Positions 1 through 48,344 of a DNA stretch of 48,344 bases are shown here, one piece after another. How positions within the stretch are numbered: position 1 is the first letter of the stretch; the number at the start of each line of letters is the position of its first letter. Source of the DNA: a virus; IMG/VR virus record IMGVR_UViG_3300031521_001847, positions 1-48,344 of that record. One strand, 5' to 3'. The notes under the pieces were generated by a model. It was given only the letters and a program-made list of their open reading frames with translations, made no database searches and was not told the DNA's origin. The position numbers were made by a program, and so were the translations under genes.

Positions 1-174
1 TTCTAATTTTTTCTTTCTTAATTTTCTTAATTTTTTTATTTTATCTTGTAAACTATTTTGAATAACAATGTTTAAGTTTATAGATTGTACAGTATTTTTT
101 GGTTGTATATAAATATCAACATTTATAATTTTATATTTATAATAGATAAAAATTATAAAATTTTTCAAAAAATT
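1..174 (-). CDS. Possible partial reading frame at left edge
   Basis: Downstream of the heptose kinase stop, and in the same frame, the minus strand stays open to the window edge. It ends in a Lys/Leu/Arg-rich stretch. No ATG is visible, so a start would have to be TTG or ATA/ATT, or the frame could be reached by readthrough of the single TAA. The region is extremely AT-rich, so an open frame of this length is weak evidence. It may be a downstream gene or simply intergenic DNA. Confidence 0.2.
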
Positions 175-1152
175 TTAGATAATATTTAAAATATCAATCT
201 CTTTCATCAATTTATCTTTATTAATTGTCCCAACTCCGATTTCTTCACAAACCATTCCACCAGCAATATTTGCAATTTTTGCAATTTTTTCTATGTCTAA
301 CTCATCAAGTAAAAATGGAATTATGCTTAAAACCACATCTCCTGCGCCAGACACATCTACAACATTTATGATAGATGCTGGTATTATTTTGTTTATTATA
401 TTATCATCTTTTTTATAGGATACAAAAATTCCATCTTCTGAGAGAGTTACAAATATAATTTCAATACCTTTTTTATGTAATATTTCTGCTCCATTTTTAA
501 GTAATTCATCACGATTAGATGAATTAATATTTATACTTTCTTTAAATTCTTTGAAATTTGGTTTGAATAGTGTTATATTTTTATAAAAATTAAAATTATT
601 TTTCTTAGGATCTGCTATTATTGGAATATTTAAAGATTGCGCTAAATTTGTAATATAGTTTATAATATATTCGTTTAATATTCCCTTATCATAATCTTGA
701 AATAGAATACAATTAATTTTAAATTCATTTTGTCGTTCAAACACACTATTTATTATTTTTAATAAATAATTTTGATCTTCCTCAACTATTTCTGTTTTTA
801 TTTCTTCGTCTATCCTTACCATTTGATGATTATTTCCAATTATTCTGGTTTTATTTGTTGTGATTCTATTACTTGATTGATGTATTTGATGTGTTGAAAT
901 TTTTATTTTATTTAATAATGATAAAAAAATTTCACCATTTTGATCGTTACCTATAATAGAACATAATATTGGATTTCCACCCAAATTTATTATGTTTGCT
1001 GCTACATTAGCTGCACCACCTAATTTATATTGTTTTGATGTGACATCTATAATTGGAACCGGAGCTTCAGGCGAAATTCTTTCAACGGTACCGAATAGAT
1101 AAGAATCTAACATAACATCACCTATAATTAAAATATTTTTATGTTTGAACAA
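175..1152 (-). CDS. hldA: D-glycero-beta-D-manno-heptose-7-phosphate kinase (PfkB family, HldE/RfaE1 kinase domain)
   Basis: Predicted cytosolic sugar kinase that phosphorylates heptose 7-phosphate at C1 on the way to ADP-heptose. The 325 residues match the kinase half of HldE, without the nucleotidyltransferase half. Visible family marks are ISPEAPVPI near residue 26, the substrate-binding KLGGAANVAAN at 43-53, a TKTRI-QMVRID stretch at 101-115, FQDYDKGIL near 151, ADPKK followed by LFKPN at 180-200, and the PfkB signature DVSGAGD with catalytic Asp272. It lies at the 3' end of the minus-strand baseplate block, 48 bases after the hub enzyme gene. ADP-heptose is also the donor used by the enzyme family of the gene at 15075-16247, which suggests a shared pathway. 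The family call is strong; the exact substrate is inferred. Confidence 0.85.
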   Translation of the reverse strand: MFKHKNILIIGDVMLDSYLFGTVERISPEAPVPIIDVTSKQYKLGGAANVAANIINLGGNPILCSIIGNDQNGEIFLSLLNKIKISTHQIHQSSNRITTNKTRIIGNNHQMVRIDEEIKTEIVEEDQNYLLKIINSVFERQNEFKINCILFQDYDKGILNEYIINYITNLAQSLNIPIIADPKKNNFNFYKNITLFKPNFKEFKESININSSNRDELLKNGAEILHKKGIEIIFVTLSEDGIFVSYKKDDNIINKIIPASIINVVDVSGAGDVVLSIIPFLLDELDIEKIAKIANIAGGMVCEEIGVGTINKDKLMKEIDILNII

Positions 1153-1200
1153 TTCTGATAACTTTTTTAAAATATTATATTAAAAAATTATTAGAAAGTT

Positions 1201-3243
1201 TTATGTACATTGATTCATTTGTTTTTTAGTAGAAGACATCACTTCTTTTATTTCATCATCTGATGTCCCTACGTGTTGACCATAATATGATCTTCCATTT
1301 GTTGGTGATGCTATTGATGACCATTCTTTAGCTAAATTTTCTTGAAAATTATCATCTGATATACTTCCATTTAACCAATTATCATAACCTCTTTTTAGTC
1401 TTAATAATTGATATGCCATTTTATCTTGTGTATCAGGAGAAAATAGAGTATTATCATCCATATTTAACGCTTGTTGAATATCAGGTATATTTTGTAATAC
1501 AATTTGATATTTACCCATAGATGTAGATTTTGATCCATTTCTAAGCATAATGTGTTGAACTTGTTTTAGTTCACCTAGTGTTAAAGAAGTAATAGGATTA
1601 ATTTGCTTGCTTCCAATATAATCTGGAGTATATTTTCCATAAGAATATGTTATATCATATGCACTATTAAATCCATATTTTGCAGCAAGAGTATCTGTAG
1701 CGCCTTCACCTTTTGCTATTCTATCCAATAATATTTTTGTTGCTAATTCTATACAAGAAAGATTTGCTATTCTTTCTTCTTCTTCTTTTGTTGGTGCTGA
1801 TTCACTTTCATCACTTTTATTATTAGAATTTGATTTATTTTGATCTGCATCTGATCTATTGAATGCTTTCATACCTTCACATGGCTTACTAACTGAACTT
1901 GAAGGATTTATTGAATAATTTTGTCCATTAAGTTGATTATTTGTTGTTGGTACTTGAGTATTTGGTCCTAAATTAACATAACCATTGAGCACATCCCCCT
2001 GATCAAATTTATTTTTTAATTGTGTAGTAGAAAATCCAAATGACATGTCATAATGCCATCTTTCACTTTTTGGATTTTTGAAATGAATACCCCATCTAAA
2101 TCCTAATGATTCCGCAATTTCACCTGTATCTCCCCATTTATTATTTGATGGTTTTACATCTATTGCTAATCCATAATTATGATAACTGAATCCTGGTTTA
2201 GCTGCATTTCCAGTTTTTTGTAGAGATTGTTGATATGCTATTGATCTATATCCACTTGTTATTTCTAAATCAAATCCAGAAGCTTTACATTTATTAATAA
2301 ATGCTATTACATATGGTTTTATATCTGGATGTAAATTATCTATTTTACTTTTTGTTTTTTTGCTTGATATTAAATTTATTGCATTTGGATCTCTAGCACT
2401 ATCATTTAAATCTATTTGATCAGTAGGTGCAGCATTTTTCAATGTTTCACAAGCTTTATCATTTTGAGCTTTTATCGCATCATTTAAAATTTTTCTATTG
2501 GATTCATTTATGTCTGGCGGTATTACTAAATCTATATCATTTTTATTATTAATAACATCAGGATTTCTACTTAGTATTTTTACTTTACCATTATCTGCAA
2601 TTTTTACATAATTAGATACAAAATTAGGTCTTAATAATTTATATTGTGAACATAGCATGTTTAGTCGAGGTTTAATAATTGCTGCACCATTACTATCAAT
2701 CAATGAACCTGGCTTACTTAATTCATTTATAAAGTTGTCCATCCATTGAAAAAAATTTGTACCTAACACAGCATCTTGATCTGCTCCTTTTGATGCCAAA
2801 TTTAATTTTTGTGTATTATCTTTTAATTCAAGATTAATAGAAGTATTATTAATTGTTACTTTATTAAGTAACTGATCTATTGTTAACTCTTTGCCTTTAA
2901 TAAATATTTGTGTTGATTCATCAAATAGTAGTGAAGTAAAGTTTACGTATTCTTCATCATTTAAACTTTTAAGTTTATTTTGAAGATTTATGTTATAATT
3001 TTCAGAATATATGTAGTATGGTGAATATAAATCATCTGACAGAAAAAGTACGTTTACTAATTTACCTATTGCAGGAACTTGAAAATCTTTTCCAGCAATT
3101 CCACCCCATGGATATGCGTATGGTATATCTTCAACAGGTATATTATGATAAAGTGTTTGTACTCTTATTTTAACTCTACCTTTTCTGTTTGGGTCTTTAT
3201 TATCTTCAACTAATCCAACGTAAAAATCTCTTGCGAGTTCCAT
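1201..3243 (-). CDS. Baseplate hub/tail lysin: gp5-type OB domain, M15 peptidase and GH104-like muramidase
   Basis: Virion protein expected at the tail tip, piercing and digesting the cell wall during infection. Residues 1-85 resemble the gp5/VgrG-like OB domain (FYVGLVEDNKDP, GRVKIRVQ, VNVLFLSDD). Residues 300-405 form an M15 D,D-/L,D-peptidase: R333, the zinc motif SYHNYGLAID (H355, D362) and WHYD (H397). A Ser/Asn/Glu-rich linker at 465-490 leads to a lambda-endolysin-like lytic transglycosylase (GH104): catalytic Glu513 in KGEGATD, SMGKYQIV near 575 and SPDTQDKMA further on. T4 gp5 carries one lysozyme domain; here two different wall-cleaving activities share one chain. The gene starts 15 bases after the stop of the next structural gene in the same operon. 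The domain calls are confident; hub placement is inferred from the OB domain and neighbours. Confidence 0.85.
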   Translation of the reverse strand: MELARDFYVGLVEDNKDPNRKGRVKIRVQTLYHNIPVEDIPYAYPWGGIAGKDFQVPAIGKLVNVLFLSDDLYSPYYIYSENYNINLQNKLKSLNDEEYVNFTSLLFDESTQIFIKGKELTIDQLLNKVTINNTSINLELKDNTQKLNLASKGADQDAVLGTNFFQWMDNFINELSKPGSLIDSNGAAIIKPRLNMLCSQYKLLRPNFVSNYVKIADNGKVKILSRNPDVINNKNDIDLVIPPDINESNRKILNDAIKAQNDKACETLKNAAPTDQIDLNDSARDPNAINLISSKKTKSKIDNLHPDIKPYVIAFINKCKASGFDLEITSGYRSIAYQQSLQKTGNAAKPGFSYHNYGLAIDVKPSNNKWGDTGEIAESLGFRWGIHFKNPKSERWHYDMSFGFSTTQLKNKFDQGDVLNGYVNLGPNTQVPTTNNQLNGQNYSINPSSSVSKPCEGMKAFNRSDADQNKSNSNNKSDESESAPTKEEEERIANLSCIELATKILLDRIAKGEGATDTLAAKYGFNSAYDITYSYGKYTPDYIGSKQINPITSLTLGELKQVQHIMLRNGSKSTSMGKYQIVLQNIPDIQQALNMDDNTLFSPDTQDKMAYQLLRLKRGYDNWLNGSISDDNFQENLAKEWSSIASPTNGRSYYGQHVGTSDDEIKEVMSSTKKQMNQCT

Positions 3244-3258
3244 TTATTTTATTTATTT

Positions 3259-4737
3259 TTAAAAGTTTGCAGCGTTTCTTGTAGTATTTTCTAAATCTGC
3301 TAATAATCCAGATCCAATAGATTTTCCAAAGTTTTTTAAACTAGTACGATCATTAAAATCAGGAGTATATACATTATCTGGCTCTATTTTATTTAGACCA
3401 GTTAAAGTTGTGAATTGATTTAAAAGGTTGTTTACAGTGCTTCCTCTAACATTTCTTAATTTGGTTTCTAAACTATCCATATAATTGAGACTATTGTTAG
3501 CAATTGTTTGACCAGCTTTACTTAATAATTGATTTGTAAATCCTTTTTGAGCAATTGGATTAGTTGAGCTTAGTCTATCTAAATTATCATAGTATTCTTG
3601 TTTACTACTAGATTTAAATTCTAATTCCCAAGGATTAATGTTTTTAACATCTCCTGAATATAATAATGGAAATGTACTCCAACGAGTTACAGATTTATAA
3701 TAAATATCAAAAGATAATGTTTGTGGTTTATTAGATATGGTAGATCCATATCCACCTATTTCCATTTCATTTTCATAATTTTTACTTTTTTCAAAATTAA
3801 AATTACAATCATGTAATGTATATACAATTTGTGATTTTGGTGATATAGTATTTTTTATTTCATGCTGCGGATCAACTTTACTATCATTTTTATTAGGCAT
3901 TGTGAAATTTCTAAAATCATTAATTTTTATAGTCATATTAAATCTTATTAAATTTTCAGGAAACATATGTCTTTGATTTTTATAACTATAAATTATATTA
4001 TTATATAATTCAGATAAATACCATGCTATCATAGACACATCTTCATTTAAAGTTATTGTAATTTTATTTGTTTCACCATCTTTACCATTATAATTTATAA
4101 ATTTATTATTAAGATTTTCTAATCCTGCAATTTTTGTTATATAATATGCTTTGTTTGAAAAATTTCTATTTCTATTATTTAAAAGATCAGTTTCAAATAT
4201 TTTAAAAAATACATTTCTAAATTCGGTCCATAAATTACCTCTATTTTCATAACCATAAGAGTCAATGTTATTTCCATAATGGTTTATAAACCACATTAAA
4301 CTATTGTTTGAATCTGCTGTTGAAAAAAATGGAGAATTTTGATCAAAGAATAATTCAAACGCTGGAATAAATGGATCTTCATACCAAAAATCATTTCCTC
4401 TAAATCCAGCTTGTGAATATAGTCCTTTTTTAAAGGTATTTGTATCATCATCATATTCTTGAATTGTGCTTGCTTTCATTTGTGATCCATCATCAGAATA
4501 CCAACCTTCTTCGTTTTTTGCATCTGAAGTATGATAAGGATCATAGTTATCTAATTTTTTATCTTCAATACCAAGTGTTTGTTTAAATAAACCTTTATTG
4601 ATATTTAATGAGTTTGCCAATGCTTCAATTCCACTATCTTGAGCATATCCTTTAATATATCTAGCTGATGTTGAATTTTTATCACCTAGAGAACTTGATA
4701 ATTGATCGTTTAAAATATTTTTATAGCTTAATCCCAT
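3259..4737 (-). CDS. Predicted baseplate/tail structural protein
   Basis: A 492-residue protein with no recognised domain. It is rich in Asn, Tyr and Ser with many predicted beta segments and has no signal peptide or membrane helix. It sits between the gp5-like hub enzyme and the gp27-like hub gene with 15-base gaps on both sides, so it is co-transcribed with baseplate genes. Two stretches look like tail proteins: a region near residue 315 (HDCNFNFEKS) and the following segment that ends in TLSFDIYYKSV. A baseplate or tube-initiator role is inferred from position only. Confidence 0.6.
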   Translation of the reverse strand: MGLSYKNILNDQLSSSLGDKNSTSARYIKGYAQDSGIEALANSLNINKGLFKQTLGIEDKKLDNYDPYHTSDAKNEEGWYSDDGSQMKASTIQEYDDDTNTFKKGLYSQAGFRGNDFWYEDPFIPAFELFFDQNSPFFSTADSNNSLMWFINHYGNNIDSYGYENRGNLWTEFRNVFFKIFETDLLNNRNRNFSNKAYYITKIAGLENLNNKFINYNGKDGETNKITITLNEDVSMIAWYLSELYNNIIYSYKNQRHMFPENLIRFNMTIKINDFRNFTMPNKNDSKVDPQHEIKNTISPKSQIVYTLHDCNFNFEKSKNYENEMEIGGYGSTISNKPQTLSFDIYYKSVTRWSTFPLLYSGDVKNINPWELEFKSSSKQEYYDNLDRLSSTNPIAQKGFTNQLLSKAGQTIANNSLNYMDSLETKLRNVRGSTVNNLLNQFTTLTGLNKIEPDNVYTPDFNDRTSLKNFGKSIGSGLLADLENTTRNAANF

Positions 4738-4752
4738 AGTTTATTTATTATT

Positions 4753-6150
4753 TTATTTTAATAGTTTTCTTAAATCACTTTTTTCATCATTTGCATTACC
4801 ATAATTTATACTTAATTCTCGTCTCATAAGTGTAATTTCTTGTTCAACACCACCACTTCTTTTATATAAATAATTTATACCTGTAACAAACCAATACCCA
4901 GATAATTTTGGATTTATGTTATCAAGTGGTTTTTTGATATTTGCGTTACTTGAAAGTAAATCATTTTGATTATATATTTCAACTTTAATGTTCTGAAATC
5001 TTTTTACAGAAAAATTTACTTGATTTAATATGACAATCATTTTCATTTTTTCCATACCATTTAGATGAAATTGATTGGCAACTTTTGCTAATGAATAATT
5101 TTGATGTACATTATTATCCGTGTCAATTTTACCTGTAAAATATTCATCATTTACACATTCTTCATATAGTTTTGAACTTCTATCCGTTAAATCTTTTAAT
5201 TCTTCATGTTCTGTTCCAAGTTCTTTTATAAATTCTTTATAAACAGTATTATTACTTTTATCATACCATGTAGATGTAACTTGATAAAATCTTTCTAAGT
5301 TGACTTTGTATGATTGATTAACTAAATTAAATTTGCTTATGTAATTATTTGTCATATGAAAAGCACTATTATTAGTTAAATATAACTCACTGTTTTTTTC
5401 TTCATCATTTTTAATTATCTGAGAATTTGTAATGGTTCCACTTTCTCCTTTAATAAATTCATTCATTTCTAATTGAATATTTATATAATTTATATTATAT
5501 TGAAAATCAATAAAGGTCCATACAAACGCATCTTTTGATATGAAAGAATATTTTGTTATATCTTTAATAAATTCAGGATATGTATCACTACAATTTATCC
5601 ATGACATACTATCATTACTTGATTGTACATTTGATGCAAATCCAAGATTTAAATCAAATGCTATTCCTTTTATTACATCATAACTTGTTCCTTTTCTAGA
5701 TTCATATTTTGTATAAAATAATTCATCTAAATCTAATATTCCTTTAATTAAATATTTTAAATTATTACTATTAATATCACCTTTTACTGTTTCATAAGAT
5801 GTAACTCTAAAATCCATTCTTATTGGCATTGTGTTTTCTGAATTTGATTTAACAAAAATGCTTAATATCATGTCATGATCAGATGGATAAGAATCATTAA
5901 ACAATATTCCTTTTGAATCATCACAATATAATTCAATTTCAGGTAAAAACTTACTATTGTGAAGTTTTACATATATAACATCTTTTGCATCAATTGTGGT
6001 TCCGTTAAAATTTGGGTCATTAACTTTGCTAATAAATAAATATGGAACATAATTAAATGATTGCACAAGAATATCCGCTGATATAGGATCATTTACTTTT
6101 ATATTTAATTCTTTAAGTTTTACACTAGCTTTATTTAAAATTTTTATCAT
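4753..6150 (-). CDS. gp27/gpD-like baseplate hub protein
   Basis: A 465-residue structural protein. Its C-terminal part (GYWFVTGINYLY, then EQEITLMRRELS) has the pattern seen in late-control D/gp27-type hub proteins, which form the ring that couples the tail tube to the gp5 spike. The N-terminal 130 residues are beta-rich. It overlaps the stop of the upstream LysM-like gene by 4 bases and lies two genes before the gp5-like protein, which fits the gp27-gp5 partnership. The assignment relies on C-terminal pattern plus context, so it is moderate. Confidence 0.6.
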   Translation of the reverse strand: MIKILNKASVKLKELNIKVNDPISADILVQSFNYVPYLFISKVNDPNFNGTTIDAKDVIYVKLHNSKFLPEIELYCDDSKGILFNDSYPSDHDMILSIFVKSNSENTMPIRMDFRVTSYETVKGDINSNNLKYLIKGILDLDELFYTKYESRKGTSYDVIKGIAFDLNLGFASNVQSSNDSMSWINCSDTYPEFIKDITKYSFISKDAFVWTFIDFQYNINYINIQLEMNEFIKGESGTITNSQIIKNDEEKNSELYLTNNSAFHMTNNYISKFNLVNQSYKVNLERFYQVTSTWYDKSNNTVYKEFIKELGTEHEELKDLTDRSSKLYEECVNDEYFTGKIDTDNNVHQNYSLAKVANQFHLNGMEKMKMIVILNQVNFSVKRFQNIKVEIYNQNDLLSSNANIKKPLDNINPKLSGYWFVTGINYLYKRSGGVEQEITLMRRELSINYGNANDEKSDLRKLLK

Positions 6151-6641
6151 TGAAATGAATTTATAATTTGTATATTGTTGTCACTACCAACCTTAATTTG
6201 TTTTAGATTAGATGGTTTAATAGTTGGAGACAGATTTTCATCACTCACATTTAAGTCTGTTGATATTTTTGTATTTGATTTTGAAGAATTTATTAAATTA
6301 TTTCTTGCTGTTGTACTTGTTAAATTTTGTAAATTATCGGTTGTGTATAGCTTTGGTAAATTATCAACTTGACAGAAATAAATATATTGACCTTCTTTAA
6401 CTGAGTATGGATTAATAATATCATTTAATACCATTAATTCTTCTACATAATTAGGAGAACCATAAATAAAATTAGATATTCTATCTAGTCTCATTTCAAA
6501 TTCTTGTGGTACAATATATATTTGTAATAATATATTATCTATATTTATTATATTTTTTTGAAATAAATCAAAAAGATCATTTTGATTAGAATCTCTTTTT
6601 ATTTTATTACTGTTGGTATCATCAAAGGATAGAATATTCAT
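6147..6641 (-). CDS. Small baseplate protein with LysM-like segment (gp53-like)
   Basis: The frame is open from 6746, but that part overlaps the upstream structural gene. The ATG at 6641 begins just after that gene's stop and gives 164 residues (MNILSFDDTN). Residues around 50-100 (RISNFIYGSPNY, VLNDIINPYSVKEGQYIYF) read as a LysM-type fold of the kind used by phage baseplate wedge/hub proteins such as gp53. The C-terminal 60 residues are Ser/Thr/Asn-rich. The 4-base overlap with the gp27-like gene suggests translational coupling. Role is inferred. Confidence 0.65.
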   Translation of the reverse strand: MNILSFDDTNSNKIKRDSNQNDLFDLFQKNIINIDNILLQIYIVPQEFEMRLDRISNFIYGSPNYVEELMVLNDIINPYSVKEGQYIYFCQVDNLPKLYTTDNLQNLTSTTARNNLINSSKSNTKISTDLNVSDENLSPTIKPSNLKQIKVGSDNNIQIINSFQ

Positions 6642-6654
6642 AATTTTAATTATT

Positions 6655-8457
6655 TTATTTTGTATTTCCTGTTCCTGATTTTTGATTGGAAACAGGAATA
6701 CCAGGTTTAGGTGGATTTTGTTGTATATTATCTGAATTTTTAGCATTTTTGACAGACGTAGAATTTGATGCTTCTGTACCAGGAGGCGGTGAATTATAAG
6801 TCCTTCTATATGTGTTATTGAACATTCTCATCAATTCTTGCTTACCTAAAGCTCTTGAAAATTTACAATTGAAAGTAGCAGTTAATCTTTGTGGTTGATC
6901 ATTAAATCCCATTTCGTTGCTTGTTTCTACTGATGCTGAATGTACAATAATATGATTTGTAGCTAACCATGGTGCGTATGGATTTCCTAATGATAAATAC
7001 CAAGGTGTTGAACTCATTTTACCACCAACCATTAATTCAATAGACCCTCGTAATTCAAACCTCCATATAGATACTGTACTTGTTAGAACAGATTGCAAAA
7101 ATGGTGCAAGATAGTTAGCAGCATCAGCAAGTTTCTTTTTAGCAGCATCTGTTACAGATTGTTCTTTTGTTGAGATATCATCTTTTTTAAGTTTAGCTAA
7201 TTCTGTTTGTAAAGTTTTTAATTTTGGTTGATCTGGTGTTTTTTTAGTATTTTCTATATCTATTTGGTTTTGTAAATCTTGTTCTTTATCTGTTCTAGGT
7301 TTATTTGCATCCTCTTTACTTTTGTTGGTGTCAATTGTGTCATTATAGTTTTTTTCCAATTTTGTAAATTCATCTTTAAAAAAATCTGCTATTACTGTCC
7401 AAAAAGATTCTAATGTTAAAGATATCATATCCCACCACGCATTTAAATTATTGGCTTTATAACTGCTAGCTTCCCTGGCTTTTTTCATAACAGCTGAATT
7501 ATCACCCCAATAAAATTTCATATTAGATGTGCCCATTGCATAAATATTATCTAAAATATCTAGCATTGCTGAACCTGGATCAACATCTCCTAATAATTTT
7601 TGTTCATATGTTGTTTCTAATATAAATTCAAAGGTTGATGTTATATTTTGTCCTGCCGGATCTCTAAATGGCCCTTCTTGTAATACATTAGGATCCCCAA
7701 TAGGTATATTATTAAGGCCCCAACTATTAGTTGTAGTTGGACCTTTACCGTTAGTTACATCGGTGTAAGATGTTGGTTGTTTTATAGTGCTAGGATCAAA
7801 ATTTTCATAAGCTTCATCTGTTGTCTCATTTGTACTATCACTATTTAAAAGTCCGGCATTTTTGTAAAGTTGAAATAACATACCTTGCGCAAAATCAGGA
7901 ACTGGTATTATTGGTAATAATCCACCTGTTGCAGTTTCTATCATTTTAGATATCATTTGATCAAATCTTTTAGATGTGGTTGCCCAATTTTCATGAAATT
8001 CAACTTTACCAAAATTGTCACTTGGTTTAATCCAGCCAACAATAGTTGAGATTGGTTCTCTAATCATTTCATTTAGGTCTTCTGGAACAAAGCAACCTTC
8101 TGGAAATCTTCTAAGAATAGCCATTCTATTTATAGGATAAACACCTAATTCTCTTAAATATGCTAAATCTGCAGCTTTTATTCTTAACCCGGCTCCAGGT
8201 TGACCATCAACACTATCAAAATCCATTACTAATTGTACATAAGGATTTATAGATTTGTCTTCATTTTTATATACTTTATCTTTTATATATTTTTTGATAT
8301 TAGTTGTACCAGCACCAGAATTATTTTTATTTTTATATACAACATATTTTGATTCATCAAATATATTAGCAGAATTATTTCTATTGCTTGTTTGAAGATT
8401 TATATAATCTTTAGTAATATTATTAAAAAGAAAATCTATTTCAGAATAATGTGACAT
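6655..8457 (-). CDS. Large baseplate/tail-associated structural protein
   Basis: A 600-residue protein. A Lys/Asp/Thr-rich, probably coiled-coil segment lies at roughly 360-430, inside an otherwise globular protein. The C-terminal third (PWYLSLGNPYAPW, then SNEMGFNDQPQRLTATFNC) looks like a tail-tube cap or baseplate protein that contacts the tube. The last 40 residues are Pro/Asn/Ser-rich. It is the second gene of the minus-strand baseplate operon, and a TATATATAAA motif sits 18 bases upstream of its start. The specific role (gp48/gp54-like cap) is a guess from the operon position. Confidence 0.6.
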   Translation of the reverse strand: MSHYSEIDFLFNNITKDYINLQTSNRNNSANIFDESKYVVYKNKNNSGAGTTNIKKYIKDKVYKNEDKSINPYVQLVMDFDSVDGQPGAGLRIKAADLAYLRELGVYPINRMAILRRFPEGCFVPEDLNEMIREPISTIVGWIKPSDNFGKVEFHENWATTSKRFDQMISKMIETATGGLLPIIPVPDFAQGMLFQLYKNAGLLNSDSTNETTDEAYENFDPSTIKQPTSYTDVTNGKGPTTTNSWGLNNIPIGDPNVLQEGPFRDPAGQNITSTFEFILETTYEQKLLGDVDPGSAMLDILDNIYAMGTSNMKFYWGDNSAVMKKAREASSYKANNLNAWWDMISLTLESFWTVIADFFKDEFTKLEKNYNDTIDTNKSKEDANKPRTDKEQDLQNQIDIENTKKTPDQPKLKTLQTELAKLKKDDISTKEQSVTDAAKKKLADAANYLAPFLQSVLTSTVSIWRFELRGSIELMVGGKMSSTPWYLSLGNPYAPWLATNHIIVHSASVETSNEMGFNDQPQRLTATFNCKFSRALGKQELMRMFNNTYRRTYNSPPPGTEASNSTSVKNAKNSDNIQQNPPKPGIPVSNQKSGTGNTK

Positions 8458-8474
8458 TTAATTTATAGTTTTTC

Positions 8475-8484
8475 TTTATATATA
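8475..8484 (-). promoter_or_regulatory. Candidate late promoter element (TATATATAAA)
   Basis: On the minus strand TATATATAAA lies 17 bases before the ATG of the 600-residue structural gene. The same motif at nearly the same distance precedes several virion genes in the window, and it resembles the T4 late -10 element TATAAATA. AT-richness makes chance hits common, so the constant spacing is the main support. Confidence 0.4.
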
Positions 8485-8509
8485 AAAAAAATATTTCTCT
8501 GATATTGAT

Positions 8510-8911
8510 TTAGTAATCTCTAATTATTTGAATAGCGTCAAATAATGATATATTAGATAGAAGATTTTCATACATTTTTTGATTGTCTTTAAAATCTTCA
8601 AAAAAGAAAAGTAAATTAAAATTAATTTTTCCAGTTAAATTTTCTTTAATTTGAAAAATATCATCAATTTCTAAAGTATTAATTTTACCTATATTTGGTA
8701 TATAGTACACATCTTTATTTTTCCTGATAGTTTGAGTTATTTTGGTATATATTATAAGATTGAAATATTCCCGCCATTCAGTGACATCTTCTAATCCGTG
8801 ATCATCTAATTGCTGTTTTATATCTATAATTGTCTTATTTCGTACCTTATTGACTTTAATATATTTGTCAAGTTTTTTCCTATTTTTAACGAATACTATA
8901 TAGAACTCCAT
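8510..8911 (-). CDS. Hypothetical protein at head of baseplate operon
   Basis: A 133-residue protein that I do not recognise. It is Lys/Ile-rich and lacks signal peptide and membrane helices. The N-terminal half is basic (KNRKKLDKYIKVNK) and the C-terminal half has short helices (LLFFFEDFKDNQKMYENLLS). As the first gene of the minus-strand baseplate block it could be a small structural protein or an assembly chaperone. The divergent region at 8912-9044 separates it from uvsX. Confidence 0.55.
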   Translation of the reverse strand: MEFYIVFVKNRKKLDKYIKVNKVRNKTIIDIKQQLDDHGLEDVTEWREYFNLIIYTKITQTIRKNKDVYYIPNIGKINTLEIDDIFQIKENLTGKINFNLLFFFEDFKDNQKMYENLLSNISLFDAIQIIRDY

Positions 8912-9044
8912 ATTCTTATCTTATTTTGGAATTATATATATATTCAGTTAGGTTCTAAATTTATTATATTTTAAACATAAAACTTTTTATTAAGTTTTTT
9001 CTATAATAACTTAGAATCAATCTAAATAAAAATAATAATATATT

Positions 9045-10292
9045 ATGGCAAAGACAACTAAAACCTCACAAAAGAAATCAAATGGTTTTGATTTTTCAAA
9101 AATATCTAATCTTATAGAAAATATTTCAAAGAAAGATATCATATCAATTGAAGATTTTGAGAAAGAAAAAACATTTATATCAACTGGAATTCATATTGTA
9201 GATGCACTTTTATCTAAAAGCATTTTAAAAGGTGGAATACCAAATAATAAAATAACAATTATTGCTGGACCAAAGCAGACTGGAAAATCTTTTATTTCTT
9301 TAAATATTGCAAGAAATGCCCAAAAAATGGGATATAATATTGTGTGGATTGACACAGAGTATTCTATTGAAAAATCTGATTTTGATATGTATGGTATTGA
9401 TACATCAAATAAAGATAATTTTATGTTAATACGAACTAATATTGTTGAAAAGATAAAAATGTTTATGATGTCTTTTTTAGATGCTTTGCAAAAACTAAAA
9501 GATACCGGAGTTGATGTGTCAAAAACAATATTCTTTTTAGATTCTATTGGTATGTTATCCAGTGAGAAAGAAAAAGAAGATACTCTTAAATTAAATGTTA
9601 AACAAGATATGACCCGCGCAAAACAAATAAAATCTCTTGTTAGATTGATTACTAATGATTTGGGATATTTAAATATTCCATTAGTAGCAACAAATCATGT
9701 TTATTTAACACAAGATATGTTTCCACAAACTATTATGAGTGGTGGCGAAGGTTTATATTATGCTGCGAGTGTGATCTTATTTTTAAGTGATGCAAAATTA
9801 AAAACAGGTGAAGAAGATGAAATGGATCTTGGTAGATCCGGCTCAGTAATCACTGCGAAATCAGCAAAAAATAGATTAGCAAAACCAAAAAAAGTTAAAT
9901 TCGAAATTGATTATAGTAAAGGTATTAATCCTTATAAGGGATTAGATTTGTTTTGTACATTTGAAAATTTTCCTAAAATTGGTATTGCACAGGTAAAAAA
10001 GAATATTGATAAAGAAACAGGTGAGATAACATTTCAACCATCTAATCGTTGGTATGTTAAACATTTAGATAAAAGTGTAGCAGCAAATCAACTTTTTAAT
10101 AGAAAGGTATTTAATGCAGATGTATTAAAAGCAATGGAACCAATAATTTATGATTATTTCAAATATCCTTCTTATGATGAGTGTCTTAAAGAGTTAGAAG
10201 ATATTGATGAAAGATTAAATGAAATAGAAGATAAAGATATGTTATCTTCTGATGAATTTAATCTTGAAGATGATGGAAATCTATTTAATTAA
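9045..10292 (+). CDS. uvsX: UvsX-like RecA recombinase
   Basis: RecA-family ATPase that forms filaments on single-stranded DNA for strand exchange, supporting recombination-dependent replication and repair as in T4. The Walker A motif GPKQTGKS is at residues 75-82. A RecA-type WIDTEYSIE follows, then Walker B (FFLDSIGML) and VATNHVY. The 415-residue length fits UvsX. The acidic tail (last 35 residues rich in Asp/Glu) is typical of RecA/UvsX regulation. It opens the plus-strand replication block, 45 bases before the helicase gene. The start is preceded by an A/T-only leader without Shine-Dalgarno sequence. Confidence 0.9.
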   Translation: MAKTTKTSQKKSNGFDFSKISNLIENISKKDIISIEDFEKEKTFISTGIHIVDALLSKSILKGGIPNNKITIIAGPKQTGKSFISLNIARNAQKMGYNIVWIDTEYSIEKSDFDMYGIDTSNKDNFMLIRTNIVEKIKMFMMSFLDALQKLKDTGVDVSKTIFFLDSIGMLSSEKEKEDTLKLNVKQDMTRAKQIKSLVRLITNDLGYLNIPLVATNHVYLTQDMFPQTIMSGGEGLYYAASVILFLSDAKLKTGEEDEMDLGRSGSVITAKSAKNRLAKPKKVKFEIDYSKGINPYKGLDLFCTFENFPKIGIAQVKKNIDKETGEITFQPSNRWYVKHLDKSVAANQLFNRKVFNADVLKAMEPIIYDYFKYPSYDECLKELEDIDERLNEIEDKDMLSSDEFNLEDDGNLFN

Positions 10293-10337
10293 AAAAAGTA
10301 TTTTGAACTTTTAAAAAATAATCTATAAAATACTCAT

Positions 10338-11678
10338 ATGGCGGAAGCAATGAATACAAATATGGAGAAGCATTTTTTTATCTATATTTTAGATACTCCA
10401 GATCAATTTTCTAAGGTAGAACCTTACTTTTTTAAGAATTCAGATATAATGTTTGTATATACTGTAATTAGAGAAGAATATTTAAGAAGTGAAAGTCATA
10501 TTGTACCAAGCACACAACAAATTGTCGCAATGGTCAAACTAGCTGACCAAGAAAATAAAATTAGTGCGGCAGTTTTAAAATTACTCCTTCAATCCGATAA
10601 TAGCGATATAAGCACGGAATGGTTATTGCCTAGATTTAAGGCTTGGAAAATACAAAATCAATTAAATGGTGATATGCTTAAAACTATTGATATGGTTCGT
10701 AATCTTAAAGAAATTGATTATGAAAATGTTGTAGATATAGCACAAAAAATTAAAGGAATGTTCGGTAATGTTCTTTTAGTTGATGATGATGATAGTGATT
10801 TAGGTATGGATTTTGATGATCCTGAATCACATAAACAATTAATTAGTAAAAATACTATTCATACTGGATGGCCTTGTATTGATTCAATATTAGGTGGTGG
10901 TTGGAGTAAATCAACATTAAATGTTATAATGGGTGAGACAAATGTTGGAAAAAGCATGTGGTTGCATAATATCGCAACAAATGCAGCAAATGCTGGCGCT
11001 AATGTATTAGTTATTACATTAGAAATGGCAACTAGAAAAGTGATGAAAAGATTAGGATCTATGAGACTTAAAATTAATTCTGATGAATATGATGAAAAAT
11101 CAAAAGATTCGGTTTTTATGAAACAAAGATTAAATAATTTAAAATCCCAATCTAGTACTGGAGGTTTATTTGATTCTCAACCAGGTAAGATTTATGTTAA
11201 AAAATATAATACAAGTGATTGTACAGTAACTGATATAGATAACTATATTAAAAAATTTGAAGAAGTTAAAAGACTTAAAGTAGGAATGGTAATTGTTGAT
11301 TATATAAATATTATGTCAATTGAAAAAGGTTTTGATATTACTAATATGTTATATTTAAAAGGAAAACACTTAGCAGAAGGTTTAAGAAGAATTGGAGATA
11401 AATATGAATGTTCAGTTATAACTGCAACACAAACTGATAAAGCAGTTTGGGGTGCATCTGACATTAAATTAGGTGATATTCCTGAAAGTAAGGCTATTGC
11501 TGACACTGCTGATTCAGTTTGGGGTATTATTCGTAATCCAGAAATGAAACGTAATAATATTTATAGATTAAAAATATTAAAATTAAGAGATGGTGAGCAT
11601 CACGAAGAACAAGTTCGTTTTGATTTTAATACTAAATTTTTAACTATGGAGAACGATCAGTTGGTTGGCGCGAAATAA
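10338..11678 (+). CDS. Replicative DNA helicase (DnaB/gp41 family)
   Basis: Hexameric 5'-3' helicase of the replication fork. The C-terminal RecA-like motor has LGGGWSKSTLNV leading into Walker A GETNVGKS (199-206), then VLVITLEMA, Walker B VGMVIVDYINIM and the ATATQTDKA sensor stretch typical of DnaB. The N-terminal 170 residues are helical and shorter than in bacterial DnaB, as in phage gp41. The gene follows uvsX closely and precedes an acidic unknown and the ribonucleotide reductase. No primase domain is present in this protein or elsewhere in the window. Confidence 0.9.
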   Translation: MAEAMNTNMEKHFFIYILDTPDQFSKVEPYFFKNSDIMFVYTVIREEYLRSESHIVPSTQQIVAMVKLADQENKISAAVLKLLLQSDNSDISTEWLLPRFKAWKIQNQLNGDMLKTIDMVRNLKEIDYENVVDIAQKIKGMFGNVLLVDDDDSDLGMDFDDPESHKQLISKNTIHTGWPCIDSILGGGWSKSTLNVIMGETNVGKSMWLHNIATNAANAGANVLVITLEMATRKVMKRLGSMRLKINSDEYDEKSKDSVFMKQRLNNLKSQSSTGGLFDSQPGKIYVKKYNTSDCTVTDIDNYIKKFEEVKRLKVGMVIVDYINIMSIEKGFDITNMLYLKGKHLAEGLRRIGDKYECSVITATQTDKAVWGASDIKLGDIPESKAIADTADSVWGIIRNPEMKRNNIYRLKILKLRDGEHHEEQVRFDFNTKFLTMENDQLVGAK

Positions 11679-11699
11679 TATCTAAAAATAATATTATAT

Positions 11700-12380
11700 A
11701 TGATACAAAAGAGAGTTATTTTAGATGATGATGATTTAAATAATAATTTAGATGAGGAATTAGGTGAAGATTTTATTGATGATGTTATTATAGATGAAGA
11801 GTTTGGTGATGGTGATATTGTTGAAATTATGGTATCTGATGAGGATGAGGATATAGATACTGAAGATGATGTGATGTTTAAATTTAATACAAATAATCAT
11901 AAACTTGAAGGTAAACATTCATTGAATAGAGATACTATTTTTAAGGGTAAACTAGATGAGATTTCAGAACAATCTGAATATTATATAGGTTATCAAGAAG
12001 AAAATTATAGTTATGATGGTCTACCAATTGAGGTTGGCACTAATTACGAGTTTGAGTCTAAATATCACGAAGAATATATAGGTAGACTTAATTTATCTAA
12101 AGATGTCTATGATTTATTAACTGAAAAAACATCTTTAGATTTTTCTTCTAATAGAAGAAAGCCTAATAAACAAGCGTTTAACGACTATTATAAGATGTTA
12201 TTGGATAATATTGGTAAAGAATATACAAAATCGGAAATTTTTGTTGAATTATCTTATTATTTTACTGATAATATATTTAATATGTTTAAATTATTGGATA
12301 AAGAATATGCAACACAAATTATAGTAGAATTAAAACAAAGTGGATATTTGAGTAATCTCAATAATATCAACTTCATATAA
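11700..12380 (+). CDS. Acidic hypothetical protein in replication block
   Basis: A 226-residue protein that I do not recognise. The first 60 residues are extremely Asp/Glu-rich (DDDDLNNNLDEELGED), a charge pattern found in DNA mimics and in tails that bind single-strand-binding proteins. Residues 130-226 look helical. It starts 21 bases after the helicase stop and ends 16 bases before nrdJ. A helicase accessory or loader role would fit the place but nothing in the sequence proves it. Confidence 0.65.
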   Translation: MIQKRVILDDDDLNNNLDEELGEDFIDDVIIDEEFGDGDIVEIMVSDEDEDIDTEDDVMFKFNTNNHKLEGKHSLNRDTIFKGKLDEISEQSEYYIGYQEENYSYDGLPIEVGTNYEFESKYHEEYIGRLNLSKDVYDLLTEKTSLDFSSNRRKPNKQAFNDYYKMLLDNIGKEYTKSEIFVELSYYFTDNIFNMFKLLDKEYATQIIVELKQSGYLSNLNNINFI

Positions 12381-12396
12381 AAATAAAAGAAATAAC

Positions 12397-14937
12397 ATGA
12401 GTTTTTTTAAAAGAGATGAAGCGTATGATGCATCATTAAAATATTTTAACGGTGATACATTAGCTGCTGATGTTTGGGTTAATAAGTATGCATTAAAAGA
12501 TACAAAAGAAGGTGAAACTGTATATTATGAAAGAACACCAGATGATATGCATTGGAGACTTGCAAAAGAAATACATAGAATAGAAGATAAATATGAAAAT
12601 CCATTATCAGAACAGTTTATATTTGATTTGATAAAAGATTTTAAGTATATAATTCCACAAGGCTCACCAATGTCAGGAATTGGTAATAATAGACAAGTTG
12701 TATCATTATCAAATTGTTTTGTTATAGGTAGTTTATTTGATTCATATGGATCAATTATGCAAGTTGATGAAGAACAGATACAACTTATGAAACGTAGAGG
12801 TGGTGTAGGACACGATCTTTCTCATATTAGACCAGCTGGAATGCCAGTCAAAAATTCTGCATTAACTTCTACAGGCTTGGTTCCATTTATGAATAGATAT
12901 TCAAATTCTACAAATGAAGTTGCCCAAGGTGGAAGAAGAGGTGCATTAATGTTGACTTGCTCCGTAAAACATCCAGATTCAGAAGATTTTATTGATGCTA
13001 AATTAGAACACGGTAAAGTGACCGGCGCAAATATATCAGTTAAAGTTCATGATGATTTTATGGAAGCTGCATTAAATGCAAAAATGTATACCCAATTATT
13101 TCCAATAGATTCTAAAAATCCTATTTTCACAAAAGATATTGATGCTCAAAAGTTATGGAAAAAAATAATTCATAACGCTTGGAAATCTGCTGAACCAGGT
13201 GTTTTATTTTGGGATACTGTTATGAGGGAGTCTGTTCCAGATTGCTATCAAGATTATGGTTTTAAGACAGTTAGTACAAATCCGTGCGGTGAAATAACTT
13301 TATGCCCTTATGATTCATGTAGATTACTTGCAATTAATCTTTATAGTTTTGTTGTAGATCCATTTACAAAACATGCATCTTTTGATTGGAATAAATTTAA
13401 AGAATATGTAATTTATGCTGAAAGATTTATGGATGATATTATTGATCTTGAAATTGAAAAGATTGATATGATTTTGAGTAAAATTGAATCAGATCCTGAA
13501 AATGATGAGACTAAGAGAGTTGAAAGAGAAACTTGGATTAAAATTATGACAATGACTTTAAATGGTCGTAGAACTGGTTTAGGAGTAACTGCTGAAGGTG
13601 ATATGCTAGCGGCGTTAGGTTTAAGATATGGCACATCAGAAGCAACTGAGTTTTCAACTGAAGTACATAAAATTTTGGCTATAAATGCTTATAAATCATC
13701 TGCTATAATGGCAAAAGAAAGAGGTTCTTTTCCTATTTATGATTATGAAAGAGAAATAAGTAATCCTTTTGTTCAGAGATTAAAAGATTCTGATCCAGAA
13801 TTAGATATAATGTTAAAACAATGGGGTAGAAGAAATATTGCTCTTTTAACTATTGCACCAACTGGTTCAGTTTCAATTATGACACAAACTACTTCTGGTA
13901 TTGAGCCAGCATATTTAGTTTCTTATAAAAGAAGACGGAAAATAAACCCAACAGATAAAAGTGGTAGAGTTGATTATACAGATGCTGAAGGTGTAAAATG
14001 GGAAGAATATAATGTTTTTCATCATAAATTTGAAATTTGGTTAGATGTTAATGGTTATAATATTGAAGAAGTTAAAGCTATGAAAGATTCTGATCTTAAA
14101 TTAATAATAGAAAAATCACCATATTATAAGGCAACTTCTAATGATGTAGATTGGGTTGAAAAAGTTAGAATGCAAGGAAGAATTCAAAAATGGGTAGATC
14201 ATTCTATTTCAGTAACAGTTAATTTGCCAAATAATGTTACTGAAGATATTGTATCTAAAGTGTACGAAATGGGATGGAAGTCTGGATGTAAAGGAATGAC
14301 TGTCTATCGTGATGGCTCTCGTCAAGGTGTTATTATGTCTAATGAAGGTACTACACAAAATGTAGTAAAAGAACCTCAAGAAAATAATGCTAAGCCAAGA
14401 CCTAAAAGGCTTGAGTGTGATGTTGTTAGATTTACTAATAATAAAGAAAAATGGGTTGGTGTTTTAGGATTAATGGTTGATGAAAAAGGTCAAAAATATC
14501 CATACGAAATATTTACAGGTCTATTAGATGAATTTTATATTCCAGCTTCTGTAGAAAAAGGTGAAATTATTAGATATAAAGAAGAAGGTGAAAAAAGTAG
14601 ATATGACTTTGTTTATAAAGATAAAGATGGATATCATGTTACAATGGAGGGTTTAAATAGAGCATTTGATAGAGAATTTTGGAATACAAGCAAATTATTA
14701 TCAGCTTTTTTAAGACATCGTATTCACCTTCCTAGTGTTATTGATCTTATAGATAGTTTGCAATTATCAGATAATGCAGCATTTGGAACTTGGAAGTCTG
14801 GTGTTAAAAGAATTATAAAGAAATATATAAATTCTAAAATTATTGGCGAATCATGTCCTGAATGTGGTTCAAAAGATTTAACATATGAGGCTGGGTGCAA
14901 AACTTGCCGAAATTGCGGGTGGAGCAAATGTGAATGA
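12397..14937 (+). CDS. nrdJ: Adenosylcobalamin-dependent (class II) ribonucleotide reductase
   Basis: Makes deoxyribonucleotides for phage replication. Class II marks are visible over 846 residues: Cys107 in SLSNCFV, the NPCGEI active site (Asn295, Cys297, Glu299) with a second cysteine, Cys308, 11 residues later as in class II enzymes, APTGSVSIM, YRDGSRQGV, and a C-terminal zinc-ribbon-like tail (CPECG, CKTCRNCGWSKC). No R2 subunit or NrdD glycyl-radical motif is needed or seen. Activity would rely on host vitamin B12 uptake or synthesis and would work with or without oxygen. It is the last replication gene before the heptosyltransferase-like gene. Confidence 0.92.
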   Translation: MSFFKRDEAYDASLKYFNGDTLAADVWVNKYALKDTKEGETVYYERTPDDMHWRLAKEIHRIEDKYENPLSEQFIFDLIKDFKYIIPQGSPMSGIGNNRQVVSLSNCFVIGSLFDSYGSIMQVDEEQIQLMKRRGGVGHDLSHIRPAGMPVKNSALTSTGLVPFMNRYSNSTNEVAQGGRRGALMLTCSVKHPDSEDFIDAKLEHGKVTGANISVKVHDDFMEAALNAKMYTQLFPIDSKNPIFTKDIDAQKLWKKIIHNAWKSAEPGVLFWDTVMRESVPDCYQDYGFKTVSTNPCGEITLCPYDSCRLLAINLYSFVVDPFTKHASFDWNKFKEYVIYAERFMDDIIDLEIEKIDMILSKIESDPENDETKRVERETWIKIMTMTLNGRRTGLGVTAEGDMLAALGLRYGTSEATEFSTEVHKILAINAYKSSAIMAKERGSFPIYDYEREISNPFVQRLKDSDPELDIMLKQWGRRNIALLTIAPTGSVSIMTQTTSGIEPAYLVSYKRRRKINPTDKSGRVDYTDAEGVKWEEYNVFHHKFEIWLDVNGYNIEEVKAMKDSDLKLIIEKSPYYKATSNDVDWVEKVRMQGRIQKWVDHSISVTVNLPNNVTEDIVSKVYEMGWKSGCKGMTVYRDGSRQGVIMSNEGTTQNVVKEPQENNAKPRPKRLECDVVRFTNNKEKWVGVLGLMVDEKGQKYPYEIFTGLLDEFYIPASVEKGEIIRYKEEGEKSRYDFVYKDKDGYHVTMEGLNRAFDREFWNTSKLLSAFLRHRIHLPSVIDLIDSLQLSDNAAFGTWKSGVKRIIKKYINSKIIGESCPECGSKDLTYEAGCKTCRNCGWSKCE

Positions 14938-15074
14938 TTGATAGTCAGGTAGTTACAAAATAACAATTGCTAGTATAAAAAACTAAAAGAAATTATATTA
15001 TGATAGAGAAAGATGAAAAATATTATAATATCTTTAAAACGTATTGAAGATTTTATAAAAATTATAATTTAATT

Positions 15075-16247
15075 ATGATAAATTTTGTTACTAGGTTTAG
15101 AGATGATTATACTTTTTTAAATATTGTTGGGGATTCTGATGATAGGGATTTTTATGTGGAATTTATAGATTTGAGTACAAATGAAGTAAAATATTCAGAC
15201 ATGATTAAAGTTAATTATTGGACACAAATAGATTCTACGCCTGAAATGTGTATTCTAATTAGAGTCACATCAGAAGATAAGATCATTTTTGAAAGAAAAA
15301 AAACTGATAAATTTAATAGAGTTTATGTTATAATTGGTTCAAATTCATTGGGTGATAATATTGCATTTGTCCCTTGTGTTGAAGAATATAGAAAAATAAA
15401 TAATGTTGAGGTTATTTTATATACTTATCACAAAAATTTATTTGATAAAGTATATACAGATATTATTTTTACCGATATTTCAGATTCTAATTATATTAAT
15501 GATGTTGATAAAAAATTTAGAATTGATTTTGGACCAGAACTTTATATGATAGATAATGTTCTGTCTTCAGAATATTGGTATGCTGATAATAAAAAATACG
15601 ATAATGCTATAAAAACATTTGATTATAGAAAATATTCATTACAATCAATAGCAAATTTAATATTAGGAATACCGGATCAGGAATATGTTTCAAAAATAAA
15701 TATACCTGAAGGAGAAACAAAAATTAAAGGTAAATATGTTGTTGTTGCAATACAATCCACATCACAACTTAAATATTGGAATAATCCATTTGGTTGGGAA
15801 CGATTATTTGATTTTTTAGGGCGAAATGGTTATAAAATAGTCTTAATTGATAAATATAAAAGTTTTGGTATTCTTGGACATTATAATCAAGCTCCTAAAT
15901 CAAAATATGTGATTGATAAGACTGGTAATTATCCTTTATCAGAAAGAATAACAGATATTAAATATGCTAAAATGATGATTACAATTAGCTCAGGCTTGGC
16001 GTGGGTGTCTTGGGCTGTAGGTACACCAGTTGTTTTAGTGAGTGGATTTACAAAACCATGGCTGGAATTTAAATCCAATTGTACAAGAATATATAATTCA
16101 AATGTTTGTAATGGATGTTGGAATGATTCTAATATTACTTTTGATGCATCTAATTGGATGTTTTGCCCAAAAAATAACGATTTTATTTGTTCTAAGGCAA
16201 TTCAACCAAAAGATGTTATTGATGGTGTTAAAAAATATATGAATTAA
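15075..16247 (+). CDS. Protein O-heptosyltransferase-like glycosyltransferase (autotransporter heptosyltransferase family)
   Basis: Predicted cytosolic GT9-like enzyme that transfers heptose from ADP-heptose to Ser/Thr of a protein. The 390 residues match the layout of the TibC/AAH-type bacterial autotransporter heptosyltransferases: a beta-rich N-terminus, SLGDNIAFVP near 110, a nucleotide-sugar domain with VVVAIQSTSQLKYWNN, then SSGLAWVSWAVGTPVVLVSG. Near the C-terminus is a four-cysteine finger (Cys345, Cys348, Cys364, Cys372), the place where TibC binds iron. The target is unknown; a phage tail or surface protein, or a host protein, is possible. Together with the heptose-7-phosphate kinase at 175-1152 it suggests phage-directed glycosylation. 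Family confidence is good; substrate is inference. Confidence 0.8.
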   Translation: MINFVTRFRDDYTFLNIVGDSDDRDFYVEFIDLSTNEVKYSDMIKVNYWTQIDSTPEMCILIRVTSEDKIIFERKKTDKFNRVYVIIGSNSLGDNIAFVPCVEEYRKINNVEVILYTYHKNLFDKVYTDIIFTDISDSNYINDVDKKFRIDFGPELYMIDNVLSSEYWYADNKKYDNAIKTFDYRKYSLQSIANLILGIPDQEYVSKINIPEGETKIKGKYVVVAIQSTSQLKYWNNPFGWERLFDFLGRNGYKIVLIDKYKSFGILGHYNQAPKSKYVIDKTGNYPLSERITDIKYAKMMITISSGLAWVSWAVGTPVVLVSGFTKPWLEFKSNCTRIYNSNVCNGCWNDSNITFDASNWMFCPKNNDFICSKAIQPKDVIDGVKKYMN

Positions 16248-16606
16248 ATTTTTTTTAATTTTTTTAATTTTTTTAATCTTTGATCTTTTATATATTTAGG
16301 ATAGTCTATTATTTTTTGTTCTTCATCATATTGTAGAACTTCTTTTTTTAACTTCTTTTTTTGCACATTTAAAAAATATAAATTAAACATATCTGAAATT
16401 AACCATAATATTGTTGCTATAACAGATGTTGTATATGATTTTGAATTTATTAAATTTGATATTATAAAATAGAAATTAAAAAGTGTCATAAATATAGTAA
16501 ATATAAGATATCTTTTATAAAAATTTATACTTCTATTTAGTATTTTAATAGAACCTTGTAGAAACATTGCATTAAGTTTATGCAATTCTAATTCTAATTC
16601 ATCCAT
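16244..16606 (-). CDS. Small two-helix membrane protein
   Basis: A 120-residue protein with two predicted transmembrane helices (YLIFTIFMTLFNFYFIISNL and a second from about residue 60 to 80) and a strongly basic C-terminal tail of repeated Lys-Lys-Leu. This tail makes the A/T-homopolymer DNA near 16250-16275. Its stop overlaps the end of the convergent heptosyltransferase gene by 4 bases. It overlaps the upstream 76-residue ORF by 8 bases. Function is unknown. Confidence 0.55.
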   Translation of the reverse strand: MDELELELHKLNAMFLQGSIKILNRSINFYKRYLIFTIFMTLFNFYFIISNLINSKSYTTSVIATILWLISDMFNLYFLNVQKKKLKKEVLQYDEEQKIIDYPKYIKDQRLKKLKKLKKI

Positions 16607-16829
16607 TATTTAATTTACATTTTTGTTGTTTTTCATCAAGTTCTATTTCTGGAAAATAATATTTGAGAAATGTTGATAATTTTATTCTTAGTTCTTTACA
16701 GTATATTGGACCGATTTTATAATATGTTCTTTTTTTATGTAGTAGATTGCCAATATCATAAAAACTAGCAAAACCGTCAGATTTTGTACATTTTTTAATA
16801 GCGTTGGATAATAATTGTTTTCTTTTCAT
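16599..16829 (-). CDS. Small basic hypothetical protein
   Basis: A 76-residue Lys-rich protein without recognised domain. It overlaps the following membrane-protein gene by 8 bases and so is probably translated with it. It lies just beyond the terminator of the AAA ATPase gene and so likely needs its own promoter. Confidence 0.5.
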   Translation of the reverse strand: MKRKQLLSNAIKKCTKSDGFASFYDIGNLLHKKRTYYKIGPIYCKELRIKLSTFLKYYFPEIELDEKQQKCKLNNG

Positions 16830-16843
16830 TAATTATGTTTTAT

Positions 16844-16877
16844 AAAATAGAGGTAGTTTTTGTACTACCTCTATTTT
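16844..16877 (-). terminator. Intrinsic terminator after the AAA ATPase gene
   Basis: A perfect 14-bp inverted repeat (16844-16857 with 16864-16877, 6-base loop) with the core AGAGGTAGT. It starts 5 bases beyond the stop codon of the minus-strand ATPase, and its A/T ends supply a U tract. Confidence 0.8.
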
Positions 16878-16882
16878 AGAAA

Positions 16883-18181
16883 TTATTTTTTATCATCATC
16901 ATCAACATGCTTCATAATAGCATCTCGGAATTTATTAAAGGCTTTTGATGCAAGGAATTTTTCAGCCATTTTATTTTCTTTACCTTCTTCTGATAAATTA
17001 TATTCAGTATCAAGTACATGTAGGATATATCCTACCATTTCATCGTCTGAAATTGTACAAAGAAACTTAACAAGATTTTCAACTTGCTTTGGTTTCAATT
17101 GAGCGATTTTACGTTCTTTCATGTTAGCAAGAAGTTCAGATTTTTTATCTCTATTAAAACCTCTAACATCAGTCTCAATTTCATCAAAGCGATCTAAAAC
17201 GTCGTCTAATGATATTTTTAAAGTATCTTCGCAATAACGCATAAATCCAGCATTTGATCCACCAATATATCCATGTCCAATTTCTTTAATATCATTGAGC
17301 CAAGTACGAACACTTGGAAATTTTTTGAACATTTTTGGCTGTCCAGTAAATTTATCAATAATAAGTTTATATTCATCTTTTTCATCAAGACTTTTTCTGG
17401 TTTCCCACTCACCAAAATTTTCAAATATATAATCACTTAAAAATGTCCAAGACCTTGGTGTAGCGTAAGCTTTACTAGTTTTGTTGGTGGTATTTCTTTC
17501 ATCAGGTTTCTTGTAATAGTGCTCAGTGTGTGTTTTTAAAAACTGAATAATTACTGGGCATACGTTTTCGTTTGCGTACCTTTCAACCCATTCAGGAAAA
17601 GGAAGTGTATGTTGAATATGAATTAGTCGATTGTTAAGAGCCTGGTCAAACTCCTCAACGTCTGTACCGTCTTCTTCACCTAAGTTTCCTGATGCGCACA
17701 TCATAACATTTTCGTTAAATTTGAAAAATGCGCCAATTTCTCTTTCAAGTAGCATTTGAAGAGCAGCATTCCTAACTGAAAGTGTAGAACGATTTAATTC
17801 TTCAAAGTGTATGATAGTAGGACACTTGTTTGCCATATATGCCCATTTAGGTGCAACGTGTGACAACATTTTTTGCATCTTTTTTTCTCCGTCTGAGCCT
17901 TCAACTTCTTCTTCTCCAATTGTTGGAAACAGACCTACGTCTGTCTCATCCACCATGGAAAGACGAATGTCAAAATACTGATGTCCCATATTCTTAGCAA
18001 TTGACCTCATAATTGCAGATTTGGCATATCCTGGCGGAGAAGATATATAAAGAACGCCACTTTTTGCGTTCATCATTTTGTAATATTTCTTTTCACGATC
18101 TGAAAGATTTTCAAACCCTTCAGGAAATCTACTTGCTGGTTCATAGGTGATACCTTTTGGAATTGATTGATTTTTTACCAT
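16883..18181 (-). CDS. MoxR-type AAA+ ATPase
   Basis: AAA+ ATPase of the MoxR/dynein-related (AAA_5) type, which acts as a chaperone-like remodeller together with a VWA-domain protein. Walker A SPPGYAKS is at 48-55 and Walker B IIHFEELNRS at about 123-132. A sensor region, MMCASGNLGEEDG, lies near 165, and an Arg-containing LNNRLIHIQH follows. The C-terminal 200 residues are helical and charged. The VWA/metallopeptidase gene at 20730-22358 is the natural partner and lies on the same strand, separated by one unknown gene and by a plus-strand mobile insertion. It is followed by a strong terminator. Client proteins are unknown. Confidence 0.85.
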   Translation of the reverse strand: MVKNQSIPKGITYEPASRFPEGFENLSDREKKYYKMMNAKSGVLYISSPPGYAKSAIMRSIAKNMGHQYFDIRLSMVDETDVGLFPTIGEEEVEGSDGEKKMQKMLSHVAPKWAYMANKCPTIIHFEELNRSTLSVRNAALQMLLEREIGAFFKFNENVMMCASGNLGEEDGTDVEEFDQALNNRLIHIQHTLPFPEWVERYANENVCPVIIQFLKTHTEHYYKKPDERNTTNKTSKAYATPRSWTFLSDYIFENFGEWETRKSLDEKDEYKLIIDKFTGQPKMFKKFPSVRTWLNDIKEIGHGYIGGSNAGFMRYCEDTLKISLDDVLDRFDEIETDVRGFNRDKKSELLANMKERKIAQLKPKQVENLVKFLCTISDDEMVGYILHVLDTEYNLSEEGKENKMAEKFLASKAFNKFRDAIMKHVDDDDKK

Positions 18182-18283
18182 AATTTATTTATTCTTTTAT
18201 TTATTTATTTATTATTTATTTTCTTTTATTAATCTGTTATAAATATACATTTTGTTTTTATATAAAAAAAATTGAATTCTTAA

Positions 18284-19660
18284 TTATATAAACATATTTG
18301 GTACATAAATAAATCCTTCTTTCTCCATACTTTTTATAATGTCTTCTTTTGTTTTTGATTCATAATCATTGACTTCCCAACATGCTTCCATTATTTCTGA
18401 ATCACCAAATATTCCTGCTCTATTAAGAGCATCAATAATATCCTGTGGTAAATTATGTGATCCTAATTGATCATCTAAACAATTAGATCCATCTTCTGAT
18501 AATGCGATTATTGATGGATCGGGATCGTTAACATCCCCACCATTTTCGGTTGCTGTCCATACATCAAAATACCAATCACTTGGATTTGTTTTTTTTGTGT
18601 TCATATTATTATTTTTAGAATTATGTTCTTCAGTATCATCAAAAGTATGTTCAAAATCTTCTAATTCTTCTTTTTCATCTGCTTCTTCTTTAATTTTATT
18701 TAAATATTCTTCTTTTCTTTTTTCTTTTGATTCTTTGAAAATTGGAACTAAATAATCGATAATATATTCAAAGCGATCTGATTCATTTTTATATTCCCAT
18801 TCTGGTATTGATTTAATATCAATATTGTATAATTGAGCTATAGCATCATAATCAGACATTATTCTTGGAGATGTGATACTTTCATCAATTCTAATGATTT
18901 CCTCTGTGATAAGTTGAGTTTTTTCAAATCGCAAAATCGCACTAAATGAATAATCATTATTATCTGTTAGATAAACTTTCATTTTATTTTCAAATAGTGC
19001 AGATAGTTCAATTCTACAATTAAATGGTTTATCATCAATTTTAATCCAAGTTTCAGGATCAATTAAGCTACCAATAATTTTATCAAGTTCTACATTAAAA
19101 TCAAAATCTCTTTTTTCAAATTCTATAATATCTTCAAAATAATCTTTTAATAGTTTTATTAAGTTGTCATTATATTCTAAGAGTGCTTCTTCTCTTTTAT
19201 TTTTTGAATCTTGGTGTTGCTTAATAAAATCCCCCATAAGTTCTTTTTGATGTTCAGCGTATTCGGCTCTTTTTGATTCTGCATATGCCTCTGGATCTTT
19301 TTTATATAATAGAGAATCTTGAATTTCTAAAATTCTATATTGTTCTTTGATGGATTCAATAAAATTAGAAAAATCAGGATTTTCTAAGAGATTATTATTA
19401 AGTTTTTGTTTTAATTCTTCAGTATCAAATTCATCGGTCCAAAATATAGCAGGTGCAAATTTTTCAACTTCAACTGAACAATTTTTTAATAATTCTTGTA
19501 TAATTACTGTTGGCGCGAATTCTAATGAATCCTGATTTAATGGTGATTCGTTTTTCATCAAATAAAGAAGATGACCATTCGGATCAATAGTTCTAATAAG
19601 ATGAAAGTTATATTTCACATCTTGAGTAAATAAATTTAGTAATCTTTTTTTCTTATTCAT
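18284..19660 (-). CDS. Hypothetical protein between the AAA ATPase and the VWA gene
   Basis: A 458-residue acidic protein that I do not recognise. It is largely helical, with a Glu/Lys-rich likely coiled coil from about 315 to 355. The C-terminal 30 residues (ACWEVNDYESKTKEDI) look like a short regulatory helix pair. It lies between the MoxR ATPase and the VWA protein on the same strand and may be the third member of that module. A host-type -7 element (TATCTTTG) sits 29 bases upstream. Confidence 0.65.
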   Translation of the reverse strand: MNKKKRLLNLFTQDVKYNFHLIRTIDPNGHLLYLMKNESPLNQDSLEFAPTVIIQELLKNCSVEVEKFAPAIFWTDEFDTEELKQKLNNNLLENPDFSNFIESIKEQYRILEIQDSLLYKKDPEAYAESKRAEYAEHQKELMGDFIKQHQDSKNKREEALLEYNDNLIKLLKDYFEDIIEFEKRDFDFNVELDKIIGSLIDPETWIKIDDKPFNCRIELSALFENKMKVYLTDNNDYSFSAILRFEKTQLITEEIIRIDESITSPRIMSDYDAIAQLYNIDIKSIPEWEYKNESDRFEYIIDYLVPIFKESKEKRKEEYLNKIKEEADEKEELEDFEHTFDDTEEHNSKNNNMNTKKTNPSDWYFDVWTATENGGDVNDPDPSIIALSEDGSNCLDDQLGSHNLPQDIIDALNRAGIFGDSEIMEACWEVNDYESKTKEDIIKSMEKEGFIYVPNMFI

Positions 19661-19688
19661 AATTTAAGTGAGTTTTTATTTTATAATT

Positions 19689-19696
19689 CAAAGATA
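19689..19696 (-). promoter_or_regulatory. Host-type promoter -7 element (TATCTTTG)
   Basis: On the minus strand TATCTTTG matches the Bacteroidota primary-sigma -7 consensus TAnnTTTG. It lies 29 bases before the start of the 458-residue gene. The -33 region is T-rich without a clear TTG. Confidence 0.55.
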
Positions 19697-19787
19697 AACA
19701 TTATTTATAAATAAAAAAAATTGAAAATAATTATCTTTTTATATCTTTTTTTATCTTTTTGACCTTATATATTTTATATATAGTAAT

Positions 19788-19937
19788 ATGAGAAAGTTAA
19801 AAAATATGAAAATAGACGAAAACTTGCATACTGATTTGAAAAAATATGCAAAAGAAAATTCACTAAAATTAAATGATTGGGTTGAAAAAATTATTAAAAA
19901 AGAGTTTGAAAAAATAAAAGATAGAAATGATAATTGA
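19788..19937 (+). CDS. Small ribbon-helix-helix (Arc/CopG-like) protein
   Basis: A 49-residue ORF. The beta strand LKNMKIDENLHTDLKKYA is followed by two helices (through LKLNDWVEKIIKKEFEK), the standard pattern of ribbon-helix-helix DNA-binding proteins. The ATG at 19788 or the Met at residue 7 could be used. Its TGA overlaps the start of the downstream HNH gene by 11 bases, so the two are translationally coupled. Possible roles are autoregulator of the endonuclease or a DNA-binding cofactor. It is oriented against its neighbours, so it probably arrived with the endonuclease. Confidence 0.65.
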   Translation: MRKLKNMKIDENLHTDLKKYAKENSLKLNDWVEKIIKKEFEKIKDRNDN

Positions 19938-20733
19938 AGAGTATGTTAATGTTGGTGTGAATTCTAGAAATAAAAATCATTTTATATCTTTAGGTTATAA
20001 TGCTATTGTTGGTATAGATATGATGGTATTATCTATACATTTATGTAAAAATAGTAATTCTTTAATAAAAGCGAAATGTGCGGATTGTGGCTGTGAAACA
20101 AATATAAAAATGAGAACATATACAAAATCTTTAAAATCGCATGATTATTACTGTTGTAAAAAATGTTCAATAAATAAGAATATAAAAACAAATAAAGAAA
20201 AATATGGAGTTGAACATACATTTCAAAACAAAGAATTATTAGATAAACGAAAAGAAAATAATATAGATAAATATGGTGTTGATAGTGTTTTTAAGTTAAA
20301 TGATGTTAAAGAAAAAATTAAGAAAACAAATTTAGAAAGATATGGATTTGAAAGTGCCAGTCAAAGCGATGCTGTCATTGAAAAAATGAAAAATACTAGA
20401 ATAAAAATTGGCATACAATTGTCAGATAATTTACTTTCAGATTTTATTTTATATAAAAGAAATGTCAATAGAATTACTAATAGAAATAAAAAAGCACTAT
20501 TATTAGAATGGAATGGTTTAGATTATTATGACAATGAGGATATAAGGAGTAATTTTATTTTACGTGGACAAGATCCAAATTATCCTTCTCTTGATCATAA
20601 AATTTCTATTTGGTATGGTTATCAAAAAGAAATATCACCTGAGATTATAGGTGATATTTCTAATTTGTGCTTTACAAAGAACTCTATAAATTCTACTAAG
20701 AATATAAAGATTGAATCCGAATTTAAATATTAA
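19927..20733 (+). CDS. HNH-type homing endonuclease with NUMOD-like repeats
   Basis: Predicted selfish DNA endonuclease, 268 residues. The N-terminus has a Cys4 zinc finger (CADCG, CCKKC). Residues 95-160 hold three repeats around KYGVEHTFQN, KYGVDSVFKL and RYGFESASQS, typical of DNA-binding modules in phage homing enzymes. The C-terminus has an HNH-like motif (PSLDHKISIWYGY, ISNLCFTKNSIN). It overlaps the upstream ribbon-helix-helix ORF. Its stop overlaps the end of the convergent VWA gene by 4 bases, so the insertion is tightly packed. The plus orientation inside a minus-strand block supports mobility. Confidence 0.75.
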   Translation: MIIEEYVNVGVNSRNKNHFISLGYNAIVGIDMMVLSIHLCKNSNSLIKAKCADCGCETNIKMRTYTKSLKSHDYYCCKKCSINKNIKTNKEKYGVEHTFQNKELLDKRKENNIDKYGVDSVFKLNDVKEKIKKTNLERYGFESASQSDAVIEKMKNTRIKIGIQLSDNLLSDFILYKRNVNRITNRNKKALLLEWNGLDYYDNEDIRSNFILRGQDPNYPSLDHKISIWYGYQKEISPEIIGDISNLCFTKNSINSTKNIKIESEFKY

Positions 20734-22358
20734 TCTTGTTTATCAATATGCTCAATCTGCTTAATTTTACCATTATCAAATGCAATTGGACATTTACCAT
20801 CTGTGGATAAAATCAAAGTTTTTGTTCTAATTCCTTGAAAATCTAACGAATCTGTACATCCGTCAGTTAAAATTACAGTGTTGAATATGCTTATTTTATT
20901 TTTTTTATCTGCAATAAATTTTAATGCTGGAGTTAAAGTTGTACCGCCAAGACCAAAAATTTTCATTTTTTCTAGTTCTTTTTTACAAGTAATTTTATAT
21001 ACTTTTTTTACTTCTGTGTCTATTTGAACTAAATTCATTTCAATATCGTTTTGGAAAATGTAGGATAATACTTTTTCGAAGCTACCTGACATCGAACCAC
21101 TTGTGTCTAATATGACGTTAATTTCGTTTTTATATTTTTTATTTCCTTTAAGTCCATCAATACCTCTACGGTTTGGTCTAACTATTGTTTTTGATTTCTT
21201 AGAACCAAAAATATGACTACTCATTGTTCTTTTTATTTCTTTTAAATAGTCAATACGTGTTTTACGAAGTTTATTTAAAATTGCTTCAACTTCGCCAGAG
21301 GAAAGTCCCCTGTTTTTCAGCTTTGTCATTATTCCTTCAACAATTTCTCTTTTTAATTCTTGTGGAATATCATCTGGTAGATGAGCGTCAAGAGTATTTT
21401 GTTCTTCTCTTTCTTCACCTTCAAAAATTGTGTCTAGTGAATAACATTCAGCATCGTTTTTGCCGTATTTACCATACCTATCTTTACCAGAGGTGTCTTT
21501 TTTTCCTTGACGAGACTGATTATTGTTATGCTCGTGTCCGCAATTAGGGCATTTATTTTCATTACCTTCATTACCACTATTTTCGTCACTATCTTGATCA
21601 CCACCTTGACCGCTTTTGCCTTGTTTTTCTTTATTTTTACCGTCTGCACCGCTTTTTCCACCGACTTGACCGTCTTTTTCTTTGTTTCCTTGTCCTTTAT
21701 CATTTTCACCACTCTCCCCATCATCTTGATTTTCTGATTGATCTCCTGGTTGAGGAATAGATGCGCCACATTTAGGACATTTACCAGCTTCTTTTCTCAT
21801 TTGCTGGATTTTATCTTTATTTTTTTCTTGCCATTCTCGTTTTTTATTAACATACCATTCGTATAGGTCTTCAAAAACTGGCTCACCTTTGTATTCTTTT
21901 GGAATAAAAAGAGCACTATTGTTTTTGAGTATATCTTTTGGAATGCTGATAAATGGTGTTGGTCCTGATCCAAGACCTTGTTGTTTCATAATTTCATCAA
22001 GAATGATTTGATTTATAATCATATCTTGAACAATGTTTGCCGATTTTTGATCATAACCAACACTTCGTTTGATGTGATCAAAAAGAATATGAAATTCTTC
22101 ATGAATTAATAGGAAATTTACTGCCGATTGACTTAAACTTTCAATGAATTTGCGATCCCAGTAAAAATTCATACCAGCAGATGTGACGTTTACTCCTGCT
22201 GTTGGAACATAAGGATTATTTTTTGTTTCAAAAAAGTTGATGAATAACGCAAATTCACCATAATATGGCAAATTACCTGTTGCCATCATTGCTACGACAG
22301 CTTCTGTAAGCTTTTCGTGCATTCTATCGGGTATCACATGTTTATAAAAATCTATCAT
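20730..22358 (-). CDS. VWA-domain protein with N-terminal metallopeptidase-like domain (DUF2201-like)
   Basis: A 542-residue protein. The N-terminal domain has a zinc-protease motif HEEFH (86-90). Next comes a low-complexity Gly/Gln/Lys/Glu/Asp linker (about 200-300) framed by two CxxC pairs (CPKCG near 194 and CPNCGHEH near 270). The C-terminal VWA domain has a full MIDAS: DTSGSMSG (418-425), GGTTLTP near 472 and LTDG near 497. Proteins with this architecture usually pair with MoxR-type AAA ATPases, one of which lies at 16883-18181. Known bacterial pairs act in cofactor insertion, stress or protein-complex maturation; the phage role is unknown. Codons in the linker are less AT-rich than those of the neighbours. 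Confidence 0.85.
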   Translation of the reverse strand: MIDFYKHVIPDRMHEKLTEAVVAMMATGNLPYYGEFALFINFFETKNNPYVPTAGVNVTSAGMNFYWDRKFIESLSQSAVNFLLIHEEFHILFDHIKRSVGYDQKSANIVQDMIINQIILDEIMKQQGLGSGPTPFISIPKDILKNNSALFIPKEYKGEPVFEDLYEWYVNKKREWQEKNKDKIQQMRKEAGKCPKCGASIPQPGDQSENQDDGESGENDKGQGNKEKDGQVGGKSGADGKNKEKQGKSGQGGDQDSDENSGNEGNENKCPNCGHEHNNNQSRQGKKDTSGKDRYGKYGKNDAECYSLDTIFEGEEREEQNTLDAHLPDDIPQELKREIVEGIMTKLKNRGLSSGEVEAILNKLRKTRIDYLKEIKRTMSSHIFGSKKSKTIVRPNRRGIDGLKGNKKYKNEINVILDTSGSMSGSFEKVLSYIFQNDIEMNLVQIDTEVKKVYKITCKKELEKMKIFGLGGTTLTPALKFIADKKNKISIFNTVILTDGCTDSLDFQGIRTKTLILSTDGKCPIAFDNGKIKQIEHIDKQD

Positions 22359-22370
22359 ATTTTTTATTAT

Positions 22371-22646
22371 TTATTTTTTATTTTTTAACCAAACTAAGAA
22401 TAATGTTATGAATAGTACGATTGGTAAGAAGACATTACTATTCACTTGAATTGTTTTCGTTAACCCCCACATTTTATATTCTTTAACTAATAAATTTGCA
22501 CTTTTTTCAGCATAAACTTTAGCAGTATCCATTTGAGCAATTGCTGGTTTTATGGATTGTTTGCCTTTTTCTGTATCAAAATATTGATTAGAAAAAACTG
22601 AAAATGTAAATGTCATTAAGAAAAATAATAATATAATCTTTTTCAT
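22371..22646 (-). CDS. Small membrane protein with signal peptide and C-terminal TM helix
   Basis: A 91-residue protein. Residues 1-19 form a signal peptide (MKKIILLFFLMTFTFSVFS). Residues 70-88 form a C-terminal membrane helix ending in KNKK. The middle would face the periplasm. It lies 12 bases upstream of the VWA gene in the same transcript. Topology suggests a membrane anchor or sensor for the VWA/AAA pair, or an envelope-lysis protein; neither is shown by sequence. Confidence 0.65.
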   Translation of the reverse strand: MKKIILLFFLMTFTFSVFSNQYFDTEKGKQSIKPAIAQMDTAKVYAEKSANLLVKEYKMWGLTKTIQVNSNVFLPIVLFITLFLVWLKNKK

Positions 22647-22664
22647 AGTTTATATTTTAGACTT

Positions 22665-22672
22665 CAAATATA
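22665..22672 (-). promoter_or_regulatory. Host-type promoter -7 element (TATATTTG)
   Basis: TATATTTG on the minus strand fits TAnnTTTG and lies 19 bases before the small membrane protein gene, so it could drive that gene and the VWA gene. There is no clear -33 box. Confidence 0.4.
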
Positions 22673-22696
22673 GACATTTTTTTTTGAATAAAAAAA

Positions 22697-23434
22697 TTAA
22701 AATGTTTGAATTAATTTATTTTTAGTCCAATAATAAGTAAGTAAATAACCACCAATTAGTCCACCAAGATGTGCAAAGTGACCAATACCAAATCCATAAG
22801 ATGGATTTATTAATGATAATAATCCAAATATAAGGGACAATGCACCAAATCCATATATAAAATTTTTCATTTTCATTGGAATAATAAATAAAAATAATAC
22901 TTCAGTTTCAGGTGCAATGAAAATATAAGCTGCTAATAACCCACATAATGCGCCTGATGCGCCAACAGCTGGACCTGTTCCAAGAAACATCCAAAGTAAT
23001 GATGAAGTTATTCCACTTAGGAAATATAATGTTAAAAATTTATTTGTACCAATAACTTGCTCAATTTGATTACCAAATTGCCATAAAACAAACATATTTA
23101 ATAATATATGCAAAACTCCACCATGAAGAAACATTGAGGTTATTGGTTGCCATATTGCAAAATGTTGGTCTGTAATATTAAATAATGCAAGAGAATTCAT
23201 ATTTATAAAATATGAGGCAATAAAAAATATTACATTTGCTATAATTAAATTTCTCACAGAATTAGTAGATAATCCAATTGATGTGAATTTATAAACATTT
23301 TCTCTTCTTTTTTGAGTTTTTTTCTTTTTTTCTGAATACTCTATTTTTTCTGGTGTATTAAAAATTTCTTTTATTTTTTCTTTGCTTAAAGAAAAATCAT
23401 AACCAGGAATAGGTTTTTCATTTCTATCTTTCAT
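22697..23434 (-). CDS. Rhomboid-family intramembrane serine protease
   Basis: A 245-residue multi-pass membrane protein with about six helices and a Lys-rich cytosolic N-terminus of 60 residues. The rhomboid catalytic dyad is intact: Ser160 in GASGALCG and His222 in HFAHLGG. The upstream HGGVLHILLNMF carries the conserved His109 and Asn113. It would cleave transmembrane segments of single-pass membrane proteins in the host inner membrane. It lies beside the small signal-peptide/TM protein (22371-22646) and downstream of the sigma factor operon. Candidate substrates are host envelope proteins or anti-sigma factors; these are guesses. Rhomboids are uncommon in phages as far as I know. Confidence 0.9.
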   Translation of the reverse strand: MKDRNEKPIPGYDFSLSKEKIKEIFNTPEKIEYSEKKKKTQKRRENVYKFTSIGLSTNSVRNLIIANVIFFIASYFINMNSLALFNITDQHFAIWQPITSMFLHGGVLHILLNMFVLWQFGNQIEQVIGTNKFLTLYFLSGITSSLLWMFLGTGPAVGASGALCGLLAAYIFIAPETEVLFLFIIPMKMKNFIYGFGALSLIFGLLSLINPSYGFGIGHFAHLGGLIGGYLLTYYWTKNKLIQTF

Positions 23435-23445
23435 TATTTTTTATT

Positions 23446-23670
23446 TTAAATGGTTCTTATATAAAATGTCACGCCAATATCTTCTTTATAATTATCTGTA
23501 TAAGAATAATATTCATGATTTTTGCCTGTTGTACATTCGCTTGTCATACTTGACAACCATTCTATAAAATCGATTTCTTGTTCTTTTGGAATTGGTTCAT
23601 TAGTTTCAATAACTTCAATTTCATAAGTTACTGTTTTTCTGATTTTTATATTTTCAATCTTCTCTTTCAT
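23446..23670 (-). CDS. Hypothetical protein
   Basis: A 74-residue protein, not recognised. It has a basic N-terminus followed by beta segments (TVTYEIEVIE, ITVTFYIRTI-like end) and no membrane segment. It overlaps the upstream 88-residue ORF by 17 bases and precedes the rhomboid gene by 12, so it belongs to the sigma-factor transcript. Confidence 0.5.
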   Translation of the reverse strand: MKEKIENIKIRKTVTYEIEVIETNEPIPKEQEIDFIEWLSSMTSECTTGKNHEYYSYTDNYKEDIGVTFYIRTI

Positions 23671-23920
23671 ATTTTGTTGAAAATTTATACATTTTACTTA
23701 ATTCAATATGTCTTTTAATATCTCGCCAATCTAATCCCATTTTTTTCTCAGTGTCTATATCTAATCTACCACCAAGTAATAATTCAATTACTACCATTGG
23801 ATTTAGATAGTTTTTAATATGAAGAAAGATGGCATATAAATACCATCTTTGTCTCCATAATTTTATATTCCATTTACAGGACTCATAAGATATTATGTTC
23901 TTCTTCGCCTTCTGCGCCAT
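23654..23920 (-). CDS. Hypothetical protein overlapping the sigma factor gene
   Basis: An 88-residue protein without recognised domain. It has aromatic-rich helices (WNIKLWRQRWYLYAIFLHI) and a C-terminal stretch (DWRDIKRHIELSKMYKF). It overlaps the 3' end of the sigma gene by 38 bases in another frame, the kind of overlap used in translational coupling. A role as cofactor or antagonist of the sigma factor would fit but is unproven. Confidence 0.5.
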   Translation of the reverse strand: MAQKAKKNIISYESCKWNIKLWRQRWYLYAIFLHIKNYLNPMVVIELLLGGRLDIDTEKKMGLDWRDIKRHIELSKMYKFSTKYERED

Positions 23921-24533
23921 TGTGATCTATTTCGGAAAATTTTTTTTGCACTCTTTTTTTAACAATATTTCTACCTTTTTTAATCTGAGATTTAATAGTT
24001 GAAAGATTAATATTTAATTCCTCTGAAATCTCTTTATATGCCATACCTTCAATTTCTCTCATAATTAAAACTTTTTTATATTTGAAATCTTTTTCAGGTA
24101 AATTATAGATTGTCTCTTTAATAAAATTAGCTTTTTTAACAAATATATTATATTCATCAATATGCCGTCTACCATCATCATATGGAATAATGTTAGATAA
24201 ATTAAAATTTTCTGCCATTTCTTTGTCTAATGAATTGGTTGGAAGACGTTCACTATCTTTGTGAGCCTTTTTGACAATATTTTCAGCAATTTTGTAAATC
24301 CAGGTATTTACTTGTGCACCACCTTCATCTGGTCTTTTATACGTACTAATATTTAATAATGCTTGTATAAAAGCATCTTCTACATGGTCCTCTGCTATTT
24401 CAGGATCTTTGGTGTATCTAGATATATACCACATTAATCTTGGCTTATAGTTTTTGTAAAAGTTTTGAAAATTAAGGTTTGTTCTTTCTTCAAACTGTCT
24501 TTCAAGTTCGTTAATTTTGTCGTTTTCTTTCAT
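23883..24533 (-). CDS. ECF-type RNA polymerase sigma factor
   Basis: A 216-residue sigma-70 family protein that would redirect host RNA polymerase. Region 2 covers about 20-95 (FQNFYKNYKPRLMWYISRY, then AEDHVEDAFIQALLN and NTWIYKIAENIV). Region 4 covers about 150-200 with a helix-turn-helix (MREIEGMAYKEISEEL, NLSTIKSQIKKG). There is no region 1.1 or 3, as in ECF sigmas. It may recognise the TATATAAA-like motif in front of virion genes. The C-terminal extension is acidic and overlaps the next gene. It lies in the minus-strand regulatory block with rhomboid and AAA genes. Confidence 0.85.
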   Translation of the reverse strand: MKENDKINELERQFEERTNLNFQNFYKNYKPRLMWYISRYTKDPEIAEDHVEDAFIQALLNISTYKRPDEGGAQVNTWIYKIAENIVKKAHKDSERLPTNSLDKEMAENFNLSNIIPYDDGRRHIDEYNIFVKKANFIKETIYNLPEKDFKYKKVLIMREIEGMAYKEISEELNINLSTIKSQIKKGRNIVKKRVQKKFSEIDHNGAEGEEEHNIL

Positions 24534-24637
24534 AGATATAATTTAGAGCATATATATAGTAAAAAATCTAGTCTTTGTTTTACTATATTTTATAATTTAA
24601 AAATAATTATATTGATTTGTTTTTCTTTTTGTATAAT

Positions 24638-24645
24638 CAAATGTA
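24638..24645 (-). promoter_or_regulatory. Possible host-type -7 element (TACATTTG) upstream of the sigma gene
   Basis: Minus-strand TACATTTG fits TAnnTTTG and lies 105 bases before the sigma start. No -33 box is visible, so it is a weak candidate. Confidence 0.3.
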
Positions 24646-24696
24646 ATTATTTTTTTAGAATAAAAAAAATGCTCTGAACTATTCAGTAAAAAATAA

Positions 24697-24722
24697 AAAA
24701 AGAAGGTGATAACCTTCTTTTT
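24697..24722 (-). terminator. Intrinsic terminator
   Basis: Perfect 11-bp stem (24697-24707 with 24712-24722, loop GATA), core GAAGGT, with A and T tracts on both sides. It follows the stop of the minus-strand gene at 24743 and separates it from the sigma operon. It could work in both directions. Confidence 0.8.
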
Positions 24723-24742
24723 AATTTGTGAGATATTAAATT

Positions 24743-25600
24743 TTAATTAATAGATTCAATTGCTTCAATAACCCTTCTTGATTCTCTTGCAATAATAGAT
24801 GTATCACTATCTTTGAATAATTCAACATATGCGCTATATAGTACTTTTGCATTCAATGTTAAATCCTCAATTTTATCAATATCGGCAGCAGTTAAATTAC
24901 TTAAAGTATTATAATTTTTTCTGAAACCATATTCATACATTAATTTTTTACCTAATGCTGCGAGTTTTAATTCAACACTTTTTACAAGTTTGCCTTTTTT
25001 GTCAAAAAGAACAGATTTTGCGAATTCTACAATTGTGACTTCTTTATTTTTTAAGTCGTCAATTGTTTTAACATGAAAATCAATATCCATATTGAAATTG
25101 ATAAGATTTTCAGAGAAAGATTTTATTTTTTCAGGTAACGAAGATTTGTAATGTTTGTTGCTAAAACTAGTTAAGATTGTAATTGATGTTGGATTCTTAC
25201 CTTTTTCACATTTTACCAGACCAACATTCATTGAAAGAGCCCTACTTTTGTCAGTAGAGTTGACAATACTAATCATTTTTTCATACCGCTCATTATCAAT
25301 AAATAATTCATCACCGATCAATTTGATCTCTTGTACACCGCTTGCTGCTTTAAGTTTGTAGGTTTCAGGTGTGAAATATTTTTGTATTTCTGATAAAATT
25401 GATTTTGAAAAATGTGAAAAATCAAAATTGTAATAAACTTTAGAAACTTCTACCCTACAAATTTCCCTGTTGTCATACTTTGTAATTAACCAGCCATTTT
25501 CAATCTGATTATCAAATTTATCAAGGTCTTCATTTGCTTTGACACCATTAAATACTTTAGTGATTGCAACTACTCTGTTAAAAAAGAATCTTCTTTTCAT
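24743..25600 (-). CDS. Hypothetical protein with host-type promoter
   Basis: A 285-residue soluble protein that I do not recognise, mixed alpha/beta, with an N-terminus rich in Arg/Phe (MKRRFFFNRVVAITKVF). It stands alone between a host-type promoter (-33 TTTG and -7 TATCTTTG with 20-base spacing) and an intrinsic terminator, so it is a monocistronic unit that host polymerase should read early. A host-takeover or DNA-metabolism role would fit this expression pattern. Confidence 0.6.
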   Translation of the reverse strand: MKRRFFFNRVVAITKVFNGVKANEDLDKFDNQIENGWLITKYDNREICRVEVSKVYYNFDFSHFSKSILSEIQKYFTPETYKLKAASGVQEIKLIGDELFIDNERYEKMISIVNSTDKSRALSMNVGLVKCEKGKNPTSITILTSFSNKHYKSSLPEKIKSFSENLINFNMDIDFHVKTIDDLKNKEVTIVEFAKSVLFDKKGKLVKSVELKLAALGKKLMYEYGFRKNYNTLSNLTAADIDKIEDLTLNAKVLYSAYVELFKDSDTSIIARESRRVIEAIESIN

Positions 25601-25631
25601 TTTAATTGTGTTTTTTATTTATTTGACTCTA

Positions 25632-25663
25632 CAAAGATACTATATTTATTTAAATACACCAAA
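25632..25663 (-). promoter_or_regulatory. Host-type promoter (-33 TTTG, -7 TATCTTTG)
   Basis: On the minus strand TTTG (25660-25663) and TATCTTTG (25632-25639) are 20 bases apart. This is the Bacteroidota vegetative promoter layout. The -7 box ends 31 bases before the ATG of the 285-residue gene. Confidence 0.75.
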
Positions 25664-25666
25664 CAT

Positions 25667-26164
25667 TTATACGAATTTTTTTGAATTTAAATTTTCATTT
25701 AAATAATAATCAGAATTATATTTTCTAATAAGAACTTTACCATTGAAAGTGTGAGTGCAACAGTTACAAGATGGAATTAAATCTTCATTTTTAAAATTTG
25801 GATTTACTTTTTGTAATTTGTTATTTTCATCAATATATAAACCACTATAGTATGATGATTCATCACAGCCTACATAATCTCTTTTTTCGGAGTCGTTCCT
25901 AGCGACTAAATGATAAATTGGTTCTTCACAATCTAATCTTTTTATTGCTTCGGAATGAATTTTAGTCCAATCTTCTCCAATCTTAGAAAGAAGAAATCTA
26001 TAAAGAGGAGTATAATCTAACCCACGTTGAACATCTTTTTTCATGGATTTTTTAATACCAGATTTTTTGCCCCTATCAGTTTTTGCATTATGACCAATAT
26101 TGTGATGAACACCGCGAGCTTTTGTATTAACTTTTCTATATAATGGTTTAATATCTTTATTCAT
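25667..26164 (-). CDS. Hypothetical protein with Cys-rich C-terminal part
   Basis: A 165-residue basic protein without recognised function. The N-terminus is Lys/Arg/His-rich (KARGVHHNIGHNAK) and suits nucleic-acid binding. Near residue 133 is a CNCCTHTF cluster that might bind zinc together with earlier cysteines. It has its own host-type promoter (26230-26260). No terminator is visible before the next promoter at 25632-25663. Confidence 0.6.
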   Translation of the reverse strand: MNKDIKPLYRKVNTKARGVHHNIGHNAKTDRGKKSGIKKSMKKDVQRGLDYTPLYRFLLSKIGEDWTKIHSEAIKRLDCEEPIYHLVARNDSEKRDYVGCDESSYYSGLYIDENNKLQKVNPNFKNEDLIPSCNCCTHTFNGKVLIRKYNSDYYLNENLNSKKFV

Positions 26165-26229
26165 TTTTATTTATTTTTTTATTTCATGAACAAGTCTCTA
26201 TTCATATTTTTATTTATTTTAATGATGTA

Positions 26230-26260
26230 CAAAGATACAGATTTAATTTAATATTACCAA
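26230..26260 (-). promoter_or_regulatory. Host-type promoter (-33 TTG, -7 TATCTTTG)
   Basis: Minus-strand TTG (26258-26260) and TATCTTTG (26230-26237) are separated by 20 bases, as in Bacteroidota promoters. It serves the 165-residue gene whose ATG lies 65 bases downstream. Confidence 0.7.
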
Positions 26261-26399
26261 GAATTTAATAATATATCTTGCATGTTTTTTGGCTTTTTTT
26301 TAAAAAATCATATTAATATATAATAATGTAAAAAGGTAAAAAAAAATGCTTTTTTTCAAAAAAAAAATTAATATATACCATAAAAATAATTTTTTAATT

Positions 26400-29300
26400 A
26401 TGCCAATTAAAGACACAGATTTCGGAAAATATAAAAGACCAGGTATTTTTATCGAAGAAATTGATAGTAGTATTATAGAACTTCCAGTACAGAATGTTCT
26501 AGTAAATTTAGTTCCTGGTTTTTCTAAAAAAGGTCCTTTTAATACACCAATTTATGTTACAAATCCCAATGAGTTCACTTCTATATTTGGTGATGATGAT
26601 AGAAGGCTAGAAAATAAAGGTTCATTTTTTCACAAAACAGTAAAACAAATGTTGAAAAGTGGACCAGTTTGGGCTCTAAATCTTTTAGCCACAAATCCAA
26701 ATAGAGATAAGGTTGAATGGCAATCTATCTCAGTATCATCACAATATCAAAATGGTAATGTGAATAGTTCAGCATATGAATCATTTTTTAATCGCCAAGA
26801 TTTTTGGGAGAGAGATACAGATGCATTCTTAAATATTGTTAAAGCTAATAATTTTGGTGTTTCTGACAATGAGAGACTTTTTCATATTACCAATATGGGT
26901 GACAAAGATATTACAGTATTTATGTTCAAATCAAGTATTACTGGATTTGATGTTACTGCAGAAGAATGGTATGGTGATAGAACTAAAGTGCCCGCATATA
27001 TTGATTATAGAGAATGGATTTCAGATTATCTTGCTTCTATTGTTATAGTTGCTGGAGATTGGTCAAATTATAAAACATTGAGTAATGATACAACATTTAG
27101 TAAATATTTTAATAAAAATGGTTTAATTAAAACCCAAGTTAACAATTTCTTTAATGAAAGAACTGTTACTATTCTTGGTAAATATGATGTTTCTTTAATA
27201 CCATATTTTAAGGATATAAATAATAAAGATATGTATATTAAGAATATCATTAATAATAATACTGACACAACTGGATTATTCTGTACATATAATGAAGATT
27301 CATTACTAGAAGCAGATTTTAAACTTGGAAATTTAGATATTATAGGTGATGTTATCGCAGGACAAGATATTAGTAATATAAAATTTATGTCATATGATGC
27401 AACCCTTAAAGAAACAATAGTTTATACACAAAAATATTTAGATTCTAGTAATAATGTTATAACCAATAATGTTGATAGTTTGTTGCCATTTGGTAATACT
27501 GATAATAGAACTGGAATATACACAAATGGAAGTACATATGATATTTATTTTGATTCTAGTACTACTACATTTAGTGGTACTGCTGGCACTAATTTACAAG
27601 TTGGATTTTTAGGTGATGTATCATCTCATTTAGTTATGAATGGCGTTATTACACCTGGATTTGTATCAACCGTTGTTACATTAACTGGTGTTTCTTCTGC
27701 ATCAGGTTCAAGATATGACGTTTTATATCTTACAAGTGATAATACTGTTAATATTTTATATGGTGTTGAGACAACGGGAACTGCTATAAAACCAGATTAT
27801 ACATTTAGCTTAGATAGTACTATTATTTTAGGTTATACAAAAATAGTTAATAGTTCAGGTAGTTCAACATTAACTTATTATCCTGTGACTGTAGATGAAT
27901 CTGGATACCTTCCTTTTGATCAAATTCCTGGATATGATGTTATTGCTATTGCGCCTACACCTGACACGTTAGGTGAATTTGTAAGTATTCAGTTTAATGG
28001 AACATCAGGTAAAACTGGAATTTATAATGAATATGGATATCTTAGATCAATGTACGCATTTAATGAAATATATGACAAATTATCTACTCAAAGTGTTATG
28101 ATTGAATTTTCAGGTTTAACATCAGTGACATTTATGGATGGTAATAAAGTGCCTGTTATATCAACATTCCCAATAGATGCAACAACAACAACAAATGCAA
28201 GTATTAAAATTTATGTTGATGGTGCTGATAAATGTGTTTATAATAATAAATTTTTACTTTATTATGTTGATAATGAGTTTTTGTTTAATAATGTAGGAAC
28301 AACTAATACTAATACATTAATAACAAGATACACAGTTGCTGGTGACCTTGCATCTCCATCAAAAGGTGTAGTTGCAACATTTTCTCAATTATACCAGGAT
28401 TATTATAATGGTGTAATAAATAATTTAGATTATTTTTATGTTAATAATAACAGTGGATCTACATCTAAGATTTTTTTAAAAATGTTTTTAGATCAGTCTA
28501 ATATACTTACTGTTAATTTTTTATCAACAATAAATCCTGATACACAATATTCTATATCATTTAGTGATTGGTCTGATATGTATAATTATCATTTGGATAT
28601 TCATTCAAATAGATCAAACTGGGAACAATCTGTTGAAATTGAGGATTGGTTTGGTGATGATCTTAATACTTGTCATCAAATTTGGGTAAATAAAAATAGA
28701 TATTCAGAAATAACAAAAGGTAGTTATTTATCTGCATATTATGATGAAGCATATTATGAAGCGCCAAATGGTGAAGGATATTTAGAAGGTTCTGTACCAA
28801 GAAAATTGACTAGAATCATTAAAGTTCAAAATGATCCAAATAATGTTGATCTTAAAATTCTTTATACAGATGCACCTATTATGATTGAAGATTATAATGT
28901 TGCAGATACAGGATTAACAACTCCTAGCTATCAAACATTTACTTATCCATCAGTTGATGTTTATGTTGATGAATATAAGGCTTTAAAAATTTCTCCATTT
29001 ATTGTGCATACAGATTCTATTCCTAATGGTACAGATGTAAGACAAAATGCAATACTTGATATTATAAATATGGATACTAATCTTGCAAAAGGATTAGCCG
29101 ATAAAAATAAAATATCTTGGAGATATTTAGTTGATTCATTTGGATTAGGACTTGTCCCTATGGATGGATACGGCTCAAAACAACAACTAGCTGATCTTTG
29201 TGGTATGAAATTAAATTGCCTTGGATTTATTAATATGCCAAGCGCAAAAATATTCAAAGAATCAACAAACCCTTCATTTATAGATGATCATGGCTCACTT

Positions 29301-30047
29301 AATTTAGCATATGTTAAAGCCGGTGCTGACGATAGTAAGAATCCTGATTTTTATTATCAATTTGCTCAAAAACATGGCGATTATGATGGTAGAAGTTGTG
29401 TTGGTTATTTCTTTCCATATATTAGAATTTATGATAATGGTATTCCTAAATTTGTTCCACCGTCATCATATGCCGCAACTACTTATATGCAAAAGTTTAC
29501 TTCTAATGTTGCAGGTATGTTACCTTGGACAATTTGCGCAGGTATTACTAATGGTAGAATTCAAAATATCACTAAAACTGAAATGGATTTTACTAATATT
29601 GATCTTGAAAATTTACATTCAATGAATGCCAACCCTATTGTTTATAAAATAAATAATGGATATTGTATCAATGATGATGCATCGGCACAGGTGTTTCCAT
29701 ATAGCTCACTTAGTTTCTTACATTCTAGGGAAGTGCTTATTGAACTTGAAAACCGTATTTATGATATGTTATTGAAATATCAATGGGCGTTTAATACTCC
29801 AGAAATTAGAGCAGAAATCAAATATAGAGCTGATAAAATATGTAAAGATATGCTAGATAATGATGCATTCTATGATTTTAGAAATGTTTGTGATACAACA
29901 AATAATACAGATTATGTTATAGATTTACAAATTGGAGTTCTTGATACTCAAGTTGAAATAATAAAAGGTATGGGAATTATTGTAAATAATATAACAATTA
30001 TGAAGAAGGGTGATATTCAATCTAAGGGCTTTGGTCCAACTAATTAA
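26400..30047 (+). CDS. Contractile tail sheath protein (gp18-like, very large)
   Basis: Main protein of the contractile sheath. The frame is open from 26346, but the typical sheath N-terminus (MPIKDTDFGKYKRPGIFIEE) starts at the ATG at 26400, giving 1,215 residues; T4 gp18 has 659. The N-terminal 150 residues (GPFNTPIYVTNPNEFTSIFG, KQMLKSGPVWALNLL) and the C-terminal 500 residues (DYVIDLQIGVLDTQVEI, VNNITIMKKGD) carry the conserved sheath core. The middle is Ser/Thr/Asn/Gly-rich and beta-rich and looks like large inserted surface domains that would decorate the tail. A strong terminator follows. The kinase and tube genes come next. Confidence 0.88.
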   Translation: MPIKDTDFGKYKRPGIFIEEIDSSIIELPVQNVLVNLVPGFSKKGPFNTPIYVTNPNEFTSIFGDDDRRLENKGSFFHKTVKQMLKSGPVWALNLLATNPNRDKVEWQSISVSSQYQNGNVNSSAYESFFNRQDFWERDTDAFLNIVKANNFGVSDNERLFHITNMGDKDITVFMFKSSITGFDVTAEEWYGDRTKVPAYIDYREWISDYLASIVIVAGDWSNYKTLSNDTTFSKYFNKNGLIKTQVNNFFNERTVTILGKYDVSLIPYFKDINNKDMYIKNIINNNTDTTGLFCTYNEDSLLEADFKLGNLDIIGDVIAGQDISNIKFMSYDATLKETIVYTQKYLDSSNNVITNNVDSLLPFGNTDNRTGIYTNGSTYDIYFDSSTTTFSGTAGTNLQVGFLGDVSSHLVMNGVITPGFVSTVVTLTGVSSASGSRYDVLYLTSDNTVNILYGVETTGTAIKPDYTFSLDSTIILGYTKIVNSSGSSTLTYYPVTVDESGYLPFDQIPGYDVIAIAPTPDTLGEFVSIQFNGTSGKTGIYNEYGYLRSMYAFNEIYDKLSTQSVMIEFSGLTSVTFMDGNKVPVISTFPIDATTTTNASIKIYVDGADKCVYNNKFLLYYVDNEFLFNNVGTTNTNTLITRYTVAGDLASPSKGVVATFSQLYQDYYNGVINNLDYFYVNNNSGSTSKIFLKMFLDQSNILTVNFLSTINPDTQYSISFSDWSDMYNYHLDIHSNRSNWEQSVEIEDWFGDDLNTCHQIWVNKNRYSEITKGSYLSAYYDEAYYEAPNGEGYLEGSVPRKLTRIIKVQNDPNNVDLKILYTDAPIMIEDYNVADTGLTTPSYQTFTYPSVDVYVDEYKALKISPFIVHTDSIPNGTDVRQNAILDIINMDTNLAKGLADKNKISWRYLVDSFGLGLVPMDGYGSKQQLADLCGMKLNCLGFINMPSAKIFKESTNPSFIDDHGSLNLAYVKAGADDSKNPDFYYQFAQKHGDYDGRSCVGYFFPYIRIYDNGIPKFVPPSSYAATTYMQKFTSNVAGMLPWTICAGITNGRIQNITKTEMDFTNIDLENLHSMNANPIVYKINNGYCINDDASAQVFPYSSLSFLHSREVLIELENRIYDMLLKYQWAFNTPEIRAEIKYRADKICKDMLDNDAFYDFRNVCDTTNNTDYVIDLQIGVLDTQVEIIKGMGIIVNNITIMKKGDIQSKGFGPTN

Positions 30048-30062
30048 AAAAGTTATTCATAA

Positions 30063-30094
30063 AAAAAAAGGGAGATAAAATTCTCCCTTTTTTT
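30063..30094 (+). terminator. Intrinsic terminator after the sheath gene
   Basis: 13-bp stem (A7-GGGAGA with TCTCCC-T7, 6-base loop) starting 15 bases after the sheath stop, with a T tract. Confidence 0.85.
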
Positions 30095-30128
30095 ATTTTA
30101 AATAACAAACAAATCTATTTAGAATCTT

Positions 30129-30136
30129 TATAAATA
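30129..30136 (+). promoter_or_regulatory. Candidate late promoter element (TATAAATA)
   Basis: An exact match to the T4 late -10 sequence TATAAATA, 15 bases before the kinase ATG and directly after a terminator. Chance occurrence is possible in this AT-rich DNA. Confidence 0.4.
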
Positions 30137-30151
30137 AGAAAAAGATATTAT

Positions 30152-30760
30152 ATGAATTTAGTAGTGGAAGGAACAGTTGGCTGTGGTAAGACAACTTTTG
30201 GTAAATTTTTATCAGAGAAAATTAATATTAAATTGTATGAAGAATTGGTTAATAGTGATACCCCAATTTTATTAGACAAATTTTATAAAAAACAAAAAAG
30301 ATGGGCATTCGCATTGCAAATTCATTTTTTAAATGAAAGATTTAGAATGATTAAGGAAATTAATAAATTAGAAAGTGGAATTCTTGATAGAAGTATATAT
30401 GGTGATAGTATTTTTGCACAACTTCTTCACGAAGATGATAAAATGTCAAAAGAAGAATATAATACATATAAAACATTACTTAATAATATGCTAGAGCATG
30501 TAAACCAACCACATTTAATGATATACTTAAAATGCTCAACAGAAACAGCAGTACAAAGAATAGCAATAAGAAATAGAGGAATTGAAACTGAAGTTCCAAT
30601 GAATTATTGGATGAGACTAAATTATAAATATGAATCTTGGTATAATGACTATAATCTATCAGAAAAATTATGCCTTAATGTTGATGATTTTAATGTTTTT
30701 GACGAAAAACAAAGAGAAGAATATCTAAATATAGTTATAAATAAATTAAAAGAAATATAA
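30152..30760 (+). CDS. Deoxynucleoside kinase
   Basis: Phosphorylates deoxynucleosides to supply DNA precursors. The P-loop GTVGCGKTT is at 7-15, and the dNK signature ILDRSIYGDSIFA carries D79-R80-S81. Further along are LMIYLKCSTETAVQRI and a lid region with Arg residues (RIAIRNRGIE). Its 202 residues fit the bacterial dAdo/dGuo kinase family. It sits between the sheath and tube genes, each unit having its own terminator or motif, so it is an inserted metabolic gene. The exact base preference is not visible. Confidence 0.85.
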   Translation: MNLVVEGTVGCGKTTFGKFLSEKINIKLYEELVNSDTPILLDKFYKKQKRWAFALQIHFLNERFRMIKEINKLESGILDRSIYGDSIFAQLLHEDDKMSKEEYNTYKTLLNNMLEHVNQPHLMIYLKCSTETAVQRIAIRNRGIETEVPMNYWMRLNYKYESWYNDYNLSEKLCLNVDDFNVFDEKQREEYLNIVINKLKEI

Positions 30761-30924
30761 AAACCTTGTATATATAAATATTTTTTTTTAGATTTTCATT
30801 TTTTTATAAAAATTTATAAAAATTATAGCCCTATATATCAAATTTTAGGAATATTTTTTTATATATCTTATTTATAGAGGAAAGAGATTATTTTTTATAT
30901 ATAGTTAAAAAATAATCAATATAT

Positions 30925-31488
30925 ATGCCATTAGCACACTTTACAACAATTGATTCCCATAGAGAAAAATGGGAGCCTATACATCCTAATTTATTTGAAA
31001 GTACTATCATTTTACCTCAGGTTTTACAATCAATCCATCCAAATGCGACACATTTGCTTTTGGAAAATACCGTTGAGGCTACAATGCCAACTTATCCAAC
31101 ATTGGCAACACAAGAACAAAGATTTAAATATTCTACTCGTATTTTTCCTATGATGCCAGATACAACATCAATAAAAGATATGAAGATTAAATTTAATCTT
31201 AATCAAAATGATGATTATCAAATATTCTGTTTTAAAATGTTAAAAGATTGGTACGATTTAGCTTGGAATAATGAAACAGGAACTCTTCATTATAAGAAAA
31301 ATTTAGTTGGTGATATTATTATACACCAACATGATAAAGAAGGTAAAGTTATTCGTAGAGTAACTTATCATAACGCAATGATGTTAGCATTTTCTGGAAT
31401 GGAATCATTGAATTGGGCATCAGGAACAGAAGTTATGAGCCTTGATACAACCTTCGCCGCAGATTATTGGGAAGATTTTTACTATTAA
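30925..31488 (+). CDS. Tail tube protein (gp19-like)
   Basis: A 187-residue protein of the right size and context for the inner tail tube that stacks as hexamers inside the sheath. It is beta-rich (KYSTRIFPMM, GDIIIHQHDKEGKVIRRVTYHNA) and ends in acidic/aromatic residues. It follows the sheath after the kinase insertion and is closed by its own terminator. The AT-rich leader at 30761-30924 contains several TATATA stretches but no gene. Identification is from fold-like pattern plus location. Confidence 0.75.
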   Translation: MPLAHFTTIDSHREKWEPIHPNLFESTIILPQVLQSIHPNATHLLLENTVEATMPTYPTLATQEQRFKYSTRIFPMMPDTTSIKDMKIKFNLNQNDDYQIFCFKMLKDWYDLAWNNETGTLHYKKNLVGDIIIHQHDKEGKVIRRVTYHNAMMLAFSGMESLNWASGTEVMSLDTTFAADYWEDFYY

Positions 31489-31508
31489 CTCATTATCAAG
31501 TAGTTACA

Positions 31509-31540
31509 AAAAAAAGATATAAGAAATTATATCTTTTTTT
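31509..31540 (+). terminator. Intrinsic terminator after the tail tube gene
   Basis: 14-bp stem with the core GATATAA, loop GAAA, followed by a T tract, 20 bases after the stop codon. Confidence 0.8.
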
Positions 31541-31600
31541 ATTTTTATGATTATTGGGAACAACTTTTCATAATTTTTATACTATATAAAATAAAAAGAT

Positions 31601-32302
31601 ATGGAAAAACAATGTAGAATTTGTGGAAAAGTTAAATATATAAACGAGTTTCACAAGAAAAAAGGTTCATCAGATGGTGTAAGGAATGAATGTAAAGAAT
31701 GTGTAAAAGATATACAAAAAAAATATAAAGAAGCACCTGGAGCTAAAGAGAAGAGAAAAGAATATGATAAGATAAGATATGATGAAAATTCAGATAAAAT
31801 TTTAGAAAGAAAAAAAGAATATCATAAAGAAAATAGAGAAAAAATTTTAATTCAGAAACAACAATATCGAAATGATCCAAATAATGTAGATAGAATTAAA
31901 GATTATATGGAAAGTTATAGAATAGATCATAGGGAAGAATTTAGAGAATATATTAGAAATAATCCAGATATAAATAGTAATGGACAAGCTAGATATAGAG
32001 AACGTCATCCCCATATTATTGCTTGGCGTTCTGTTTTATATTCTACTTTGAAAAGACTTGGAACAGATAAACAAGGTCATACAATAGATATGCTAGGATA
32101 TTCAGCATTGCAACTAAAAGAACATATAGAAACGCAATTTTTACCTGGTATGACTTGGAAGAATCATGGTGAGTGGCATATAGATCATGTTAGACCAGTT
32201 ACTAATTTTTCTACAACTGAAGATGTTAAGATTGTTTGTGCGTTAGAAAATTTACAACCTTTATGGGAGTTTGATAATTTGTCTAAGTCTAATAAGTTTT
32301 AA
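31601..32302 (+). CDS. HNH homing endonuclease with N-terminal zinc ribbon
   Basis: A 233-residue selfish endonuclease. The N-terminal CRICGKVKYINEFHKK with a later CKECV is the zinc ribbon common in phage HNH proteins. A long Lys/Glu helix follows, then HTIDMLGYSALQLKEHIE and the HNH core GEWHIDHVRPVTNF with LENLQPLW. It sits alone between the tail tube terminator and a minus-strand zinc-ribbon gene whose end it meets within 4 bases. Target site unknown. Confidence 0.85.
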   Translation: MEKQCRICGKVKYINEFHKKKGSSDGVRNECKECVKDIQKKYKEAPGAKEKRKEYDKIRYDENSDKILERKKEYHKENREKILIQKQQYRNDPNNVDRIKDYMESYRIDHREEFREYIRNNPDINSNGQARYRERHPHIIAWRSVLYSTLKRLGTDKQGHTIDMLGYSALQLKEHIETQFLPGMTWKNHGEWHIDHVRPVTNFSTTEDVKIVCALENLQPLWEFDNLSKSNKF

Positions 32303-32541
32303 ATTTTATTAATTTTATCTAATTTTAATTTTCTAATTTCTTTAATTGTTGGTTTGTGAGTATGATATCGGATTTCTACGCTAAATTCACAATAGCATTT
32401 AGAGCAATAATAATTAACTAAATTACTTCCAGATAACTCCCCTTCACTATTTATTCCAGCTGATCCTGAGACTCCATTACTAGACATTTCTGCATTTTTG
32501 TTTTGATTGCAGATTGGGCATTCCATTGAGAATATATTCAT
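32299..32541 (-). CDS. Small zinc-ribbon protein
   Basis: An 80-residue protein (or 75 from the internal Met6) with CPICNQ and CSKCYC pairs framing a Gly/Ser/Asn-rich loop, a rubredoxin-like zinc ribbon. The C-terminal tail is basic. It is convergent with the HNH gene with a 4-base overlap. Transcription or translation factor-like roles are possible; function unknown. Confidence 0.55.
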   Translation of the reverse strand: MNIFSMECPICNQNKNAEMSSNGVSGSAGINSEGELSGSNLVNYYCSKCYCEFSVEIRYHTHKPTIKEIRKLKLDKINKI

Positions 32542-32576
32542 TTATTTGTATTAATTTGTAATTTTGTATAAAAAAT

Positions 32577-32599
32577 ATAGAAATAGTTTTAATTTCTAT
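32577..32599. repeat. Inverted repeat in divergent intergenic region
   Basis: ATAGAAAT and ATTTCTAT arms with a 7-base gap lie between the divergent zinc-ribbon and membrane-protein genes. It could be an operator or a weak hairpin; no other evidence. Confidence 0.3.
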
Positions 32600-32724
32600 C
32601 GGTAAAAAACGGCAATCTATCTATAAAAATTGTCAATTCATCTATTTATCAATGTTTTATCAACAACTTATAAAAAAAATTTTCTATATAGATTATAAAA
32701 CAATTTAAAAAACAATTTAATATT

Positions 32725-33078
32725 ATGAAAAAGATGAACACAAAAACGAAAATGATTTTAGCATTTTTTGCAGGGATTTTATTCCTTTTTTTAGTAAATG
32801 TTGGGATGTGTCACAACAGATATGAAAAATTTGAGAATTTTAAAAAAGAAAGATTTGAGATGAGAACTGATCATTTTCAAAATTATAATTTTGAAAATCA
32901 TAATGCAAAAATGAGATATCATGAAATGAGGAGATTTAGAAATTTGAATATGCATGAAAGATTTGTGTTAAAACAAGATAGTATTGTAACATACAATATT
33001 GATTCAGAAAAACCAATAAATGATATTCCAATATTGATAGATGAAGTAGTGGTGATTGGTCATAAAAATTTATTTTAA
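32725..33078 (+). CDS. Small membrane-anchored protein
   Basis: A 117-residue protein. A basic N-terminus precedes a hydrophobic helix at about 9-28 (MILAFFAGILFLFLVNVG), giving a signal anchor. The rest is rich in Arg, His, Met, Phe and Asn and would face the periplasm. It ends in a beta-like stretch (IDEVVVIGHK). Not recognised. It could be an envelope or lysis accessory protein (inner-membrane spanin type) or a superinfection factor. It is closed by an unusually long terminator. Confidence 0.6.
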   Translation: MKKMNTKTKMILAFFAGILFLFLVNVGMCHNRYEKFENFKKERFEMRTDHFQNYNFENHNAKMRYHEMRRFRNLNMHERFVLKQDSIVTYNIDSEKPINDIPILIDEVVVIGHKNLF

Positions 33079-33093
33079 TTAAAATAAATTTTT

Positions 33094-33146
33094 AAAATAA
33101 GGTCCTGACCTAATAATGTAATATTATTAGGTCAGGACCTTATTTT
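33094..33146. terminator. Long bidirectional intrinsic terminator
   Basis: A perfect 24-bp stem (33094-33117 with 33123-33146, loop GTAAT), with core GGTCCTGACC, ending in A4/T4 tracts. It begins 15 bases after the small membrane protein stop and shields the gp26-like gene. Confidence 0.85.
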
Positions 33147-33168
33147 ATGGGGGACATAATTGTTTTAA

Positions 33169-33176
33169 TATATAAA
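33169..33176 (+). promoter_or_regulatory. Candidate late promoter element (TATATAAA)
   Basis: TTTTAATATATAAAG, 17 bases before the gp26-like ATG and just after a terminator, so transcription must restart here. It matches the motif before other virion genes. Confidence 0.5.
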
Positions 33177-33193
33177 GCAAAAAATTAATAAAG

Positions 33194-34147
33194 ATGGCTG
33201 ATAAGTTTAATGATAAGAAAGAAAATGACGCTCTTAAATATTTGAAACAGAATTTTGCGGGTGATAATGATGATTTAGATTCTATAAAAAAAGTTGATTT
33301 GTCCTATTTGGATAATACTCCTTCTAATGAATATATGGTTATACCGCTAGATATTTTACCTTGTGGTATATTTTATAAACCAGGCACAAAGATTAGCATT
33401 AGAGCTGCTAAAGTTCAGGAAGTACAGGCATATTCGGTTGTTGAAGATTCAAATTATTTAGATATAACTGAAAAAATGAATGGTATTTTAAGTTCTTGTG
33501 TAAAATATGTTTATTCTAATGGTATGCAAGGTTCATATAAAGATGTTCGTGATGGTGATAGATTATTTTTAATTTTTATGATTAGAGAGTTAACATTTCC
33601 TGGTGGTAAAAATTTATCAAAGGATGTAACTTGTGAGAATTGTGGTCATGAGTTTAAGATGGAGTTAAGAGCGACTAGTTCTAATAAAGTTCCAAAATCT
33701 TTTGTTAATTATGAGATGCCAAAAAAATTAGAAAAGTTTTTTGATCAACAAGAAAGGGTATTTATATTTAAAATTAGCGGTGTAGATTATAAGTTAGCGC
33801 CTCCAACTATTGGTATTCAAGAAATTTTCTTTGGTAATATTAAAAATAAAATTCAAGGAGATAAAAATCCAAATGTTGCTTTTTTGAAACTTGCTTCATT
33901 TATGCTTCATGATAAAATTAAAATTACAGATGAAGGAATAAAAGCTAAAGAACAAGAATTTAAAAATTTAAGTATGATGACATTTCAAATTTTGAATAAT
34001 GCAGTAGGTCAAATGCTATTTGGTATTAAAGAGATGAAATGTGGTTGTCCATCGTGTGGTCTGGAGGTCCACACAGACATGAGCTTTCCCTCAGGAGCCT
34101 CAAACATTTTCGTTATTCCAGATGCCATTGACGAATATTTTGGATAA
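33194..34147 (+). CDS. gp26-like baseplate hub protein (T4_baseplate family) with zinc ribbon
   Basis: A 317-residue virion or assembly protein. Residues 45-60 (IPLDILPCGIFYKPGT) match the start of the T4 gp26 baseplate family, followed by KISIRAAKVQEVQAY and DGDRLFLIFMIRELTF. Two CxxC pairs (CENCG near 153, CPSCG near 290) suggest a structural zinc. Towards the 3' end (34041-34135) the codons become much more GC-rich and hairpin-forming. It overlaps the next frame and may be coupled to it. Confidence 0.75.
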   Translation: MADKFNDKKENDALKYLKQNFAGDNDDLDSIKKVDLSYLDNTPSNEYMVIPLDILPCGIFYKPGTKISIRAAKVQEVQAYSVVEDSNYLDITEKMNGILSSCVKYVYSNGMQGSYKDVRDGDRLFLIFMIRELTFPGGKNLSKDVTCENCGHEFKMELRATSSNKVPKSFVNYEMPKKLEKFFDQQERVFIFKISGVDYKLAPPTIGIQEIFFGNIKNKIQGDKNPNVAFLKLASFMLHDKIKITDEGIKAKEQEFKNLSMMTFQILNNAVGQMLFGIKEMKCGCPSCGLEVHTDMSFPSGASNIFVIPDAIDEYFG

Positions 34148-34160
34148 TAAATTTGGATTT

Positions 34161-34376
34161 ATGGATATTGAGCATATTGCACCAAGATATATAAATGAAT
34201 TATCTTGGTGGGAATATGAAGAATATGTAACTAGATTGAATGCTAAAATTGAGAGGGAAAATAAGCAGAATCAAGAATCTCAGAAGAATCAGCAAACTCC
34301 TAATATGCCAGATTATTCTAAGAAAATACCAAATATGAGTTCTATGATGAATAATTTTGGAAAATATAAACCTTAA
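34161..34376 (+). CDS. Small protein downstream of the gp26-like gene
   Basis: A 71-residue protein starting at MDIEHIAPRYINELSWWEYE; the frame is also open from an ATG at 34122 that overlaps the gp26-like gene. The aromatic N-terminal motif and Gln/Asn-rich tail resemble short tail-assembly companion proteins. The frame is +1 relative to the upstream gene and stop-free from 34083, so a frameshift fusion cannot be excluded. A terminator follows directly. Confidence 0.55.
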   Translation: MDIEHIAPRYINELSWWEYEEYVTRLNAKIERENKQNQESQKNQQTPNMPDYSKKIPNMSSMMNNFGKYKP

Positions 34377-34378
34377 AT

Positions 34379-34407
34379 AAAAGTCCAATATAAAAAATTG
34401 GACTTTT
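34379..34407 (+). terminator. Intrinsic terminator
   Basis: 11-bp stem (34379-34389 with 34397-34407), core AAGTCCAAT, 7-base loop and T tract directly after the small baseplate-companion gene. Confidence 0.8.
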
Positions 34408-34430
34408 TTAATTTATATATATATATTATT

Positions 34431-34925
34431 ATGTTTACAAAATTTAAAGATTTTTTCAAAACTAATTCACCTTCAACGTCTAAAGAATATTATTCACCAT
34501 CAGGTAGGCGAGAATATACACAAGAAGAGCTTGATAATAATTTATTTAATTCAATATATACTGCTGATTATAATACATTTACTGATATGATAGAAAGAGG
34601 CGCAAATATTAATAAAGTTATACCTGATGGATCTGGACGACCTGAATATACCACATCACCTTTAGAAAAAATTATTTATGGTTGGAGACATAGTGATAGA
34701 GATCAAGTTAAATTTTTAAAATATTTATTTGAATCAGGTGTCAATTTATTTGGTTACAAATATAATGGCGATTTTGATACTGAAGAAATAGATGTTTATA
34801 ACGCTATAAATAAATTGATTCATAAAGAATATAGACAATGTGTTATAGATTCTCTTTTTATGAATTATCCTGATTATATGGAAGAAATAGAATTACGAAA
34901 TAATACAAATAAATATAATTTATAA
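34431..34925 (+). CDS. Ankyrin-repeat-like protein
   Basis: The frame is open from 34398 but that would begin inside the terminator, so I choose the ATG at 34431 (MFTKFKDFFKTN), giving 164 residues. The sequence has ankyrin-like pieces: LFNSIYTADYNTFTDMIERG followed by ANINKVIPDG, and FLKYLFESGVNLFG. These suggest two to three degenerate repeats for protein binding. Partner and role unknown. Confidence 0.65.
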   Translation: MFTKFKDFFKTNSPSTSKEYYSPSGRREYTQEELDNNLFNSIYTADYNTFTDMIERGANINKVIPDGSGRPEYTTSPLEKIIYGWRHSDRDQVKFLKYLFESGVNLFGYKYNGDFDTEEIDVYNAINKLIHKEYRQCVIDSLFMNYPDYMEEIELRNNTNKYNL

Positions 34926-34972
34926 TCTTTTTTGATTATAAATTATAATATATAGATAAAATAATCACAACT

Positions 34973-35197
34973 ATGAAGAAATTAAAAAATTATGATCAAT
35001 TTGTAAAAGAGGCTTTTACATTAACTTTAGATCAGTTGCCTAGTATTGGAGATATTGTTGATAAAGTAGATTGGAAAAAAGGTGAAAAGATTGCATTTAT
35101 AGATTTTAAAGGTATTAAAAATATACCAGTACATATTGCAACGCAAGATACTGAATTAGATTTGGGGACTAATACATTGGAAATAGAGAAAGCATAA
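34973..35197 (+). CDS. Small protein with capsid-targeting-like N-terminus
   Basis: A 74-residue protein beginning MKKLKNYDQFVKE. This N-terminal pattern (Tyr, acidic/amide, Phe, hydrophobic-x-Glu at 11-13) is shared with three unrelated ORFs here and resembles the T4 internal-protein targeting sequence cleaved by the head protease. The remaining 60 residues look beta-rich. It may be a packaged head protein. TATATAGATA lies 14 bases upstream. Function unknown. Confidence 0.6.
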   Translation: MKKLKNYDQFVKEAFTLTLDQLPSIGDIVDKVDWKKGEKIAFIDFKGIKNIPVHIATQDTELDLGTNTLEIEKA

Positions 35198-35212
35198 TTT
35201 ATATATATCTTT

Positions 35213-35671
35213 ATGGAAGATTTTAAAAAAATAATGGAAGCTGTGGAAAGTCATAAACTTTCAGGAGTAGTACTTATTTATAATAATAAGATATTATTGG
35301 TTCGTCCTAGAAAATTTAGGAGAAAAATGAGAAAATGGTCTATTCCAAAAGGTCATATAGAAGAAAAAATGTCCAAAATGCAAACTGCTTTGAAAGAATT
35401 AAAAGAAGAAACGACAGTAAAGTTAAAAAAAAGACATTTAAAAGGTAGTCCAAAGATAATTATTGATTATTTTAAAGCTGGAGCTAATAAAAAATTAACT
35501 TGCTATATTGTTAGAATAGAAAAGGAAGAAATGAATGTTAGATTATTTAATGATATGATATTAGGTAATTTTTTGAAAGGTGAGACAGTTGAAGCTGGAT
35601 TTTTTTCAAAAGAGGATGCAATAAAGATTATAGAGAGACATCAATTAAGTTTATTAAAATTCTTAGATTAA
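35213..35671 (+). CDS. Nudix hydrolase
   Basis: A 152-residue hydrolase of nucleoside diphosphate derivatives. The Nudix box runs from about residue 45 (WSIPKGHIEEK, then KELKEETTV). The metal-binding KELKEE (REUxEE equivalent) is intact, while the first conserved Glu of the box is Met. PKGHIE is typical of dinucleoside tetraphosphate or capping-type Nudix enzymes. It lies 15 bases after the small CTS-like gene and 3 bases before the endonuclease. Substrate unknown. Confidence 0.8.
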   Translation: MEDFKKIMEAVESHKLSGVVLIYNNKILLVRPRKFRRKMRKWSIPKGHIEEKMSKMQTALKELKEETTVKLKKRHLKGSPKIIIDYFKAGANKKLTCYIVRIEKEEMNVRLFNDMILGNFLKGETVEAGFFSKEDAIKIIERHQLSLLKFLD

Positions 35672-35674
35672 TAT

Positions 35675-36583
35675 ATGGGTAGAAGATTGACATTTGAGCA
35701 GTTTATAGAAAAATCAAACGAAATTCATAATAATAAATATGATTATAGCCTGGTTTGTTATAAAAATAATTTTACTAAGGTAAAAATTATATGTTCAGAG
35801 CATGGAATATTTGAGCAAACCCCATCTAATCATATACATTCAAAACAAGGTTGTCCTAAGTGCTATGGAAATAAAAAAATAACATTAGATGAATTTATAA
35901 AAACTGCGGCTATTATACATGATGATAAATATGATTATAGTTTAGTTGATTATAAAAATAATTTTACAAAAGTAAAAATAATATGCCCAGAACATGGAAT
36001 ATTTGAGCAAAAACCAAATGGACATTTAATACAAAAAAGTGGATGTTTAAAATGTTCAGGAAAAAACACAAAAACAACAGAAGAATTTATTTCATTTGCT
36101 AAGAGTGTTCATGTTGATTTATATGATTATAGTTTAGTTGATTATGTTTCAGGTAATATAAAAGTTAAAATCATATGTAAAAAACATGGCATTTTTGAAC
36201 AAAAACCAGATATACATACAAATAGAAGACATGGGTGTCCAAAATGTAGAAAAAGTAAAGGTGAACTTCAGATAATTAAAACATTAAATGAAAATAAAAT
36301 TTTATTTGTACAACAAAAAGAATTTGAAGATTGTAAGGATAAAAATGCGTTATATTATGATTTTTATTTACCAGATCATAATTTATGTATTGAATATGAT
36401 GGTTTACAACATTTTGAACCAATTGAGTTTTGGGGTGGTGTTGAAAATTTAGAATATATACAAAAACACGATCAAATTAAAACTGATTTTTGTGTAGATA
36501 ATGATATTAAATTGATTAGAATTAAATATAATAGAAAATTAAAAGATTCTGATATTTTAGAAAAAATATATTGTTATGATTAA
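35675..36583 (+). CDS. EDxHD (VSR-like) homing endonuclease with three zinc-finger repeats
   Basis: A 302-residue enzyme. Three tandem repeats of about 63 residues each contain KYDYSLVDYKNN or a variant, KVKIIC, HGIFEQ and CPKC-type pairs; they likely read DNA. The C-terminal PD-(D/E)xK-like domain has YYDFYLPDHNLCIEYDGLQH, the motif of the I-Bth0305I/EDxHD homing family. A related copy lies at 46261-47211 on the other strand. It overlaps the following HAD gene by 8 bases, so it sits compactly in the operon. Confidence 0.85.
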   Translation: MGRRLTFEQFIEKSNEIHNNKYDYSLVCYKNNFTKVKIICSEHGIFEQTPSNHIHSKQGCPKCYGNKKITLDEFIKTAAIIHDDKYDYSLVDYKNNFTKVKIICPEHGIFEQKPNGHLIQKSGCLKCSGKNTKTTEEFISFAKSVHVDLYDYSLVDYVSGNIKVKIICKKHGIFEQKPDIHTNRRHGCPKCRKSKGELQIIKTLNENKILFVQQKEFEDCKDKNALYYDFYLPDHNLCIEYDGLQHFEPIEFWGGVENLEYIQKHDQIKTDFCVDNDIKLIRIKYNRKLKDSDILEKIYCYD

Positions 36584-37460
36584 TAAAGAGTTAGCGATGT
36601 TCGATCTGGACAACACTTTATGGTACATAAAGAGTGATATATGGATTATTGATAAAAATAAACCAGGAGTTCCAATTTTAAAAATATCTCAAATAGAATT
36701 TGCATTGATTAAAAGTGGTATTTATGTTAAAGATGATATTTTGATTGAATATAATAATGAAAAGTTTTATATTTCTAAAGATATAATGGAGCGTATATTA
36801 AGAAAGAATAAAAATATTAGATTTGGTAATTTAGGAATTTCGTATAGTGAATTTTTTGATGATGATATTTTAAATAAAAAAGATGTTCAATTATTACTTA
36901 ATAATGTTAAGCATTTAATAGGAAAAAATATAGAAATTGGTCTTTTGACCGCTAGAAGTGATAGGAAAAAACATGCGCCTTTACTTAATAAGTTAAGAGT
37001 TAAATTAAAAGAGTATGGTTTGGAGATAGATAAAATATATTTTGTCTCTGAATCTATTAGAATAACTGGTCATCAAGATAGAGTGTTTTATGATAAAAAT
37101 AAAGTTCTTTTAAGTCATTTAGTTGGGTTGAGTGTTGATAATGATAGATTTATGCCAGTTAAAATGGATGCTTATGATAAAATTTATTTTTATGATGATG
37201 TTAAATCTAATACAGCAAATCTTAACAATTTACAGGATTATTTTGATTATTTAGTTAGAAATAGTGATAGTGAGTGTGTTGAATTTATAAATAATAGACT
37301 TGATAATACTGAATTAATTTTAGTTAATAATCTTATAACTAATAATGAAATAAATCCATTTGAGACTAATGTAATTAAATTGATGACACCAGTTAAATAT
37401 CCAATAAAAGTTCAGGATAAAAAACTTACAGTGAAGTTTGAAAATTTTAGAAAATATTAA
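36576..37460 (+). CDS. HAD-superfamily hydrolase
   Basis: A 294-residue phosphatase-like protein. Motif I is FDLDNTLW (Asp10, Asp12), motif II is GLLTARSDRKKH, and motif IV is YFYDDVKSN. The insert between motifs I and II is large (about 110 residues). This arrangement is also seen in phage HAD proteins tied to nucleic-acid repair. Substrate not visible. It overlaps the endonuclease upstream by 8 bases, and it converges with the membrane-helix virion gene on the opposite strand, overlapping its end by 4 bases. Confidence 0.75.
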   Translation: MINKELAMFDLDNTLWYIKSDIWIIDKNKPGVPILKISQIEFALIKSGIYVKDDILIEYNNEKFYISKDIMERILRKNKNIRFGNLGISYSEFFDDDILNKKDVQLLLNNVKHLIGKNIEIGLLTARSDRKKHAPLLNKLRVKLKEYGLEIDKIYFVSESIRITGHQDRVFYDKNKVLLSHLVGLSVDNDRFMPVKMDAYDKIYFYDDVKSNTANLNNLQDYFDYLVRNSDSECVEFINNRLDNTELILVNNLITNNEINPFETNVIKLMTPVKYPIKVQDKKLTVKFENFRKY

Positions 37461-38812
37461 GTTCTAAAAACTTTAACTGATGATGTTTTTATTGTTCCTT
37501 TTCCGTCCGTTACTTTACATGTGTATGTTGCTGATGGTACTATTGAATTAAATGAATTAATAACATATGGAATATTTGGCGTTATTACTCTATATCCATC
37601 ATCATCCCCATCTAAATTAGTTCTTGGTATTATATTTCCATTTATATCTGTCCATTCATATTTAAATTGATAATCACTACCAGATGCATCAACTGATAAT
37701 GTGACTTCATCACCTTTTGAAATTTTTGATGGCTCTGCTTTAGCTTTTATCGTTAATCCAATACTATTCATTTTATTTGTTGATTTACTTAATGATGATG
37801 TTACTTTATTTAATAATCCTATTAGTATAGTAAGTGATGCTAAAATTGTAATAAAAATTGCAAATATTGTATTAATTTGTGATATAACTGATTGTGATTC
37901 TTTAGGTAATAATAATCCAATAGTATCTATTATTGCTAATAGAGGTAATATTTCTGCTGTTTTTTGTTGTAAATTTCTTATGACTGTCATCATTGTTTGT
38001 GTCGCTGTCATAGCAGTTGGTATTCCTGATCCAAATGGTAAAATAACTGCTGATGAAACTAATGCTGCTAATGATATTGTTATTGTTAATGTTGCTGCTG
38101 GTATCGCGATTGTAAATTCTCCTAATTTAATACCTAATTGTATTAAATCGTTTTCTAAGTCTTTTATTTGTTTGTCTATTTTTTTCCATATAGGATGATT
38201 TTCATTAATTGGTGGTTGATAATCATCATCTCCTGGTTGTGAGATACACGCTGGATCTAATTTATCATTATCATATAATTTATTATTTTTATAATAAATT
38301 TTACCATAAACACATAATTGAGCATCTTCTTCTGATATTGGAGGATTATATGATGCACCTTGTAGTATTATCATTTTTTTAGCTATTTGTCTTTGAGTTA
38401 ATAAATTTGGCTTAATAGATTTATCCCAAATATTTTTTGGCATAGTAGATATTGGTGGTAATCCAATACTTTGTACTGTTGTTATTTTATTTTGCAAATT
38501 ATCTATAGATTTTGTTAATTCAGATGTTGATGCAGTATTAAATGTTGAGCCACTATTAGATGTGACAACTGAATTAACTGATTGTGTTGCCGTTATTGTT
38601 GGTGCGGTTTGATCTATTTTATGCCTTAACGTCATTTGATTAATATTTGTGTACTCTGATAATAAGTCTGTAAGTGTTTGTGCTATTGCTGTATTTATAT
38701 TATCTTCAGTATCTGAATAGATTTGATTTTCATTTCCATTTGGTTGAATTTCATATACCGTTATTTCAGTTTTATTTTTACTTATTATAAAAATATCATA
38801 TACATATGTCAT
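37457..38812 (-). CDS. Predicted virion protein with hydrophobic helices and C-terminal PKD/Ig-like domain
   Basis: A 451-residue protein. The N-terminal 130 residues are polar and Thr/Ser/Asn-rich. Three long hydrophobic segments lie between about 235 and 350 (IPAATLTITISLAALVSSAV, EILPLLAIIDTIGLLL, IFAIFITILASLTILIGLL). The last 95 residues form a PKD/Ig-like domain (GDEVTLSVDASGSDYQFKYE, then ATYTCKVTDGKG). No signal peptide is seen. Membrane-inserting helices with an Ig domain suggest a virion protein that enters the host envelope or a pore-like protein. A late-type TATATATAAA motif is 18 bases upstream. Confidence 0.6.
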   Translation of the reverse strand: MTYVYDIFIISKNKTEITVYEIQPNGNENQIYSDTEDNINTAIAQTLTDLLSEYTNINQMTLRHKIDQTAPTITATQSVNSVVTSNSGSTFNTASTSELTKSIDNLQNKITTVQSIGLPPISTMPKNIWDKSIKPNLLTQRQIAKKMIILQGASYNPPISEEDAQLCVYGKIYYKNNKLYDNDKLDPACISQPGDDDYQPPINENHPIWKKIDKQIKDLENDLIQLGIKLGEFTIAIPAATLTITISLAALVSSAVILPFGSGIPTAMTATQTMMTVIRNLQQKTAEILPLLAIIDTIGLLLPKESQSVISQINTIFAIFITILASLTILIGLLNKVTSSLSKSTNKMNSIGLTIKAKAEPSKISKGDEVTLSVDASGSDYQFKYEWTDINGNIIPRTNLDGDDDGYRVITPNIPYVINSFNSIVPSATYTCKVTDGKGTIKTSSVKVFRT

Positions 38813-38830
38813 AAAAAATATTTTATTTTA

Positions 38831-38840
38831 TTTATATATA
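38831..38840 (-). promoter_or_regulatory. Candidate late promoter element (TATATATAAA)
   Basis: Minus-strand TATATATAAATAAAA, 18 bases before the start of the 451-residue gene. It is the same motif and spacing as before other virion genes, and is divergent from the plus-strand element at 38879. Confidence 0.5.
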
Positions 38841-38878
38841 AAAAAAGGTCATTCTTAAAAATGATTTTCAAATTTTAA

Positions 38879-38888
38879 TATATAAATA
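38879..38888 (+). promoter_or_regulatory. Candidate late promoter element (TATATAAATA)
   Basis: Plus-strand TTAATATATAAATAAAA, 17 bases before the ATG at 38906, facing away from the minus-strand copy 40 bases upstream. Confidence 0.5.
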
Positions 38889-38905
38889 AAAAATAAAGGA
38901 TAGAT

Positions 38906-40078
38906 ATGAAAAACTTATATTCAAAAAATGAATTTTTGACTATTCACAAAGATGGTGAGATATTAAACGAAAATTTTATTGGTAAAATGTTCAAAGGATT
39001 ATTGAATAGTGTAATAAAACTTGCTAATAAAGTCAAAGGTTCTAAAGAAATAAATGCTGTTTATGATAAGTATAAAAAAAATATAGATACGACATTTGCA
39101 AAAGTTGCAAATGTCGGTGCTGCTGAAACTGTATCTAATGTTGCGCCAAGTACGCCGATAACTACTCCTGCATCTGGCACAACACAAAATTCTAGTTTTA
39201 ATTTTGTTGGTAATAAATTAAATGAAGCTACAGCAACAGCAAATCCTGCAACAACACCACCAGTTGAAACAGCAGATCAAAAAAAGCAAAATACTACAGA
39301 GCAAAAAAATCTTGTAAATTTAACGCCAGAGAAAATTGCAAAAGTTGCAAAATTAACTGAGGACCAAATAGAGAAATTAAGAACTCAATTTAATGGTGAA
39401 ATAGATGCAATTGTAAAAAGATTGTCAAAAAATCCTGATTATTCATCAGATAAATTGACTGCATATTCAACTGTTATGAAAAATCAATTTAATACATATG
39501 TATTTGATCAATGGTGGGGAATTTATCAAAAAGCTGGCGATCAGAAGAAATTGACTGAACTTACAAAAACAAAAAAAGAAAATGAATTGAAATTTAAACA
39601 AGCTGTTGATGCGTTAAATACAAAATTGGGTGAAAAATCTACACAAGTAACAGTAACATCTGGCACTAAATATAAATATGATAGTACAACACAAGGAAAA
39701 GAAATTGAAGTGACAGTTTTAGGTAAAGCAATAGGTCAAGATGAAAATGGTGCTCCTGATACTACAAAACCAGAGCATAAAGGTATGTGGAAAGTTAAAA
39801 GTGATAAGGGTGAATTTTGGGTAGCGCCATCTGCTCTTAAAGCTGAAGTAAAAACTCCAGTTGCTGGAACGACTGTTTCGGCTATTAAGAAAGAAGATAT
39901 TAAAGCTAATAATACATATTCGTTTAAAAATAAAGAAGGTAAAGCTGTTATTGCTACAGTTAAAGCTAATAAAGATGGAAAAGTTGTTAGTGATGACGGA
40001 AAACTAGTTTTTGTAACTACTGTTGCTAAACCTGGCGTTCATCCTATTGGTATTAATATATTAAATCCGATAAAATAA
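38906..40078 (+). CDS. Putative internal virion protein with capsid-targeting-like N-terminus
   Basis: A 390-residue protein starting MKNLYSKNEFLT with a possible head-protease site (Leu-Asn-Glu) at residues 20-22. A basic helix follows (KMFKGLLNSVIKLANKVKG), then Pro/Thr/Ala-rich linkers around 75-125 and a helical core. The C-terminal part has two small beta domains (SGTKYKYDSTTQGKEIEVTV; NNTYSFKNKEGKAVIATV). Length and make-up fit a DNA-packaged or core protein. It leads a short operon with the next two genes. Confidence 0.6.
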   Translation: MKNLYSKNEFLTIHKDGEILNENFIGKMFKGLLNSVIKLANKVKGSKEINAVYDKYKKNIDTTFAKVANVGAAETVSNVAPSTPITTPASGTTQNSSFNFVGNKLNEATATANPATTPPVETADQKKQNTTEQKNLVNLTPEKIAKVAKLTEDQIEKLRTQFNGEIDAIVKRLSKNPDYSSDKLTAYSTVMKNQFNTYVFDQWWGIYQKAGDQKKLTELTKTKKENELKFKQAVDALNTKLGEKSTQVTVTSGTKYKYDSTTQGKEIEVTVLGKAIGQDENGAPDTTKPEHKGMWKVKSDKGEFWVAPSALKAEVKTPVAGTTVSAIKKEDIKANNTYSFKNKEGKAVIATVKANKDGKVVSDDGKLVFVTTVAKPGVHPIGINILNPIK

Positions 40079-40083
40079 TTTTT

Positions 40084-40956
40084 ATGAATAATTTAACATC
40101 ATATAATGAATTTTTAACAGAAGGAACAATATCTTCTTCAGTATCCACTTTTTTGAAAGCTCAATATAATAATATATTTAATAATCCAAATCAAAATTTA
40201 AATAATTTATTTACTGATTTTACAAAAAAAGTAGATACTGAGAAAAATGTTGCAAATTTATATGAAAGATATATTAGATCTAGTCAAACTACAATGCAAA
40301 ATGAAATAAATAGTGCGGAAACTATTGATGTAGTTAATAAATTATTATCAGATGAAATAAAATATTTTTATTTTTCTCTTAAACCTATTGTTAATAAACT
40401 TCAGAATGCTGAATTTACAATGGAAAAAATATTTGAAAGATCAAAAGATAAAAGATTAATGAAATTAATGAGTTATCCAGAAGATCAATTTGCAAATTCT
40501 ATACAAGAATATATAAATTTAATTTTACCAGAAATTAAAAAATCTGCAGGATTAGATAGCCCTCAAACAACTACACAAGCAGTTCCACAGCAATCTACAC
40601 CTCAAACAACAACAGAAGGTATAATGTATAATATTTATAAGATATTAGAAGCTGATGCTCCGAATCAAGCAACTACAATTAATACCGCTGCTGATTTGTT
40701 AAGTTATAAAAAAAGTGCAATTCAATGGGTTAACATGTCATTATTTGAGTTATTAAAGTCTAAATTTCAATTATTAAATCAATTAGGTGCCAGCACAAGC
40801 AATAGTGTTGATCAACTCTCAAAACAGATGAAAGGCACAAACAATGATAATGCTAAGAAAATGATTCTTAATAAAATTATGAATATGAATAAAGAAGAAT
40901 TACAAAACTTGGCAACATCAATAGGATTAAAAACAGAAGAATTAGGTCAATTGTAA
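40084..40956 (+). CDS. Putative internal virion protein with capsid-targeting-like N-terminus
   Basis: A 290-residue, mostly helical protein starting MNNLTSYNEFLTEG, with a perfect hydrophobic-x-Glu site (Leu-Thr-Glu, 11-13) for a T4-like head protease. A Gln/Thr/Pro-rich linker lies at about 160-178. It follows the previous gene by 5 bases. No enzyme motif seen. Confidence 0.6.
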   Translation: MNNLTSYNEFLTEGTISSSVSTFLKAQYNNIFNNPNQNLNNLFTDFTKKVDTEKNVANLYERYIRSSQTTMQNEINSAETIDVVNKLLSDEIKYFYFSLKPIVNKLQNAEFTMEKIFERSKDKRLMKLMSYPEDQFANSIQEYINLILPEIKKSAGLDSPQTTTQAVPQQSTPQTTTEGIMYNIYKILEADAPNQATTINTAADLLSYKKSAIQWVNMSLFELLKSKFQLLNQLGASTSNSVDQLSKQMKGTNNDNAKKMILNKIMNMNKEELQNLATSIGLKTEELGQL

Positions 40957-40969
40957 AAATTATAAAAAC

Positions 40970-41341
40970 ATGGAAATACAAAAATTTGAAGCATATACGT
41001 ATAAAGGACCAACTTTGTTAAAATTAACAAGAAAAGAGGTTATTGAACAACTTATAGATAATCTAACTAATGGTAATTTTGGTGGTTATGAATGTAATGG
41101 CTCGTCTTATAATATAAATGAAGAGTGGGTGATGTTATATCTTGATAAAATAGTTGATGGTAAGAGTGTTGATTATAAAGCATTAAAACTAGATTTTTCG
41201 GATATGGGCATAGAGATTGGAAAAACTACTTGGGATGACAAAACTGAAGAAGATGGATTTATACCAGAAATAAATTTAGACACAGATTCTATTAAAAAAA
41301 TGAAATCATATAAAACCACTTTGAATAAATTTAATATTTAA
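40970..41341 (+). CDS. Hypothetical protein
   Basis: A 123-residue protein, not recognised. It follows the two putative internal proteins by 13 bases. The fold looks alpha/beta with an acidic second half (DDKTEEDGFIPEINLDTDS). No signal peptide or TM helix. Confidence 0.55.
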   Translation: MEIQKFEAYTYKGPTLLKLTRKEVIEQLIDNLTNGNFGGYECNGSSYNINEEWVMLYLDKIVDGKSVDYKALKLDFSDMGIEIGKTTWDDKTEEDGFIPEINLDTDSIKKMKSYKTTLNKFNI

Positions 41342-41365
41342 AATTTTTTATTTCAATTTTATTAT

Positions 41366-41373
41366 TATCTTTG
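41366..41373 (+). promoter_or_regulatory. Host-type promoter -7 element (TATCTTTG)
   Basis: An exact TAnnTTTG match 20 bases before the small basic ORF at 41394. The -33 region is T-rich without TTG. Confidence 0.5.
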
Positions 41374-41393
41374 TATTTAAATCAAATTAACCA

Positions 41394-41540
41394 ATGAGTC
41401 TTAAAATAGAACAAATAGAACATCTTAATGGTCGTAAATCACATTCTCGTAAAGAATGGAAAAGACAACGTAATCGTAAGATTCGTAGAGTTAAACAAGA
41501 TGATGTTCCTCATATAAAATATAATGGCTGGGAATATTAA
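41394..41540 (+). CDS. Small basic protein
   Basis: A 48-residue ORF (MSLKIEQIEHLNGRKSHSRK...). It is strongly Arg/Lys-rich in the middle (WKRQRNRKIRRVKQ), which suggests RNA or DNA binding. CGT codons for Arg are more frequent than in neighbours. A host-type -7 element precedes it, so it is probably early. Function unknown. Confidence 0.55.
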   Translation: MSLKIEQIEHLNGRKSHSRKEWKRQRNRKIRRVKQDDVPHIKYNGWEY

Positions 41541-41556
41541 AAATTAATATATTAAA

Positions 41557-41805
41557 ATGAAAATATCAAATTTTAAATCTTTTTTTAAGAAAAAATTTAA
41601 TGTTGAAAATTTTAATGATTGGTTCAAAACTATTTATTCTGGATATACAGGATATCCTGGTGCGCCTGGAATATTTTTAAGAACTGATAAACTTGGTAAT
41701 AATATGATTGAAGATTGGTTCAAATATTTAAATGTTGAATATTCATATGAAGATACTATGAAAATGAACGAATTAGTTAGATTAAATTGGAGATCCCAAT
41801 ATTAA
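41557..41805 (+). CDS. Hypothetical protein
   Basis: An 82-residue protein (MKISNFKSFFKKKF) with a basic-aromatic start and a short GYTGYPGAPG turn-rich segment. Not recognised. It lies in a run of small genes, with TTAATATATTAAA directly before the ATG. Confidence 0.5.
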   Translation: MKISNFKSFFKKKFNVENFNDWFKTIYSGYTGYPGAPGIFLRTDKLGNNMIEDWFKYLNVEYSYEDTMKMNELVRLNWRSQY

Positions 41806-41829
41806 AAGTAATATAAAAATAAAAAATAA

Positions 41830-42039
41830 ATGATTAAAAAAGGAGACTACGTTGTAGTTGATCTTGATGAATTTGACAAAGTAAAAGAATTTGGAAATTA
41901 TAACGAGATTATTGAAAGAACAAAAAATGGAATGACAGCAGTTGTTATATCATACAATTATAAAAGATGGTATACAACTATAAAATTTGAGGATGGATTT
42001 TTGTGTGGAATTTACGAATCAGCTTTAAAAATAATATAA
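41830..42039 (+). CDS. Hypothetical small beta protein
   Basis: A 69-residue protein (KKGDYVVVDLDEFD...) with the look of a small SH3/KOW-like beta barrel (GDYVVV, AVVISYNYK, TIKFEDG). It is followed after 3 bases by the next gene. Unknown role. Confidence 0.5.
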   Translation: MIKKGDYVVVDLDEFDKVKEFGNYNEIIERTKNGMTAVVISYNYKRWYTTIKFEDGFLCGIYESALKII

Positions 42040-42042
42040 TTT

Positions 42043-42306
42043 ATGAAAAGAGGAATATTTATACTAGAAACTTGTGACGAAGGATCATTTGGTCTTTTAT
42101 ATGATTATGATTTGTTGCCAGTACCTGTTATGTCTGTTGTTAATATTGCTTTGAGTGATGATGATCAAAGTGTAGAGTGTGACATCTATGAACAAGGTTT
42201 ACAATTTTTAATGGAATATGAAAGAAAAAATAAATTAGATTTAAAAATTAAAAAAGGTGAGGTTATTGAATATATTGGTGATGTGCAACTTTATCACAAT
42301 AATTAA
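42043..42306 (+). CDS. Hypothetical protein
   Basis: An 87-residue acidic protein, not recognised. It starts 3 bases after the preceding stop. It is the last protein gene before the tRNA operon promoter region. The A-run/T-run pair at 42344-42361 after it may act as a weak terminator. Confidence 0.5.
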   Translation: MKRGIFILETCDEGSFGLLYDYDLLPVPVMSVVNIALSDDDQSVECDIYEQGLQFLMEYERKNKLDLKIKKGEVIEYIGDVQLYHNN

Positions 42307-42403
42307 TAAACTTTTTAAGTTATTCATTATATACTAAAAACAGAAAAAAACGACTTTTTTTAATAAATATATAAAATATATTTTTTTATTCGGAAAAAGT
42401 CTT

Positions 42404-42411
42404 TATCTTTG
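42404..42411 (+). promoter_or_regulatory. Host-type promoter -7 element (TATCTTTG) for the tRNA operon
   Basis: TATCTTTG matches TAnnTTTG and lies 48 bases before the Thr-rich leader ORF and 225 bases before the first tRNA. The -33 area is T-rich. It implies transcription of the tRNA array by unmodified host polymerase. Confidence 0.65.
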
Positions 42412-42459
42412 TAGAGAAATTAAGAAATAATAAAACAAAATAAGAAATAAATAGAAATA

Positions 42460-42561
42460 ATGAAAAATTTTAGGACAAATACAGCGACAGTGGCAACGAC
42501 AACTGCTCCCGTAGGAGGCAGACCAGTCAGACTACGCTCGGATGTATTATACCTAATCTAA
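42460..42561 (+). CDS. Thr-rich leader peptide of the tRNA operon attenuator
   Basis: A 33-codon ORF with six Thr codons between positions 6 and 15 (RTNTATVATTTAP) and a C-terminal RPVRLRSDVLYLI. Its GC content is far above the surrounding DNA. The stop codon (42559-42561) lies in the left arm of a hairpin (42554-42574). The codons for Leu-Arg-Ser-Asp contain CTCGGAT (42537-42543), which can pair with the 5' arm of the terminator at 42585-42620. This is the layout of amino-acid biosynthesis leader peptides. Stalling at Thr codons would leave CTCGGAT free. The peptide itself probably has no other function. Confidence 0.75.
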   Translation: MKNFRTNTATVATTTAPVGGRPVRLRSDVLYLI

Positions 42562-42596
42562 ATAATATAGATTAACTAGAATATAAAAAATCCGAG
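42537..42596 (+). promoter_or_regulatory. Antiterminator pairing of the attenuator
   Basis: CTCGGAT (42537-42543) is fully complementary to ATCCGAG (42590-42596), which is the 5' arm of the terminator. Between them a 7-bp hairpin, TAATCTA/TAGATTA (42554-42560 with 42568-42574), brings the two together. Formation of this structure excludes the terminator. Confidence 0.7.
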
Positions 42597-42620
42597 AGTT
42601 TCAAAATTTTCGGATTTTTT
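42585..42620 (+). terminator. Attenuator terminator before the tRNA array
   Basis: 11-bp stem (A6-TCCGA with TCGGA-T6) and a T tract, located between the leader ORF stop and tRNA-Pro at 42637. Its position inside the transcript, upstream of all tRNAs, makes it conditional rather than final. Confidence 0.85.
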
Positions 42621-42636
42621 TGTTTAATAAAAAAAA

Positions 42637-42709
42637 CGGGTATGAGGTGTAACTTGGTTGCATCCAAAATTTGGGATTTTGGGGAGACGTTCAAATCGTA
42701 CATACCCGA
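42637..42709 (+). tRNA. tRNA-Pro (UGG)
   Basis: CGGGTAT/ATACCCG acceptor, D arm with TTGG, anticodon stem CAAAA/TTTTG with loop TTTGGGA (anticodon TGG), and T loop TTCAAAT. The T stem is weak (three pairs). CCA is not encoded. Confidence 0.85.
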
Positions 42710-42726
42710 CGAGTAGGAGACTGTTA

Positions 42727-42765
42727 GAATTTCATAGTACCGATAGAGAGGAAGCGTAGAAATTC
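42727..42765 (+). repeat. Inverted repeat between tRNAs
   Basis: GAATTTC (42727-42733) pairs with GAAATTC (42759-42765) around a 25-base purine-rich loop. It lies in the spacer between tRNA-Pro and the next tRNA-like gene; possibly a processing signal or a degraded tRNA. Confidence 0.35.
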
Positions 42766-42771
42766 ATTTAT

Positions 42772-42846
42772 CTGGGTGTATTGCAGATGGTTATACTACG
42801 GTGTTCTGGAAACATCGGTCCGTGGGTTCGAATCCCACCACTCAGA
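42772..42846 (+). tRNA. tRNA-like gene, anticodon uncertain (UGG by position; CUG also in loop)
   Basis: Acceptor CTGGGTG/CACTCAG (one G-U), T arm GTGGG-TTCGAAT-CCCAC and D loop with GATGGTT are clear. The anticodon arm GGTGT-TCTGGAA-ACATC places TGG at 34-36 but with C at 33. A 9-base loop with stem CGGTG/CATCG is the alternative. Identity Pro or Gln cannot be settled by eye. Confidence 0.6.
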
Positions 42847-42940
42847 CAGCAGCATATTAGACAGTTGAATATGTGTATCGAAACTGTGAAAAGTTTTAGT
42901 TAATCGACTGCGACAGGTGTGGATAGACACACATTATATT

Positions 42941-43019
42941 GGTCCTGTAATGGCTACGCCTTCTAAGCGAGATGTGCATAACGGAAATGAAAATGAGGGT
43001 TCGAATCCCTTCTGGATCA
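42941..43019 (+). tRNA. tRNA-Arg (UCU)-like, D arm missing and long variable region
   Basis: Acceptor GGTCCTG/CTGGATC (T-T mismatch at pair 6), T arm GAGGG-TTCGAAT-CCCTT, anticodon arm TACGC-CTTCTAA-GCGAG (anticodon TCT). Only seven bases (TAATGGC) occupy the D region, and 23 bases lie between anticodon and T arms. The same architecture recurs at 46156-46234. Confidence 0.65.
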
Positions 43020-43059
43020 CAATAAAGAGTTATTTGACATATTTAAGATTTAGAATAAA

Positions 43060-43079
43060 GTGAAGATGTGAATCTTCAC
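43060..43079 (+). repeat. Short perfect hairpin in tRNA spacer
   Basis: GTGAAGAT and ATCTTCAC form an 8-bp stem with loop GTGA, 4 bases before tRNA-Ala. No T tract follows, so it is more likely a processing element than a terminator. Confidence 0.4.
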
Positions 43080-43083
43080 AAAT

Positions 43084-43159
43084 GGGGGCGCATGTTCCAA
43101 GGCTAAGGCGATGAACACTTGCAATGTTCGTGAGGGGATTTCGATTATCCTCGTCTCCA
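43084..43159 (+). tRNA. tRNA-Ala (UGC)
   Basis: Acceptor GGGGGCG/CGTCTCC, anticodon arm GAACA-CTTGCAA-TGTTC (TGC), T arm GGGAT-TTCGATT-ATCCT. Regular cloverleaf apart from a weak D stem. Confidence 0.85.
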
Positions 43160-43222
43160 CAGGGTTCATAAAATAAACTTTCCACATTTTTATTACTATA
43201 TAATTAAAAATAAGTATTATAA

Positions 43223-44125
43223 ATGAAAAAGTGTAAAAACGATGAGTGTGAAAATTTAATAGATGATAAAAGAGTGTATTGTTCTCTGAAATGTAGAAAT
43301 ATATATGTTAATAAAAATTTAAGAGATTATAGTAAGGTTAAAGAAATTTTTAAAAATAAAAGTGTTTTGGCTGAAAAAGAATATTTGAAAAATCCTAATA
43401 TCTGTAAATTTTGTGGTGAAATAATATCCTTTGAAAAAAGATTGTTAAATTCGGACTTTTGTGATCATTCTTGTTCAGCAAAATTTAATAACAAATTAAG
43501 AAAGGGTATAAAGCATAATTTAAGTGAAGATGGAAGAAAAAGTTTAATAGAATCTGCTTATAAAAATTTATTAAATTCGGAAAAAATTAAATACGTTAAA
43601 GAAAAGGAATTATATTATGAAAATTCTAAATTATGTTTTAATTGTGATTCGGTATTAGAATTTAGATATAGAAATAGAATTTTTTGTAATATAAAATGTA
43701 AAAACGAATATCATTCTAAAAATAAAACAGAGTTTGAGTTATATTATGTGTTATCAAAATTTAAATTCAATTTGAAAGATTTTAATACTGAATTTGATTT
43801 TACATTGATTGAAAAATTTGGCTGGTATAAGGCTAAAAATAATGGTGATAATGTTGATGGTGTGAGTCGAGATCATATGTTGTCAGTAAAAGGAGGATTT
43901 CGAAAATTAATAAATCCATTATTACTTGCACATCCAGCAAATTGTGAATTGATTGTGAATAAGAAAAATCAAAGTAAATCTGATGATTGTTCATTGACAA
44001 TTGAAGAATTGTTAGAAAAAATAGAAATATTTGAAGATAAATATGGAAAATATTATGAAAAAGATATTAAAACATATATAGATTTGGAAGAATTAAAAGA
44101 AATTTATATGGGTTGTGTAGTGTAA
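43223..44125 (+). CDS. HNH endonuclease with multiple Cys zinc fingers, 3' end inside a tRNA gene
   Basis: A 300-residue protein. Three zinc-knuckle-like Cys pairs (CKNDECENLI, CKFCGEII, CFNCDSVL with partners such as CSLKCRN and CNIKCKN) precede an HNH core: DGVSRDHMLSVKGGF and HPANCELIVNKKNQSK. It is a homing-type endonuclease placed between two tRNA-Ala(UGC) genes. The last five codons and the stop lie inside the second tRNA-Ala (from 44110). Codon use is as AT-rich as in the phage core. Confidence 0.75.
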   Translation: MKKCKNDECENLIDDKRVYCSLKCRNIYVNKNLRDYSKVKEIFKNKSVLAEKEYLKNPNICKFCGEIISFEKRLLNSDFCDHSCSAKFNNKLRKGIKHNLSEDGRKSLIESAYKNLLNSEKIKYVKEKELYYENSKLCFNCDSVLEFRYRNRIFCNIKCKNEYHSKNKTEFELYYVLSKFKFNLKDFNTEFDFTLIEKFGWYKAKNNGDNVDGVSRDHMLSVKGGFRKLINPLLLAHPANCELIVNKKNQSKSDDCSLTIEELLEKIEIFEDKYGKYYEKDIKTYIDLEELKEIYMGCVV

Positions 44126-44183
44126 CCTGCTTAGCACGAAACACTTGCAATGTTTAAGAGGAGTCGAAATCTCACACGATCCA
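44110..44183 (+). tRNA. tRNA-Ala (UGC), second copy
   Basis: Acceptor GGGTTGT/ACGATCC, D stem GTG/CAC, anticodon arm AAACA-CTTGCAA-TGTTT (TGC), T loop TCGAAAT with a reduced T stem. Its first 16 bases are also the end of the upstream HNH ORF. Confidence 0.75.
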
Positions 44184-44249
44184 CGATGTAGGGTTTTACG
44201 ATTTTATATTTCCTTGAAACTTTTATAGTTGAGAAAGAAAAATCGAAAT

Positions 44250-44323
44250 GCAATTGTAATTCAGTAGGTAGAATGCATCTGTGGTATAGATGATGTCGTG
44301 GGTTCGAATCCCACCGTGTTGCT
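44250..44323 (+). tRNA. tRNA-His or tRNA-Thr (loop reads GGU by position, GUG offset by one)
   Basis: D arm ATTC/GAAT and T arm GTGGG-TTCGAAT-CCCAC are regular. The anticodon stem CATCT/AGATG leaves loop GTGGTAT, which gives GGT (Thr). However, the GTCGTGGG variable/T junction and an extra G(-1):C73-type pair at the acceptor are tRNA-His hallmarks, and GTG is present one step away. The acceptor stem is imperfect. Confidence 0.6.
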
Positions 44324-44330
44324 CTGATAA

Positions 44331-44387
44331 AGAATACTAACAGCAAATTAAAAAAACTTCTATGGAAAAGAAAAAAAATAGTATTCT
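44331..44387 (+). repeat. Inverted repeat in tRNA spacer
   Basis: AGAATACTA (44331-44339) and TAGTATTCT (44379-44387) form a perfect 9-bp stem around a 39-base A-rich loop. No gene lies here. Confidence 0.4.
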
Positions 44388-44409
44388 GTTCTTAAAAAAT
44401 AAATCTTGA

Positions 44410-44475
44410 AGATTACATACAGCAATTCAAAAAAGAAACAAACTTGTAAATTGTAAATTCTAAAAAATGTAATCT
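44410..44475 (+). repeat. Nested inverted repeat in tRNA spacer
   Basis: AGATTACAT (44410-44418) pairs with ATGTAATCT (44467-44475); inside, CAATT pairs with AATTG. It ends 13 bases before tRNA-Gly and could be a small structured RNA or processing element. Confidence 0.4.
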
Positions 44476-44488
44476 GTGATTTAATAAT

Positions 44489-44562
44489 GCGAATGTAGCT
44501 CAATTGGTTAGAGTGCCACCTTGCCAAGGTGGAAGTTGTGGGTTCAAGTCCCATTATTCGCT
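44489..44562 (+). tRNA. tRNA-Gly (GCC)
   Basis: Acceptor GCGAATG/TATTCGC, D arm with TTGGTTA, anticodon arm CCACC-TTGCCAA-GGTGG (GCC), T arm GTGGG-TTCAAGT-CCCAT. A fully regular tRNA. Confidence 0.9.
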
Positions 44563-44577
44563 CAGTATTAAGTATTT

Positions 44578-44662
44578 GCGATAGTCTCCTAGCGGTCGAT
44601 GGTACCTGCCCTCCAAGCAGGTTAGTGAAAACGCGTCGTGGGTTCGACTCCCACCTATCGCT
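44578..44662 (+). tRNA. Class II (Ser-like) tRNA carrying a UCC (Gly) anticodon
   Basis: Perfect acceptor GCGATAG/CTATCGC and T arm GTGGG-TTCGACT-CCCAC. A 16-base variable arm can form GTG-AAAA-CGC, and the D arm CC-TAGCGGTCGAT-GG resembles tRNA-Ser. The anticodon arm CCTGC-CCTCCAA-GCAGG gives TCC at 34-36 with C at 33. Body and anticodon therefore point to different amino acids. Confidence 0.7.
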
Positions 44663-44670
44663 CTTTTAAT

Positions 44671-44746
44671 GCCCTTATCGCTTAGTTGGTTTTAAAGCGT
44701 ATGGTTTACATCCATAAGATCCAAGGTTCGACTCCTTGTGGGGGCA
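44671..44746 (+). tRNA. tRNA-Val (UAC)
   Basis: Acceptor GCCCTTA/TGGGGGC, D arm GCTT-AGTTGGTTTTA-AAGC, anticodon arm TATGG-TTTACAT-CCATA (TAC), T arm CAAGG-TTCGACT-CCTTG. Confidence 0.88.
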
Positions 44747-44749
44747 CAT

Positions 44750-44824
44750 GCACTTATCGCTTAGTTGGTTCAAAGCGTCTGTCCAACACACAGAAGATCC
44801 AGGGTTCGACTCCCTGTAAGTGTA
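44750..44824 (+). tRNA. tRNA-Val-like (AAC by position, C33)
   Basis: It lies 3 bases after tRNA-Val(UAC) and shares its D region (TATCGCTTAGTTGGTT), so the two are likely duplicates. Acceptor GCACTTA/TAAGTGT. Anticodon arm TCTGT-CCAACAC-ACAGA puts AAC at 34-36 but C at 33. Confidence 0.7.
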
Positions 44825-44878
44825 CAATTGAATAATAAACCTATCAAGTTTATTGTACAAGATTAAGTTTAATATTTT

Positions 44879-44951
44879 GGCTCTTAAGCATTTAGTGGAT
44901 GATGTCTGCCGTTGTATCGCAGGGAAATCGGATCGTTACCGAAATGAGCCT
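44879..44951 (+). tRNA. tRNA-Thr (UGU)-like, irregular
   Basis: Acceptor GGCTCTT/ATGAGCC (one T-T mismatch), D stem GCAT/ATGT, anticodon loop GTTGTAT (TGT) closed by a C-C mismatch above CTGC/GCAG, and an unusual T loop ATCGTTA. Either a diverged tRNA-Thr or a decaying copy. Confidence 0.55.
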
Positions 44952-44964
44952 CAATTAATTTTTT

Positions 44965-45035
44965 GCTTCTGTAATTCAACGTAGAATACCGAATTCGTAA
45001 CTCGGAGAATGTAGGTTCGAGACCTATCAGAAGCT
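44965..45035 (+). tRNA. tRNA-Thr (CGU)
   Basis: Perfect acceptor GCTTCTG/CAGAAGC, D stem ATTC/GAAT with a 6-base loop lacking the usual GG, anticodon arm CCGAA-TTCGTAA-CTCGG (CGT, one mismatch), T arm GTAGG-TTCGAGA-CCTAT. Confidence 0.75.
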
Positions 45036-45068
45036 CAAACTTTTTAATTAAAGTATTATATATAAAGT

Positions 45069-45563
45069 ATGAATAAGAGATGGAATAAAGAAAATTTAGA
45101 AAATATAATAAAAAATTCGGCAACAAAAATAGAGGTTATTAATAAATTAGAATTAACACATCAAGGCGCAAATTATAGAACTATATTAAAATACGCTAAT
45201 TTATTTGAAATAGATATTGCACATCTTAATATTAATAAAGATAAGAAGATGGATAATTTTAATAAAAAATGTTTATTAGAAATATTGGTTGAGAATTCTA
45301 CTTTTGGGACAACATATTTGAAAGAAAGATTATATAATGAAGGAATTAAAGAAAGAAAATGTGAATTGTGTGGTCAAGATGAAAATTGGCAAGGTAAAAA
45401 AATGAGTTTAATATTAGATCATATAAATGGTGTTCATGATGATCATAGATTAGATAATTTAAGAATAGTGTGTCCTAATTGTAATGCAACATTAGACACG
45501 CATTGTAAAGGAAATAGAATTATTGCACCCATAGCTTTAATTGGTAGAGTGCCTGACTTGTAA
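45069..45563 (+). CDS. HNH endonuclease, stop codon inside tRNA-Thr
   Basis: A 164-residue protein. The N-terminal 60 residues look like a helix-turn-helix DNA reader (ENLENIIKNSATKIEVINKL). The C-terminal HNH/zinc domain is classic: CELCGQDENWQGKKMSLILD, then HINGVHDDHRLDNLRIVC and PNCNATLDTHC. The last 13 codons, counting the stop, are the first half of tRNA-Thr(UGU) (45525-45598), and the TAA is in the anticodon arm. TATATAAAG sits right before the ATG. Confidence 0.8.
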   Translation: MNKRWNKENLENIIKNSATKIEVINKLELTHQGANYRTILKYANLFEIDIAHLNINKDKKMDNFNKKCLLEILVENSTFGTTYLKERLYNEGIKERKCELCGQDENWQGKKMSLILDHINGVHDDHRLDNLRIVCPNCNATLDTHCKGNRIIAPIALIGRVPDL

Positions 45564-45598
45564 TCAGGATGTTGGCGGTTCGAGTCCGTCTGGGTGCT
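45525..45598 (+). tRNA. tRNA-Thr (UGU)
   Basis: Acceptor GCACCCA/TGGGTGC, D arm with TTGGTA, anticodon arm CCTGA-CTTGTAA-TCAGG (TGT), T arm GGCGG-TTCGAGT-CCGTC. Regular. Its 5' 39 bases also encode the end of the HNH ORF. Confidence 0.88.
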
Positions 45599-45603
45599 CA
45601 TAA

Positions 45604-45677
45604 GGTCTTGTAGCTCAATTGGATAGAGCAACAGATTTCTAATCTGTAGGTTATGAGTTCGAGTCTCATCAGGATCA
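45604..45677 (+). tRNA. tRNA-Arg (UCU)
   Basis: Acceptor GGTCTTG/CAGGATC, D arm GCTC-AATTGGATA-GAGC, anticodon arm ACAGA-TTTCTAA-TCTGT (TCT), T arm ATGAG-TTCGAGT-CTCAT. A regular tRNA, in contrast to the D-armless Arg-like genes. Confidence 0.9.
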
Positions 45678-45693
45678 CTAACTTACAATATCA

Positions 45694-45954
45694 ATGAATC
45701 AGTACATTTATAAGAATAAAATAAACGGGAAATATATAAAAACTATAGATGTTTATGATATGAATTTAGGGTATTCTAATCCACATCATTATGAAATTTA
45801 TGATATTGAAGATGCCGACCAATATAATTTCAATACAGGGTGGCTTTTTGATAGTGATAAGAATATCCTTTATGAACGAGTTTGTTATCAAGATGAAAAA
45901 AAATTAATAAGAAAGAAAAAATTAGCACAAATATTGCAGAAGAAGCTCATTTAG
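45694..45954 (+). CDS. Small hypothetical protein, stop codon inside tRNA-Gly
   Basis: An 86-residue protein rich in Tyr, Lys and Asp (MNQYIYKNKINGKYIKTIDV), not recognised. It fills the gap between tRNA-Arg and tRNA-Gly, and its last six codons plus TAG lie in the first 19 bases of tRNA-Gly(UCC). It may be a reduced mobile ORF or a cargo gene in the tRNA array. Confidence 0.5.
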   Translation: MNQYIYKNKINGKYIKTIDVYDMNLGYSNPHHYEIYDIEDADQYNFNTGWLFDSDKNILYERVCYQDEKKLIRKKKLAQILQKKLI

Positions 45955-46009
45955 GTCGAGTAGGAGATTTCCAATCTTCAGGCAGCGGGTTCGAATCCCG
46001 TCTTCTGCT
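45936..46009 (+). tRNA. tRNA-Gly (UCC)
   Basis: Perfect acceptor GCAGAAG/CTTCTGC, D stem GCTC/GAGT, anticodon arm GGAGA-TTTCCAA-TCTTC (TCC, normal T33), T arm GCGGG-TTCGAAT-CCCGT. The 5' end overlaps the upstream ORF. Confidence 0.88.
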
Positions 46010-46018
46010 CAAAAAAAA

Positions 46019-46094
46019 TGGATAGATTACATTTTAAGTTAGTGACCGGGTTAAAGGATCTCATTTCGGTATTTTACAAGTCCGAAGTCCATTT
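46019..46094 (+). other. Possible degenerate tRNA or structured RNA
   Basis: ATGGAT and GTCCAT can close the element, and TTCGG pairs with CCGAA where a T arm would be, but the T loop has 12 bases and no standard anticodon arm is seen (a TTAA lies in a weak loop). It could be a decayed tRNA-Leu. Confidence 0.3.
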
Positions 46095-46123
46095 TTTTTA
46101 CAATATATGCACGGATAGGGAAC

Positions 46124-46150
46124 GCACGGCTGGCGAGCCGCCCGCCGTGC
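46124..46150 (+). repeat. GC-rich hairpin
   Basis: GCACGGC (46124-46130) pairs with GCCGTGC (46144-46150), and the interior can add GGC/GCC around GA. The stretch 46109-46160 is mostly G and C in a genome region near one quarter GC. It lies just upstream of the second D-armless tRNA and has no T tract. Confidence 0.55.
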
Positions 46151-46155
46151 ACCAC

Positions 46156-46234
46156 GCACCTGTAATGGCGGAGTTTCCTAAACTCTATGTGCATAACGGA
46201 ATGAAAAATGTGGGTTCGAATCCCATCTGGTGCC
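46156..46234 (+). tRNA. tRNA-Arg (CCU)-like, D arm missing and long variable region
   Basis: Acceptor GCACCTG/CTGGTGC (T-T mismatch at pair 6), D region reduced to TAATGGC, anticodon arm GGAGT-TTCCTAA-ACTCT (CCT), 23-base variable region starting ATGTGCATAACGG, T arm GTGGG-TTCGAAT-CCCAT. It is a paralogue of 42941-43019 with a different anticodon. Confidence 0.65.
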
Positions 46235-46260
46235 CTTTTCTAAATCTTAGATATTATTTT

Positions 46261-47211
46261 TTATTTTAATAAATTTTTAATGTATTCAATATTTATTTTT
46301 TTTAAATCTGTATATGGCACTCTGATCATTTTTATATTGTTTTCGCCACAATAATTATTTTTAAATTTGTCTATTTTTTGTTGTCTTTCAAGCCTTTTAA
46401 TACCTCCCCATCTTTTTACTGCTTTAAAATGCTGAAGACCATCATATTCTATAATAGTTTTTACATTATTGTACTCATCATATAACACAAAATCAAAAGA
46501 TGGTGTACCATTATCTTCAGTTTTTAATCCATTAATAATATGTTGATCATTATAATTTATTTTTAATTTTTTTAATATATCTGATATTAATAATTCACCT
46601 TTTGATAAATTGCATTTTGGGCAACCTCTTCTTAATAATTCTCTTGCAGTATTACTTGTCCATAAATTACCGCAAACATTACATTTAACATTCATTTTAC
46701 TATTACAGGTTTTATATTCTCCTAATATAGATATTCTATCATTGTGTATTTTATTTATTTCATTTAAAAATTTTTCAGGTGATTTTCTTATTTTTACACC
46801 TGTATTTTTACATCTACATTTATAGCAACCTGCTGTTCCTGCTATTAAGTTTTTTGCATATGGTTTCCATATATGATCACAAATGTTACATTGAGATTCT
46901 ATTCTAGTTATAGCATTAATATATTTTCCAATGATATTTATATTATCTCCGTATTTTTTATACACTTTTTTTTTAAAATCTTCAGTAGTTAGATTATATT
47001 TAATGGTTTCTTTTGCTTTTTTCTTTCCACACTCAGGACAGCCACTATCACCATTTATTACATATTTTGCGGTAGTTGTCCATTCATGGTTACAAATTAA
47101 GCATTTAAATTTACTTTTATTATATGTGCCTAAAAAATCACTTAGGAATATAATATTAGAATTATTTAATAATATTCTTTCTTTTGCTTGATCAGTTGTT
47201 ATTTTTTTCAT
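46261..47211 (-). CDS. EDxHD (VSR-like) homing endonuclease with zinc-finger repeats
   Basis: The frame is open from 47259, but the ATG at 47211 (MKKITTDQAKERILL) fits the repeat start better and gives 316 residues. Three zinc-ribbon repeats follow (CLICNHEWTTTAKYV, CNICDHIWKPYAKNL, CNVCGNLWTSNTAREL). The C-terminal nuclease has SFDFVLYDE and IIEYDGLQHFKAVKRWGG. It is related to the enzyme at 35675-36583 but with different fingers. It lies next to the tRNA array, pointing towards it. Confidence 0.82.
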   Translation of the reverse strand: MKKITTDQAKERILLNNSNIIFLSDFLGTYNKSKFKCLICNHEWTTTAKYVINGDSGCPECGKKKAKETIKYNLTTEDFKKKVYKKYGDNINIIGKYINAITRIESQCNICDHIWKPYAKNLIAGTAGCYKCRCKNTGVKIRKSPEKFLNEINKIHNDRISILGEYKTCNSKMNVKCNVCGNLWTSNTARELLRRGCPKCNLSKGELLISDILKKLKINYNDQHIINGLKTEDNGTPSFDFVLYDEYNNVKTIIEYDGLQHFKAVKRWGGIKRLERQQKIDKFKNNYCGENNIKMIRVPYTDLKKINIEYIKNLLK

Positions 47212-47312
47212 AATGTTTTTTATTCTATATATAAATAATAAAAAATCATTTTCTATCATTATCTTATAATCACCTATATATTTATGATTTTAATATTAAA
47301 TATATATACGTT

Positions 47313-47978
47313 ATGATTAAAGATTATGATGATTATATTTTAGAAAAAATAAATTTTAAAAATATTTTAAATAATAATATTGCAAAGTCAATAATAATTA
47401 GTTTATTGTCAATATATTCATTTTCAGAAATTTCCCATATTATTAATACAAGAAATATAGGTGAAAGAGAAAAAATTATATTACATTCTGAATTAAATTC
47501 TATAAAAAAAAATAATAAATTAAGATTATCACAAGAGGGTTGGGATCATATAAGAAATGAGGAAAAATTTAGTGCGAAGGCGTATGATTTACATGATGGT
47601 AGAATAACAATAGGATTTGGCCATAGTGAGCCTATAAATGATTCAAATTATAAAATAGGTCAAAAAATTTCAAGAAAAAAAGCAAATGAATTATTTATTA
47701 TTGATATAAATTATGCTGCAGATGGAGTTAGACGAATTTTTGATGAATGGAGAGATCAAAATATAAATATTAAATTATCACAAAGACAATATAACGTATT
47801 AATCTCACTTGCATTTAATATGGGTATTGATGGTTTGAGAAAATCTGAATTTATTCAAAAAATAAAACAAAATGAATTAGATAAAGCCGCCAAAATAATA
47901 TTAAAAACTGGTATTAGTGATAATTTCCCTGGTTTAAAAGAGAGAAGATTAGCTGAATATAAAATGTTTATATCATAA
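47313..47978 (+). CDS. Membrane-anchored GH24 lysozyme with capsid-targeting-like N-terminus
   Basis: A 221-residue muramidase. The GH24 core starts near residue 75 (SQEGWDHIRNEEKFSAKAYD): catalytic Glu84, then Asp95 and Thr99 in DGRITIGFGHS, and LISLAFNMG near 155. Residues 20-40 form a hydrophobic helix (NIAKSIIISLLSIYSFSEIS), a possible signal-anchor-release segment. The first 11 residues, MIKDYDDYILE, fit the shared targeting motif with Ile-Leu-Glu as a protease site. It may be the endolysin or a packaged lysozyme delivered with the DNA. Its end overlaps a small minus-strand ORF by 6 bases. Confidence 0.85.
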   Translation: MIKDYDDYILEKINFKNILNNNIAKSIIISLLSIYSFSEISHIINTRNIGEREKIILHSELNSIKKNNKLRLSQEGWDHIRNEEKFSAKAYDLHDGRITIGFGHSEPINDSNYKIGQKISRKKANELFIIDINYAADGVRRIFDEWRDQNINIKLSQRQYNVLISLAFNMGIDGLRKSEFIQKIKQNELDKAAKIILKTGISDNFPGLKERRLAEYKMFIS

Positions 47979-48128
47979 ATTATATTTGTCTCTTGCTATT
48001 TCTTCTGGTGTTGCTTTATCAAATTCATTCGTATATAAAGTGTAACAATATTCAAAATCATTTTTCCATGCCCATTTCTTTTTAGCATATTTATCGGCCA
48101 CACCTTCATATTTTTTAATATGCTTCAT
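47973..48128 (-). CDS. Small hypothetical protein
   Basis: A 51-residue ORF (MKHIKKYEGVADKYAKKKWA...), basic at the start and acidic at the end (ATPEEIARDKYNL), with two Trp. It is convergent with the lysozyme gene and overlaps its stop. Not recognised; coding-like composition supports it moderately. Confidence 0.5.
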   Translation of the reverse strand: MKHIKKYEGVADKYAKKKWAWKNDFEYCYTLYTNEFDKATPEEIARDKYNL

Positions 48129-48249
48129 TTTTTAAATATTAAATTTTGATGTATAATTTTTTGCATTATATTTCCGTTCTATATTTTCAAACAATTTGAT
48201 ATATTTCATATAATATCTATATATAATTTTTATTGTATAAAAAAATGAT

Positions 48250-48257
48250 TACATTTG
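48250..48257 (+). promoter_or_regulatory. Possible host-type -7 element (TACATTTG)
   Basis: TACATTTG fits TAnnTTTG and ends 4 bases before the ATG of the edge gene. If used, the transcript would be nearly leaderless. Confidence 0.35.
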
Positions 48258-48261
48258 CAGT

Positions 48262-48344
48262 ATGATGACAAGACTACAGGAATACTTTGAAGATCAAAAG
48301 AAAATTTTTAATGAACATCATTCCAGATTACTTATAGATGTAAC
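48262..48344 (+). CDS. Partial gene at right edge
   Basis: An ORF starting MMTRLQEYFEDQKKIFNEHH and open to the window end (27 codons visible). Charged and helical; too short to identify. A second ATG at 48265 is an alternative start. Confidence 0.5.
   Translation, partial: MMTRLQEYFEDQKKIFNEHHSRLLIDV

Follow-up and report, generated by a model that had tools for sequence, protein, structure and literature searches.

Predicted ribosome-mediated attenuation of multi-isotype tRNA operons in huge Bacteroidota-type phages

On sequence grounds, the region upstream of the tRNA array in the stretch of viral DNA analysed here (48,344 nucleotides, hereafter the window) is very probably a ribosome-mediated transcription attenuator of a multi-isotype phage tRNA operon, and would represent a class of such elements in huge Bacteroidota-type phages. 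Classical attenuators, such as the trp, his, thr and ilv leaders, combine a leader ORF carrying regulatory codons, an intrinsic terminator and a mutually exclusive antiterminator. The phage units share this arrangement, with all elements placed before the first gene. Unlike the classical systems, they precede tRNA genes rather than biosynthesis genes, they occur as many parallel units per phage genome, their antiterminator strand (region 2) forms part of the leader ORF, and a single leader would sense up to about nine isotypes.

The window is a 48-kb fragment of a huge-phage genome, encoding a UvsX-like recombinase, a ribonucleotide reductase and a tail sheath. As the initial annotation had proposed, a −7 box of the TAnnTTTG type (TATCTTTG) is present, followed by a 33-codon ORF with six Thr codons (positions 6, 8, 10, 13, 14 and 15), and an intrinsic terminator (hairpin at 42585-42620, −15.0 kcal/mol, then a T tract) precedes the first tRNA candidate at 42637 (see the table). 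The longer sequence TTTATNTTTGTA, which contains TATCTTTG, has a single exact occurrence in the whole window (42402-42413). Given the location of the TAnnTTTG consensus at −12 to −5 (PMC9723704), transcription would be expected to start near 42416. Since flavobacteria have TAnnTTTG as their sigma-A box (PMC9723704), a Bacteroidota host is likely for this phage; a search for the host among genome contigs returned two distant, uninformative matches.

Features of the attenuator region and tRNA array in the window
Feature	Position	Strand	Evidence
TATCTTTG, Bacteroidota sigma-A −7 box	42404-42411	+	TAnnTTTG match
Leader ORF MKNFRTNTATVATTTAPVGGRPVRLRSDVLYLI, 33 codons	42460-42561	+	
Region 2, antiterminator strand CTCGGAT, inside ORF (codons RSD)	42537-42543	+	covariation, folding
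Region 3, terminator 5' arm; ATCCGAG (42590-42596) is complementary to both region 2 and region 4	42585-42600	+	
Region 4, terminator 3' arm and T tract	42605-42622	+	
tRNA-Pro(TGG) candidate, heading the operon	42637-42710	+	relaxed ARAGORN
tRNA-Pro(TGG)	42772-42847	+	
Weak tRNA candidate, probably Arg(TCT)	42941-43019	+	RF00005, 24.9 bits, below cut-off; anticodon by eye
tRNA-Ala(TGC) candidate	43084-43160	+	relaxed ARAGORN
HNH-family endonuclease gene within the array	43223-44125	+	phrog_1271, phrog_23051
tRNA candidate, Ala by eye	44111-44182	+	RF00005, 32 bits
tRNA-Thr(GGT) candidate	44250-44324	+	relaxed ARAGORN, Rfam
tRNA-Gly(GCC) and tRNA-Gly(TCC)	44489-44663	+	
tRNA-Val(TAC) and tRNA-Val(AAC)	44671-44825	+	
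tRNA-Thr(TGT) candidate and tRNA-Thr(CGT)	44879-45036	+	
tRNA-Thr(TGT) and tRNA-Arg(TCT)	45525-45678	+	
tRNA-Gly(TCC) and tRNA-Arg(CCT) candidate, array end	45936-46235	+	

From codon 6 onward, the leader is composed almost entirely of Thr, Ala, Val, Pro, Gly and Arg codons, which are putative regulatory codons; its body, TNTATVATTTAPVGGRPVR, contains only P, A, T, G, V and R, plus one Asn. The array comprises 16 tRNA genes or candidates of six isotypes, P, A, T, G, V and R (relaxed ARAGORN and Rfam), in the order Pro, Pro, Arg?, Ala, Ala?, Thr, Gly, Gly, Val, Val, Thr, Thr, Thr, Arg, Gly, Arg. Relaxed ARAGORN gives four tRNA-Thr genes or candidates (44250, 44879, 44965 and 45525) rather than the three counted previously. 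There is strong support for the earlier proposal that an attenuator governs a phage tRNA operon, the layout recurring in about 60 operons with covarying terminator and antiterminator strands, but the designation "threonine-type" proved too narrow, as the leader has codons for all six isotypes of the operon. A sensor of Thr only, perhaps acquired from a host thr operon and with the other leader residues incidental, would account for the cluster of six Thr codons at positions 6-15 and would resemble the leader-peptide attenuation of amino-acid biosynthesis operons in Flavobacterium (PMC9723704). We consider it very unlikely: the Ala, Val, Pro, Gly and Arg codons match the operon equally well, sister leaders lacking Thr runs match other isotype sets, and Rfam scans matched no leader family, the enterobacterial threonine operon leader model being among those without a match in the window.

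As required of an attenuator, leader codons correspond to the tRNAs of the controlled operon, and this holds beyond the window. A composition-blind rule (hairpin of −11 kcal/mol or lower with a T tract, tRNA within 240 nt, and the longest ATG ORF of 12-50 codons whose end lies 8-50 nt upstream of the hairpin) yielded 63 leader-terminator-tRNA units from LR756501, LR756504, LR745206, LR756502, the Lak phages and IMG/VR contigs, about 6 of which probably have the wrong ORF chosen or are not units. The share of leader residues that match an isotype of their own operon was 0.454 across the 63 units, compared with 0.221 (sd 0.0146) for permuted operons (0/100,000 permutations). It was 0.404 versus 0.198 (sd 0.019) in 28 units with dissimilar isotype sets (0/100,000), 0.430 versus 0.198 with strict (default) ARAGORN calls, and 0.423 versus 0.247 (sd 0.022) when operons were permuted within single genomes (0/50,000). 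All 20 amino acids are commoner, by 2.0- to 16.9-fold, in leaders whose operon has the cognate tRNA; every operon isotype is present in the leader in 56/63 units, and 778 of the 857 matched codons can be decoded by a tRNA of the operon. In the same loci, a leader ORF is found at 60/64 strong terminators located just 5' of tRNAs versus 30/151 elsewhere, and these 30 control ORFs include some genuine leaders that escaped the strict tRNA list. A GC-rich stem in an AT-rich genome could in principle impose Ala, Gly, Pro, Arg, Thr and Val codons, and the window leader, taken alone, would agree with this. However, the Asn/Ile/Met, Lys, Phe/His/Trp/Lys, Tyr/Glu and Gln operons have leaders of AT-rich codons that match them, and the permutations across and within genomes, together with the per-residue enrichment, refute an origin by chance or composition, to which we attach next to no probability.

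The records nearest to the window are LR756501 (735 kb), LR756504, LR745206, LR756502, LR756500 and the Prevotella Lak phages. In LR756501, a leader containing ..FTPAPAVAFRRGTGTGTGTCVPAG.. and a terminator lie ahead of an Arg, Pro, Ala, Thr, Val and Gly tRNA array. Sister-operon leaders fit other sets, such as Gln, Lys, Ser/Arg, His/Phe/Trp/Lys/Ser, Tyr/Glu and Pro/Asp/Gln, among others. Among further units, MTTSFQQQQQQQINRTD precedes four tRNA-Gln, MKTINNTSKSSSRSSSMSE precedes Arg and Ser tRNAs, ..YESYYEE.. precedes Tyr and Glu tRNAs, ..HKHFSKLNKWF.. precedes Phe, His, Trp and Lys tRNAs, and MRNNINIENRNYCDYRNINININDCEDIM precedes Glu, Tyr, Asp, Asn, Cys, Met and Ile tRNAs. LR756504 has a Gln/Tyr/Asp leader ahead of Asp, Tyr and Gln tRNAs and a Gln/Tyr/Lys leader ahead of Tyr, Tyr and Gln tRNAs. 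The arrays of L157 and L158 hold Gln and Cys and their leaders carry Q and C; that of L156 holds Tyr and Glu and its leader carries Y and E. Each of the two Lak leader regions has a match in every one of the 15 Lak records, and at the first locus, which was fully read in five genomes (A1, B1, B2, B7 and C1), MKTLNMTYGMHPVCGMVHMFPCGGGRPMS or a near copy lies 5' of His, Pro, Arg, Gly, Cys and Met tRNAs. LR745206 and LR756502 possess seven units each, covering 19 and all 20 isotypes, respectively. By contrast, LR756508, with 26 tRNA matches, yielded no unit under the composition-blind rule; therefore, not every huge phage uses leader control. A second tail-sheath scan added 23 contigs nearly devoid of tRNAs, and tblastn with the leader peptide gave no match across the phage collection.

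LR756504 also carries a lysine operon (L007 8606-10207) consisting of a Lys-Lys-Lys-Lys leader, a terminator, three tRNA-Lys genes, a synthetase-like ORF and a fourth tRNA-Lys. The ORF resembles lysyl-tRNA synthetase (LysRS) by eye, which suggests that synthetases can share leader control.

The RNA of the window leader is a putative switch. It folds better than all of 200 dinucleotide shuffles (z −4.7), and, as originally noticed, CTCGGAT (42537-42543) can pair over its whole length with ATCCGAG (42590-42596). Stepwise folding supports the two exclusive structures deduced from this complementarity: region 3 is paired with 42537-42543 in a transcript reaching 42600, and with 42609-42615 in one extended to 42625, thereby exchanging region 2 for region 4. 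Across the units, the region 2:3 duplex has a mean energy of −12.0 kcal/mol, as opposed to −7.36 (sd 0.27) kcal/mol for permuted arms (0/20,000). In the full-length window leader, the terminator (−25.2 kcal/mol) is more stable than the antiterminator (−20.0 kcal/mol); therefore, antitermination has to operate kinetically, as it does in classical attenuation.

Orthologues of the window leader ORF are present in L138, L147, L151, L155, L142 and L148. The region 2/region 3 sequences of the window-leader orthologues include CTCGGAT/ATCCGAG, CTCAGGT/ACCTGAG, CTCGGGT/ACCCGAG, ATCGG/CCGAT and TTTGGGT/ACCCAAA. In 7 orthologues, 46/49 of the region 2:3 pairs are standard, with double changes at 4/7 positions, and 49/49 of the region 3:4 pairs are kept. 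Loss of the complementary segments or of the Thr codons in relatives that keep the tRNAs had been put forward as an observation that would refute attenuation; the opposite was found, the complementary segments being kept with compensatory changes and the codons being kept as well. The hairpin containing the stop codon, also described in the initial annotation, is present in the window but is not retained in the orthologues. Since the peptide encoded by region 2 varies among orthologues (RSD, RSG, PSE, YLG) while the pairing is kept, selection acts on the RNA pairing.

Across the units, region 2 begins within the ORF, at a median distance of 29 nt upstream of the last base of the stop codon. 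The cognate codons lie immediately upstream of it, at a median gap of 5.5 nt, and their density is 0.61 upstream of region 2 versus 0.25 downstream. A possible 1:2 protector (anti-antiterminator) helix, in which the codon region pairs with region 2, scored 0.62 versus 0.53 with shuffled upstream sequence (Wilcoxon p 8e-5) and is not dominant in the window. The earlier suggestion that CTCGGAT would be covered by a ribosome standing at the stop codon is questionable on this point, as the segment belongs to the ORF itself and ends about 15 nt short of the stop codon. This placement of region 2, together with the folding of 2:3 first in the window RNA even without a ribosome, could favor an opposite or different logic, in which translation rather than stalling blocks termination or the leader peptide acts in cis or in trans. 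We regard such a scheme as unlikely, since a region 2 peptide free to vary argues against it, and so does the concentration of cognate codons 5' of region 2, as required for stalling.

We favor instead a model in which the ribosome would translate a leader made of codons read by the downstream tRNAs. When any encoded charged tRNA is scarce, the ribosome would stall before region 2, which would then be free to pair with the terminator's 5' arm, so that transcription would continue into the tRNA genes. With ample charged tRNA, it would pass through region 2 and the terminator would form. Newly made phage tRNAs would relieve the stall, resulting in negative feedback with OR logic across the isotype set, and each tRNA group would have its own on-demand, self-limiting circuit. 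The trigger may be a depletion of tRNAs in the course of infection, perhaps caused by anticodon nucleases of the host. At even chances, we propose that huge phages split essentially their entire tRNA repertoire into isotype-resolved regulons, each leader being an OR-sensor that would replace tRNAs lost to the host or to anticodon nuclease. T-box riboswitches, which bind tRNA directly, also sense tRNA charging and control tRNA-related genes, and would likewise connect uncharged tRNA with tRNA or synthetase operons. They need no leader translation, whereas in the phage units the information sits in ORF codons, many per leader, and Rfam scans gave no T-box match (E up to 1 and 0.5); we deem this possibility scarcely credible.

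Attenuation itself is already known, including in flavobacteria. In Flavobacterium psychrophilum, short leader peptides are reported to attenuate amino-acid biosynthesis operons (PMC9723704); these share with the phage units the −7 promoter box, the type of host phylum and the short leader peptides, and differ in being biosynthesis rather than tRNA operons. These same huge and Lak phages and their tRNA arrays have been described as an inventory only (PMC7162821, PMC6784885), and "attenuat" and "leader" are absent from the text of both papers. Among open-licence papers, we found no earlier report of phage tRNA-operon attenuators, multi-isotype leaders or phage tRNA T-boxes. Such control would extend attenuation from amino-acid synthesis to tRNA supply, with a single leader responding to many amino acids simultaneously. 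The reason for the presence of tRNAs in phages is a long-standing matter of debate, between codon compensation and the replacement of tRNAs cut by host defences (PMC10264068). If the operons are switched on when their own isotypes run short, every leader would be a readable and testable record of the tRNA shortages that the phage meets, and together the leaders could serve as ready-made, codon-specific sensors of tRNA charging in Bacteroidota.

Other elements accompany the arrays. HNH-type endonuclease genes lie inside or beside the window array (43223-44125, 45069-45563 and, on the minus strand, 46261-47259), and their homologues occupy the LR756501 and LR756504 arrays. The pattern AAAAAANNGACTTTTTT as a phage promoter was not above chance within the window alone. 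GAAAAAA.TGACTTTTTT, followed by a ATATATAA-like stretch, recurs 5' of array promoters (window 42338-42375; L006 ~12650 and ~7600, minus strand) and is possibly a phage-specific promoter, although in the window by itself it does not exceed chance. A repeated element of 51-69 nt within the tRNA arrays, GA(A/T)TAC..ACAGCAA...GTA(A/T)TCTGT, forms a closed stem in which ACAGCAA and CTGT are conserved; some copies have an inner AAACTTGTAA-type segment. It is found in the window (44332-44389 and 44411-44477, plus strand) and, in strand coordinates, in L018- (6725-6781, 7326-7394), L151- (5616-5666, 5686-5753), L147 (5792-5852), L157 (2595-2653) and L015- (13551-13610). Its pattern gave 17 matches versus 3 in reversed sequence, and it scores 27-37 bits against Dicty_Class_I_RNA, under the family cut-off; it may be an undescribed small RNA. 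A second inter-tRNA element, CTGTTAGAATTTCATA...GAAATTCA, occurs at 42717-42766 of the window and in LR756501 (L006 10793-10740, minus strand).
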